A stretch of DNA of 64,000 bases from NCBI RefSeq assembly GCF_000417875.1, contig NW_006920889.1, positions 339,691 through 403,690 of the forward strand, written 5' to 3'. Below, piece after piece: positions 1 to 64,000 of this stretch. Positions within the stretch are counted from its first letter, which is position 1. The number at the start of each line of letters is the position of its first letter. The notes under the pieces were generated by a model. The model was not told the origin of the DNA. It did not search any database and saw nothing but the letters and a program-made list of their open reading frames with translations. The position numbers and the translations under genes are program-made. The stretch comes from Pseudozyma flocculosa PF-1 (taxonomy: Eukaryota; Basidiomycota; Ustilaginomycetes; Ustilaginales; Ustilaginaceae).

Positions 1-1318
<1,318 letters not shown>

Positions 1319-1386
1319 GCTGCCGCTTTCGGCGTCCTGCCATCCCTGTATTCGTAGCTGCGCGATGCTCTTGTTTCTTGGCCGGG

Positions 1387-1675
1387 ACAAAGCTCACCTC
1401 ATGTTTCCAGCTCGTTACGCGCTTCGCGAAGTCGCCGCCGTCTCTAACGTGCCCTTTTGGCAGGGCGGACGAGGATAGTCTCGTTGCGTACGTCGACGAA
1501 CGCGACGGGCACCTGGCCCAGCTGGCGTCACAAAGCTCACCTCATGTTTCCAGCTCGTTACGCGCTTCGCGAAGTCGCCGCCGTCTCTAACGTGCCCTTT
1601 TGGCAGGGCGGACGAGGATAGTCTCGTTGCGTACGTCGACGAACGCGACGGGCACCTGGCCCAGCTGGCGTCACA
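1387..1675. repeat. Perfect 143-bp tandem duplication
   Basis: Bases 1387-1529 are repeated without a visible difference at 1530-1672, and the next three bases also match the repeat start. Each unit contains a CTAAC branch-point-like motif followed by TTTTGGCAG and a coding-like stretch reading ADEDSLVAYVDERDG. In the second unit this continues to a stop at 1698-1700. In the first unit it runs into the repeat junction. It lies 68 bp downstream of the kinase stop codon. It could be a duplicated terminal exon of a lost or alternative transcript, or a recent replication-slippage product. Confidence 0.9.
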
Positions 1676-2094
1676 GATGCGTCACCGCATGAACGCTTGA
1701 GCATCGTTATGAGCCGACGCGGTTCGACCGTGTGATGCCCGGGCAGGGCGTTGTTGTCGCCGTCTGTCTCGGTCAAGAACCGAGGCCGCGCGCACAGCAA
1801 CAGCCGACATCGCTGCGCTTGGTTGCGTACCGCATCCGAACCTTCCTCGTCGTGGTCATCGGAAGTCCCTGACACGAGACCCGGTCGCAGCTCGGCGTGT
1901 CTAGCCAGGAGCAAGTGACACAAAGAGCAGCTGGGGACGAGGCACGCCAAGTGCGTCGTGTGTAGAAAAAGAGGCATCAGTCCAGTTCATTTTTGCGCCG
2001 GTAAGAGACGTCGGCGAGCAAGTCCTTGTACGGTACAGTGCATTCTATCGTGAATAAAAACATGTGCGAGCAGCAGGGGGAAAGGGGAAAGTGT
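1676..2094. other. Intergenic, no gene seen
   Basis: This stretch lies between the duplication and the 3' end of the minus-strand transporter. Apart from the short coding-like tail up to 1700 I see no gene. It probably holds the 3' untranslated regions of two converging genes. Confidence 0.5.
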
Positions 2095-3933
2095 CTAGTC
2101 ATCGCGGTCGTGGCTCTCGTCGCTGGCCTTGGACGAGGCGGGCGCGGTGATCGACATGCCTGCGAGCTCGTCGCTGACGCAGTTCTGCTTGTCGTTGAGT
2201 CGGTAGTTTGTGAGGGCGAGGGAGAGGAGGACGGGGGGCACCGAGAGGCAGATGCTGACGATGAGGAGCTTGTGGATGTAGAGGTTGTAGGCAGCGACGA
2301 TGCCGTCGCGGACGGGGCTGCCGAGCGGGTAGGTGGCCAGGTACGATGTGGGCGAGGCAAAGATGGCTGCTCGCTCGGCGGCGCTGAGCATGGGCAGGAA
2401 CCTGTCGAGGTAGCCGGGCAGGACGTTGGTCTGGATGGCGCCGACGACGGCGGTACCGCAGGCACCTCCGATCTCGGTGATAAGGAGGACGTAGGCGGTG
2501 ACCATGGCCACGTCTTGGTGCCGCACGCTGACCTGGGCGGCGACCTGGAGCGTGACGCCAAGGATGCCGCCGCCGAGGCCCTGGAGCACCTGGGGCATGA
2601 CGACCTGGAAGGTGGTCGAGACCGTATCGCGATAGCGGATCATGAGACCGATGCCCAGGATGCGGATCAGGGCTCCGCCGCACAGGGTCCACTTGTACTG
2701 CTTGGTGGCGAGCGAGATGAAGCCGGCTGCAATGCCAAAGACGGTCAGGCAGAGCGACTGGGTGTTGGAAAAGTAGCCGGCGTCGGTGGTGTTGAAGTCC
2801 TTGACAATGACGATCCACGTGTAGGCCGGGGTCCAGGAGAGGTAGAAGCTGAAGAAGTCGAAGAAGCCGATCCAGGTGGCGAGGTGGACGTCCTTGTTGA
2901 GCCTCCATCGCCGGTGGAGGAGGGGCTTGGGGGAGAAAAAGACCTCCCAGAAGCCAAAGGCGATGATTAGGACGCCACCGATGACGAGCATGGCAATGAT
3001 CCAGCTGGTCTGCCACCCGTCGGTCTGGAGCTTGGCCAGGTTGAGCGGGAGGAGGAAGAGGAGCCAGCCGGCGCAGACAAGGAAGAGGCCGATGGCGTCA
3101 ATGTCCTTGCCCAGCTCGTAGACGACGGTGCCGGTGCACGAGAGGAGTGTCTTGAGGTAGGCCGGCGAGAACCTTGAGTTGGCGCCGTTGGCCACCAGCC
3201 GGTCCTCGATCATGCGCATGTAAGGGTGCGTGGGAACGAGTCCGCGCTTCTTTGCGCGGGTCTGGTTGATGGCGAGGGCGAGGATGATGGGGGCGGCGGC
3301 GACGGGGGCGCAGATGCAAAAGATGCCGGGCCCCCACCTCCAGGTGCTGAGGTCGCCGAAGGGAGCGATCGAGTTGACGATCCTGGGTGCGATTGCAAAG
3401 TTGATGATGTAGGGGGTGCTGACGAGGCCGATGGCGGCGCCGCGCCACTTTGTCGAGATGTAGTCGGCGATGACAATCTGCTGCATGATTTGCACGCCGG
3501 TGTTGCCGATGGCGTAGAGGACGGTACCGCCGGCCACGTCGCGGGTGGTCTGGGAGACGGCGATGACAATGAAGCCGAGGATCCAGAAGAAGAGGGCGAC
3601 CGAATAGGCTTGGGCGCGTCCAAAGACGTCTGCAATCTTGGCGATCGGGAACTTGCCGACGGCGATGATGACCTGCTGTACGATGCCGATGGCGGTGTAG
3701 GCGGCAAAGTCGTTGAACTCGGTCGTCGCCGCCGTCTGCCACGCGTACATGGTGTTGTTGTCGAGGCCGGCAATGTAGGCGACAAGGGCGATGCCGAGGA
3801 TGCCGATCCAGAGGGTCCAGCCTGCGACGGAGCGACCGGCCTCGGCGGTGACGACGCCGGCCTGCTTTTCGGCAAAGACGTCGTCGTTGTCCGAAAAGGC
3901 GGGCGCGCCCTCTACGTCGAGCTTACCCGACAT
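2095..3933 (-). CDS. Siderophore-iron transporter, major facilitator superfamily (SIT family)
   Basis: Plasma-membrane proton symporter that would import ferric siderophores, 612 residues in a single exon. The ATG at 3931-3933 (MSGKLDVEGAP) is chosen because the frame upstream of it is low-complexity His/Pro/Ser without membrane-protein character. The protein has about 14 hydrophobic segments. Family signatures are AGLDNNTMYAWQ in the first helix, FPIAKIADVFGRAQAY in the loop 2-3 region, ADYISTKWRGAAIG, and the C-terminal extra pair of helices ending before a polar tail. These match fungal Mir/Sit/Str1 transporters rather than drug-efflux MFS proteins. The long upstream region carries three ATCTGATA(A/G) elements, which points to iron repression by an Urbs1/SRE-type GATA factor. 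The substrate siderophore cannot be read from sequence. Confidence 0.88.
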   Translation of the reverse strand: MSGKLDVEGAPAFSDNDDVFAEKQAGVVTAEAGRSVAGWTLWIGILGIALVAYIAGLDNNTMYAWQTAATTEFNDFAAYTAIGIVQQVIIAVGKFPIAKIADVFGRAQAYSVALFFWILGFIVIAVSQTTRDVAGGTVLYAIGNTGVQIMQQIVIADYISTKWRGAAIGLVSTPYIINFAIAPRIVNSIAPFGDLSTWRWGPGIFCICAPVAAAPIILALAINQTRAKKRGLVPTHPYMRMIEDRLVANGANSRFSPAYLKTLLSCTGTVVYELGKDIDAIGLFLVCAGWLLFLLPLNLAKLQTDGWQTSWIIAMLVIGGVLIIAFGFWEVFFSPKPLLHRRWRLNKDVHLATWIGFFDFFSFYLSWTPAYTWIVIVKDFNTTDAGYFSNTQSLCLTVFGIAAGFISLATKQYKWTLCGGALIRILGIGLMIRYRDTVSTTFQVVMPQVLQGLGGGILGVTLQVAAQVSVRHQDVAMVTAYVLLITEIGGACGTAVVGAIQTNVLPGYLDRFLPMLSAAERAAIFASPTSYLATYPLGSPVRDGIVAAYNLYIHKLLIVSICLSVPPVLLSLALTNYRLNDKQNCVSDELAGMSITAPASSKASDESHDRDD

Positions 3934-4265
3934 GATGGGGGTGAGGTTGCGGTGGTGATGCTTGTGGTGGTGGTGGTGGGGGTGGTGAGGGAGCTCTGGC
4001 AACGACGAAGGAGGCCCGGGCAAAGCGGTCGGGGAGGGCAAGATGTATGTCTGGGGAGCAGAACCGAGGGCGATGCAGGGAGCGAGGTGGACGATGGATG
4101 CCAGAGGAAGAGCGTCCGCTCTGTATATGTAGCTAGTGGTCGATGCCAGGCAGTGGTGTGAAGGAAGGGGGAAAGAGGAGAAGGAGAGAGGGGGCGGAAA
4201 GGGAGGATTGGCCGGACAGGGCAGGAAGGCAGCAGAGGCAGAGGCGATGAACCGAGGCAAAGCGC

Positions 4266-4274
4266 TTATCAGAT
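4266..4274 (-). promoter_or_regulatory. GATA-type iron-regulatory element, ATCTGATAA
   Basis: Reads ATCTGATAA on the minus strand, the same strand as the transporter, about 335 bp upstream of its start codon. It equals the (A/G)TC(T/A)GATAA site bound by Ustilago Urbs1 and the ATCWGATAA site of ascomycete SRE repressors. Function is inferred from the match and the gene it precedes. Confidence 0.7.
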
Positions 4275-4982
4275 GAATCTGATTTTTTTTCCTTGCCCTC
4301 CTCTGGCTCTCTTCTGACCCCTCTGGATGGGCCAGAGAGGCGGACCGCATCAGCCGACTCCTTGCGCTTGGTGGGCCACACGCCCAAGACCCGGAGGGGA
4401 TGGACCCGGGCCTCTCCGCTGCCTGCTGCTGCTGCGCGTTGTCTTGCCTCGACCGCGTGGGATTCAGGGCGAGTGAGCAAGCAAGCTAGCGTCAGGCGTG
4501 GCTCTGCATGCGAGGAGCGTCTCGTGGTCAAGCCTCTGACGACTCTTCACCAGCAGCCGGTCGCCAGGGAGTAAGCGGCAAGGACAGGGCGGGGGGCAGA
4601 GGCCTCTTCTTGCCCTTGACCGGCACGGACGTTGACCGGGTCTCGCCGGTGCCCGTCGTGATCTGCAGTCTGTTTCGCCACACTACTAGCAGAAGTTTGA
4701 CCGCCGTGCAGGGCACTGTGCCCATGAATGCAGCGAGCAAGAGTACACATACAACAGGAAGCGCAGGCATTGCCGCCGCCGCCGCACCGCAGCAGCAGCA
4801 GTAGCAGCCGCAGGGCCTAAAGGCGCCCAGACCATTTGATCCCGACGAGAAATGGCACGAGAGAGCAAGGCAGAGATGCGCCACGACGGCCGACAACCAG
4901 CAGCCGTTCGGGCAGCTTCGGGAAGGGCCGACGATGCACGATGCACCGGCTGGTTGATCAGGGTGGGCAGGCCACGAAAGCT

Positions 4983-4991
4983 ATCTGATAG
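4983..4991 (+). promoter_or_regulatory. GATA-type element, ATCTGATAG
   Basis: A near-identical element (last base G) about 1.05 kb upstream of the transporter start. It fits the looser HGATAR core with the full ATCT prefix. Confidence 0.5.
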
Positions 4992-5342
4992 GCGCACCGG
5001 CCCTTTTTTTTCCAATTCGAGCTCCGCTGTCTCCTCGTCTTGGCAAAATGAAAAACCGTCCGGGCCGGTGCATTGCGCGAAGACACCGAGTCATGAACGA
5101 AGAGGTGCCAGAGAAGCAGCAATGGTCGATCCTGGCCGATGGCCCAACCTCGAGCGACCTCATCAGGCAATGGAAGCGTCTCCCGGCGTGAACGCGATCG
5201 GTGCGACAGGAACGCACAGGGCAATTTGCGGACACGCACATAGTTACTGCTGGCGGCAGTGGGCAGGCCATCGCAGACGATCGGGCAAGCGGCGCAACGA
5301 GACCGAGAAGAGTTGAACAGGCGCCACGTCTCTCCCTTCCGG

Positions 5343-5351
5343 ATCTGATAA
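5343..5351 (+). promoter_or_regulatory. GATA-type iron-regulatory element, ATCTGATAA
   Basis: A second perfect ATCTGATAA, about 1.4 kb upstream of the transporter start and in the opposite orientation to the first. Distal sites at kilobase range are known for the Urbs1 target sid1 in Ustilago, so the distance does not argue against function. Confidence 0.6.
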
Positions 5352-6414
5352 CGAAAAGATCGCCAAGCGAGGCTCAAAACGCACGGCCGAGGCGGAGTCA
5401 AAAAGCCTAAGAGGGGAAAAAAAATTTCACGCGCAGGCACGGCAAGCAAGCACCAAGCAAGGTCGGACGGCTTTGCCCGTAGCCCTTCGCGATGGCCCTC
5501 CGAGCCAAGACCGGGACGCCCTTCCATTCCCAGTCACATCCGCCAGCCAACAAGCAGCCCGCCACGCTGCATCATCTTCGACAGCCAGGTTCAACACCGT
5601 CGGCGTACGAGGGCCACGCCTCTGGTACCTGTCTTTCCAAAGTCGGACCCTCTCTTGCCATGCAGCTTCACCCATCGCCACATAACTAGATTTGCTCGCC
5701 CGCTCTGCCACGATGGACTCTTGCGCTGAAAGCAATCTCCAGGGCAGCACGCGGTCGGGTCGGACCGGGATATACGCTGAGCCGCCATGACACCCATCGA
5801 GCTCTCACAGGCTGGAACCTCACCGTCCCGCAGGCCGTTGGACGGTCCGAGTCACGCCAGAAGTCGTCCAGGATTGAAGGTAGGGGCCGGTACAATAGCA
5901 ACAGGGTCCTTCGGTCCATATCCCTCTTCGCCGGGCAAGTCACCAGGGTTCGACCAGGTCAAGATGGGCTTTGCAGACATCCTCCGCGGAATCGTCAACT
6001 GTCCGTGCCTGTCCTTGTACGTACCTACCTCCTCCCACGGCGCTCCGCATTGCGCTCCGTGTGTCGCTTCTGAGCCGCCGACAAAGAGCGTCAGAAAGGT
6101 CATCATTCGACGTTCCTAGGCACGCATGCACGCATTGCGCACGCTTTGAATCCCGTGCCTGCGCTTGCTGCAGTCTGTACATACATACGACAGTAAGCTT
6201 GACCCGGCGCTCCGTGAGCTCCATCGACGCCTGGCCCCCCGCGCGCGGCTCGAACTCGTGGCAGAGAACGCTAACGTCGGATCGCCGTGCCCTACTCTGC
6301 GCCGTTGCGCCGTTGTTGGAGCGTCTACCTGCAGTCGCACGCGCTCCCTGGCCATAGCGTCGCTCCGCTGTACGAGATGCAGCTCAATCCGAAGCCGCCC
6401 GGCCGCCCGGTCGG

Positions 6415-6425
6415 AAAAGGAAAAA
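6415..6425 (-). terminator. RNA polymerase III terminator of tRNA-Leu
   Basis: On the minus strand the tRNA-Leu 3' end is followed within a few bases by TTTTT and then TTTT, the usual polymerase III stop signal. Confidence 0.75.
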
Positions 6426-6428
6426 GTA

Positions 6429-6533
6429 TGACAAGAGTGGGATTCGAACCCACGCCCGAAGATAGCAGATTGCCCCTCGAGATCCGAGGTATCTTCCTTA
6501 ATGCTACGCCTTAGACCACTCGGCCATCTTGCC
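6429..6533 (-). tRNA. tRNA-Leu(AAG) with intron
   Basis: The reverse strand folds as a tRNA. The acceptor is GGCAAGA paired with TCTTGTC plus an A discriminator. The D arm is GCC...GGC with the Leu-type GAGTGGTCTAAGG. The anticodon stem is TAGCA/TGCTA with a loop reading TTAAGG, giving anticodon AAG. The T arm is GTGGGTTCGAATCCCAC. About 27 nt between position 37 and the 3' half of the loop (roughly 6469-6495) are an intron at the canonical site. The extra arm is short for a class II tRNA. The matching open frame on the other strand is only a shadow of this gene. Confidence 0.9.
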
Positions 6534-6562
6534 CCGGCGTGTGCTGGTGTTCAGATTAACAC

Positions 6563-6570
6563 AATATAAA
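6563..6570 (-). promoter_or_regulatory. TATA-like element upstream of tRNA-Leu
   Basis: An AATATAAA stretch (TTTATATT on the gene strand) lies about 30-37 bp upstream of the mature 5' end. A comparable element sits upstream of the tRNA-Glu in this window. Upstream TATA boxes are needed by tRNA genes in Schizosaccharomyces pombe; use here is inferred. Confidence 0.45.
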
Positions 6571-6929
6571 GTATTGCATCCTTTGGACACATCGGATTGC
6601 GGGCTCGCAGGGCCACAGCCCTTCCACTTTTTTTTTTGTCGTCGACGTCCCCCCCTTCCAACGCTCTTTGCCAGGCTCCGCTTCGCTACTCTTTCGCTTC
6701 GATACCACTTTCGCTTCTCTATCTGGACCGCATCTTTCTCTCGCTCGCGCATCCCTGACCCGTTGCAACATCGTCAGCACTTGCAATCCAGCCCTTGACA
6801 CTTGACCGGGGTCATATTGCGACGAGTTATCCCGACGGCGGTCCGCTCGCTCAGCATCGCAGCTCGATCTTATCGCACGCCGCCAAGGGCCACCATCTGA
6901 TCTCCTCTCGAACGCACCCAGCGGACGCA
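6571..6929. other. Upstream region of DPH5
   Basis: T- and C-rich DNA between tRNA-Leu and DPH5, including a run of nine T near 6631. No gene is seen; it presumably holds the DPH5 promoter and leader. Confidence 0.5.
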
Positions 6930-8126
6930 ATGGTGCTCTACATCATCGGGCTCGGGCTTGCGGATGAGCAAGACATCACGCTCAAGGGGCTCAATGCCGT
7001 CAGATCCTCCGAAAGGATCTACCTTGAGAGCTACACGAGCATCCTGATGGTGGAAGGCTTCAAGGAGCGTCTTGTGAGTTGCAGCGGGTCCGCTGCAGGA
7101 CGCCTCAAGACGCGGCTCGTCTTCTGACCCGTTCCGCTTGTTCCTTTCCACTTTGGAGGTGGCAGGAGCGGCTGTACGAGAAACCGGTCATCTTGGCCCA
7201 TCGCGAGACTGTCGAGCTCGAGTCTGATGCCATCCTCGAGAGTGCTGCGACGTCCAACGTCTCGTTCCTGGTGGTCGGCGACCCGCTGTCGGCAACGACG
7301 CACACCGATCTGATCCTGCGAGCCCGGAACGCCAAGCCCCCGGTCCAGGTCAAGATCATTCACAATGCAAGCATCACCACGGCGATTGGCTCGAGCGGAC
7401 TGGCCGGCTACAACTTCGGGCAAACGGTCAGCGTGCCCTTCTGGCACGCCGACTGGCAGCCAGATAGCTGGCTCGAGAGGATCGGCGAGAACCTTCGGAT
7501 CGGCTGCCACACTCTTGCCCTGGGCGACATCAAGGTCCGCGAGCAGAGCATCGAGGACATGAGCCGGTGGGTCGAATGGACGCCATGCCTGCATCAGCAG
7601 CAGGAGTTGCATCGCTGACCGATCCCCCCTCTGCACCGTCGCGGAATTACATCTGGATCGACTCGTAAACCACAGGGGCGTGCTCCGGTACCAGCCGCCG
7701 CGGTATATGTTGATCCCTCAGCTCATCTCCCAGGTCCTGGCAGCCGCAAAGGCGCACGATGTGGATTTCCTGCACCCCGACAAGACGCTGGCCATCGCGC
7801 TGTGCCGCATGGGTGCCGAGACGGAACGCATCGTGTCCGGCACGCTGCAGGAGCTGCACGATCTGGCCGAGCCCTCGGCCGAGGAACTGGCCAAAGAGGA
7901 GCAAGAGGATGGCGAGGACGAGATGGCGAGCGAGGCAGATCTCGAAAAGCGAAGGGCGGCGCGACGGGAGGCGCGGGCCAAGGCCGCCTACGGGGAGCCG
8001 TTGCACAGCCTCGTCATCGTGGGCCGGCGTCTTCACCCCATCGAGCGCACGTATGGCGGCATGTACGCCGTCGAGGGCAGCGCCTGGCACGAGGTGGCCG
8101 CAAACGTGTACGGCTGTCGCGAATAG
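6930..8126 (+). CDS. DPH5: Diphthine methyl ester synthase
   Basis: S-adenosylmethionine-dependent methyltransferase of diphthamide synthesis on the conserved histidine of elongation factor 2. Exons are 6930-7073, 7166-7566 and 7676-8126 (331 residues), with intron donors GTGAGT and GTGGGT. The first residues MVLYIIGLGLADEQDIT and the blocks FLVVGDPLSATTHTDL, IIHNASI, GYNFGQTVS, DIKVREQSIEDM and YQPPRYM are the DPH5 signature in order. The C-terminal block EPLHSLVIVGRRLHPIE also fits. Relative to yeast DPH5 (about 300 residues) there is a charged insertion of roughly 40 residues, rich in Glu, Lys and Arg, before that last block. The gene is transcribed away from tRNA-Leu. Confidence 0.95.
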
Positions 8127-8875
8127 GTGCCGTGATTCAGAGCGTAAAGTCTTGACCACGGCCGGCCACTGCAATGCAGGCCAGAGCGTGAGAGTGGCCC
8201 GCTCTGCCCGAAGCGACTATGTACATACTGTATGTACTTGTAGGGTGGTCTGATCAGAGCGGCACGGCTCGACGCAGGATAGGGGTGAAGCTGGAAGAGC
8301 GAGAGCCTCAGAAGTGACGACAAGCGCGCCCTAGCACGGCATCCATGTTCATTTGATCCGGCTGGCCCCGCAATGGTCGTGGTGGCAGCACCGTGCCTGG
8401 CCTCCTTTCTCTCTTGATTTCGTGATGGCGCCGAGAAAGAGGAGGCAGGCAGGCAGGCAGGGCAGCTGGCTGTGGCTGCAGGGTCCGTCTGCCAGGACGA
8501 GGCGGCTGGGCGGGGTGTCGAAGCGAGCCAAAAAAGCCGAGCGGGGGTCAGGGCCACCTCACCTCGCACGGAAGAAGCGTGGGGGGGTGGGAGAGCGTGG
8601 CCCCCCAGCCAGGTGAGGCAGGCCACGTAGCAAGACCGGCAGGCGGCCGGGTGGCTGATTCCCTCCTTCGTCCACCACGTCCACCCTTCTCCACACCTTC
8701 TCCTCCATCACGTCTCCATCGGCCCACTTCGCGGCATCCCGAGGTGTCGACTTCCGTTCGCCTGCCTGCTTGCCTCGGTGGATGACATGCTAGCGCTCTA
8801 CCTACCCTAGGGCTCTGCCGAGCAGCAAGTCTCTCTTGTCAGGTCGACCGTGGGCCGGCCTTGCCCTACTCTACC
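8127..8875. other. Intergenic, DPH5 to SLP1
   Basis: About 750 bp with no gene I can support. It includes a short AGGC-type microsatellite near 8440-8460 and pyrimidine-rich DNA from about 8660, probably the SLP1 promoter and leader. Confidence 0.5.
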
Positions 8876-11800
8876 ATGCAGTTCCGCTGGCAATCGGCCA
8901 CCAGAGGCTCGTACTCGGTCCGTCTGGTCGCTGTGCTCCTCTTTGCAGCCTCTAGCCTCGCTTTCCTCTTTGACCCGGGCGTCGACCACTCCGAACATCC
9001 CGCCGAGTCGACACACCGAGGCATCGACCATCGGCTCTTACGCCCGTCCGAAGCCACCCTCGTACCTGGCTCGTCCAGCTCCGTCTCTTTGCCACTCGGG
9101 TGCCGGCGCTCTACAGACTTTTTCGCAGATGTCTGTCCCAGCTCGTCGAACAATCATGGCTCGGCACACTCCCGTGCGCTAGGGGTCGTCCACGGTGACC
9201 TCCTGATCTGCGATCTCCCCTCGCCCGAGCCCCTCATCACGTCAGACGATGGCCCCAGCGGCGATACGCCGCGCACAAGGTCCATTGCCGTGTCTGGAAC
9301 CATCACGTTCACAGAGGGTGTCGACGTCGGCCATCCCGGCGCCGGGCCGCCCTCTCTGAATGGGCCCGGACATCCATCCCTCGACGACGGTCGCGCACCG
9401 TCTCCCGAAGACACCTACCCGCCTCCAGGAGCAGAGGGGTTCTGGCGGCAGCAGAATGGACTGCACGAGTGGCATCCCTCGATGCCCGATCCCGAGTCCT
9501 CGCCTTCGCAGCCAGTGTCGGACCCCTCGACTTCCTCGCAGACCCTGCCCCTTTCCAACCAGCCGCGGCTTCCCAACAGCGCTCTCCCGCCGGCGGCCGA
9601 ACAGGCCCAGATCAAAGCCTACGATGCCTGGTCGGCCGAGCAGGAAGGTCAAGGCTTTTTGAGCTTCAGCGAGTGGAAGGAGAAGTACTTTGATGCGCTG
9701 CGCGACAAGAGCAGGGCTGAAGGCGACAAGTCCAGGCCAAAGTCAAAGAAGGGACGCAAGGCCAAGGACCACACTCAACCTGCCGCCGACCACGGAGGTC
9801 CCTCGACGCCGTCAGCATCTCCTGCCTCTGCAGAGGATGCCGCGAGCTCCGCTCCTGCCGGCACCGACGACCCTTTGACAAGACCAGCCGCGACGCAGGA
9901 CCCACCTGCCAGGCACTTGCCGCAGGACGAGGCTCGAGCGTCGGCTGGGGCATCCGCAGCCGCCCCAAACTCACCTACGCCGGCTGCGGGCGCGCACACG
10001 GCCACCGCCGCTACATCCTCGCCGCCTTCGGCCGACGGACCTGCTCAATCTCAGACGCTGAAGCCAAGCAAAGATGGCAATGCCATCGCCGAGGGTTCCA
10101 AGGATGCTGTCGTCGATCCTATCGCGCGTGGCATCGCTGGCGCCGACGCTTCTACCCAGCTCGCCGCGCTGAAGCATCGCTGGAACTTTGCCTCGTTCGA
10201 CTGCGCGGCCGTCGTCCATCGGACCAACCCTTCGGCCAAATTCGCCAGTGCGATCCTCAGCGAGAAGAAGGATCGCTACATGCTCTCACCCTGTCCAAAG
10301 CAAGGAGGAGCCCATTCCGGCGAGGGGCAATTCGTCATCATCGAGCTCTGCGACGTCATCGTCATCGATACCATCGTCCTCGCCAACTACGAATTCTTCA
10401 GCAGCATGTTCAAGAAGTTCCGCGTCACGGCAGCCAACCAGCTCAAGGGGCGCGAAGACGACTGGAAAGAGCTAGGCACATTCCGGGCCCGCAACGTGCG
10501 AGGGCTACAGGTGAGTCGAGGTCGTCGCAGGCGTAGTCGCAGGAGCCCGTACCGGAATGCGAAGCTGACCGCCTGCAAGCCCCGTCGACGACTGCGCAGG
10601 TCTTCAACCTTCCTCCGTCGCCGGCACGAGGAGGTTTCTACCGCTACATCCGCATCGACTTCCTCGAGCACTACGGCTCCGAATTCTACTGCCCTGTAAG
10701 CCTGCTCCGAGTCTACGGCCTCACCCAGCTCGATGACTACAATCGCGAACTCGAGGAGATGGACAAGCTCTCTCGAAACGACGCCGAGGCCGAAGACGAA
10801 GAGGAAGACGACCTGGAAGACGAGCTTCAAGATCCAAGCGGCAAGGATGCGGCACCGCCTGCAGAAGGATCGAGCCAAGGGGCCGCCGCTGAGGCACTCG
10901 AGAGCACATCTTTGGACGAGGTCAAGATGCGCGACGAGGATGTGTGGAGCCGGCACGAAAAGCTTTTCCGGGAGAGGCTCAAGCATCATAGAGGTCCCGC
11001 AGCAAACGCAACATCGACGGCATCAGCTTCGCAAGGCGAGCTCCTCGAGGAGGCAGCGCTTCCACCGCCGGCGAACGCTTCCGGTGGATCCGATGGACAT
11101 GGCAGCTCTGTCGAGCGACCAGAGGCCACGCAGAACCTGAGCGCCACTGAGGACGCTGGCTCTCAGTCTGGTCGAACGGATGAAAGGACCGCTGACAGAC
11201 GCTGCGATGCCGGGGGCAGCAACGGCGGTCTGACGAGACTCTTCTCGCCCCAGGTCAGCTGTCCAGTGCAGACTCGCCAACGCGACTCAGTTCACCTCGA
11301 CGAGGCTGCAGCCTCACCGCTTCCTGCCACGAGCAAGGCCGCCGCGAAATCCAGCCGCGGACGGACGCAGCATCCAGCGCCGTCTGATGTCGACAGACAG
11401 AGCCGGCTGCCCTCAGCTTCAGCTAACATTGATCGCCGCCAGGACGCCTCCAAGGCTCACGCAAAGTCACCGTCGACGGGTGCTACTGGGCCTGCGCCGC
11501 CGCCTCCGCCATCTACAGCAAGCAGCACCGGTGGGTCTGAGTCCATTTACCGCGCCATCACACGCCGCCTCAACGCACTCGAGGCCAACGCCACGCTCAG
11601 TCAGAGCTACATTGAGCACAGCGGGCAAATGCTGCGAGAGGTGTTTGCTAGGATGGAAAAGCGGCAAGACGAGCGCATGACGGACATGCTGCGCTCACTC
11701 AACGCCAGCAACTGGCGGCAGATCGAGGCGCTCAAGAGGAGGCAGCAGGTCGACTTGCAACGCGCCATCTTCGAGTTCGACGTCCACCGCCAACAAGCAG

Positions 11801-13659
11801 AGGTGGAGCGGGTGGCCTTGATGGGTCAGGTCGATGCCCTCGCCAATGAGGTGCTTCTCGAGAAGAGGCTCGGCATCGCCCAGCTGGTCCTGCTCTTCCT
11901 GCTCTTCATCTTCATGGGCCTCACCCGAGGCTCGCGGGCTGCACCTTTCATCCACTCCAGCATCGCCAAAATCAGCGGAACGTCGAAAACCCGCTCGTCG
12001 CTCACTGCACGCCCTGAAGGCGCGCTGGCGAGGTCGATGGAGGGACCCGCAATCTCAGAGAGAGCGCCTGGTTCTGCTCAGGTAACGTCAAAGAGCCACG
12101 ATGCGCCAACACATGCGACGCAACCGCAAGCTCAAAAGGATATTGTCCGGGCCAGCAAGAGCCTGCAAGGAGCGCCCAGCCGTCGTCGAAGCTCCGTCGA
12201 CACGTCCACATCGCTCACTGCAAAACCCGACAGTCCCAACAATGCGATATCGAGGCAGAGGTCCGGATCCACGGCTCGCTCGATCGTGGGCATCGAGAGA
12301 CCCGTGCCGCTTGGCACCTCGCTCTTGCTGGCATCGCCGTACCGTTCGCGCCCAATGCGCCAAGGGAAGGGCGCTCTGAATCCTCCAAGTCGCAAGCAGA
12401 GGCAGCAGCGAGCGGAAGCCAAGCTCATGCGACAGATCACGGTGCTTTCGGATCTCCTTAACGCTGCACAGCATCGACAGACGCCGTCTTCGCAGTCGGG
12501 CCCGGCATCGGTGGCCGTCAACAGTTGCAGCGAGCTACCTCAGATCAACACCAACCTCCCCGACGCCGATCTCGCTCGACGAGCGACTACGGCGAATGGC
12601 CTCGGCGCCCCAAGCGTACTGTCCGCGGCCGCAGCGCCTCTCTCCAACGCTCCCAGAGATCCCATGACTGTTCACGCTCGAGGTCAAGAACGCGCCAGGC
12701 TCCTCGCGTCGTCGATGGATCGCCACTACCGTCGAAGCACGCCAGAAGCGCAGTACCAGACCCCGATCAAGTCGCACACGACTCGGCAAGGTCGCATCCT
12801 GGCAAAGCTCGCCAACGACGAGGCCGCTGCGGGCCTCTCGTCCGACTGGACGGAGAAGTCGGAGGATCAGCTGGGCCTCTCCGACGACGAAGACGACGAC
12901 GCTCACAGCCTCGGAGAAGTAGGCATCGTACAGAGCTCCCTGACGCGGTCTCCGGTCGCAGACGCGCCGGACAACACCACCTCAGTGATCAGGGCCCCTG
13001 GCATGGCCCCCTCGCTATCTTCACCAGCCGCAGTCACGACGCCGGTTCCACAGCTGCCGCGTCTGCAAGCTGCACCTTCTCAAGGGCCGCGCCGCGATGG
13101 GCCGCCCACGTCGCCGCGACCCGGCGCGCCCGCCGCACGACCACAGCCGAAGCTGACGACCACTGAGCTTGGGTCGCCTCGAGACAGCCAGTCCAGCTTC
13201 AGCCCCTTGACGGCGACGACGACGACGATGACGACCAGGCACTTTCCGCAGGCTGCCGATAGCGAATCCGACTCGGACGGTGGCGCGTGGCAGCGCGTGC
13301 TGCCACGCCGTTCGGCGAGCAACTCTCTCTCGAAGCGGAGCCGCGTTTCTACGCCCGAGTCGGGCGTCAAGGCAGCTGCGGCGACCTCGCACTTTGGACA
13401 CCATGCTGCGCACAATGGAGATGGAAGCGGCAACCCTTCGGCGTCGGCTTCTTCTTCGTCGTCGGCGTCGTTTATGCGGAGGTGGGCGACGAGCTCGACG
13501 AGGTTTGCCCAGGACCGCGAGCGACCGCGCAAGGCGCTGACGCCCGAACCGCCCAAGAAGGAGCCTTTCCGCCGCAACTCGGCCGTCGTCGCCTCTTCCT
13601 CGTCGTCGTACTACCGCAGCGGTACGCCAGACACGATCCGGGAGCAAGTCCGATCCTAG
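8876..13659 (+). CDS. SLP1: SUN-like (SLP1/Osteopotentia-type) ER membrane protein
   Basis: Large ER or nuclear-envelope protein with a mid-protein SUN-like domain. Exons are 8876-10510 and 10600-13659 (1564 residues). A hydrophobic N-terminal segment (about residues 17-33) looks like a signal peptide. The SUN-like domain spans roughly residues 430-595, with blocks NFASFDCAAVV, SAILSEKKDRYMLSPC, FVIIELCDVIVIDTIVLANYEFFSSMFKKFRV-type helices, and after the intron [28 protein letters not shown]. Acidic low-complexity sequence follows, then a predicted coiled coil and one membrane helix near residue 967 (LVLLFLLFIFMGL), then a long disordered cytosolic tail. Yeast Slp1 acts with Emp65 in quality control of soluble ER proteins. 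The tail is much longer than in yeast. Confidence 0.88.
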
Positions 13660-14054
13660 CTTTGTCTCGCTCGGCTGCTCGCTCGTTGTCACGCCGTCGT
13701 CAGCATCGGCAGAGTGGCGCTGCACCGTCCGGTCTCCTTTTTTCTTCCTCCTTGCCCTCGCTCGGCCTGTTCTTTCCTCTCCTCGACTTTCGACTCGTCC
13801 CTCATTCCACCGCTACATCTGTACTCTAGTCGAATTACATCGCAACAGCATCGTCCCGCTCGTTTTTTCGCCGTGGGATACAAAGACAGCAGCTTGAAGA
13901 GATGGGTCCGCTGGCAACACGGCCGACGCCAATGGAGGCAGGAGCTGCGTGCCCATCGGCCCTGGACCCACAACTCGAGGACACAAGATCGCGGAAAAGA
14001 CGAGCGAGACATTCTTCGATGTGGTTACAGAAGCGACGAGTCGTGGCCGAGGTG
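13660..14054. other. Intergenic between converging SLP1 and CEF1
   Basis: About 395 bp holding the two 3' ends. No gene is seen. Confidence 0.5.
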
Positions 14055-16983
<2,929 letters not shown>

Positions 16984-17646
16984 GGCGGCAAGCTTCTACG
17001 GGTGATCGTCGAAGGCGAAGTGGCGTTCGAAGGACTGGCGCAAAGGCGGGTGTGGGCGTTGACCGGAGCGCAGGGCGGGATGCTGTTGTTGAGCGTCGGG
17101 ATGGTCGCTGGCCACGTCCGTGTATGCTGCTGCGGTCCTAGCCGTTTTGAGAGTGTTGCGAAACTAGTCTCCCAGGCGTATCTGGTGATGTGAACGCGCC
17201 GCGCTGCGATGTTGGGGTAGTCGTGGGGCTCGGTCGTGATGGTCGCGAGGATGGCGCAGTCGAGATGAGGCAGCAACTCATCGAAGGTCGAGAGGTGCGG
17301 CTGCAGGCAGGGCCTGGCCAATTTCTCGCCGCCACGCGCCAATATTCGGAACCGAAATGCGGCGACGTTGACTTGGTAAGGCCGGGGCGAGGCCGCAGGC
17401 AAGAGGCAGGCAGGTGGAGGCTAACTAGCCTGCCCAAGCGGGGGCAGCAGCAGCTGCCGCCGGCCAAGGCGCCGAGCTTTTGGCCGGAGCGAGCGGCCAC
17501 CGGCAGCCTCGGCGAGCTGCCTTCGCGCACGGAGGCTGCCAGAGAGTGGTGGCTGCTCGCTCCCTCCTTTGCTCGCCCCTCTTGCTCGCACCACGACTTC
17601 CTGCTCCCTCCTCGTGGACCAACTCGCTTGGCACACCGCAAACATC
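16984..17646. other. Divergent upstream region of CEF1 and the reductase gene
   Basis: 663 bp between two start codons on opposite strands. No gene is seen; it must contain both promoters. Confidence 0.6.
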
Positions 17647-18932
17647 ATGACAGCTCAAACGTGAGTATCGCCGCTCCTTTGCCTCGTCTGCGCGCATCAC
17701 TGTGCACATTGAGGTTCACCTGCCCGCGCTCCCCTCGACGACACTCAAAGGCCACCAAGGTCAAGGCCGCTGCACATCCTCGTCGTCGGAGCGGGCGCCG
17801 TCGGCTGCTTTTACGCTTCCAGGCTGCACAATGTGAGGACAGCGGGTCAGCTACCATGGCTCAGCATAATTCGACAGCTCACGTTGCAAACATCGCTTCC
17901 TTCTCCCTCGCCCTATCCTTGCTCCACCGGCAGCCTTCCAACGGCGTCCTGGTATCGCTCGTGTGCCGGTCCAACTACAAGACGATCGCAGAAAAGGGTG
18001 TCGAGCTAGAGACACACTCGTTTGGCAACTACCACTTTACGCCCCACCGCGTCTTTGCCTCAATCCAGGAGGCCGCCGACAACAAGCCCGAGTCGGGCAC
18101 GTGGGACTACGTCGTCGTCACCACAAAGGCGCTGCCGGACGTCACAAACGATGCGCACGACATCCGCCCGCTCGTCACGCGCGGCATCGACGGCAGCTGC
18201 ATCGTCCTCATCCAGAACGGCGTCGGCGTCGAAGAGGTCCACCGCGACACGTTCCCCGACAACCCCATCGTCAGCGCCGTCACCGTCATCAGCGCAGAGC
18301 AGGGGCGCCACGGCTTTGTCCGTCAGAACAGGTGGACGCGCATCTCGATGGGCTGCTTCACCAACGGCACCGGCAAGAAGCTCGGCGAACAGGACCAGGC
18401 ACTCCTCGACCGCCTCACCCAGGTCGGCGACGCAAAGGTCAAGCAGCTCGTCTCGCTCTTTACCGACGGAGCCATCAAGGACGCCGAGTTCTACGACGAG
18501 GTCGGGCTGCAGCTCGTGCGCTGGCACAAGATCTGCATCAACGGCTCCATGAACCCCTCGGCCGTGCTGAGCGGGGGCACGGGCAACGCCCGGATGTCGC
18601 TCGACCCGGAGCTGCGCCGCCACCTCCACGCCTGCATGCAAGAGGTGTTCGACGCCGTGCCAAAGGTCCTCGGCCGCCGCTTTCCCGACAAGCTGGCCAG
18701 CCCGGAAAAGATCCTCAAATCGACCGAGCGCAACACCAAGGGTAAGCCCTCGATGCTCCTCGACTGGCAGGCAAACCGTCCCATGGAGCTCGAGGTCATC
18801 CTGGGCAACCCGGTCAAAATCGCGCGTCGCCACGGCGTCGAGATGCCGCGGCTGCAGAGCCTCTACGCGCTCCTCAAGATGGCGCAGGCGCGGCGCGACG
18901 AGGACCTCAGAGAAGCAAAGGCCAAGCTCTAG
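17647..18932 (+). CDS. Ketopantoate reductase (ApbA/PanE) family protein
   Basis: NADPH-dependent oxidoreductase related to 2-dehydropantoate 2-reductase of pantothenate/CoA synthesis. Exons are 17647-17660, 17751-17832 and 17934-18932 (364 residues). The first coding exon is only 14 nt, and the frame it sets leads directly into the Rossmann motif LHILVVGAGAVGCFYA (glycines near residues 18-23). Later family features are VVTTKALPD, LIQNGVGVEE, the helix HKICINGSMNPSAVL and RPMELEVILGNPVKIAR, where the acidic residue fits the catalytic Glu position of PanE. Fungi often carry several PanE-like paralogs, so pantothenate synthesis is the likely but not certain role. Confidence 0.85.
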
Positions 18933-18950
18933 CAGAGTGCCGCGAGATGC

Positions 18951-18970
18951 GGTGCGGTGCGGTGCGGTGC
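18951..18970. repeat. Pentanucleotide repeat GGTGC, four copies
   Basis: Four perfect tandem copies just after the reductase stop codon, followed by degenerate copies. It is one of several GC-rich 5-bp tandem repeats in this window. Confidence 0.8.
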
Positions 18971-19128
18971 GATGTGGTGCGAAGCGCTGCTCCGTGCGCG
19001 CACCGACTGCGACACGGATAGTGCGATTGAGTAGGCACAGACGGGATGTGATGCGACACGCGGCAGAGTGACAAAAGGACCGTCGATCGACACTGGCGAC
19101 CAGCTGTGAAGCGTGGCGAGCTTGGTCA

Positions 19129-20580
19129 TCAGTCGTCTGCTGCTACATCGTACCAGCCGCCTCGGAGCGCCTCGAGGATGGCGACGAGGCGTGGGTTCCT
19201 GCCACCGCCTGTTTGGTCCTGCATGGCGTTTTCGATCCTGGCGACCTCCTGCCGCGCCTGCACGTCGAGCTTCTTGAGCACCTCGCGCGTGTAGTCAAAC
19301 GAGTTGGTCACGTTGCGCATGTAGGACACGGCGTACTGCTTGGTGGCCAGGTCGGTCGGCCTCTGCTTGAGCACGTTGAGGATCTGGCGGTTGCCCTGCC
19401 CGAACGGTGCCGATGCCGGTGATGTCGCTTGCCCCGACGAAGACACGGGGGCGGCAGGCGCTGTCGCGCGGATCGGCGGCGTCGTTGACCCAGCATCGAG
19501 GGTGACCGAAGTCGACGGGCCCGACTGCACCGCGCCATGTGGATCCAACGGGCCTTGCACGTGCACGGGAGCCCTCGTGCCCGCTGCCGTCGTCGACGTG
19601 CTGGCTGCCGCATTGACACCGGCGCTGGCGCGAATCGAGTGGATGATGGGAAAGGAAAACTTGCCCTCGGTCAGATCCTCGCAGAAGCCCTTGTTCTCCG
19701 CGTATTTGGAGCTTTGCAAGTTCATAAAGTCGTCTCGGATCTGGAAGAGCAGGCCGATGAGGTTGACGAGCGGGAGCAGGTCGGGCACGTCGGCGTCGGT
19801 CGAACCGGACGCCGAGGGCGAGAGGATGCGGGAAAAGGTGGGGCTCTGGGAGATCATGAGCTTGATGGCGATGCGGAAGAGGCCGCCGGTCTTGTTGTTG
19901 ACCATCTCGACGTACTCTTCCTCGGTGGGGCAGATGAGGCTGTCCCTCCAGAGAAGGTCCATGCCCTGGCCGCGGTGGAGGTTGATGAGCTCGTCGACGA
20001 CCAGCCGCTCGATGGACGAGGGCGATGCCGTGGGTGGCGCGCCCGGGTGGAATCCGGCGGTGGTCATCTGGAAGATTTCGGAAAAGGCGAGGAAGTAGAC
20101 GTAGTTTGCCGTGTTGATGGTCTGGGGCACGCCGTAGATTTTGTGGGCGACGGGGATGCCGCGGCGGAGGTCGGAGTTGTCCTCGACGTCGTCCATGAGC
20201 AGGCTGGCGGTGTGGAGCATGCGTACGACGCTGCGGATGACGGCGAGCTTGTCGTTGGGTACCTGGAGCCAAACGTTGAAGGCCTCTATGAGCTCGGAGC
20301 GGACCTCCTTGCCCGGCTTTGCGTCGAGGTACGAGTAGGGTTCCAGGACGGCGCTCTCCTTGTCGGGCGGCCAATGGGGCTGGGAGGCGAGGCGGTTGAG
20401 CATGCCATCGTACCAGGCAGCATTTCCGCCGCTGTTGGTGGCGGGTGTTTGGGAGAGGTTGGCCATCGAAGGGCCGGCCTGGGATGCCGAGGCAGACGCA
20501 GTGGCAGAGGCAGAGGCAGAGGCAGAGGCAGAGACAGAGGCGTACCGGCTGTCTGCCGACGATCGGGAAGAGGGGGACAT
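19129..20580 (-). CDS. BTS1: Geranylgeranyl diphosphate synthase
   Basis: Trans-prenyltransferase making GGPP for protein prenylation and carotenoid or diterpenoid synthesis; single exon, 483 residues from the ATG at 20578-20580. Both Mg-binding aspartate motifs are present: DDVED at residues 130-134 (FARM) and DDFMN at 283-287 (SARM, within [13 protein letters not shown]). [13 protein letters not shown] follows. The N-terminal 40 residues are Ser/Ala low complexity encoded by an AGAGGC-like repeat. Unusual for the family is an insertion of about 75 Ala/Ser/Thr/Pro-rich residues (about 321-395) between HSIRA and [12 protein letters not shown], which are nearly adjacent in other fungal GGPP synthases. 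An internal ATG at MANLSQ is a possible alternative start. Confidence 0.92.
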
Positions 20581-22093
20581 GGTGGGCAATCTGAGCGTGT
20601 CTAAGCGCTGCAACGCGGCAGGGACGGAGAGTGCTGAGCCACAGGTGATGCTGGTGTTGGTGATGCTGGTGGTGATGGTGCTTGTGGTGGTGGCGGCGCC
20701 AGTCAAGAGGCTGGGCAGGTGGGTGGCCAATGCGGACAGGGTCCAGGCCAGTCACCTGAGCCTGCTGCCTAACCTGAGCCTGCCTGCCTCTTTGCCAGCC
20801 AGGCTGCTCAAGCCTGGGCGCACGTGAAGCCGGCGCGTCGGCCGCGACGTCGTCCTCCTTTGACAGGCGGCGCTGGGGGGGCCAAATTGGCCGTGCGTGT
20901 TACATCCAGCGAAATCCGCTCTGGAAGAACCGAAAGGGGCCCACCCCAGCCTGGGAGCTCCCGGCTTGAACCATGCTCAGCGGTTGACGAGGGTACGCAC
21001 GGGACCGAAACCAGGCAATCCATGTACCGCATCGCCTCAATTACTACCTACTACCACTCTAGAGGCGTCCAGCAACCGATGAAGGCGCGCGCGCGCCTGA
21101 CCCGCGTCCAACAGGGACAGGCGGAGGTGCGCAGCCAACATTGCGCAGACGACAAAGGAGACGGGGCAGCCGATGTCCAGACGGGTGACCAACCAGCCAG
21201 GGCAGCCTATCGATGGGTCGCCTAGACACCTACGTCGGCCCCCGATTCTTTCGGGGACACGTACGATGTCGCCGTTGGCAAAGAGCGGGGAGGGGTGGGT
21301 CTGTGAAACGAGCCAAGAAAGGAAGCAAAGGCTGCTGCAGCGAGCGTCGAGCGGCTCTGGTCGCCGTCTTTGGTCGTCGTCATCGAGCGGCGGCGGCAGC
21401 GCCCAGAAGAAGGGCAACATGGGCCACGTCGAGAAGCGAGCAAGGGCGAGGAGCACGCCAAAGCCAGGCGCCCCAAAATGGCAAACTGCTTAACCTAGGG
21501 TTCAAAACAAGCAAGCGCGGACGGGGCGGTGCGGATGCGCGCGCGTGCGTGTGTGTGTGTATGTTGGATGTTACTCGAGCGGTGGTTGTTGGCCCTGCAT
21601 GGCCTGCCAGACTGACCTGGCGGGGCTGCGACCGACCGACCGACCAACACCTGCCTGCCCGCCTGTGACCACCTCTCTGAGTTCACATTGCTGCGCCCAA
21701 CGGCGCCTAAAGCCTGTCTGCCATCACCACCACCATCGCTACCACCACCATCACCACCACCACCACCACCACCACCACCACCTACGACCCCTTCAAGTTC
21801 TTGCCGCCATCCCCTATCAAACACGCACCCTGCAGGACCACGCTCTCCTCCTCCGCTGTTCCCTCAACCCCTCTTGCACGCTCGTCAACACCACTTCTCC
21901 CGTCCCCCTCGCTGCACTGCGCAGCCCGCACTTCTGTGCTGCACGGCTCCTCCATCTCTCGTGACGCCTGTCGCTCTCATCGTCACCAACAACGCCCAGC
22001 TTACCGCGCACGCCTTCGCACACCTCGAGCGGCTCTCACACCAAGCAGACGAGCAGGGATCCCTCGTCGACCCCTCTCGCGGATCCCGCAGTC
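20581..22093. other. Divergent upstream region of GGPPS and BUD4-like genes
   Basis: About 1.5 kb without a supported gene. It contains a CAC/CAT trinucleotide tract near 21720-21782 and a GT-rich patch near 21545. From about 21790 it is C/T-rich, consistent with the leader of the downstream gene. Confidence 0.55.
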
Positions 22094-25000
22094 ATGAGCG
22101 CTTCGTCGCTCTCGCCACCACCCTCGCCGGCCGTTTCGTCGCGCCTGCAGCAGCCCCCCACCCCGCAGGCCACCACCGCCGCCATCCTCGGCGCCAGCTC
22201 GAACGGCTGGTCCCCGCTCCGTCTGCACAAAAACAAGAACGAGCCCGCATTCCAATCGCCATCACAGACCGGCGAAAACGACAATGACGACGCCGCACAT
22301 CCCTCTTCCCAGAGCCCAAAGAAGCAGACGCAGAACTTTGCATCCCTGCGCAGCCACGGCCTCGTGAGCAACAGCATCTTCCTTCAGCAGGCCGCCAGCT
22401 CAAACTCGCTCCACGACAGCGCCGCTTCGCCCGCACACGCTGCACGCCACTCGGGATCCCCGCACGTCCCATCGCCTTCCACTGGCGGCGCACGCACCTC
22501 TGTCGGGCTCGGCATCGGCGTCTCGTCTTCCCCCAGCAGAATCCCCATCTCTAGAAGATCTGGTCCATCACCGCGGAAGGCGAGCAGGGATCAGACTCCG
22601 GCGCCGGCGCCCGACTCCGAAAACCAGACGCCGTCCGACGTCTTTGGCCCTCTGACGGCGGCACCTCCGACACGGGAAAGGCCGACGTCGCCGAGGAAAA
22701 GCAAAGGCTTCGAGGTGCTCCAGCGTTCCAGCTACGTCAGCAACTCGCCCTTCAAGCAGATCGAGAACCGCGGCCATGAGTCCGGCCAGAGTCCTGTCGC
22801 CCTTCCCAGCCCTCGAAAGCTCGCCAGCCCAGCTCACGGACGCACGGAGACATCCGTGGCCGAGCTCGGGCAAGCGGGCCCCGACGCCCCTTCTACTCCC
22901 ACCTCGAAGGGCTTGCTGGTCTCCAACCGACTCCACGGGCCGCGGACGATGGAGGCATCTCTGCCCAAGCCGAGCAACGACGGTAAACTCCCTCGCCAGA
23001 GGCAGCGGCGCAAGACGGTCACGTTTGACGAGATCCTCGACGTCCAGGAGTTCGACAAGGAGAGCAGCTTCGACGTCGAGAGCATGCGCAGCGACGTCAG
23101 CATCGACAACTACGGCCACGACGGCGAGGGCGACGAGGACCCGATGTGGCTCTCGGGCTCCAGCCGCGACGAAGACAGCCTGATTGATTTCGAAGACGAC
23201 CTCCGCAACCGCACAGGTGGCAGGCTCCAGATCGTCAATGGCAGCCCCGACCCGTCCACCCCGGACATGCTCCACGACTCGTTTGCCGACGATCTCGAGC
23301 CGGAGCTCTCCTGCGACAGCCGCGAGACATCCTCGATCGACGACGAACCGGCCAGCCCGCCAGCCCGGTCCCTGCCCTCACCGCACCGACGTCCCGCTGA
23401 CGGCGCAGACGCCAGCTTTGACAAGACGTTTGCGACGGCGGGGACCAATCTCAGCGTCGATGAGAGCATCGACGAGCGCGACTTCAACGGCAGCTTCAGC
23501 GGTCTCTGCGCGGCCGATCGCGTCGACAGCCTGGTCGACGAGCTGCTCAATGAGGACATCCTACACAGTCCCTCGCAGCGGACCGCCTCCCCCGTGGAAC
23601 CCCTCGCATCCAGCCCTCTGCCAGCGGAGCCCACGTCGCAGCTGCGAAACGAGTCAGTCAGCGATGCCGAGGCGAGGGGTGCTCTGCGCGTCCAGCAGGT
23701 CGAGCTGCCGGCCGTCAAGAGCATGCAAGCCACCCTCCACGACGCATCTTCGCCGATCGACGCCGAAAGTCTGTCCGACGAGGTGGCCTCCCAGCAAATG
23801 TCTACGGGTCCACGCGACGGGCATCGCAACCTCGTCCTGCCGGCCAGTGAGAGCCGCGAACTGCCTGAGCTACCGGCATGGAGCCCGCTCACTTTCAACG
23901 ACGGCGCCCTCGGCGGGTTCTCGCCGATGCAGACTCCATCGACGCCCCAGACGGCGGAGCAGCCGCTTGAGCCAGAGCCGTCCGCATCCCCTTCCAAGAA
24001 GAATGGCTCTCTTCGCGGCCGCCCACACATCTCTCGCGACGCTATTCTCCAGAGGGTGGCGCGAGAGAAGCAACAACGGCTAGAGCAGGAGCAGATGGCG
24101 CGCCAGCAGCCTATGCAGGGATCCCCCGCCCCGCAGCCGGTCGCTGCGGCGATGCGGGCTCCTCGCGGCAGCGAGCCAGGTATTCGTCCGCAGAGGAGCT
24201 TCGAGGCGAGCTTCGACGAGACGGGAGGCCGCCAGGCTGCGGTGCATCCGCGCCCAAGCGCTCCCATTGGCAAGGAGGATGCCGAGCTCGCGAAGAAGCA
24301 GGGCATTTCGAAAGCGCCCGAGCCTGCACCGATCGTCGCCACCGAGGCGCGGCCGCAACCGCCCCCGAGTCCCGTCAAAGCGATGCGCGATGTCGAGAGC
24401 CCGCTGGAAAAGCTGGGCGCCGCATACATGACCGCTGCCGACGCGGACTCGGCTGTCGAAGAGGCCAGAGGCAGGTGTGGTAGCGATGCCGCCATGGACA
24501 CCGAGGACCGGCTGCTGCCGCCCCGGCCGTCGGATGCCGAAATCGAGCTCCGGGGCCCGTCCAACGGGCGGCTGTCTCCCTCGATGCTGGGGGCGCCGCC
24601 CCCTCCCATCACCCCGGCCCAGCAGGCCGAGCAGATCATCCTCCGCCGCAGGAGCAAGAACGGCAAGGGACGGCGGAAGCGCAGCATGAGCACGGGCGAC
24701 GCGGGCCCGGTCTTCACGGCGGCCCGCTCTCCCCTCGTTTCGCCCGAACAGCTCGAGGAGGAGGAGCTGTCCGAGGAGAGCTCCGTCGGATCGGAGCCGG
24801 CAGAACTGCCCAACCGGCAGAGCATCAGCGCCGACCTGGCGCGGAGCAAGGCGATGCTGGACGTTAGCCTGCAGCGAGCGATCGACTCTGGCTTCAGCGC
24901 CAACCTCGAGAGCGAGATCAGCCGCATCTATCGACAGGGCGAGGTGAGTCTCGATCAGCGGTCACGGGCCGCGGCAGTTGCCTTCTCCCGCTATGACGAG

Positions 25001-26944
25001 CATCGGTCCACTGACGCTATCGCCGAACGTGTCCCGAAACCTCGCCGCTTGCAGCTCACGTACAAGATCAATGACCGCGGCACCTTCCAGGGCATCGACG
25101 ACAAGGTCTCGCACACCACGGCGGCCGGCGACGTCGACAGCGGCAAGGCGTGGCGCAAGCTGCGGAGGCCGAGCGACATGAACGAGTACGCGCGCGAGAT
25201 GCGCGAGTATCGGCAGAACGAGAACCCCAAGCGCGCCTCGGGCAAGGTGTTTGTCATGGTCGACTCGTTCACACCCGCCGCGCTGCCGATCCCCTCCAAG
25301 CCGACCTACTTCCACTGCGTCCTCGACAACGGCCTGCACATGGTGCAGACGGCGACGGTGCCGCTGCGCCCTGGCGCGCCCAGCAAGATTGCCCAGGAGT
25401 TTGAGCTGATCCAGCACAAGAACCTCGAGTTCAGCCTGACGCTGGTCGTCAAGCGCGATGCCCACCTGCAGGAGCCGCAGCGTCCGGCCTCTCCCGGCGG
25501 CATGGGTCGCAAGGAGCACACCAGCCCCACGCTCAAGGCCTTCAGCCGGCTGTTTACCAGCCCCAAGAAGCAGGCGGCCAAGCGGCTGCAGCAGGAGCGC
25601 GACGAGGCGGCCGAGCTGGCGGCGCAGGCGTCGCGCGCCGAGCCGATGCTGTCGTACATCAACCGCGAGGGCGCCTTTGGCAGGGCGGGCGTCGTCTTTG
25701 ACAAGGTGGCCGCAAGCTGCCACGGCAAGTGCCTCGTGCTCGAGCTGCCCGTCTACGGAGCCTCGAACCCGGTGCAAAGCATGTCGGGCCCGTCGAGCCT
25801 CGCTGGTCGAGGCGACACGATCGCCTCCCCGTTCGCGGCCGACTTTTCGCGCAACCTCAACAAGGTGCGCGGCACGCTGCGGCTGAAGCTCTTCTACCTG
25901 CCGGCCATGCCCACCATCCCGCGCGACAAGCTGCCCGAGAACCTCGGCGAGTGCATCCGCGGCATGCAGAACGCGGTCTGGCACCGCTCGGCGCCGTGGC
26001 GAGAAGGCACGTTGACCCAGATGGGCGGCGACTGCCTCAGCTGGCGCCGCCGCCCCGTCAAGGCACAGGGCCAGTTCCTGGTGTGCTACAACGAGGTGAC
26101 CAAGAAGCCTACGGTCAAGATTGACCTGTCCAAGGCGGTGGCGGTCGAGGTGGCGGCCGACAGCAAGTCGAACCCGCCGTCGCGGATCCTGGGCGCCTCG
26201 GACGGCCGCGCGTCGAGGTCGACGGTGCGCAGCGTCAACGTCGAAGAGGACCCGGATGCCAACTACGAGGTGGAGCGCTCGTTCCGCATCACGTTTGCCG
26301 ACGGCGAGCGCATCCACTTTTTCGCCGACACCGACGAGGAGAAGGAGCGCTGGGTAGAGGTGCTGAGCAACGTCATCGAGAGCCCGATCCCGCCCAACCC
26401 GCTGTGGGCGCAGGTGGCTCTGGAGAGCATCAGCCAGTCGGCCCAGCTCAGCTCCAACATTCCCAAGCTGGCCGGTGCCCAGCCGCGCAAGAGCAGCAGC
26501 AAGCACCTGCGCGACGCTCGGAAGCCGCCGCCCGTCGTGGCCGAAGAGCCGGTCGAAGCGAAAGCTGCGGGTCCATCGCCGTCGTCAGAGGCCGCGAGGT
26601 CAGCCCAGCCGCCGGTCGGCAGCCTGAGCGGCGCTGCCAATGGTTCGACGAGGTCGACGCCGAGCAAGCTCCCGATGCCGCAGCAGCCGCCAAGCCTGGC
26701 CTCGATGCGATCCACGCCGAGCAGGTTGCCGTTGCCCAGCGAAGCTTCGCAGCCGCAGCCACAGGCGCAGCCGCAGCCGCCATCTCTGACGCGGCCGGGT
26801 CCGCCGGTGCCGCAAAAGGGACCCGCCCTGTCGGTCCCCCGGCCCGTCGTGCACAACCCGGCGGGCAACGTGGCGTTTGACCGTCTGCGTCGCGCTGCGG
26901 CCAACCGCTCCGAGGCATCGAGCCACGGCTCCAACACCCACTGA
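22094..26944 (+). CDS. BUD4: Bud4/anillin-like protein with C-terminal PH domain
   Basis: Scaffold of the bud neck or division site, acting with septins; 1616 residues in one exon. The first ~1000 residues are Ser/Pro-rich and disordered with short basic-acidic blocks. From about residue 1050 the anillin-homology region begins (FVMVDSFTPAALPIPSKP, YFHCVLDNGLHMV, FELIQHKNLEFSLTLVV). A PH domain follows at about 1305-1430 (GTLTQMGGDCLSWRRRPVKA to ERIHFFADTDEEKERWVEVL). The order anillin-like then PH, with PH near the C-terminus, is typical of fungal Bud4 and Mid2-type anillins. The last ~180 residues are Pro/Gln/Ser-rich. The chosen ATG is the first in frame after a C-rich leader; codon bias is strong throughout. 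Confidence 0.85.
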   Translation: MSASSLSPPPSPAVSSRLQQPPTPQATTAAILGASSNGWSPLRLHKNKNEPAFQSPSQTGENDNDDAAHPSSQSPKKQTQNFASLRSHGLVSNSIFLQQAASSNSLHDSAASPAHAARHSGSPHVPSPSTGGARTSVGLGIGVSSSPSRIPISRRSGPSPRKASRDQTPAPAPDSENQTPSDVFGPLTAAPPTRERPTSPRKSKGFEVLQRSSYVSNSPFKQIENRGHESGQSPVALPSPRKLASPAHGRTETSVAELGQAGPDAPSTPTSKGLLVSNRLHGPRTMEASLPKPSNDGKLPRQRQRRKTVTFDEILDVQEFDKESSFDVESMRSDVSIDNYGHDGEGDEDPMWLSGSSRDEDSLIDFEDDLRNRTGGRLQIVNGSPDPSTPDMLHDSFADDLEPELSCDSRETSSIDDEPASPPARSLPSPHRRPADGADASFDKTFATAGTNLSVDESIDERDFNGSFSGLCAADRVDSLVDELLNEDILHSPSQRTASPVEPLASSPLPAEPTSQLRNESVSDAEARGALRVQQVELPAVKSMQATLHDASSPIDAESLSDEVASQQMSTGPRDGHRNLVLPASESRELPELPAWSPLTFNDGALGGFSPMQTPSTPQTAEQPLEPEPSASPSKKNGSLRGRPHISRDAILQRVAREKQQRLEQEQMARQQPMQGSPAPQPVAAAMRAPRGSEPGIRPQRSFEASFDETGGRQAAVHPRPSAPIGKEDAELAKKQGISKAPEPAPIVATEARPQPPPSPVKAMRDVESPLEKLGAAYMTAADADSAVEEARGRCGSDAAMDTEDRLLPPRPSDAEIELRGPSNGRLSPSMLGAPPPPITPAQQAEQIILRRRSKNGKGRRKRSMSTGDAGPVFTAARSPLVSPEQLEEEELSEESSVGSEPAELPNRQSISADLARSKAMLDVSLQRAIDSGFSANLESEISRIYRQGEVSLDQRSRAAAVAFSRYDEHRSTDAIAERVPKPRRLQLTYKINDRGTFQGIDDKVSHTTAAGDVDSGKAWRKLRRPSDMNEYAREMREYRQNENPKRASGKVFVMVDSFTPAALPIPSKPTYFHCVLDNGLHMVQTATVPLRPGAPSKIAQEFELIQHKNLEFSLTLVVKRDAHLQEPQRPASPGGMGRKEHTSPTLKAFSRLFTSPKKQAAKRLQQERDEAAELAAQASRAEPMLSYINREGAFGRAGVVFDKVAASCHGKCLVLELPVYGASNPVQSMSGPSSLAGRGDTIASPFAADFSRNLNKVRGTLRLKLFYLPAMPTIPRDKLPENLGECIRGMQNAVWHRSAPWREGTLTQMGGDCLSWRRRPVKAQGQFLVCYNEVTKKPTVKIDLSKAVAVEVAADSKSNPPSRILGASDGRASRSTVRSVNVEEDPDANYEVERSFRITFADGERIHFFADTDEEKERWVEVLSNVIESPIPPNPLWAQVALESISQSAQLSSNIPKLAGAQPRKSSSKHLRDARKPPPVVAEEPVEAKAAGPSPSSEAARSAQPPVGSLSGAANGSTRSTPSKLPMPQQPPSLASMRSTPSRLPLPSEASQPQPQAQPQPPSLTRPGPPVPQKGPALSVPRPVVHNPAGNVAFDRLRRAAANRSEASSHGSNTH

Positions 26945-27662
26945 CGATGATTTCGAGCTGCTTCCCCCCCATTCCCTCGCTGCCGTGCCAGCATGCTCTT
27001 GAACTACCTGGACGTTGCCGTTGCCCGCGACGCTGGTCTTGCCGCAGCAATGCGGCGAGGCGACAGCAGTCCTTGCGTGCCCTTTGCTTGCTTCCAGTCT
27101 CTCTCGACGTCTTTCTTGAATTCGCTCACGATCTTGCTCTCCGATCTGTACAGTACGACTTGGCATATGGCATACGGATCCCTTTCCCCCTCGGGCGCGG
27201 GCTCCCTTCCTTGCTCTTTCTCGGACCATGCCTTGCGAGCGCGCCTTTCGAATGGCCTTGCCTCTCCTCGTCTGTGCCTGTCATTCTAGATTTGTCCGTG
27301 CTCGAACCGTGTAGCCGTCTTGTCGTGCTGAGACCCGCCGTGGTGCGGTCGCTTCCTTGAAGGGAGGATGTGATTGCCCTTTTCATACGGAAAAAGAGGC
27401 CTGGGTTTTTGAGGCAGGCACGCAGGCGCGCTGGTCGGTCTGGCTGGGCCGGTCGAAGAGGCGGGTGGGGTCAGCAGGCAGGACAAGGGCAAAGCCGTGA
27501 GCGCAAAGCCGTGAGCGCAGATGTGGAGGTTGAGGCGGGGCAGCACCGACAGCGAAGGTCAGCTCGACGCAGCTCCAGCACCACCAACCACCACCATCCA
27601 CACACGCCTCCGACGACCACCCTCTCGCATCCGCACCCGGCGACGACAAACAAGAAACGGAA
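26945..27662. other. Intergenic, BUD4-like to small membrane protein
   Basis: About 720 bp with no supported gene. It contains a 14-bp unit (AAAGCCGTGAGCGC) duplicated in tandem at 27491-27518. Confidence 0.5.
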
Positions 27663-28409
27663 ATGGAACGAGACCCAGCACCCAACCACGACGGAACCGT
27701 ATCTTCCCCCGGCGGCGGAGGGGCGACGACGACGCATCCGCGCCTCCCCATCGCCGAGGTGGGCGTGGCCAACAAGCGCGCTCAGATCCGTGGCATGCTC
27801 ATCGGTATCGCCGGTGGCGTCTGTTCCGGTGAGAAACAGAGCGAGATTCCAGTCTTGCATCGTGCGACCCAGGTGTCGGGTTGAGTCGGAGCGCTGACTT
27901 GACCCTTTGCCCCCCCTCTCGGCCCTCCTTCGCCGGCGAAATCGGTATGAAAACCAACAACCAGCCTTCATCTCGAAACGAGCCTTGAACCTCAACAGCA
28001 ACCAAAGTCTCCTCTCCGGACTGCGTACGTCGTCGTGTCCCTTCCTTCTCCCGCATACCTTCTTCATTGCCAGAAAGTCTCGCACACACTCACACGCTCC
28101 TCTCCTCCCCCCCTCTCTCTCCTTCGCCCTTGTATCCACAATGAAACCGCTTCACCTGCCCTCGTGACACTGCGCGGAGTTGCCATGCAAACAGTGGCGG
28201 GGACGGGCGTGGCGTACGTGGCGGCACGGCAGGAACTCACGCACAACCTCGAGACGCTCGAGGCGTCGCACCGCCGTACCTCCGAAGCCGGCGAGGCAGA
28301 AATGACCCAGCTCGACCTAAGGAGCGCCCACGAGAGGCAGTTTGATGCCGGCGTCGCCGGGTTGCACACCCTCGAGGATCGCGCCGCCTCCACTCGGGGT
28401 GACCATTGA
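27663..28409 (+). CDS. Hypothetical small protein with two membrane segments
   Basis: I do not recognise this gene. Three exons are supported by in-frame splice junctions: 27663-27828, 27965-28024 and 28180-28409 (151 residues). Removing the introns joins two hydrophobic segments, IRGMLIGIAGGVCSAFI (about 43-59) and LLAMQTVAGTGVAYVAA (about 76-92). They are separated by a short polar loop, SKRALNLNSNQS. A helical charged tail follows. The two-helix hairpin with small Gly/Ala residues resembles mitochondrial or ER membrane proteins, but no family is evident. That the hydrophobic segments and frame become continuous only after splicing is the main support. Confidence 0.55.
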
Positions 28410-29261
28410 ATCGACCCCGTCCCCCACACTGCGGGGAAGGTAGTGTCACTCGATGCTCGGTGCCAAATAATTCGAGATCGGAGGGATGGTTTGTCGAGTG
28501 AAATGTCAATGAGCGTCTGCCCTCCATTGCAAGCAATGGGGGAGGGAGACGTCGTTCGGCTCGAGAATTGCGAGGGAGTGATATGCTACCGGACAGGACG
28601 GCGTGCGGCATCGCTGACTGCCGGTAACGTCCTCACCGGTCCTTTGCTAGTCGCCCACCTTATGCGCCCGACAAAGACCGAGCACGGTGCGCTTTCCTCG
28701 TTTGCATGGTTCGTCCCCAACGGACCACCGTGCACCGCGAGGTACAGACTTGTCTGAGGAAGCAAGCGCCAGACAGAGTGTGCGTGGCAGAACCGCCTGC
28801 TTCGTGTTAGCGACAATGAGAATAGTACAAAGGTTTTGATCAACAAGAGGCGTCGGGATGGGGTCGGGGCTGGGGAAAAAGGGTGCGAAGAGAGGAAGGA
28901 GTCTGGAAAGAACGGCTGTGGATTGATGTACATATATACATGGCCCGGGAGAGGTTCAGGTCGTCGTCGGGTGGGCTCCGAGACGAGACGCTCAGGGGCG
29001 CCCAGCCGACCGACGGGCGGGCTGGCGCATCTAGCTTTGGTATACGATCGGAAGAGGGGGTGGAAGGCAGCGAGGCGAAACACCGGGGAGAGCATGGAGC
29101 GTCAAAGTGTGCCCGGGATGAGGTTTTGCGGTTGAGGTGGGACAAGTCGTTGGCGTGTATCGTGAGACGTGGACCGGGAAGGGAAAGAGGTTTGAGGCGA
29201 GGCGGGACGTTGAGGAGACGGGGCCATCGTGCTGGCGTCGCGCGCGCCCCCCTGGAACGCC
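28410..29261. other. Intergenic between converging small genes
   Basis: About 850 bp with no supported gene. A run of alternating TACATATATACAT-like bases lies near 28927-28943. Confidence 0.5.
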
Positions 29262-30296
29262 CTAAAAGTCCATGTCGGCGTTCGAAGCCTGGCTCTGTGC
29301 GGGCGAGCCGGGCACCATGGCCTGACGAAGGCTCGAGTGGTTGGCAAACAGGGCGGCGGGCTTGCCCTTCATGTGGTGCTTGCGCTTGACCAGGTTGAGC
29401 TTGGACGTCACCGGCGACATCTGGCTGTCGGTGGGCGAGTAGAAGTTGGACGCGGCCGCCGCGCGCGCGGCGAGCGGGGCTGTGGCCTTGCGGTGGCCCT
29501 CCTCCTCGACCAGGCTCGACACCTTGCCGTCGGTCGGCTTGCGCTTGAGCACCAGCAGGCTGTGGATGCTCTTGACCGGAGCCTGGCCCGCCTCGGGCTC
29601 GTCGACGTCGTACAGGCTCAGCATCTGGTCGAGCACGATGGTGCGCAGAGGCAGCGACTCGGGCGTGACGAGCAGGCGCTGTCGCAGCGTCCTAGTCGGG
29701 TAGGCCTGATGGAGGGGCGACCGATGGGCAAAGAGGAGCAAGAGGAGCAAGGATGGATGTCAGGTCAGCTTGATCGGTCCGCCTCTCCTGTCGTCGATTG
29801 CCTAAGCAGCTCCAGCTACGATGTCCCTTCGCTGCCGATGGGACTGCGTTCTTTCTGCTCATCTGCGCGGTCGCACTCACTGCAAAGATCTCTGCGAACT
29901 TGGTGCGGATACCGTGCGGGCCAACGACGACATCGCCCGTGGGGAGGGTGAGGATGACCTCGTTGGCAAAGATGGCAAAGGCCGACTCGTCGGGCTGGGC
30001 CTCGGTGTAGATCTGCGGTAGGGCGGCGGGCCGGAGGCGAGGCGAGTCGAGGTCGATTGCGAGGAAACAAAGATGGGGAAAGGGGTCAGCTGGTGTGGTT
30101 CCTCTCTGGACGTTGCCGCAGGATCGAGCGAGGGACAGGACGACAAAGAGGCAGGAGCGCTCTGGAGCCCACTCACGCGGTGGAGCGCCTCGAGGACCGA
30201 AGCCTCGTCCTCCTTTGGCTGCCTCTCGGGGAGGAGCATCGAGTGCTCGGGGGCGAGGCCGGCGGCGTTGAGCTTGGTGTTGGATCCGTGGAACAT
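29262..30296 (-). CDS. Hypothetical conserved-looking protein, 231 residues
   Basis: I do not recognise the family. Three exons on the minus strand are 30177-30296, 29881-30012 and 29262-29705, all joined in phase 0 at consensus GTGAG donors and CAG acceptors. The protein starts MFHGSNTKLNAAGLAPEHSM. A compact middle follows (IYTEAQPDESAFAIFANEV, LTLPTGDVVVGPHGIRTKF, RTLRQRLLVTPESLPLRTIV) that looks folded. The tail is basic and Ser-rich with SPTDSQMSPVTSK, which holds two Ser-Pro sites. Codon bias and exact phase agreement argue that it is a real gene. It lies tail to tail with the two-helix protein gene. Confidence 0.6.
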
Positions 30297-31242
30297 TCTG
30301 TCGGTCGTTTGCTGTCAAGGTGTATGTAGGTGTGTGGGTGGGTCGTACTAGGTGTGAAGGTGGGAACGGTGGTGGCGGTGATCCGGTGGGTGTTGCTTGA
30401 CGGCGTCGAGGGTCTCTTGAGCGTAGATGGGGTAGAGGGGAAGAGGGAAGAGACAGGGTGGCGGTCGACTCTTTTAACCGTCCTTCGCTCCCCCCTACCG
30501 GCGGCTGTGTAGACAGCCAACCAACCCTGGGCCGAGCTGGCGGGCTGACTGGCTGGCTGGCTGTGATGTCAGACGGAGCCCTCGAAATTCACAGAGACCA
30601 ACACACCAACACCTGGCCTGCCTGGGCTGTGCCCGTCCGCGCCGGTTTTCCCAAACGGGCAGGCAGGCAGGCAAGCTGGCCGCGCGCGTCAGAGGGTGGA
30701 CCCACACCCACGCACGCACGCTCTAAAATCACCCACGCACGCACGCCGTGCGCGCACGGCGGCAGCGGTAGAGTTTCTCTCAACCCGCCGTCCGACCACC
30801 CAACCCACCGCCCGGCCGGTAGCCTGACAGGGCCAGCCCGAGCGCTCAAACAACGACAACGAGCGGCTTTCGACAACCCCACCGTGCTACCATCGCACCA
30901 CGGTCAAGTCGCTAACATATTTCCTGCTGCGCCATAAACGTCCCACCCGCTCGAAATGCAGCTCGACCGTCGGTAGGGCAGACATCGAGGGAGGCAGGGA
31001 CCAGGGACGAGCGGCTGTCGCGCCGTCAGTCTTTAATCTCGCCCTGCCTCACTTGCGAGCAGCTGCTGCGACTGCTACGACTGCTGCGACCGCTGTTCAG
31101 GGCCTGGGCTCGTCCTGCTTCGAAACGAACTCCCACAGACACCTTCGAAGAAAGAGCGGAGCGACACGGCGGCTCCTTGCCAATGCGGCACTCATCTAGA
31201 ATACCATCGACCACGCCACCGCCGCGATGCGCCAGGTGCGCT
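30297..31242. other. Intergenic, upstream of the 231-residue protein gene
   Basis: About 945 bp with no supported gene. It has GGCT and GGCA short repeats near 30540-30670. Confidence 0.5.
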
Positions 31243-33331
31243 CTAGAAGAGGTCGCCGTCGCTCTGCTCGCTGGCGCTCTCGACGTCGATAAACTCGCCG
31301 TCGCTTCCCTTTTCCCTCTGTAGTCCGCCGCCGCCGCTCGTCTTGCCACCGCCTCCCCCTGGCCTCGCTGCGTACGGGGTACCCAGCGGGACGTCGGGGC
31401 TCGATCCGCGGCGGTTGCCGTTGCCCAGCCTCCGCCTCGGATCGTCGTCGTCGTCGTCGCCCCCCGACGACGCCGAGCCCTGTTCCGAGTCCGAGCTCAG
31501 CCCGGCAATCAGCCCCGAACCCGCCTTGGTCTTCTGCGGCCGCGAGGCGTACGTCGTCTTGGCCAGCGCGTTGCGCGATGCCTTCAGCTGCGAGGCGCCA
31601 TTGACCGTCTTGAAGGGCTTCGCAGCCGTCTTGCCTCCGGTGGGTCCGCCCAGCCCGTTCCCAGCAGCATCGTCGCCCGATATCTCGCCCTCCTCGCCCT
31701 CGTCGTCGTCGTCATCATCATCATCATCGTCGTCATCGTCGTCGTCATCATCGTCGTCGTCATCATCATCGTCGTCGTCATCGTCTTCATCATCGTCGTC
31801 GTCGGAGTCGTCGTCATCGTCGGATCCGCGGTCGTCGTAGGCGCTCTCGTCTCCATCGACGTCGATGGCATCGCCGTCGATGCGTTGCCGCTTGAGCGGG
31901 CTGCCGCCGTCTTTTTCGGGAGAGGCCGACTTGTGCGATCCGGCTCGAGACTTTGCTGCGACAGCATTGCCATTCAGCGCCTTGGTTGGCGACGATGACC
32001 CCATCCGAGCCGCCGCCGCCGTGCCGCTCGCTGCAGTTCCCACCTCGCTGCCGCCCCTCTCGATGCTTGCCCGGGCCGGCCAGCCCTTTTTGCCGCTGGC
32101 GTTGTCCGGGTTGAGCGGGGATCCGCTGACGACCTGCTGCGAGAGGCCGGACGGCGCAAACGTGTGGGCAGAGTGGCTCCTCGCCATGCCGGAAGCGCCC
32201 GCGCTGGCATCGGCGCTGGCCGAGGAGGGGGGCGGCGTCGGGCTGCTCATCTTGATCTTCTTGTTGATGTGCAGCGAGGCGACCTGCGAAGCCGATGGGG
32301 GCGAGAGCGCGCGCTTGCCCTTTGCGGTGGTGGTCGAGGAGTTGGCAGCGAGCTCTTGATAGTCGAAGCGAGGGGAGTTTGGTTGGGTGGGCGGAGGACG
32401 GCGTCAGCGGTCAGGATTCGGGTGCAAGAAGCGTCGGCGACTTTGCCTGCTCTGACGAGGGGTGGTACCTACTCTTCTTCTTCCATGCGCCGCTGCTGTC
32501 GTCGTCGCTGCGGCTAGGCGTGCCGGCCGAAGTGCTGTTGAGGCGGCTGGGCAGGGGCGTGTTGGATGCCTTTGCATTACGGGCGGCGCCCTTGCGAGAG
32601 CTCTTGCCGCCGACGCCCATGCATTTTGCGAGGTGGGTGGCGTAGCGGTTCGACGAGACCTGGCGGGAGCAGACGAGGCACTCGAAGAGCGGGTTGTGGG
32701 AGTAGTAGTCGGGTTTCGAGCCCGCAGCGCCGGGCTGCGAGGGGGCCGGGGTGCCAGGCTGCGATGGCTCTGGAGGACGCTCTCCTTCCTCGAGATCGTT
32801 GTTGGCATCGAGGCCGGGGATCGCTGGCTGGGCAGCGGCTGGAGCTGAGGTGGGAGCGAGGGGCGTAGGAATCGGTCCAGGGTCAAGACGGTCAGCATGG
32901 CTCGTTGGCTGCAAGTAAGTCTGGGAGGAGGTTCTGCTTGAATGAAGCTCACTGTGTGACTGGCATCTGCAGGCGCGAACAGAGGCGAGGCATGGGATCG
33001 GTCAGCATCGGCGTGTGTGCCTTTCTGGGGGGGCCCACCTCGGTGTGGGCTGGTTCTCTCACCTTGTGCCGCAGGCTTTGCAAATGGAACGGGCCTTTTT
33101 GACGACGGCATGGGCATGGAGGGCGGTGTCTAGGACGATTTCCGAGAGGAGCGAGTCGAGGAAGCGGGTGGCCTGGGATTTCGGGCAGAGGCAGCGGAGC
33201 GAGGGGCGGCGTCATACGGCGGCGCGCAGAGGCAGCGGACAGAGGGGCGGTATCAGAAGGCGGAGCGTGGTGAAGCGCAGGACGACGGGAGGGGCACTCA
33301 CGATGATGCCTTTTGGGTCGGTGGTCGACAT
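31243..33331 (-). CDS. SGF11: SGF11-like SAGA deubiquitinase-module subunit, unusually long
   Basis: Predicted zinc-finger subunit that anchors the H2B deubiquitinase Ubp8 in the SAGA coactivator. Exons are 33302-33331, 33063-33172, 32473-32933 and 31243-32354 (570 residues). The N-terminal helix FLDSLLSEIVLDTAL fits the SGF11 helix that packs on Ubp8. The Sgf11 finger is PLFECLVCSRQVSSNRYATH with ligands Cys132, Cys135, His147 and Cys151. Everything after the finger is extra compared with yeast Sgf11 (99 residues): Ser/Pro/Gly-rich disorder, basic patches such as KGKRAL and KKIK, and an acidic run of more than 40 Asp/Glu residues. The extension is reminiscent of metazoan ATXN7L3 tails but without a recognised domain. 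It is divergent from ERG28. Confidence 0.82.
31700..31830. repeat. Asp-codon trinucleotide tract inside SGF11-like gene
   Basis: A mixed GTC/ATC tract (GAC/GAT on the coding strand) encodes an almost uninterrupted Asp run with a few Glu and Ser. Codons alternate irregularly between GAC and GAT, so this looks selected or old rather than freshly slipped. Confidence 0.85.
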
Positions 33332-34019
33332 GTTGCCTTGGTCTTGTTTTCTCTAGCGATTTCACTGGGGGGAGGAGGGGGGGGGGGGGGTACAAAGTGG
33401 GGTGATTGGGGGTGGCTGGTCACGTCTAGAGATGCTGCGGATAGGAGCGCGAGAGAGATGCGAGAATGGGACGAGGTCGAGAAGGTGACGATGAACGGTG
33501 CCAGGGACGGGGCGAGGAAGGTGGTGTAGGACAAAGAGTCGACGAGCCGAGAGAGGATCAGGTCGAGCGAGGCCTCGGACAGGCTAGGGTTCTTTGGATC
33601 CGAGCAACCACGGCAGGCAGGCATCCGGGCTGGCCCACGGTGTGTGGAGGCGACCCAACGACAGAGGCCAGGCCAGGCGAGGCAGCGAGGCCATCCGACT
33701 TTGCGGCCGCCTGTTGCACGGCTTCAGGGTCGCACCGGCTCGCTCCGGCCCAAGCAAAGCACATCAAGCCAAGCGTGGGGCGGGGTGGTGCCCCATGCGA
33801 GGCTCCCGTTCAGAAGAAGCTTTCCTCGCTTGGCGGCGTTGGGCCTGCCTTGGCCGTGCCTGCTGGCCCGCAAGCTTATTCCTCTCCTGCCTCCGCCGCC
33901 CTCACTCAAGAGCCTAGCCCGCCTTGCCCTCGCTCCTTTTCCCTCGTCTCCTCGCCTTTACGTCTATTCTCCCGCCACCACCACTCTATCATCAACCACC
34001 GTCCACTCCCACGCCCATC
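33332..34019. other. Divergent upstream region of SGF11-like and ERG28 genes
   Basis: About 690 bp between two start codons on opposite strands. It includes a run of 14 G at 33377-33390, only about 50 bp from the SGF11-like start codon. No gene is seen. Confidence 0.55.
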
Positions 34020-34842
34020 ATGTCTACTGCTTCCTGTGAGTTCCCCTCGAGGCTCTTGCTGCCACCGCAGACATAACCTCGCCCGCTCACCTAAGACCTT
34101 GCCTCTCATTGCCCCGCCATCGCCCCACCAGGGATCCCCGACGACCTCCTCGCAAAGTGGCTCCTCGTCGTCTCGACGCTCGCCATCTTCAACTGCACCC
34201 AAAACTACCTCGACCACTCCTTCAGCCGAAAGGTTTACACAAAGGGCGGCGCACAGGGTGAGCCCCCACGCACCCCTCCTGCCTCGATCCGGATGCCAAG
34301 CTCGTACTCATCCTTCCGCTCGCCACCTTGTCCCCCCTCTCCGCAGTGACGCCCCTGTCGGCCCGCACCTTTGGCATCTGGAACCTCGCCTCGGCCATGA
34401 TCCGCCTCTACGCCGCCTACGACATCCACAACAAGGCGTGAGTCTGTCTCTCCGCTTGCACCCTCACTCGAGCGGTTGAGACTGACGCTTCCTCATTGCA
34501 TTCTATCGCCGTCGCACCATACAATCCCCCGAAATCCCGCACCGCACAGCGCCTACGACCTTTGCATGGGCTCCTTTGTCATCGCTCTCTTCCACTTCAC
34601 CACCGAGGTCCTCGTCTTCAAGACGGCCAAGCTCTCGGCGGGCATCATCAGCCCCCTCATCGTCGCCTGTGAGTCGCCGCCCGCGCTCTGGCAGCGCCCG
34701 GTCCGCACTCGCTGCGCTCAACCTGCACCTCCTCGACGCTGACTGCTGACCGCTGAACCTTGCGCCCTCGTCGATCCATCCTGCCCCTGCAGCCTCGAGC
34801 CTGGTCACCATGTGGATCAAGTACGCCGACTACATCCACTGA
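34020..34842 (+). CDS. ERG28: Ergosterol biosynthesis scaffold protein ERG28
   Basis: ER membrane scaffold that tethers the C-4 demethylation enzymes (Erg25, Erg26, Erg27) of sterol synthesis. Five exons: 34020-34035, 34132-34257, 34347-34437, 34550-34668 and 34793-34842 (133 residues). Every junction keeps frame and rebuilds the family sequence: WLLVVSTLAIFNCTQNYLD, LSARTFGIWNLASAMIRLYA, AYDLCMGSFVIALFHFTTEV, and a final helix before KYADYIH. Four hydrophobic segments are visible, as in yeast and human ERG28. The first coding exon is only 16 nt. Confidence 0.93.
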
Positions 34843-35621
34843 GCGTCCTGTCCTGCCGAGTGTCTGCTCGAGCTCGCCATAGCTTCAGGATGCAATCAAA
34901 GCCAGATACCCGAGCATCAGCCGCCCTCATTGCAGCGTCTCCTGCCGTGCTGTGGAGCGGAGACAAGGGAATTACAGTGGATTTGCGTGTGGAGCGGAGC
35001 CTGTGCAGCTGCAACGAGACGGTCAGGACCACAGCCTCGCTTCTACCTCTTCGAGTAAACCGTCATCGATTCAGGATCTCGGACCGGGATCCGAAAGCCT
35101 TGTCGTTCGAGCTACGTTTAGGTCGCCTCGTTGAGCCAGTAGACACTCCTTCGGCGTCGCCGAACGCACAAAGGCAGACTTTGAGCCAGGGCATCAGGAG
35201 GATGACTACCCGACAATCAGGCTTGCCTTCCAGCAGGAAGCTCCAAGACGTGTCCGCACGGCGCGAATAAAGGTAGCTCGTTCGGCCTTGCATCCGCGCG
35301 AGCCGCTGGGCCAAGTCGCGTCACACTGGCGACGACACAAGCTCGCATACGGCCTCGAGAGTGTGGAAACGCTACGTCTGGGGATGTTGCGAGTCGCTTT
35401 CGTCGTTCTTGATGCTGTTCTTGTGAGCCCGGACGCTCGAGGGGCCAAGGACGTGATCCCCTCGCCTCGGATAACGATAAGTAGCGACACGGACGATCAG
35501 AAAGGCTGGGATGACCAGGCAGTTTCCTTCTCTCTTCATCCGCTCTCCCCCTCTCTCTGACCTTGACACACTCCGTACATTCCTCTACCACAATCCGGCC
35601 GAGGCCAAGACAAGCAAGACG
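34843..35621. other. Intergenic, ERG28 to nuclease gene
   Basis: About 780 bp without a supported gene. The last ~100 bp are pyrimidine-rich, as expected before the nuclease start codon. Confidence 0.5.
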
Positions 35622-37392
35622 ATGAACGTCCTCGCCCGCCTCACTAATCTCGTCGCGCTCCTTGTTCTCCTCGTCACGCTCGCCGGCGGCACAGAGGGAC
35701 AGGTCCCTACGTTCCTGCTGGTACGTCTGCCCTCTGCCCGTCGATCCCTCTCCTGTGCTCCTCAATCACACCTCTTCTGACCCTGCCGTTTCCGCGTCCG
35801 CCAAACTGGGTGAGGGCAGAGATGTAACCCGTACACGGGGCCCGATGGCCAAACCCGAAACGGAGCGTTTGGTGAGTCGCTCCCCATTTCCCCTGAGCTC
35901 TACATCGCTTTTCCCTCGCGACCGAAAGGCTGACGATCCGTTCCGTGCCGCGACGTGGTGAGCGACTCAGGACCGTGTAACAATGCATGCTTCGCCGTCA
36001 ACAGGGACGCCCAGCCCGGTCTCTTCACCGCCCTGGCGCAGGGCGTGAGCGATCGCGATGCCGGATGCGCGTCAGTCCTCCCTGCCGTGCCCCGCCATCG
36101 AGACACCGCGAGCCGGTGCTGTCAGGTGGGATGGGTCTGACGTTGCCCTTCCCGTCTCGCCCGTTGCACTGCTTCTGCCTATAGGGCTCGTCCTTGTTCC
36201 AACGGCAGGACCAAGGTGAGATCGGATTGGAACGTACGCCTCTGTCGACCCGAGGCGCCTTAGCAAGAGCTGACCGTTTCGGCACCACCTTCTCCCGCGT
36301 TGTTGTGGGGGGGGGACGACAGTACTCCGCCTATGGCAACAGCTGCGGTGAGTCCTGCATCGTTCCCACGCCGGGTATCCATGGCCCGTCTGGCCGACGC
36401 CGTACCTCTTTTTCCTCGCCTCCCGTCCAGACGAATACCCACTGGCCTCGACGGGTTAGTCGTCCGCCATCGCCATCTTACACGATCGATCGATCAGCGC
36501 AGCTCATCTCCGTTCTCCACCCATAAATCACCTCGATTTCGACGCGATACCAGCACGGGGACCCAAACGCTACCGAACGCTGCGCTGCGTCCCCCTCGTC
36601 GAAAAGCAGAGTGAGCCCAGTCCCTTCCATTAAACAAAAAGGGCCGACCTACGCCTTCCGCCGCCCTTTGCTGACCTGGCCCCGAACGATCCGCGGCGAC
36701 GGTCGGAATCGCAGACCGAAATGGTCAATGGAAGACGTTCCGGTCAGCCAATGACGTCAAGGGTGGCGTCCAGGTCGGGCTCGGCGTCGTTTGGGCGACG
36801 TGAGTGCCCTCCGTCCTCCCCCGTGCCGTTTCCCGCCCTTCGAATGAGCTGCTGACGACTTGACCTGACCTGACCTGGACCTGGACCTGGACCTGGAACT
36901 GACATCGTTGGGCCCTGCGCGCAGCAACAATCCGCCCGCCTTCTGCGCTGATGCCCAAAAATCCAACGACGGTGAGACCGCACGCCATCCTCCCAAACCC
37001 GACAATCAGCACTGACACCACCCGCTTCTTGACGCGACAGGGAGCGAATTAAGTACACGTCGTTGCAGTTCTCGGATGCCCTCTACTTCGAGCCCGCACA
37101 CGCACACGCACACGCACAGAGCAGCGAGATTGTCGACATCGAACCGACCTCGCTCGACAACGACGACGACGAGGGGCGAGGGGCAGGGGCGATGAAGCAC
37201 CTCGTCCTCTCCAACGGCTGGATCGCCTCGGTCCATCGGGATTCGCCCATCCGGGGTGGAGATAGGATGGGCCGTCACTTCTGGATCGACGGCGATGATG
37301 TCCACGACCTCGAGGTCGTGTCGGAGCTGAGCGCCCCGGCGGTCAGAAGCATCTACCTCGCCGCTCAGCAGCGTCGTCAGGAGAACAAGTAG
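35622..37392 (+). CDS. Secreted NucA/NucB-type deoxyribonuclease, many exons, final exon out of frame
   Basis: Predicted secreted nuclease. A signal peptide (MNVLARLTNLVALLVLLVTL) opens exon 35622-35720. Further exons are 35820-35871, 35971-36070, 36185-36215, 36323-36347, 36431-36454, 36503-36610, 36715-36799 and 36925-36971. Together they read CNPYTGPDG, GPCNNACFAVN, YGNSCDEYPLAST, RTLRCVPLVEKQNRNGQWKT and FCADAQKSND. The CDEYPxAST core and the RCVPxxxNxxQG-like block are hallmarks of the NucA/NucB domain in fungal secreted proteins. The donor at 36070 is the least certain. The last exon (37041 on) has strong coding bias in the frame ending at 37392 (ERIKYTSLQFSDALYF, GWIASVHRDSPIRGG). Canonical splicing enters it one base off and stops at 37195, so either a base is missing or the gene is damaged. 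Confidence 0.72.
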
Positions 37393-37581
37393 CGGCAAAA
37401 GCGCAGGCACAGTCCAAGTTCGGGCGCGGAGGCCGCTGACTCCATACGGTCCCAGCACCGCCTCCGCCCTTGGCCTCTCAGCCTGCAGTGTTGCCTCTGA
37501 TGTGCACCAGATATGATGTAATTGCGAGTGACATGTGACAGCAAAGCATGAGGTAGCAGCACAGGGAAGACCGCCGTTGCT

Positions 37582-38025
37582 CTACGAGGTGCCAGGGATG
37601 ATGGTCTCCATCTCCTCGTTGCTCGACTGCGCAAACCTGGCGAGCCGGTCCGAAATGTGGCCGTTCGAGGCGCCGTCGTTGGCCGTGGCCAGGGTACGAC
37701 CGGGGGGATGGGTAAAGTAGCAGTCGGCTGCGGGAAGGAAAACAAAAACAGCGGTCGCGACACGAACAACGATGATGGCCAACAGTCAGTTTCTCTTTCA
37801 GATCCTCGCAGTGTGCCGGCGCAGCGTGAAACTCACCTCGCGTGCAGCCCAGTCCGAAACGGCAGGGTGTCGGCCCTGCGCCACCCGCCGATGCGCGGGC
37901 TCCGATCCTTCGGCCAGGCGGGTGCGAGAAGAAGCAGTCCGGCCGCGTGCAGGCGAGCCCGAACTTGCACTTTTTCGCGCTCCTGTCGCCCTCGCCGAGC
38001 GCCCGGTCCAGTCCCGCCGGCGTTT

Positions 38026-38070
<45 letters not shown>

Positions 38071-39817
38071 CATCGTAAGGCTGGGCGGCAGCCTCGGTGC
38101 CAGCGAGCTCGGTCTGGAGGTCGACAGAGCCCTCGGATGACATTGTCATGTCCATGGCGTTGGTCGCTGCTGCTGAACCTGACGTGGATGGCGGCTGCGA
38201 CGTCAGGGCCCTGAGAGCAGGGCTCGGAACCGTGTTGCCGTTCTCATCGTAGTGGGCGTAGGTGCAAGAGGCGTTGGTGCACGTCATCTGGAACCGACAG
38301 GGCTGCTGGCCATGCACGATGCCGCCAAACGACGACGAGGCGCCAGCGGCTGCGGACGACGGGCCGGGCCTGGTGCCTGGAAGGAGCGACGCCACCGCCG
38401 AAGCCGTCTTGCGGTCAATGAAGGCGATGGCGGGGCTCACGTGGCTGCGCGTGCAGTCGCGGTTGGTGCAGCCGGCGCCGAAGCGGCACGCCTCCTGGCT
38501 CAGCACCAGGGCGTTGGCGTCGCCGTCCTTGCCGGCGTTGGCGGGCGAGGCGTGGCTGTAGGGGCACAACGGGTTGGTGCAACCGAGGTTCCAGCGGCAG
38601 AGCGCCACTTCGCTCGGGGCAGACGGGTAATCCACGGATCGGGCTGCAGCATGACCCTCGGCCGCCTTCGCGTCGGGAAGCTGGTTGTTGGGTATCATTG
38701 GGTCGATGCGAGCAAAGATCGAGGGAGTGCCGGATGCTCCCGCCGCGGGCGTCTGCTGCTGATCTTGCGGCACGAGAGGCTGCTGGGCTGGCAAGCCGGG
38801 AGAGTTGAAGGATTGCCCGGGCACGAACTCGGCCGCTCGAGGGTCAGGGATACCGGCGCGTCCGAAGATGCTGAGCGAGGCGCCGGAGCCTGCCCTCGGG
38901 CCCGTCGGCACGTTGTGGTCGTTGCTGAAGAGATCCGGCCGCTGCCTGGCCGGCTGCGAAACTCCCTGTATCCGCATGCCGGGCCCAGACTGTCCCTGCC
39001 ATTGCAGCGAAGATTGTTGCCGAGCGAGCGACGGGTCGTCCATCGCCAGCGAGGAGCCGTCCCCGCCGGGCCCGCCGCCTCGCTGCTGTCGCTGTCCCCA
39101 CCCTGCGGCCGAACGTGGTCCTCCCTGAGCGCCAGTGGCTTGGGCCATAGCCGAGTTGAAAAGCTCTCTTGGCGGTCGTTGACGCTGTCGGTCGTCTTGC
39201 TGGTGCTGCGAACGCGGCATTTGCTGCCAAAAGGCGCGGCCGTTGGGCCCGCCTCTGGCGCCGCGCTGGTCGTCGTTGTCGCCGGCCCACCCTCGCATAG
39301 CGCGGTCCTGGGATCCGTCTTGCCTCGACCAGCTGTCGCCTTTGGTCCGCCTGTTTCTCGTCTCGGGGCTGATGCTCCGCCTCCGGTCGCGCAGCCGCTG
39401 CTGCTGAGCCGGCGATGCGCTCCTTCCTGCCGACCTGCGCCCCTGATCATCTGCGTCTCCAATCTCCTCGTCCACCGTGGCGAGGGTGGAGGGGCCTGCA
39501 TCCGAGTAGCCTGATTGCTGCTGCTTCTGCTGCTCATACGTGGGAGCGGCTGTGGCGGCGTCGCCGTTGATGAAGCGGTCGGTCTCGGTCCAAATCCAAT
39601 CGGTGAAAGAAGGCTGATACTCGGAGCCGACGAGGTCGTTGAGCTCTGCGGTAATCTGTTCCTTTGTCTTTTGGTTTGCAAGCATGACGACGATGTACTC
39701 GGCCATGACGGGGTCGTCCGAGGACGAGTAGCCGTGCTGGGCGAGCGCATCCTGGATCGAGGCCTGGAGCGCCTTTGCCGGCTCCGACTGGATGTCGATG
39801 CGGAACGGCGACGCCAT
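37582..39817 (-). CDS. NAB2: Nuclear poly(A)-RNA-binding protein NAB2
   Basis: Zinc-finger protein that binds poly(A) tails, limits tail length and supports mRNA export. Exons are 37837-39817 and 37582-37727 (708 residues, start at 39815-39817). The N-terminal ~90 residues (ALQASIQDALAQHGYSSSDD, VAEYI-like, FTDWIWTETDRFI) fit the PWI-like Nab2 domain. After an Arg/Gln/Gly-rich middle come five CCCH fingers of the Nab2 spacing C-x5-C-x4-C-x3-H: CRWNLGCTNPLCPYSH, CRFGAGCTNRDCTRSH, CRFQMTCTNASCTYAH, CKFGLACTRPDCFFSH and CRFGLGCTRADCYFTH. The last finger is split by the intron. Yeast Nab2 has seven fingers and human ZC3H14 has five. A poly-Thr run lies between fingers three and four. It is divergent from LSM4. 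Confidence 0.93.
38023..38068. repeat. CGT trinucleotide repeat encoding poly-Thr in NAB2
   Basis: About 14 nearly perfect CGT units (ACG on the coding strand) encode a homopolymeric Thr run between zinc fingers three and four. The unbroken codon use suggests slippage. Confidence 0.8.
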
Positions 39818-40312
39818 GCTGGGCGAGGAAGCGCAGGGCAAAGATGTGGACGCGCACGGGTGCGGCGATGCGATTGACGGTCGAGGCGAATGGTGGGGAT
39901 GGGATGTGCAGCGATGGAGGAGATAAGCTTGGAGAGAGGGGGGAAGCGGAAGGAAGGAGGTGCGAGCAGCGAAGGCGAAGGAAACCGCGGCAGGTCGTGG
40001 TGCGCAAAGTGGAGCTGGACTCAGCCGCCTTCCCTGGCCCAATCGGGGCCATCTTGCATCGGGGGGTCCAAAGACAAGGCGAGCGCGGCGAGATGCGAGA
40101 TCCGATCACGCAGCGCCGTCCAGCAGCTAACCTCGGACCATCTCGAACGCTCCTCTGTCCCTCCACCAACTCACCATCACCGTCGCAGTCTTCATCATCC
40201 TCATACGCGATACAAGGCATCAGAGACGACCACGAACAGCAGCACACGCCCCACACGACCGCAGTACATCGGCCGCTCTTCCCGGCCCAGCCAGTAGTCA
40301 GAGGGCAACATC
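39818..40312. other. Divergent upstream region of NAB2 and LSM4
   Basis: 495 bp between two start codons of RNA-processing genes on opposite strands. No gene is seen; both promoters must lie here. Confidence 0.6.
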
Positions 40313-41092
40313 ATGGTGAGTCGACTCGGCAACCCTGCCGCGCCGCCTCTGCTCCTCTAGCTCTCTGCTCACCTCACCCTCTCTTGAACCCCCGCGTTCA
40401 TCCAATTGCACCCACAGCTCCCACTCACGCTGCTCAATGCGGCGCAGAACAAGCCGATGCTCGTCGAGCTCAAGAACGGCTCCACCTTCAACGGCCACCT
40501 CATCGCCTGCGACAACTTTATGAACCTCACCCTGCGCCAAGTCTACGAGACCAGTGCAGTGCGTGTCCCGTCCCCGTCCCACTGCAAAGCCCTCGCTTGT
40601 CCTACGTGACATGGTGGCAGACACATCTGACCCCGCCCGCCGCTCCTGTTCCCACCCCTCATCCTCAACCCTCGCCTTACCTCGATCGCAGAGCGGAGAA
40701 CAGTTCTGGAAGCAACCGGAATGCTACATCCGCGGATCCACCGTGAGCCCTACAGACACCTTCCTCATGTCGCGCTCCTCTTTGAACTCTCAGCTCACCC
40801 CTCCGTTCCGCTCGCCGTTTCTCCCTCACCGATGCAGATCAAGTACTGCCGCGTCGCCGATTCCGTCATCGACAGCGTCAAGGAGACCGAAGAGGCGGCT
40901 AGGAAACAGCGCCAGTCCGGCGGAGGCGGCATGTCGGGAGGCGTCAACCTCGGCATGCGGAACCAGAACCACGGCGGCAGCGGCGGGGGAGGAGGAGGGC
41001 GGGGCGGATACAACAACCACGCGAGGGGCGGCGGCGCACCCGGAGGCGGCGCGAGAGGCGGTCGGGGCAGGGGGAGGGGGAGGGGGCAGTAG
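40313..41092 (+). CDS. LSM4: U6 snRNA-associated Sm-like protein LSM4
   Basis: Subunit of the Lsm2-8 ring on U6 snRNA and of the cytoplasmic Lsm1-7 decapping ring. Exons are 40313-40315, 40418-40558, 40692-40742 and 40838-41092 (149 residues). The first coding exon is the ATG alone. Sm1 is [20 protein letters not shown] with [17 protein letters not shown], and Sm2 is [19 protein letters not shown]. The C-terminal tail is an RGG/Gly-rich stretch ending RGRGRGRGQ, typical of LSM4 and relevant to P-body assembly. Confidence 0.96.
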
Positions 41093-41260
41093 TAGGTGGA
41101 GCGCCGCGACATGGCTCCTCAACGATCACACGTCGCACACCATCTCTCTCACTCAACCCACATCAGCATTTCGATCAGGGACGTTTCGTCGATCAAGTGG
41201 GACGCCGTTGCGTCGAACCGTGCATTCATCGCGAGCAACCCGCGCTGGCCACCCCGCCCC

Positions 41261-44218
41261 TCACTCGACCTTGCCGCTGTTCCTGATGATATCAGGCCCA
41301 ACATCGCGGTCGTGGGTCCAGAAACCATCGTCGTCGGCCTGACTAGCCAGTCCGCCCTGGAGCGCAGCGCCTCCCTCGGCAGCGGCAGCAGACGACGAGC
41401 GCTGCTGCTCGTCGGCGCGGGCCCTGACCGACTCGACGCGGATCCTCCATTCGCGGCGGCGGACCACCATCTCCTCGTGGCTGTCCCTCCACACGAAGCG
41501 CTCGAGGACGTGTCGGACGCCCTGGCGCACCAGGCCGTAGGCGTGTTCCGAGGTGAGGGCGACGAGGATGGCGGCCACGATGGCTCCCGCCGGTCCGGAC
41601 GCGGGGATGTGCGAGGGGAGCAGACGCGAAAACGAGAAGCGCGACTGCGGGTCATCGCCCATCAGGGTGGCGTTGAAGCCGCCGCCGCCGCCGCCGCCGC
41701 CGCTCGAGGGCGATGAGAGGTGCGGGTGGATGTGCGACCGCATCGTCGTCGCGTAGCGCGAGTGGCCGTTGGAGCCGGCGTCGGTGCTCTGCTGGAAGAG
41801 GTAGACGAGCGCAGAGTTGGAGAGCGCAGAGAGCCACGCGATAAAGCCCTGTGTCGTTGCGTTGGCGCATGTCGCGCACACCCGCATAAGGAGCGTTAAT
41901 CGTACCGGACGTCAGCGACTCTCAGCCCCAGGCACATTCTCGTTCTCTTCCTGTTGGACAAAGCGGTCAAGGCTCAGCCACTCACGAGGACCTCCAGCCA
42001 CGGACCGACGCTCTCGGCCCGGACGGGGATGGGGCGGCGTTGGTTGAGGCAGATCTTGGCGGCATCGGCGCGGAGCTCAAAGAAGTTGTTGACGAAGCCC
42101 ATCACCGGCGAGAGCGGCCAGATGACCGACCAGAGTGTGATGTATCCGAACTGCCACGGGCGGATGGAGGGGCGATCAGACAGGGGAATCAGGAAAAGGT
42201 CGAGGGGCAGGTCCACTACTAGGTCGACCAGGTGGCACACCAGCCGCGCTCGCACTCACCTGTGTCGCCATCTCTGCATAGTCGCCAAACAGGTCGTAGG
42301 GCGGCAGCTCGAGCTCCTTTTGCACCCTACGAACAAACTTGGCCTCGGGGTCGCTGGCCCCGGGAGACGAAGACGAAGAGGCGCTCTTCTCGCCGCCGGC
42401 GCCTTCGGCACGGCGGGCGTCGCGCTCCCTCTTCCACTCCTGCGCCTTGCGCATTAGCAGCGGCAGCACGAGCTCGGTGAAGGCGCCGATGGCCTGGCTC
42501 GTCACGCTGACAGCAAACAACTGCGTGTGCATGCGGTCCGGGTTGACGTGGAAGTCGATGCCACCCTTAGGCAGCTTGCCCTCGCGCACCGCCATCTCGA
42601 TCGAGTCGCGGAAAAAGCCGCGCTCGACGACCTCGTGCATGATGGCCTCGCCAAAGGGGATGTAGACGAACGCCGACAGGAAGAGGGCGCCGTAGGCCAC
42701 CATGCCCTGCAGCGCGAACCGCTTGAGCGTGAGGCTGTAGTCGTGCGATCGCGAGCTGTAGTGGTTCTCCCAGCCGGTCAGCGAGGCGGCCGTGGCCTGC
42801 CAGGCCGCCATGATCTGCGGCACCGCCACCACGAAGAGGGCAGTGGGGATAAAGGGCACGGCCTGCTTGAGCGGGCCGTGGTAGAGGTGGCCGACGAAGA
42901 TCTCGACGACAAACATGAGCGTCATGGTGGCTGCCAGCAGCGAGGCAAAGACGAGCATGACGGGCAGCGTGGCGACGACGCGCAGCTCGCGGCGCCACCA
43001 CTCAAAGACTTCTTCCTGCTCGCCCGTGGCCGGATCGACGCGCTTGGTGCGGGGCTGGAAGTCGTCGCGGCGGCGCTCGACGCGGTCGACGCCGACGGTG
43101 CCCCATCGCACCGACAGCTTGCGCTCCTTCATGCGCCACATCTCGACGGTCAGGCAGGCCCAAGCCACCAGCCCAAACGAGTAGAGCGGCGAATAGGGGC
43201 GGCCAAACGCCCAGAAGGCGGTGCCCCACAGGGCGAGCGGCGCCAGCGCCTGGAAGTAGAAGTTGAGGAAGCCAAAGTAGAGGCCGACGTCTTCGCCAAA
43301 GTGCTCGCGCACCGAGTCGAGGTCCTCTAGGCCGATGCCGGACAGCACGGCGGTGGGCGCGGTGTGCGACCAGCGCTGGACCCAGGCGGAGTTGTAGATG
43401 GGGTCGTGGATGGCTGACATGTCGACCAGGCGCGGAAAGTCGGGCAGGCCGACGCGAAGGCCGGCCCCCGAGGGCACCTGCGAGTCGCCGTCGCTGCCCG
43501 CAGCGTCGCTGATCGCCTTGCTGCCGAGCGTGGGGAGCGTCAGCAGCGAGTGGACGAAGCGCACGCGCGAGGCGGGCGTGACGGCGAGCGGTGGCCGCTG
43601 CTGCAGACCGGACGAGGCCGAGGAAGCGCCCGCAGCCAGGCTCGAGGAGCGCTGGGGCGGCGGCTCGACGGACAGGACGCCGTGGAGGTAGTCCGTGAGG
43701 GACTCCTGGCGGGCGAGGCTGTTGAGCAGGGCGGGGTCTGCCTTGACAAAGAGGAGGACCTGGCCGCTGCCCTTTGCACCTTCGCGCGAGGTGAGCTTGA
43801 GTCCGGTGTGGCGGATGCGTGCGACGAGGCGGTCGTACTCGTCTGTGACCTCTGCGCGCTCGGTGGCCTGCACCTTGGTCTTTGAGCGGATGTGCTTCTT
43901 TGCGATGGCCTGGAAGACGAGAACGTAGTCGGCCAGCTGCGAGTCAGCTCGCGAGTGGGGCACGGGCTGCTGCGGCGGCGGCGGCGACGCCCGCTGGTGT
44001 GAGGTGGCAGCCTGGGCTTGGGGCGACAGGCCGGACTTGACGGAAGCGGTGGCGGCGCTGGCGGTCTCGGTGAGCGAGGTCGCAGCCCCCGAGATGGCAG
44101 GGACGAGCCGGTCGGACAGGACACCCGTGGTCGACGAGGACGACGTGCCGTCCTTGGGAGGAGGCGGCGGAGGAGCACCGGCCGGGGCCGCAGCCGTGGT
44201 TTCCCGGTGGCCGTTCAT
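41261..44218 (-). CDS. IST2: Anoctamin/TMEM16-family protein, Ist2-like
   Basis: Polytopic membrane protein of the TMEM16 family; fungal members such as Ist2 tether ER to plasma membrane and may scramble lipids. Exons are 42260-44218, 41986-42150 and 41261-41848 (903 residues), all phase 0. The N-terminal ~230 residues are cytosolic with low complexity. Hydrophobic segments start near VGLYFGFLNFYFQALAPLAL, a usual anoctamin helix-1 sequence, and are followed by LPVMLVFASLLAATMTLMFV and FALQGMVAYGALFLSAFVYI. The region FGYITLWSVIWPLSPVMGFV with NNFFELRADAAKIC is the strongest family signature. The C-terminal tail is short, with no long basic PI(4,5)P2-binding extension like yeast Ist2, so ER-PM tethering is less sure than family membership. 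Confidence 0.88.
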
Positions 44219-44766
44219 GGTGTGACGCCGGCGACAGGAGAAAGTGAGAGGGTTTCGGCGGGGTCGTGGATGTTTCGAGCCGTCGTGGTGGTGGACAGAA
44301 GGAGAGACAAGGCGGGAGTTACGTGCAAGCGCCCTTGTCTCTGGCTCGAGGCAGGAGCCAGTCAGCTGGGGAAAGACCCGCGAGCAGCGAGCCAACGACC
44401 TCATCAGGCGCACAGACGCAGGCGGGGCAGCCAAGGGGAGGCACGTCAGCCACGAGCCCGGCCGCCATGCAGATGACATCAGAAAGACGCACCCTTGCCG
44501 TGCCCTCTCGACGGCGCCCGCACAGGCCAGGCCAGGCCAGGCCAGGCCAGGCCAGGCCAAGCATGCACGCTGCGCCCGCTTTTCCTCGACGGCCGCGCCA
44601 TCGTCGTTGCTCGCCCCCCTTTTCCTCACTTCGCAAAGCCAAGCCGCCATCGACAACGGCGCCGCTTCCCACAAACACGGCGCTGATCGTAAAGCGTCAA
44701 TGCCACGACGAGGGCAACGTGGAAGCTAGGAGGATACAGTAAGCAAAGAAGCAAGTCGCCGCCGCC
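44219..44766. other. Intergenic, carrier 3' end to anoctamin start
   Basis: About 550 bp upstream of the anoctamin gene and downstream of the carrier gene, both on the minus strand. It holds the GGCCA repeat listed separately and no supported gene. Confidence 0.5.
44525..44559. repeat. Pentanucleotide repeat GGCCA, seven copies
   Basis: Seven perfect tandem copies of GGCCA, upstream of the anoctamin gene. Confidence 0.9.
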
Positions 44767-46165
44767 TCATGCCGCCGAAGCACCAGCGACGGCCGACGAG
44801 CGCCGGCGAAGCGCGAGAAAGGCAAGCACAAAGAGCGTCTCGATCCGCTGCTTGACCGTCTGCAGCGGCCAAGCCACCGACGACCGGAAGTAAGGAAGAT
44901 GAGATTGAACAAGGGTCAGCGAGGTCCTGAGTCCTTGATCGGGCCGGCTGGCTGGCTCGCCCGTCCACTGCCACCGTACTCACCATTGTCGTGCCGTGGC
45001 TGACGAGCCCCTTGAGCAGCTGCGTGTCGAGACCCGAGTAGAACGCCTTGAGCCCGCCGCGCTTGAACGTCTTGCGCACCACGTCAATCAGGCTCGTGTA
45101 CATCCGCCGGCCCGTCGGGCTCCTCCACTGCAGCCGCGTCTTGCACAGGATCAGCGGAAAGACGATCATGGTCGCCACGCTGTTTCCCAGCGCCGACGTG
45201 ACAAACACCTCGACCGACGTCGGCTTGGCCCGCCGCGCCTTTGGGATCAGCAGGCTGGAAAAGGCGTTGGTGCTGTAGAAGGTGAGCGCCGGAGAGATGC
45301 TCAGCAGCGCCGCCGTCTCAAAGCCCGACCACAGGCCTAGGAAGCCCTTTTCGGCCACAATCTGGCGCAGCGTGTCGACAATGGTCGTCTCGTCGCCGTA
45401 GCTCGACTCGTCGTCCGACTCGCTGTCGCTGCCCGGCTGCTGCTGCTGCCGCTGCTTCTTCTTTTCGGCATCGGCCTCGGCCTGCTTTTTGGAGGGCGTG
45501 GCCGCCGTCTGCTTGCGGACGGTGACGTTGGAGAGCGGCGTGGTAAAGAAGCGCGATGCGATGCCCGCCATGGCTCCTACCGCCAGGTCCTCGGCGGCGG
45601 TGATGACAATCGAGGGCGCCTTGCCCTTGCCCTTGCCCGCAGCGCGTGGCATCCGCGCCGACTTGTGCGACTTGAGCCGCTCGATGAGGAAGGAGCGGAA
45701 GTAGAAGAAGAGGAAGCTGATCGAGGGGCGGGCCGGAATGAAGAGCGAAGGACGATAGAGTCAGAGGCCTTGCCTGGGTCGGCATGGCTACTAGCTGGGC
45801 CTCGACTCACTTGGACAGCGTGCTCGAGAGGGTGTCCGACCCGAGTCCCTGGTAGAGGCCTGCGATGCCGTTCTTGTCGACGATTTCCCGGAGTGAGGCG
45901 AGGACGGAAAATTTGAGGCTCTTGCCCTCGCGTGCTCGGGACTGCGTCTGGCGCCTGGTCGAGAGGAGGTCGAGCGGGTAGACGAGCGTGTTGCTGGCAA
46001 TGGAGCCCAGCGCGCCGGCAGTCGCCTGGGCGAAGGGGGGCTGCAGTTGCCAGGGGCGAGGAGAGGTTAGGATACAAGCAGTAGGATCGTCAGTCGACTG
46101 TCAGAAGCGCTGGCAAGCGGAGAGAGGGCCGCTGCTGCTGCACTCACGAGCTCGCTCTGGGCCAT
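44767..46165 (-). CDS. ANT1: Peroxisomal adenine-nucleotide carrier (mitochondrial-carrier family)
   Basis: Six-helix carrier expected to exchange cytosolic ATP for peroxisomal AMP, needed for fatty-acid activation. Exons on the minus strand are 46148-46165, 45811-46040, 44984-45716 and 44767-44859 (357 residues). Carrier repeats are visible: YPLDLLSTRRQTQ in repeat one, TTPLSNVTVRKQ in repeat two and FPLILCKTRLQW in repeat three, with GLYQGLGSDTLSS, GLWSGFETAALLS and AFYSGLDTQLLKGLVSHGTT as the matrix-loop/even-helix parts. The degenerate second and third signatures and the long charged loop (KKQAEADAEKKKQRQQQQ) fit peroxisomal Ant1/PMP34 rather than mitochondrial ADP/ATP carriers. The tail TVKQRIETLFVLAFL after the last intron also fits. 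Confidence 0.8.
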
Positions 46166-46937
46166 CCTGGAAGGTGCTAGTAGGGGCGAAGTCGGGGCCG
46201 TAGGGTGCCGGTGTCGGCGTGCGTCGAGGGGTCGAGTCTGAGTGAATCTAGGAGCAAGTCCGAGAAGAGAGAGAACGGGCGGCGGGCGGCTGCTCTTGTT
46301 GCTGCTCGAGTTGATGCTGGCGTTGGTGGTGGTGGTGGTGGTGGTGGTGGTGGTGGATGGAAGGAAGGAAGCTGACGATGAGTGCACCCTCCGAATCCTG
46401 GCTGCCGGAGGGCTGGGCCTGGACGGATTGGGCCGGCCAGCCAAGGCCCCCCCCCCCCCCCCCCCCCCCCGGATGCCAACCGGCCCGGCAAATCGGCAAC
46501 CAAGCTCGAGGCCCAGCGCCCTTTGTCGCGTCTTTGCTGCGTTTTCACGAAAGGCAGGCAGGTCGGCCAGCCCCCGCTCTGAACCCTGACGGGCGCTGCG
46601 GGGCGGGCAAAGGCAGGCAAAGGCAGGCCAGGCCAAGGTGGAGGCAGACTGGCGGGCACGCATGACGTCGCCCAGCCTGGGCTGCCAAAGGCCGGCTCTC
46701 TCTGTTGCCTCTTTGGTTTTCTTCCTGCCATCCAGAGCGCGCCAGGCAAGAAGAAGAGGCGGCAAGCTTGCAATGAAGGCCAGACAAAGCCAGCCAGGGT
46801 CCAGCCAGCCAAAGCCCACCACGCCCGATGCACCGGCCCACCACCACCACCACCGCCGCCGCCTCAACCACCACCACCTCCTCCATCGTCTTGTCCTACA
46901 TCGCTGCCCCTCCTCGTCGCCTCTCTCTGACCCCATC
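46166..46937. other. Divergent upstream region of the carrier and Scn1-like genes
   Basis: About 770 bp between start codons on opposite strands. It contains a GGT microsatellite at about 46324-46361, the 24-nt C run listed separately and GGCA-type short repeats near 46610-46630. The open frame running through it into the downstream gene is low complexity and probably untranslated leader. Confidence 0.55.
46447..46470. repeat. Poly-C homopolymer, 24 nt
   Basis: An uninterrupted run of 24 C (G on the other strand) within the divergent upstream region. Confidence 0.9.
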
Positions 46938-48287
46938 ATGTCCAACGACGGCGCCAATGGAGCCGCCGACGAGCTCCCCTCGCCCCCGCCGGAGCTCGTC
47001 CACCTCCTCGTCGACACCCACGCACACCCCGCCGATGATCCCTGCACCTACGACTCGTCCCTCTCCGCCCCTGCAGCCGCCGACGCGCTCAAACAGAGGC
47101 TGCAAAGCTGCCCAATGGCGACGGTCGTGGCCATGTCGACGTCCTACCGCGACCAACCCATCGTGCAGCAACTCGCCTCGTCGTCCCTGTCATCGTCGTC
47201 GTCGTCGCAATCTCCAAGTCAAGATAAGCTGCTACCCTGCTTCGGTCTCCACCCCTGGTTCGCCCACACCGTCTCGCTCGCCGAATCGCCGCCCAAAGAC
47301 AAGCGGCAACACTACCTCGACCTCTTTGCCGGTCAGAAGAGCGCAGAGGACGAAGTCGACGAGATCCTCGCCGACCTCCCGGACCCCACCACCCTCTCCG
47401 ACCTGCTCCGCCGCGTACGCCAGGGGCTCGAATCGCACCCCACAGCCATCCTCGGCGAGGTCGGCATCGATCGCGCGTTCCGCATCCCCAGGAAACGATG
47501 GTCCTACGATCCATTCAGCGGCAACGCGACCAAGAACAACACCCACACCTGCTGCTCGAAACACGCCGACGGCCCCAACGGCTCGCTCGGCGACGACGAC
47601 GACGATGCCACAGCTACGGCGCGCACCACCAAGCCGAAGCTAACCCGCCTCAAGACGCCGCTGCCCCACCAGCTTGCGATCGTGCGCGCCCAGATCTCGC
47701 TCGCAGTCGAGCTGGGCCGCAACGTCTCCTTCCACTCGGTCCAGGCCAGCGGCGCCACGCTCGACTTGATGCGCGAGCTCCACCTCCTCCACCCGGGCGG
47801 CTTCTCGCTCGGGATGCGCGACATCAACGTGAGCTTCCACAGCTGCACCATGGATGTCAACATCGTCAAGACGCTCCAGAAGACCTACCCGAACGCCTAC
47901 ATCGGCTTCTCGAGCACCATCAACTCGATCAAGGACAACCACCGCGACGTCATCCAGACGGCCGACGCCAAGCGCATCCTGGTCGAGTCCGACTTCCACC
48001 GCGTCGACGGCATGGCCAAGAGGGTGTGGGAGGCCACCAGGATCGTCGGCGAGGTCTGGGCCGGCTGGAGCGACGCGGAGCTGGAGCAGAAGAGGAGCGA
48101 CCACGCCGCGGCAAAGCAGAGCGGCCAAGACGGAGAGACGGAGCTCGACGTGGCGTGGAGAAAGGCTGCCCAGCAGCTGGCGAGGAACTGGAGGCGTTTC
48201 TGCAGGAACGGCGCCGTCACCCGGGACGATGACGACGAAGACAACGACGACGATGAGGACGACGGCGATGATAGCGACGAGGATTAG
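46938..48287 (+). CDS. scn1: TatD-family metal-dependent hydrolase, Scn1-like
   Basis: Amidohydrolase-fold protein of the TatD DNase family, most like fission-yeast Scn1 (Cut9-interacting). Single exon of 449 residues from the ATG at 46938-46940. Metal-ligand positions are all present: DTHAHPAD (His28, His30), the Glu of ILGEVGIDR, the His residues of VSFHSVQA and NVSFHSC, and the Asp of LVESDFHR. CFGLHPWFAHT is the usual second block. The C-terminal ~60 residues end in an Asp/Glu run. Scn1 genetically interacts with the anaphase-promoting complex subunit Cut9; nuclease activity is possible from the ligands but unproven. Confidence 0.85.
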   Translation: MSNDGANGAADELPSPPPELVHLLVDTHAHPADDPCTYDSSLSAPAAADALKQRLQSCPMATVVAMSTSYRDQPIVQQLASSSLSSSSSSQSPSQDKLLPCFGLHPWFAHTVSLAESPPKDKRQHYLDLFAGQKSAEDEVDEILADLPDPTTLSDLLRRVRQGLESHPTAILGEVGIDRAFRIPRKRWSYDPFSGNATKNNTHTCCSKHADGPNGSLGDDDDDATATARTTKPKLTRLKTPLPHQLAIVRAQISLAVELGRNVSFHSVQASGATLDLMRELHLLHPGGFSLGMRDINVSFHSCTMDVNIVKTLQKTYPNAYIGFSSTINSIKDNHRDVIQTADAKRILVESDFHRVDGMAKRVWEATRIVGEVWAGWSDAELEQKRSDHAAAKQSGQDGETELDVAWRKAAQQLARNWRRFCRNGAVTRDDDDEDNDDDEDDGDDSDED

Positions 48288-48559
48288 GCTACGAAGCAGA
48301 AATGAGCAGAGATCCTTGCCGCACCGGCACGGTACGGTCGGGCCAACGGGACACTTCGACGAGCAAGCAACGCAACTCAACCAAAAGCATTCATGCATCC
48401 TCGCATCTACATCAGGCGCGGTCCACAGAGGGGATCCGCAGCCCCGCGCAGCCAAGCAAAGCAGATGACCATCTTGATCGACAGCATTTCCACCACGACG
48501 CCTGCATCCAGCATTCTAGTTCAATCGAGCCCGGCGGCACCTTGCAATGTGCGCACCCA

Positions 48560-49685
48560 TTACGCGCGCTTCTTGCCGCCGCTTTGGACGGTGGGGCCTC
48601 TTGCGTGGCCGTGTAGGGCGTCGTGGACCTTTTCGAGCGCCACCGAGGCGGCGAGCACGATGGCCAGGCAGCCGCTGTAGAGGACGAGGCGCTGCGGCGC
48701 GGAAAGCGCTTCGAGCAGCGGGTATGCCCTGTGGCCGTTTATCGATGCACAGTACTCGCTCCACGCGCTGGTGGTAACGCAGCAGATGCAACAGAGACGA
48801 GCCGGAGGTCCGAGTCAGCGCCAGGTCCCAGATCTGCCCGGGAGCAAGAGGAGTCAGAGGCTGGACTTACACGTAAGCCAGTCCGGCCGCGACGCACCAC
48901 GCCAGCCTCGTCTTCCTCCCACGGTCACCATTTCCGTGTCTGTCGCTGCTGCCGCCGCCTCGGGCCCTCGAAAAGGCGAGGTACTCGATCAGGAGAAACA
49001 GGCCGGGAAAGCCGTGCAGGCTGGCGTCGATGGCGAGCGGGATGGGGACGTTTTCGACGCGCAGCACCTGGCCCGGGTCGGCCGGGTCGTAGATGGTCTT
49101 TGGCGGCACCACGAGCGAAGGGTCGTACAGCCGCAGGCCCCAGTAGAGGAGCGTGATTAGGAACTCGTAGGGCAGCGAGGCTGAGAGGAGCGCCGTCTTG
49201 AGCCAGCCTGCGGGAGAGACGGGGATGCGAGGCGAGGTCAGGAGTGCGGCTCCCGGAAGACGAGCGCGAGGGCTGCGATGAGTGTGTGGACGGAAAGCGA
49301 GAGGTGGGGCGGACGCACCGAGGGGTAGCGACGGGACGAGGTCGCGTAGCAGGGCGACGGCAAACGTGGCCGTGGTGGCTCCGAGGCCGTTCATGGTGAG
49401 GAACTGCGATTGCCCTGCATAGCGCCAGAAGGTCAGGAGAGGGGAAAAGAAAAGAGGACAGAAAGACGGTGAGCCTCCCAAACGCCGCGGCGCTCATCCA
49501 CAGACGGCCGGGCAGCACTCACCGCCGAAGAGGTCGGGGATGATGGAGTCGAGGAGCTGCTCGAGTACGCCGAGGTGGGTAAAGGCAAAGTAGCTCGAGT
49601 AGAGAGCGGTGGCGTGCAGCAGCAGCCGTAGCGGGGCGGTGAGCGCGCCAAAGGGGCGCGGATCCTCGGACGGCGAGGCCATCAT
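48560..49685 (-). CDS. AIG1/FAR-17a-family membrane hydrolase
   Basis: Multi-pass membrane protein of the AIG1/ADTRP family, whose animal members hydrolyse fatty-acid esters of hydroxy fatty acids. Exons on the minus strand are 49523-49685, 49319-49414, 48871-49207 and 48560-48767 (267 residues). The catalytic Thr position fits Thr61 in SQFLTMNGL, and the catalytic His fits His151 in DASLHGFPGLFLLIEY. YWGLRLYDPSLVVPP and AWSEYCASINGHRAYPLLE are further family blocks. Five to six hydrophobic stretches are visible. The tail GGKKRA could act as a dilysine-like ER signal, although the position is not canonical. The converging Scn1-like gene ends only 272 bp away. Confidence 0.85.
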
Positions 49686-50711
49686 GGTCGTCTGCTCGTT
49701 GGCAGTGGCCGGGGTGCTTGAGAGGCCTTTAGAGCCGGGGAGCGGAGAGCGGGAAGCGGGGAGCAAAGCGTTCCGGTGTGAGGTAATCTGGCGCGGACGA
49801 GATCGAGGTCGGGAGTCGAGATGAGATGGCGTCGCCAGTTGGACGGGGCGAGGACGTGCGAGGAAGGGCCAGCCTGTTGCTGCCTGCCTCTTGATATAGA
49901 GCGCAGGGGAGGGGGGAGGGGGGCGAGGGCAGATGACCCAGCCTGCTGCGCCGGCCACAGCGCGTGCTGCTGTCGCAAGCAGAGGAAGCCAAAGAGGCGA
50001 GCGTTCTATGCAGGCGCGTGTGTGCTGGCGGTCGGTGGGTCGGTCGACGACGACGACGACGGGGAATGCCAGCTGGAAGAGGCCCAGGAACGTCTATAGA
50101 GCGACAGATGCCCCCTACAAGCGAGGCGAGGCGAGGCGAGGCCTGGCAGGCCAAGTCGCTGGCTCCTTTCAGCCAGAGAAGCGCAAGCGCCGTCGGCTGG
50201 CGGGCAGGCTAGACTAGAGCTGGGCTGGGCTCGGCGAGGGAGAGGTCTGGTAGGGTCCAGCCCGCCCGCTCGCCCGCCGCTTTGATGGCTTGGCTTGGCT
50301 TGCTGGCTTGCTTGCTTGCTTGCTTGCGGCCCCGCCGGCAGCTGCAGCCCGCGACCCTATGCCATCTCCGCGGCACACCGACCGGTAGGCAGGAGGCCCA
50401 CAGGTGGAGGCCGTCGCTCGCTGTCGCCTCATCGGGCTGAGGCAGGCCTTTCGCGCCAATCGGGCCCTGAAAAAGCGGCAGGCTTGGCCTGGCCGCCCAG
50501 CTCGAAAACATCCACCCAGATGGCAGTCAAGCGAGGGCGGCCCACGACAGCGTCCAGCTGCACACAACCAACACCACCACCACCACCACCACCACGCGTC
50601 CAATCCTTCGTCAGGCGTCCGGCCTCGTCAAGATACCCCTGCCCGCATTCAAGACAGAAGCTCTCAAGAACCCGCTCGCTCCACGCACAACAGGCAGCTG
50701 GGCAGCCCAGG
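49686..50711. other. Divergent upstream region of AIG1-like and POM34-like genes
   Basis: About 1 kb without a supported gene. It contains a GCGAG repeat (50121-50140), a GCTT microsatellite near 50305-50330 and an ACC tract near 50567-50594. Confidence 0.55.
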
Positions 50712-52128
50712 ATGATGACCAGGTCGGGCTCGGCACGGCTCAGCGCAGGGGGCCAGCAGCCCCCTCAGACCGGGTCCAGCCCATTCAGAGACGCCTTGAC
50801 CAACGTCGGCGCACCTTCGCCCAGATCGGTGCGGTGGGGAGACGCTGCGGCAACACAGGGGCCCTCCACTCCTGCCCCCTTGGCCGCCAGCGCGCTCGCA
50901 CCACGACAACCTACCACGCCCTTTCAACAACACCTCCAGCAGCGGCAGCCGCATCAACACCAGCAGCAACAGCAACAGCGCACCGTCAGCACACCGCAAA
51001 CTCCGCACACTCCGCAGCGAGGCGCTGTACAGCACTCTACCACGCCGCAGCCGACATCCACTGCCACCACACCGGCCAAGGTCGCATCCACGCTCGCCCC
51101 CTCGTCCGGCTCGGTTGTCGCTTCGTCGTCCGTCTCGCTCTCGAGGCGTCTGAGGTGGAACGGCACCGCCCTCGCCATCCTCTGGCTCCTACCTGCCGTG
51201 TCCAGCAAGCCGACAGATGCCTACTGGGCCCTGCTCGACTCCGTATACCACACCTTTGGCGGATCGGTGGATGAGAAGCTCGATGCCGTGCTGGGCTGGA
51301 TCTGTGAGTAACCTCCACGCCATCGTCGATTCCCTACCCGGAACAGCAGTAGCGCTGACCCACCCCACCATAATCGACCTCCCTACTCTCCGCCGCCTCT
51401 CAACAGCTTGGGCCACCTCGATCGTACTGCTCTTCAACCTGATCGAGGCCGCCGTCTTGCAGAAGCGCTCTGCCTCGCCCGCGCTAATACTGGCCCAGAA
51501 ACCAGCGCAAGGGCAGCAGCTACAGCCTGGTACCCCGTCGGCAGGTCCCGCGACGCCGCGCAACTTTGGCATCGGCCTCGTCCAGTTCAACCAGGCCAAG
51601 GGCTCGCCCAAGACGCGCCCGTCGTCGATCGGCGCCGCATCGCCCCTCTCTGCCGGCCGCATGCGCGCCCCATCGGCGTCGACGTCGCCGCACAAGACCA
51701 TGGCACCCGGTACGCCGACGCAGGACTACTCGCGGTTCTCGCCCGCAGCATCGGCGTTTGCGGGCGGCACCTCGGGCGTCGCGGGGAGCTTCGGTGCCTC
51801 GACGCCCTCGCCCTTTAACCGATCTTCGCCGACGGCAGCGATGCGCTCCTCGCCGGGTATCGGTCAGAGCTCCCCGATGGGCTTGCGTGCGTCGCCGTCG
51901 CCCGCGACGGCGCTGGGACCGTCGTCGAGCCCGCTGGCGGCGTACCGGGCGAGGAACGCGAGCGGCCGGACCAGCCTGGCACGCAGTGCGTCGAGCGCGT
52001 TTGCCGCCGACGAAGACGATGGCGTCGACGACGACGACGACGCGCGAGAGGCCATGGGCGACGACAGCTTCGAGGTCGAGCGGGCGCTCCGGTCGCTCAG
52101 CCAGGGCCTGGTGGGAAGCGGGCCCTGA
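50712..52128 (+). CDS. Probable POM34-like nucleoporin, two membrane helices
   Basis: Exons are 50712-51303 and 51407-52128 (437 residues). The N-terminal ~150 residues are Pro/Gln/Thr/Ser-rich. Two hydrophobic segments follow, RWNGTALAILWLLPAVSS and TSIVLLFNLIEAAVLQ, separated by a short loop with AYWALLDSVYHTFGGSVDEK. After them comes a long Ser/Pro tail with FG-like pieces (NFGIGL, RFSPAAS) and an acidic end. Two central helices flanked by disordered, Pro/Ser-rich tails fit the transmembrane-ring nucleoporin Pom34, but sequence similarity by eye is weak. Another two-helix nuclear-envelope protein is possible. The exon junction keeps frame and joins the second helix. Confidence 0.5.
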
Positions 52129-52291
52129 GCGAGGACAGGAAGAGAGGCTAGGCGGAGTCGAGGGAGGACACGGATAGACTCGTCGGCGGTGGAAAGGGGG
52201 AGAGGCTACCATCTAGATTGCAATTTCCACGTCGATCCCGAGGCGGTGCGGGTCTCAGCGCGACCTCGGTTCACTCCTGGCCCGGCCGATG

Positions 52292-53225
52292 CTACTGCTG
52301 CTGGTCGATGGCTTCCTTGATCTTTCCAAAGATTTCGACAAACGCCTCGCTGTCCTGAGCACCGCCGACTTCGGCCCTGACCCTCTTTCCTTCCGGTTGG
52401 CCGGCCTCGATTTCAAAGTGGGGCACGCCCGAGATGCCCTTGAGTCTGGCCTCGTGGAACTTTTTTTCGACTTCGGGCAGGAGCTCCTTTGATTCGAGGA
52501 AGGACCTCGCGGCGTCGGTGGATGCAAAGACGCCGGCGCCCACGGGGGGAGGGCCGGAGAGGGAGGCGAGGGTGTCGATGTCGCCTGGGTCGCCCTCTTG
52601 CTCGAAGTAGGAGTGGAAGAGTTTTTCGATGAGCGCGAGCTGTAGCTTGGATCCGCCCTCGAGGTAGGATTTGGAGAGGAGGCGGTGCGAGAGGAGCGTG
52701 GATCGGATCGGACCGCCGTAGGAGCTGCGCGAGGCCGTGATCCCGGGGGCGGGGCGATACGAGACAGGTGTGGCAAGGCAAGGCAAGGCAAGGCAAGGCA
52801 AGGCAAGGCAAGGCAAGGCAAGGCAAGGCAAGGCAAGGCAAGGCAAGGCAAGGCAAGGCAAGGCAAGGCAAGGCAAGGCAAGGCAAGGTAGGGGTCAATA
52901 CACGCTCGTTCCCGCACCGGGAGGTCAGACGGACGACTCACAAGTGAATGCCGCACTCGAGACCGCGACCCTTCATCATCTCGACCATTCCATCGGTCCT
53001 AGCGCCAAACTTGGCCCTGTACCGCTCCAACTTGGATTCGGGCCTGTCGACCGGGAGGGTGGGGTCGAGCTGGAAGGGGAGGTACTCGATGTCGACGTCG
53101 AAGGCCTTGGACTGGACGACGGGCGACGTGGCGAGCGCGCGCTGCAGCTTGCGCAGCCCGATGAAGCAGAACGGACAGATTGTATCCGACGTCACCTTGA
53201 TCCGGAGCGGGATGGGCGTCGTCAT
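52292..53225 (-). CDS. DsbA-like thioredoxin-fold oxidoreductase (FrnE type)
   Basis: DsbA-family protein of the FrnE/2-hydroxychromene-2-carboxylate-isomerase-like group. Exons are 52942-53225 and 52292-52724 (238 residues). The active-site motif is SDTICPFCFIG with Cys17 and Cys20. The junction joins GIHL-side residues into GIHFSYGGPIRSTLLSHRL, which matches the family (GIxFxYxGxIxxTxxAHRL). Then come LFHSYFEQEGDPGDIDTLAS and the cis-Pro loop KGISGVPHFEI. The 217-nt intron carries a GGCAA minisatellite. Codon bias is that of the neighbours. The substrate is unknown; fungal homologs are usually annotated as thioredoxin-like. Confidence 0.9.
52772..52888. repeat. GGCAA pentanucleotide minisatellite, about 23 copies
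   Basis: Perfect tandem GGCAA units (TTGCC on the gene strand) over 117 bp, wholly inside the intron of the DsbA-like gene. Long open frames that cross it in several frames are artefacts of a 5-bp repeat without stop codons. Confidence 0.97.
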
Positions 53226-53690
53226 CGTGGAGCGGTGGTAGCGGTGGTGACGGTGGTGGTGGTGGCGGCGGCAAATTGGTGCTGGTGCGGGATGGATGGA
53301 TGGATGGATGGAAGGCCGGAGGAGGAAGAAGAGATGGGATGGAAGCAAGGCGAAGATGGCGAAGAACGCTGGACGCCTTCGGGGTTAAGCAGGCTGGCGG
53401 GTGCCCGCCTCCTCCACCCTGGCCTGGCCGGGCCTGGCCCAGCCTGTCACTTTGGCATCGGACCAAGACGGCCGAGATCCGGGCTGGGCCTGAACGCCTT
53501 GCCTTGCCTGCCAGGCCTGCTTTCACACGGGCCCCAGCCCTGGCGCATGCCAGACGAGGGGACCCTGTCTTGCTCGACCTACCTGAGCCTCTTCTTCCAA
53601 ACACGACATCCTCACCGTCACCACCAGCACCAGCACCACCGCCTCCTCTTCCCCATCCCCCCTTCCCTCTCTCACCACGAGCCGACGGGA
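53226..53690. other. Divergent upstream region of DsbA-like and ceramidase genes
   Basis: 465 bp between start codons on opposite strands. It includes GGTGGT and ATGG short repeats near 53240-53310. No gene is seen. Confidence 0.55.
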
Positions 53691-54835
53691 ATGACATCCT
53701 ACCGCCCCGCCACCCCACCGCCAGAAGGCTACTGGGGTCCCATAACCTCATCGCTCTTCTGGTGCGAGGAAAAGTACCGCTGGAGCCGGTACGTGGCCGA
53801 GCCGGCCAATACGCTGTCGAACCTCTTTTTCGTCGTCGTCGCCCTCTACGGCGTAGCTCGCACGCGCGGACAGCGCCTGCCGTTGCGCTTCGTCCTCGCC
53901 CATTTTGGCGTCGCGTTCGTTGGCGTCGGATCGACCCTGTTCCACGCCACGCTAAAGAGGGAGATGCAGCTCCTCGATGTGAGTCGTCTCCTGTCCCGCA
54001 CGGCCGTCGGTGCTGCTTCGCTGCGGCCTGCTCACCTGAGCCCCTCCTCCCCCTCCCCCTCCCCCCTCCCTCCCCTCTGCGCGGCACCACGCAGGAACTA
54101 CCGATGATCTACACTTCGGCACTGCTCACCTACGCCGTCCTCGAGACGTCACCAGGCTACCGCAGCCGCACCTTTCCCATCCTCCTCGCCCTCTTCCTCC
54201 TCGCCCTCGTATCGAGCATCACATGGACATACCTGCACAACCAGGACCCCGTCTTCCACCAGGTCGCATTCGCCACCCTCCTCCTCTCCTCGACCTTCCG
54301 CGAGTGGTACCTCCTCCACCACCCTTCCTCCCCCCTCTCCTCGTCCTCCTCGTCGTCGTCGTCATCGCCCCTCATCAACCAGAGGAAGAGGGAAATCACC
54401 TCGCTCAACGCAAAGGGCGCCATCATCTTTGCCCTCGGCTTCGTCATCTGGAACATCGACAACCTCTTTTGCGCACAGCTCACGGCGTGGCGCCACGCCA
54501 TCGGATACCCGGCCGCGTGGGCGCTCCAAGGCCACGCGTGGTGGCACCTCTTTACCGGTTACGGCTCCTACTGCCTCAACGTCGCTTCCACGGTGAGTCG
54601 CGTGCCGCGCATCCGGCCCTCCTTCTCTTCTCGCTGACCGACGGACGGACTGATCCCCTCCACACCGCCGCCACCGCCCTCTAATTCCAATCCGACCGCA
54701 CAGCAACTCGTCGTCTCGGTCAAGGAGCACCCCGAAAACGTCCGGCTGGTCCCGGGCTTCCTGCCTTATGTCGAGCGCGTCAGGCCCTTTGACGAGGGCG
54801 CGCCACGCCAAGCGGACACCAAGAAGCGGTCTTGA
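53691..54835 (+). CDS. YPC1: Alkaline ceramidase
   Basis: ER/Golgi membrane enzyme that cleaves ceramide to sphingoid base and fatty acid (yeast Ypc1/Ydc1, human ACER). Exons are 53691-53978, 54095-54592 and 54704-54835 (305 residues). The zinc-site residues are where ACER enzymes have them: Ser81, His85 and Asp96 in VGSTLFHATLKREMQLLDEL, and His243 and His247 in LQGHAWWHLFTGYGSY. GYWGPITSSLFWCEEKY and YVAEPANTLSNLFF are the family N-terminal blocks. Seven hydrophobic segments are visible. A run of ten Ser interrupts the loop before the last helices. Whether phytoceramide or dihydroceramide is preferred cannot be read. Confidence 0.95.
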
Positions 54836-55015
54836 AGATGCGTGCGACGGTCTCTGCTCAATTGCTTGCTGCCCCGCCCTGCTAGATTGCTTGCCATGCT
54901 CTCGTTTCGCTTCGTCGCAAGAAGAATGCAACCGTCATTGGGTATAAAAGTTCTAGCCGCCCCGCTGCGCGCATCGCGGTCCGCTCGAGAGCCTTCAAGT
55001 CCGACCGGCCGTGCC

Positions 55016-56434
55016 TCAGCTGGTCGCTTCGCCGTCGTTGTTGTATGCCGCTGCCGATTGCTGTCTCTGCAGCGTCGCCGCCGAGTCGTGCGCCGCGCCC
55101 GCAGCGCCAGCACCGATCGACTGGCCGCCTGCGCCCTGCAGCACGCCCGAGTACCACGAGTCCTCGTCGTCCTGGAAGCCCAGGTGGAAGCCTCCGAGCG
55201 CGTCGTTGGGATCCGTCCCCGGCGGGACCAGGCCGCGATTGCGGTACGTCGATCCCGGCCGATGCCGCGCGGATATCGCGGGCGCAGACGTCGTGCTGGC
55301 CGTGCTGCTCGACAGCGGTGGCGGGCCGCGCGCGACGTACGAGGGTATCGTCGTGGGGATCGTGATGCGGTGGGGAGACGGGGTTGCGGCGACGATGGCG
55401 GCGGTCGGTGCCGATGTTGGTGTTGGTGCGGGCGCCGGCGCCGGCACCGATGCTGGCGACGATGTTGCGCCCGTCGCAGGGTAGGACGGCGTCGAGGATG
55501 CGTGGGACGAGCTCAGGAAGGATGGGATTCGGTGGTGGGCTAGCGTTGGGCGTGACGACGACGAGGGCGATCTGGGTGGAGACGACGCCGATACCGTCGG
55601 AGAGGCCGGATGGTCGATCGGGTCGATGTCGGCATGAGGAGCGGCTGCGTTGAGTGCTGCGCCTCCATGGCCGGCCTTGTACGGGGCCATTGTGCGACCG
55701 GCAGCAGCCTCTGCGATGGCGGTCGAGGACCTCATCCTCTCGAGCTGCGGCCTAGCGGGCTGTGCATCGCACGGATCGCCCTGCTCGGTGCCAGAGGACG
55801 GGGCGGCTCCTTGGACGAGGGCGACTTCGATGGCCGCTCGCCTCAGCTTGGACCGCCTCCATGCCGCCCTGTACCTCGTCGTTTCGGCCTGCCAGGAGGC
55901 GTCGTCGTCGTCATCATCGTCGCCGTCGTCGTCATTGTCGTCGCCATGGTTGCCACGGTGCCGGCAGCGACGGTACGAGTCTACGAGGGCGGGTGAGACG
56001 TCGTGGGAGAGGTGCTGCACGCAGAATCCGAGGAGGGTCTCGAGGGCGTCGACCTGGGCCTCGAGCTTCTGGCGGATGCCCTGGACGGGCCCGCGCTTGC
56101 GCTCCGGGCGCTGGTAGGTGCATGGTATCGAGAGGCGGCGGCAGATGGAGCAGACGGGGTGCAGGCCGTCGCACTTGTCCTTGCGGCTGTGTGGGTGGAA
56201 GGAGCGGGCGGTTGGATAGGGAAGAGAGGCGGTGTCAGAGTAGGGTGTGGCATGCGAGGGATGGAGAGGGGAGTCTCACGTGAAGCACTGGTCGCAGGCC
56301 CTCGAGACCCTCTTGCGCTTCCGTGCGGCGCCGCTGCCGTCTGTTGCGGGTGCGGTCGGTGTTGCGCCGGGCAGCTTTTGCGCAGTGGGCGGTGATGAGG
56401 AAGACGATGACGACGACGAGGCGGTGGGTGCCAT
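55016..56434 (-). CDS. Zn(II)2Cys6 transcription factor
   Basis: Fungal binuclear-cluster regulator. Exons are 56280-56434 and 55016-56186 (441 residues). The cluster is C47-x2-C50-x6-C57-x6-C64-x2-C67-x6-C74 (CDQCFTRKDKCDG, PVCSICRRLSIPC), preceded by the basic stretch RKRKR. The intron splits the cluster after Thr52. A short helix QKLEAQVDALETLLGF behind the cluster is a likely dimerisation coiled coil. The rest is disordered, with an Asp run and long Ser/Pro/Ala stretches. I see no fungal-specific transcription-factor middle domain, so the protein is short for the class. Targets are unknown. Confidence 0.88.
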
Positions 56435-56766
56435 CGAGTCTGGGTCGAGGGGGGTATTGAGGCGGGCGGCGGTGGTGGTGGTGGTGGTCGTTTGGGTGAA
56501 GGAAGTGAGCCCTGGCCCTCGCCCTCGCCTTGGCCCTCGCCCTGGTCCTTTCCCCGCGTCGAGTCCGAGGCAAGTCTAAAAAGTCGAGCTTTAGCCCTTT
56601 CCCCCCACTTCGGCTTGGAGCAGCCGCGCCCTCGTTTGCCGGCATGCAGGTGGTGGGGCAGCAGCCGCGTTGGCCGAGGCGCAAGGGCGCTCAGACCAGC
56701 TGCAGCGTGCGGCAGGCTTGTTGCGGGTGAGGGCCAGCGACAGCTGAATCGTCAACGACCCAAAGT

Positions 56767-56805
<39 letters not shown>

Positions 56806-57046
56806 GATGCATGCATATGCTGCCCAGACGAGGTCGAGGTGGAGGCCGGATACAGTCAGTCGACTGGCGTGCGTGGCAAGATGATGGGACGGTTTCGTGG
56901 TGGTGGCAACTAACCTCCCTGCCTCTCCCTTGGCCTTTCGTCGACCCGGCCTCTGCTCCTGCCACCACCACCGCCCCCCACCGCTCAGACCGCCACATAC
57001 TCCGTACGCACCCCTGCCACCGCTATCACTACGGCCACCAACCGCC
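56435..57046. other. Divergent upstream region of Zn2Cys6 and dehydrogenase genes
   Basis: About 610 bp with an AGC trinucleotide tract near 56771-56802. No gene is seen. Confidence 0.55.
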
Positions 57047-58209
57047 ATGACTTCTGCCACCGCAGCCCCCCTCGCCCACCTCGAGGCCCACTCGCTCTTC
57101 TCCGTCGACGGCCTCGTCGTCGTCATCACGGGCGGATCAGCCGGCCTCGGCCTCTACTCGGCCCACACCCTCGCACACAACGGCGCCACCGTCTACATCC
57201 TCGGCCGCGACCCAAACCGCCTCGACGACGTCGTCTCGGCCTTTCCCAAGCTCGCCTCGGGCCGCACCGGAGCACCCCGCGGCCGCATCGAGGGCGTGCA
57301 GGCAGACACAACCGACAAGCAGAGCCTCGCAGACGCCGTCGCCGCCATCCGCCAAAAGCAGCCCGCGGGCATCGACGCCCTCATCTGCAACGCCGGCATC
57401 GGCGGTCGCTTCCTCCAGTCCTACGGCACCGACAGCGTCTCGACCGACCCCTCGCGCTTCGACGACATGCTCGCCGAGCTCTCGTCGTTTTCCTTCCAAG
57501 AGGCCCAGCGCGTCCTCGACGTAAACATCCTCGGCACCTACTTTACCGCCCTCGCCTTCCTCCCGCTCCTCAAGAAGCGCGCAGACGCCTACCTCGACCA
57601 GGCTGCGGGTAACCGGGGCGCCGTCGCCTACTCGCCCCAGGTCATCCTCACCAGCTCCAACGCCGCGTGGGCAAAGACGCCCATCCTCAACCCCATCTAC
57701 AACATCTCAAAGACGGCCTGCTCCCACCTCGCAAAGATGCTCAGCACCTTGCTCGCAGAGACCAACATAAGAGGTGCGTCGGTCGATGTGCCCCGCGTGT
57801 GCGCCCATCCCCGAGGTCTGTTCGGTCCCTGACGCCGATTCCGTGCCATTGCCCTCTTTTGCTACTCCCAACTCCTTCCAGTCAACACGCTCGAGCCGGG
57901 CCTGTACCCGTCGGACCTCACATCAAACGAGGCAAAGGACCCCGTCACGGGCCACAGCACCCTCTCGCACACCAACGGCGCCGACATCCCGGCGGGCCGG
58001 TGTGGACGCCCCGCCGAGCACGGCGCCACCGTCCTCTACCTCGTCTCGCGCGCCGCCCTCTTTGCCAACGGCGCCACCCTCCGCATCGACGGCGGCGCCC
58101 TCAACAGGGTGAGTAACAGGGGGACGCGGTGCATTCCATCGCAGACAGGGCGTGGTGCTGACTGTTCGAGCATGCGACTTTCGACGTTCAGATCCCCGGC
58201 GCCGACTGA
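57047..58209 (+). CDS. Short-chain dehydrogenase/reductase
   Basis: Classical NAD(P)-dependent SDR. Exons are 57047-57773, 57882-58108 and 58192-58209 (323 residues); the last exon codes for five residues only. The cofactor motif is TGGSAGLG (residues 28-35), then CNAGI, the catalytic Ser in ILTSSNAAW, and Tyr-x3-Lys in YNISK (Tyr218, Lys222). VNTLEPGLYPSDLTS follows the first intron as the usual PG motif. Compared with typical fungal SDRs there is an insertion, KKRADAYLDQAAGNRGAVAY, before the Ser strand. The substrate cannot be inferred; the neighbouring Zn2Cys6 gene is divergent and could regulate it, which is only a guess. Confidence 0.9.
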
Positions 58210-58360
58210 GAGTGGTCCGAGCGGACGCGGGCAGGAGCATGTCGCGGTACTAGGGAATTCCACTTTGTCTTCATCATATTTGCTGGCGGCAAGGTATCTG
58301 GGCCCGACGTGGGGCGAAGAGGGGCTACATGCGGGGTGCGTGGCGAGTATGCTCGCACGC

Positions 58361-59076
58361 TCAGGCCTTGTGGACGCGGCCGGCCAGCTGGATCTCGTCC
58401 GAGGTGAGGATGACGAGCTTGCCGGGGCTGGCGGCATGGCCGCTGATGGCAGCCTTGGCCGTCTCGGCCTGCGGTCACGGGAAAAGAGGGAAGACGACGA
58501 GGGAGAGAGGGACGAGGTCAGTATGGGATGACCGTGCGATGGGGCAAGCGCCGCGCCGCCGACGCGACTCACGAGCGCCTTGACCTTGCCGTCGGCCTTG
58601 AAGTAGCGGATCTCCTCGGGGACGACGTCGAGGAGGACGACGCGCGGGTCGTCGTGGTCGCCCGTGTGCTTTCCGTCCTTCTTGTCGTCGAACCAGGCCT
58701 TGAGGCTGGAGCTCCAGTGCTTCTTGATCTTGGACTGGTCGCGGTTGATCTGGGCGCGGCCCGAGATGCTGACCCAGTCGGTCGTCTTGGGGTCGTAGTA
58801 GGACACGTTGACCTGGGGCTCGGACTGGATGTCGTCCGTCTTGCCCGAGTCGGTGTTGAAAAAGAAGCTGAACACGAGTCCCTCGGTCGTCGAGGGCGCC
58901 ATGGCGCGCGACGCCAGCTGGCCGCTGGGCGCGCGCGTCGTCAGCATGGCCGTGCCCACCTTTTTGGTGATCTCGAGCAGGCCGTCGATCTTGTCCTGCG
59001 TCGTCAGGCCCGCCGACGAGGCGTTCTTGGCGGCATTCTGCGCCGTGGGGTCGTGGGTCTGTGCGTTGGTCGACAT
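58361..59076 (-). CDS. bli-3: BLI-3-like flavin split-barrel protein
   Basis: Pyridoxamine-5'-phosphate-oxidase-like, FMN-binding split-barrel protein related to Neurospora BLI-3 (blue-light-inducible). Exons on the minus strand are 58573-59076 and 58361-58468 (203 residues). The blocks DKIDGLLEITKKVGTAMLTT, SGQLASRAMAP, NVSYYDPKTTDWVSISG and WFDDKKDGKHTGDHDDPRV are family features; the last is the usual WF.DKKDG motif. No enzymatic role is established for the fungal group; a general stress or redox role is often suggested. A TATATATA-like stretch lies about 145 bp upstream at 59218-59226. Confidence 0.88.
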
Positions 59077-60349
59077 GGCGGGCGGTGTCGAGGAAAGTTG
59101 AGAAAGGGGCGAGCGGGGCGTGGCTGGGTGGCTTGTTGTGTGGGTGGTTGATTCGACTCGGTTGACGGTGGTGGTAGTGGTGGCGTCGAGGGCGGTCAGG
59201 AGGTGGCGAGCCCCGCCGTGTATATATGGATTCTCTGGATCTGGCCGGCGCCAAGGCCAAGAGGAAGCCTACGCTGCCTGCTTGGAGGAGCGGTGCGGGC
59301 GAGAGATCGAGGGGCAGGCCCCGGTGGCCGCCTCATCCAGCTGCCGGATCGCATCATCTTCCGCCTGGCTGGCTCGTCAGGCTGCATCCCCGGGCGAGCA
59401 GCCAGGCAGGCCTGCCAGGCCAAGCAAGCAAAGGACCCTCGCTCGTTAGGCTGGGCTGGCCTGACCGCCCTCGCTCGCTCAGCCAAGATCTCCTTGGCTG
59501 CTGCTGGCCTCGACGTGGATGTGGAGGTTGTCGGTCGACGGACGTCTCTGCACCGCCACCAACCATCAAAGCCCCGCCGTCTACCCTGCCCGCGACCACG
59601 ACAACCACGCTCACATGCATGCGATCCCCATCCGCCGCCTGCTCTGTCGATCTGTAGGCGCTCGCGAGAGCACAGCCAGCTGGCGGCTCGAAGGCACCGT
59701 GCGTACCATCTCCCCGGCCTCCGGCGACCTTTCGCGGCTCGCAAAGCGCCAGCCGGGCTGGCAGGCAGGGGCAGGCGGCACCTCGCCGCCTCCGCACGCA
59801 ACGACGTGGCGGGGTGATGGCCCAAGCAAAAGCACCGTACGTACCGTGCCGCGCCTCACTCATGCAGGGTCCCGCCTGCCTGCTTCTGCGCGGCGGAAGC
59901 CTGTGACGTCAAAGTCCACCCCGAGTGACTGCAGGCCAGGTCAGGCCAGGCCAGATCGACGCCCGATGCAAAATTGCAGAAACTCGCCGCTTCATTCGGC
60001 CGTGTTTCTCGCCTGTGTGCTGGCTTTGGCAGGTCTAGCCAGCCCTGCTAGGCCTGCCTCCCAGAGCCCTCGCAACCGAGAGCCTCAGCAAGGTCGACGG
60101 GTCGCCATCGCAACGCCACCCCTCTTCCCATCCCCATTCCGATTCGACGCCGAGGAGGAGGTGGATCGGTCCGTCAGACCCATGCTGCGCCAGCTCCCGA
60201 TGGGCGATACTGGTCGCATCACTTGGCAGCACATCCTCCAGCGCCCGGCTGTGTCCGAGGCAGGCATGAGGGATCGACACGCTAGATGTTTGGACGCCCC
60301 ATCACTCGGCCTCTCGTCCACAGACATCAGCCGCTGTCTGAGGGTCGAA
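59077..60349. other. Gene-poor region before the Fanzor relic
   Basis: About 1.3 kb with the promoter of the BLI-3-like gene at its left end. Beyond about 59300 I find no supported gene; open frames shift without motifs. GGCA and GGTCA-like short repeats are frequent. It may contain further decayed transposon sequence, but I cannot show it. Confidence 0.5.
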
Positions 60350-61255
60350 GGATCGATCAGTACGGACGGCGTTGCGGCGAAAGTACGACTTACAGAACTC
60401 CTCGGGTCGAGGCACGGGCGAGATACGGCTCTTCGACGACGGAGCGGGTGATGACGACGTCGAGCCGTGAGCTGACAAGCTCGGCGAAGACGACATGGAG
60501 AACAATGTGCTCCTCGACCCGGGCGAGAAGAACCTGGTGTCGGGCATGCAGATGTTGTCGACGGCGGAGCGGCCCGCCCTTTACGACTACAGCAAGCGCC
60601 GGCGCGCCTTCGACGTGCGAACGACAAGGTACAAAGACATCCGCGGGTCTATCACGACGGAGGCGGTGCGACGAACCAAGGAGGACCTGCGTCAAGGTCG
60701 CTGCAAGACGCTCCGGCCAGGCGCCTTCGAGGACTACCTGCGGCGCTGTGGGCGTAACGGGGCAAGCATGTCGAAGGACCACGCCACGACTCTGGCACGC
60801 GGCTCCGGGCTGCCAGTGCACCGAAGGCTGCGCCTCTCGGCCTACATGCGTGATGAGCTTGCCGGTAAGGTGCTCACCGACGATCTCTAGGATCGGTTCG
60901 GCAGGGACGTCAAGGTCCTCATCGAAAACTGGGCCGACGGGCCGGGCCGTGCGCCATCAAGGTCAAAGGGGCTGCGTCGAGGCCTCTGGCACAACGCCAT
61001 ACCCGTGCACCTCCTAGACGAGTGGGGCAACGTCGAAGCGCTGTCCAACCTGTATCCATAGGAGCCTGACGGCGTGTCCGCCCGGATCCCCGCGACCTGG
61101 CGAGGATGGTCGGCGTGTGGCCAATCCAGCAGTGCAGTCAATGCACTGTCCGCCCCTCGCCGACCAGGATAAAGCCGCGACGTTGGCAGCGCGACATTAC
61201 CGCGCTCCTGGACATGCGCACGATCTTGCTGGCATCGGCACGACGCCAGCCGTGA
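60350..61255 (+). pseudogene. Decayed Fanzor (eukaryotic TnpB-like RuvC nuclease)
   Basis: Fanzor proteins are RNA-guided DNA nucleases of eukaryotic mobile elements, related to bacterial TnpB and Cas12. Pieces appear in the correct order but in different frames. SISTDGVAAKVRLTE (from 60353) fits the block upstream of RuvC-I. NNVLLDPGEKNLVSG (60498-60542) is RuvC-I with its Asp, followed by the Fanzor-like YDYSKRRRAFDVRTTRYKDI. RRLRLSAYMRDEL and, after an in-frame stop at 60888-60890, RFGRDVKVLIENWADG (RuvC-II Glu) and GLRRGLWHNAIPVHLLDEWG follow. After a stop at 61059-61061 and a frameshift, IQQCSQCTV (half zinc finger) and WQRDITALLDM (RuvC-III Asp) lie in frame from 61115 to the stop at 61253. 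All three RuvC blocks survive, but the gene is broken. I saw no guide-RNA or transposon end. Confidence 0.8.
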
Positions 61256-61906
61256 CCGGAGCATCTCAGGAGGCTCTGCCAGGGCCGACGCCGACGCCGA
61301 CGTAGACGTGGCGCACACGCACCTTGAAGCGACCAATCGCGCGTCATGTCAAGATAACGCGAGTCCCCTGCAAGCTCCTGCCAGCGTTCAGCGGGACGAG
61401 GCGCTCAATCGCCGTCTGTTCCGCCTTTCTCTCATCTCGCAGGAACGGCAAGGGGTCGTAGCGCGGCGGTCGCGCGTTGTCTGTGCGCGGGCCCTGCATT
61501 GATGGAAGTCTCTGTGAGGGCAGCGCAGATCGGCATATGGCCTCGAGCTTCATGACCCGAATGCGAAGCTTCCGAATGGTCCGGGAGCGTTGATGGTCGG
61601 ATCTGAGCAGTGATGGACCCGAGGATTGGCGGGAGCATCGAGGATCGATCAGATGACGAGTGGCCGTCTGCAGCGAGCAGGAGCGTTCCAAAGACTACGA
61701 TAGACCGATGGGCTGTTGTGCAAGCACGGCAAGGGCGATGGTGGCCGGAGGCGAGTCCGGTCGTGGAAGCGCTGGCTTCGGGAGAAACGGGGGCTCGCTG
61801 CTCCACACGGACAGGTCATGAGCGGGCGCTGGCCACTTCGAGCATGACAGCGCCTGTCAATCCACCCTGGTCAACGTATTCGCCCTGACTTTCGTCGGCC
61901 ATTGGC
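61256..61906. other. Intergenic right of the Fanzor relic
   Basis: About 650 bp without a supported gene. It may include remnants of the element that carried the nuclease; no terminal inverted repeat was found by eye. Confidence 0.45.
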
Positions 61907-61916
61907 AAAAGCAAAA
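61907..61916 (-). terminator. RNA polymerase III terminator of tRNA-Glu
   Basis: Two TTTT runs on the minus strand within 15 bases downstream of the tRNA-Glu 3' end. Confidence 0.65.
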
Positions 61917-61921
61917 GCTTA

Positions 61922-62031
61922 CTCCCGGCCGGGGAATCGAACCCCGGTCTCAGCAGAACATCGTCGCCTCCTCCTCGGGGAGCGTTGACTGGGATGAAAG
62001 TGCCGTATCTTGACCACTAGACGAGCTGGGA
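61922..62031 (-). tRNA. tRNA-Glu(TTC) with a long intron
   Basis: The reverse strand folds as a tRNA. The acceptor is TCCCAGC paired with GCCGGGA plus a G discriminator, with one A-C mismatch at the fifth pair. The D arm region TCGTCTAGTGGTCAAGA is typical of Glu. The anticodon stem is CGGCA/TGCTG with loop CTTTCA, giving anticodon TTC. The T arm is CGGGGTTCGATTCCCCG. About 38 nt after position 37 (roughly 61957-61994) are an intron at the canonical place. The intron and the acceptor mismatch leave a small doubt about function. Confidence 0.85.
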
Positions 62032-62064
62032 CGGGCTGCGTGAAGAAAACGTACCGCATCGCGG

Positions 62065-62071
62065 TATATAT
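62065..62071 (-). promoter_or_regulatory. TATA-like element upstream of tRNA-Glu
   Basis: TATATAT lies 34-40 bp upstream of the mature tRNA 5' end, at nearly the same distance as the element upstream of tRNA-Leu. Confidence 0.5.
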
Positions 62072-63366
62072 GCAGATTTCGGCGGTGTCGCCAGTGCGTT
62101 TGAGACTTTGCAAGGCGCTCTCCGATCGAGCCGATGGAGAAGCAAGGGCCCTAGACGTTGGTGCCAAGCCCTTGCAACGACGGTCCTTGGCTTTGTTGCT
62201 GAGGGCGCTGATCCTCTCCGACGACGACGACGGCGGCGGCAAAGGGACCGACCGTCCGCCCGACCGAGCTTCCGTGTTCCGACTTGACCTGCCTGGCGTC
62301 GGGGGGGAGGGCCTTTGTAATCGCCGCGCGCGTGGGCTGGAATTTCCGTCTGCCTCTGTTCGGCCTGCCACAGGTAAGGGCGGGGCGGCGGTGCGGCGGG
62401 GCACTCTCGCTTGAATTTTTTTCTTCGTTCTGTTTTTCTTCTTCGGCCGCCCGCGCGCCATTTTGGCCGGATTCTAGGTGGCGGCCAGCAGCGACGACGG
62501 CGGCGTGCTGAGCTGCAAGAAGTGGGTCTGTGTGTGACGAGCGTGGCGTGGCATGGCCAGGGCGGCGGCGTATCACAGACAGGTAGAGAGCAAGCGCAAA
62601 GCGGCGTGCAAACGGGGCGTCGCGGCGAGCAGGGGGGCGAACGGGCGGCAAAAGAAGGAGGCCCGGCCAGGCGAGGGGGGGCCTGCTTGGATCGTCGTGT
62701 GCGCCCGCCTGTGGCCGCATTTTGGCAGGGCGGCCGGCAGGGCAGGGCAGGGCAGGGCAGGGCCAGCCTTGGGCTGGGCGGGTTTGGCTGGCTGGCTGAA
62801 TTTGGCTGGGCTGGCTGGCTGGCTGACCGACCGACCGACCGTCCGTCTGTCCGTCATCGCTACGCCCTCTCCTTCCGCCTCCATCGCTGTCCCTTTCCCC
62901 CCTTCCCTTTCCACAAACCTCTGACCCACTCCGAGGTTGTTTTCCATCGCAACCTCTTCCTTCCCCTCCCTCGTTCTATTCTGCTTCCTTCGACCCTTCG
63001 ACCGAAGACAGACACCGAGAGCCAGAGAGCAAGGTCCAATCGCCTTCTTTCTCGCCCGCCCGCCCGACCGACTCCGACAGCCTCGCAGGTTTTCGTCGAG
63101 CTACCGTCCGTTTCCGCGCACCAGAGGCTTCAGCCGACGCTTGGCCGGACTGACGACTTTCTTTGCGTCCCGACACGAACTTTGAAACGACCCCTGCTGC
63201 CGGCTCCGTTTCGCTAGGTTCGATCGCGCCGCCCGCCACCCGCCTTTGCTCGACGCTGCCGCTGCCGCTGCCGCCACCTCTGCCCTCCTCCGCGATCCGC
63301 CACCCGCCCACGATTTCCCAGCCGAGCGGCGTAGATGCTGCTGAGGTGAACATCGCAACCCCGCCG
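62072..63366. other. Upstream region and probable leader of the eIF4G-like gene
   Basis: About 1.3 kb with no supported gene. It contains a GGCAG pentanucleotide repeat (62736-62760), GGCT and GACC short repeats around 62790-62840, and strongly C/T-rich DNA from about 62850 that looks like promoter plus a long leader. Confidence 0.5.
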
Positions 63367-64000
63367 ATGTCGACAGAATCAAATCCAGCGGGCAGCATTC
63401 AGAACGCCAGCGCTGGTAGTGTCAATGGGGATGCCGCCTCCCACTCCCGCCGCCAGTCGGCCGTGAGCCTGCCCAAGGGCGCCAACAGCGGCTCCCGTGC
63501 CGGTGAGTGCCGAGTCTGCCGCCATGGCAAGCGCATCCCGACGTCGTCGCCGCCACCGTCGACTGACAATGCCATCCTCTTGCCCTCCTCTTGCCATCCT
63601 CTTGCCATCCTCTGGCTCTGCAATTGTCCCGCTCTGGCTTCGTCCATACCCCCGTCCTCTGACGACAGGCCAAGCCATCAACTTTGGCTCGGTCCACGAC
63701 CAGAACGCCATGCTCTCGTCTTCGCCTGCGGTGCAGCCCAGCTCTGGGCAGCATCTCGGTGGCGAGAAGCCGACCGTGTTCGGCTCGGTGACTGCGCACG
63801 ACTCCGAGTCCAAGAAGACGACCATCGGCTTCGCCAGCGGCAAGGGCGATGGCGCTGCCGGCCCCGCTGCCGCAACGGGAGCGGCTCCGCGTAGCCTCGA
63901 CTTCCAGAAGCTCTTCCAGGGCTCGGGCTCGCCTGCGCAGCCGGCGGGCAACGCCGCTGCCGGTACGGGATCCGGCTCGCCGCAGGCGCAGGCCGCCTCT
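63367..64000 (+). CDS. Probable translation initiation factor eIF4G, N-terminal part (3' partial)
   Basis: The gene runs off the window. Exons seen are 63367-63502 and 63669 onward, joined in frame at a GTGAGT donor and CAG acceptor. The 150 residues available are low complexity and Ser/Ala/Gly-rich. The pieces AINFGSVHDQNAMLSSSPAV, KPTVFGSVTAHDSESKK and SLDFQKLFQG resemble the disordered N-terminus of fungal eIF4G, where short INFGSV-like and LDFQ-like motifs recur. The MIF4G domain that would settle it lies outside the window. The long C/T-rich upstream region suits a highly expressed translation gene. Confidence 0.5.

What the first reader, a model, noticed from the sequence alone, without database searches (positions are those of the whole stretch)
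60350..61255. Relic of a Fanzor RNA-guided nuclease in a basidiomycete genome
Three RuvC-type blocks occur in order (LDPGEKN, IENWADG, QRDITALLDM), along with the Fanzor-like RRRAFDVRTTRYKDI region and a CSQC half finger. They are interrupted by two stop codons and at least two frame changes. Fanzors are eukaryotic relatives of TnpB that use a guide RNA encoded next to the gene. A recognisable but broken copy implies that an active element once moved in this lineage, and intact relatives may exist elsewhere in the genome.
Basis: partly seen in the sequence, partly recalled or inferred. Interest (0 to 1): 0.92.

Follow-up and report, generated by a model that had tools for sequence, protein, structure and literature searches.

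The report
Dead Fanzor1 nuclease gene in fungus
The stretch is the broken remains of a gene for Fanzor1, a known eukaryotic RNA-guided DNA-cutting enzyme related to TnpB and CRISPR-Cas12; it can no longer make the enzyme, so it is a fossil of a known kind rather than a new system.

Summary
A profile of 66 fungal Fanzor1 proteins hits four frame pieces of the 64-kb window, all here and in profile order; the pieces from 60342 on, read together, score 102.6 bits, against -1.6 for a Fanzor2/TnpB profile. Solved Fanzor1s match at 1.6e-12 (Parasitella) and 1.4e-5 (Spizellomyces). A frame-tolerant alignment scores 152; 100 shuffles reach 49 at most, 138 other tiles 50.

Corrections: the missing first zinc half-finger (TSKRCPTC, 61030-61053) is present in a third frame; a WED piece with the Fanzor1 TDG motif lies upstream (60215-60388, weak alone, E 0.025); the likely catalytic glutamate is in LLDEW (61020-61022), not IENWADG. 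One clear in-frame stop and three frame changes break it; no REC part, element ends or guide-RNA gene was found.

Six protein queries found five more Fanzor1 fragments and no intact Fanzor1 in the genome, but there is one uninterrupted 847-codon Fanzor2, with no serine recombinase (PF00239) detected. The window copy is best read as a fossil. "Basidiomycete" was not tested. A new, dead member of a known kind.

The parts
60215..60388 (+). Relic of the WED domain with the Fanzor1 TDG motif (TDG at 60362-60370), frame 2
   Evidence: Fanzor1 profile positions 288-345, E 0.025 in the window scan (weak alone), first in order; TDG present in 58 of 66 profile proteins; TDG-to-DPG distance about 51 codons, family median 54, range 17-97 in the 65 of 120 proteins that have both motifs
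60471..60887 (+). RuvC-I part, frame 0, with DPG motif (D codon 60516-60518) and the helices that follow
   Evidence: Fanzor1 profile 383-465, E 8.5e-13; Parasitella Fanzor1 alignment starts at 60507
60888..60890 (+). In-frame TAG stop inside a gap-free conserved stretch
60891..61025 (+). RuvC-II region, frame 0: IENWADG ... KGLRRGL ... LLDEW; likely Ealt glutamate at 61020-61022
   Evidence: Fanzor1 profile 615-660, E 7.6e-5; DE or NE at the Ealt place in 73 of 79 proteins where the pattern matched, of 120 examined
61027..61077 (+).
   Evidence: Improves the PDB match to Fanzor1 from 4e-9 to 1.6e-12; frame-tolerant alignment
61070..61252 (+). Second zinc half finger CSQC (61133-61144) and RuvC-III RD (61190-61195), frame 2; stop TGA follows at 61253-61255
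   Evidence: Fanzor1 profile 705-734, E 0.0098

Best explanation
The stretch 60215-61252 is a 5'-truncated or 5'-decayed pseudogene of a Fanzor1 protein of the fungal kind typified by Parasitella parasitica Fanzor1. The ancestor, by established knowledge of Fanzor1, was a nuclease loaded with a guide RNA encoded at the 3' end of its mobile element, which cut DNA matching the guide next to a short TAM. This copy has three frame changes, an in-frame stop in a conserved helix and no detectable REC part, so it has no frame from which the nuclease could be made. Shown: homology to Fanzor1, order of domains, conserved motifs, lesions, no second copy found at DNA level. Inferred: past mobility, the guide RNA, present lack of function.
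For: Colinear Fanzor1-profile hits of four frame pieces; the reading from 60342 on (without the WED piece, with the frame-1 piece) scores 102.6 bits against -1.6 bits for a profile of 43 Fanzor2/TnpB proteins. PDB phmmer 1.6e-12 to Parasitella Fanzor1 and 1.4e-5 to Spizellomyces Fanzor1. Frame-tolerant score 152, best of 100 shuffles 49 and of 138 tiles 50. The published motif D-X(125,275)-[TS][TS]XX-C4-X(5,50)-RD (PMC3627910, passages) is met when the three frames are read in turn: about 170 residues, TSKRCPTC, CSQC, 15 residues, RD. DPG, TDG and Ealt motifs present. No second copy at DNA level. Five other degraded Fanzor1 loci in the genome.
Against: Pfam-A has no match over its cut-off: PF07282 15.6 bits, cut-off 26.3; but genuine Parasitella Fanzor1 scores only 13.9. 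Single-protein searches of the genome, frame by frame, rank the window weakly with some queries: Spizellomyces fragment E 0.11, P0064 E 0.01. No REC part found in 56500-60500. No terminal repeats or guide-RNA gene were found. The homologue search with the first X-padded reading found nothing at E<=10. Some frame changes could be assembly errors, though open frames up to 1659 codons exist in the window.
Confidence: 0.95

Rival explanations
1. A living Fanzor1 gene with introns or assembly errors, misread as broken.
For: Fungal genes have introns, and single-base errors can fake frame changes; parts of the frame are open for 139 and 56 codons.
Against: The TAG at 60888 and the frame change near 61026 lie in a stretch that aligns to Parasitella Fanzor1 without room for an intron. 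The TDG-DPG spacing is about that of the family, leaving no room for one there either. Open frames of 593-1659 codons exist in the same window, so frames are generally intact, though in GC-rich DNA long frames also arise by chance. No REC part upstream.
Confidence: 0.04
2. A Fanzor2 or prokaryotic TnpB relic rather than Fanzor1.
For: The TNB zinc ribbon and RuvC are shared by all; the genome also has Fanzor2 genes.
Against: Fanzor2/TnpB profile -1.6 bits against 102.6 for Fanzor1; the six-frame window scan with that profile gave nothing in 60000-61300. The TDG motif is a Fanzor1 feature (PMC10711439, passages).
Confidence: 0.01
3. Chance resemblance assembled from short frames in a GC-rich sequence.
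Against: Controls by shuffles, other tiles and reversed window; the first piece alone reaches E 8.5e-13.
Confidence: 0.001

Closest known systems
Parasitella parasitica Fanzor1 (PpFz1, PDB 9cf0; protein P0044) and mucoromycete relatives
   Same: RuvC-I DPG, KGLRR block, displaced glutamate in the L(I/L)DE block, C4 zinc ribbon, RD; order and spacing
   Different: About 26% identical (62 of 237 aligned). The window copy lacks the stretch between profile positions 465 and 573, which probably corresponds to the PpFz1 RuvC insertion (FRI; PMC11423790, passages); it has no detected REC and is broken
Coemansia spiralis hypothetical protein H4R19_001746 (P0132)
   Same: Highest identity of the 21 proteins compared (21 picked from the 120 listed): 79 of 241, 33%
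   Different: A 751-residue protein listed as such in the database; Coemansia is a zoopagomycete (recalled)
Spizellomyces punctatus Fanzor1 (SpuFz1, PDB 8gkh)
   Same: RuvC-II to RuvC-III alignment, E 1.4e-5
   Different: About 25% identical (33 of 133); SpuFz1 is an active multi-copy element with inverted repeats (PMC10432273, passages)
Fanzor2 of the same genome (C1:950664-953204, L003:5165-7705)
   Same: Same superfamily, same RuvC/TNB logic
   Different: Different clade; uninterrupted; the window relic does not match its profile and it does not match the Fanzor1 profile (-2.1 bits)

Membership tests
Fanzor1 | RuvC-I DPG motif | tested here: met
   LDPG, D codon 60516-60518
Fanzor1 | Displaced RuvC glutamate (Ealt) before the zinc ribbon | tested here: met
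   LLDEW, E codon 61020-61022; DE or NE in 73 of 79 proteins where the pattern matched, of 120 examined; Ealt from PMC10711439 passages
Fanzor1 | [TS][TS]XX-C4 zinc finger-X(5,50)-RD, 125-275 residues after the D | tested here: met
   Met across three frames; not met in any single frame
Fanzor1 | TDG motif in the WED domain | tested here: met
   STDGVAAKV at 60359-60385, frame 2; weak on its own, E 0.025, supported by order and spacing
Fanzor1 | REC domain with Fanzor1 insertions | tested here: inconclusive
   No hit in 56500-60500 with a 778-position profile; lost or decayed. REC pieces exist at two other loci of the genome
Fanzor1 | Scores as Fanzor1, not Fanzor2 | tested here: met
   102.6 versus -1.6 bits
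Fanzor1 | Lies in a transposon with ends and target duplication | tested here: inconclusive
   No convincing inverted repeats flank it in 58200-63200; no second copy found, so flanks cannot be compared
Fanzor1 | Guide (omega) RNA encoded at the 3' side | not testable with these tools
   No sister copy to compare; Rfam shows only a tRNA in 58000-64000
Fanzor1 | RNA-guided DNA cleavage | not testable with these tools
   Needs experiment; the copy has no intact frame
Fanzor2 / TnpB | Matches the Fanzor2/TnpB profile, or PF07282 over cut-off | tested here: not met
   -1.6 bits; PF07282 15.6 bits, below the 26.3 cut-off

The most novel reading that the evidence does not exclude
The genome has let its Fanzor1s decay while keeping one uninterrupted, catalytically complete-looking Fanzor2 with an extra N-terminal region of about 340 residues and with no serine recombinase detectable in the genome. 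It could be a Fanzor2 taken over by the fungus as an RNA-guided nuclease, perhaps one that acted on the Fanzor1 elements now seen as fragments.
Probability: 0.1. Interest if true: 0.7.

Novelty: new member of a known kind. Interest (0 to 1): 0.3.

Why it matters
It adds a small GC-rich genome with at least six decayed Fanzor1 loci and two Fanzor2 loci to the record of where these nucleases have been. My search of the held library found no paper holding both 'Fanzor' and 'Basidiomycota' (subscription papers are mostly not held), so if the host is a basidiomycete the record there may be thin. The practical value is the pairing of dead Fanzor1s with one uninterrupted orphan Fanzor2, which makes the question of whether eukaryotes domesticate Fanzors testable in one organism.

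Tried and rejected
Pfam on single frame pieces: nothing useful. Phage collection by DNA: nothing. Homologue search with the X-padded relic: 5576 candidates, none at E<=10; the same database searched with the Parasitella fragment gave 284 proteins, 120 listed. Element ends by repeats: only short imperfect pairs. Guide RNA: not testable for a single copy. Hits dropped before counting the fragments: C5:645075-645218 (E 0.026), which looked like chance GC-rich similarity; C5:742425 (E 0.023), whose locus gave no profile hit better than E 3.3; C21:459256 (E 1.15). The C22 fragment, kept because of two profile hits (4.7e-6 and 7.6e-6), had no Fanzor match among solved structures. The tnp2 transposase as carrier of Fanzor1: one locus fuses the two (C2:971k), but around three other tnp2 loci (L025, L026, L027) the Fanzor1 fragment queries gave no match better than E 0.5 apart from the tnp2 piece itself (the output was cut, apparently within the Fanzor2 query's rows), so it is not claimed. 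Tree placement: long branches, support for window+C2 only 0.66; not used; C22 was left out of that tree. Structure prediction was not run: sequence evidence was decisive, and the genome's Fanzor2 protein is not among the inputs that tool lists as allowed.

Full report
What was checked. To test them without choosing frames by eye, I collected fungal Fanzor1 proteins by searching with a fragment of Parasitella parasitica Fanzor1 (284 proteins at E<=0.01, 120 listed). I built a 778-position profile from the 66 of those 120 that are at least 480 residues long. I then scanned all 1204 six-frame pieces (25 residues or more) of the 64-kb window. The only four pieces hit at E<=10 are adjoining and in profile order: 59465-60448 (matched 60215-60388, profile 288-345, E 0.025), 60471-60887 (383-465, E 8.5e-13), 60891-61058 (615-660, E 7.6e-5), 61070-61252 (705-734, E 0.0098). 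The reversed window gave one hit, E 9.8. The pieces from 60342 on, read together with X at breaks, score 102.6 bits with Fanzor1 and -1.6 bits with a profile made from the 43 Fanzor2/TnpB proteins.

Independent support. Against solved structures the joined reading matches Parasitella Fanzor1 at 1.6e-12 and Spizellomyces Fanzor1 at 1.4e-5. An alignment that allows frame changes scores 152 with the Parasitella fragment (100 dinucleotide shuffles: mean 33, sd 3.7, maximum 49; 138 other tiles of the window, both strands: maximum 50). With the Spizellomyces fragment it scores 90 (shuffles maximum 57, tiles maximum 51). Pfam's PF07282 reaches only 15.6 bits, but the real Parasitella protein reaches only 13.9, so that miss is not evidence against. 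Weaker results: whole-genome searches, which match frame by frame, gave the window E 0.11 with the Spizellomyces fragment and 0.01 with P0064, but 4.5e-9 with the Parasitella fragment and 1.6e-8 with P0132.

Anatomy and corrections. In order: a WED piece with the Fanzor1 TDG motif in frame 2 (TDG occurs in 58 of the 66 profile proteins; the spacing to DPG is about 51 codons, median 54 in the 65 of 120 proteins that have both motifs). Next DPG of RuvC-I in frame 0, and a TAG stop at 60888. Then the RuvC-II block, whose IENW glutamate sits where 89 of 94 matched family members have glycine (120 examined). The glutamate expected to be catalytic is the displaced one in LLDEW, as described for Fanzors (PMC10711439, passages seen). 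Then the first zinc half finger TSKRCPTC in frame 1, and CSQC plus RD in frame 2, followed by a stop at 61253. Read across frames, this meets the published Fanzor/TnpB motif (PMC3627910, passages). Frame changes fall between 60388 and 60507, near 61026, and between 61053 and 61131. The TGA at 60468 may lie upstream of the entry into frame 0. No REC part was found in 56500-60500.

Surroundings. On the 5' side lies a pyridoxamine-oxidase-like gene on the minus strand (within 58036-59265, PF16242); on the 3' side a tRNA gene at 61922-62031, minus strand. G+C of the relic (64.2%) is that of the window (64.4%). No second copy was found at the DNA level and no recognisable ends.

The rest of the genome (23.05 Mb, 33 contigs). 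Six Fanzor1 protein queries led to five more Fanzor1 fragments, each of which reaches the profile at E 1e-5 or better within the loci scanned: C2:971k (E 1e-17), C13:848.0k (5e-14), C14:242.0k (9.5e-11), C22:406.3-407.0k (4.7e-6 for a + strand piece and 7.6e-6 for a - strand piece), and C13:539.3k (1.1e-18). None is near full length. Counts from this genome are lower bounds (tool's note). One uninterrupted Fanzor2: C1, L003:5165-7705, 847 codons from its first Met. It matches TnpB-like protein L79 (PDB 9b0l; a mimivirus protein, recalled) at 8.8e-26, PF07282 at 60.3 bits and the Fanzor2/TnpB profile at about 346 bits. It keeps DPG, DES-YTT-CSQC and the RD aspartate (sequence). A second Fanzor2 fragment is at C12:650.0k. 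PF00239 serine recombinases, the partner of IS607-type Fanzor2s, gave no match at E<=1 in six frames without regard to introns; the control genomes rang in 10 of 14. The nearest homologue of this Fanzor2 with an organism name in the listing is from Tilletia indica (P0002).

Mechanism. By established knowledge, Fanzor1 is an omega-RNA-guided DNA endonuclease carried by diverse DNA transposons (PMC10432273, PMC11423790, PMC10711439, PMC3627910; passages only). That the ancestor of this copy worked so is inference from homology. This copy itself lacks an unbroken frame, so no activity is expected. What it tells is history: several Fanzor1s came in and decayed.

Novelty. [quoted passage not shown] Partial Fanzor genes are also known, in Spizellomyces (same paper, passages). 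The finding is a new, dead member of a known kind. The search of the held library for Fanzor with Basidiomycota found no paper, and the three Fanzor papers heading the list do not hold 'basidiomycete'; subscription papers are mostly not held. The host's phylum was not tested here.

Noticed in passing
L003:5165-7705 (G000:C1:950664-953204): Uninterrupted 847-codon Fanzor2 ORF with the RuvC/TNB motifs and about 340 extra N-terminal residues; no second copy of its 3' flank, no serine recombinase found in the genome.
   Followed up: partly
L013:4515-5087 (-), G000:C12 near 650.0 kb: Fanzor2 fragment (RuvC-I region) in one frame with a zinc-finger-like stretch (by eye); the 9.9-kb locus has 51% G+C against 64% in the window.
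   Followed up: partly
L009:4305-5177 (G000:C2:970804-971676): One 291-codon open frame joins a tnp2-like transposase piece (80% identical over 70 residues to a PF02992-bearing frame at C33) directly to a Fanzor1 piece.
   Followed up: partly
L010:4339-5025 (C22) and L045:4389-5101 (C13): At both loci Fanzor1 pieces lie close together on opposite strands, as if rearranged by inversion.
   Followed up: no
L025 (C13:401.7k), L026 (C2:531.3k), L027 (C33:19.9k): tnp2-type transposase frames of 1046, 1042 and 641 codons; PF02992 was tested and found for the first and third.
   Followed up: no
window 61922-62031 (-): tRNA gene, 41.4 bits in Rfam; at 110 nt it probably carries an intron; ARAGORN with the bacterial code did not report it.
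   Followed up: no
L010:5758-5929 (C22) and L045:5248-5378 (C13): Tandem repeats beside Fanzor1 fragments: 15.6 copies of an 11-base unit and 6.0 copies of a 22-base unit.
   Followed up: partly
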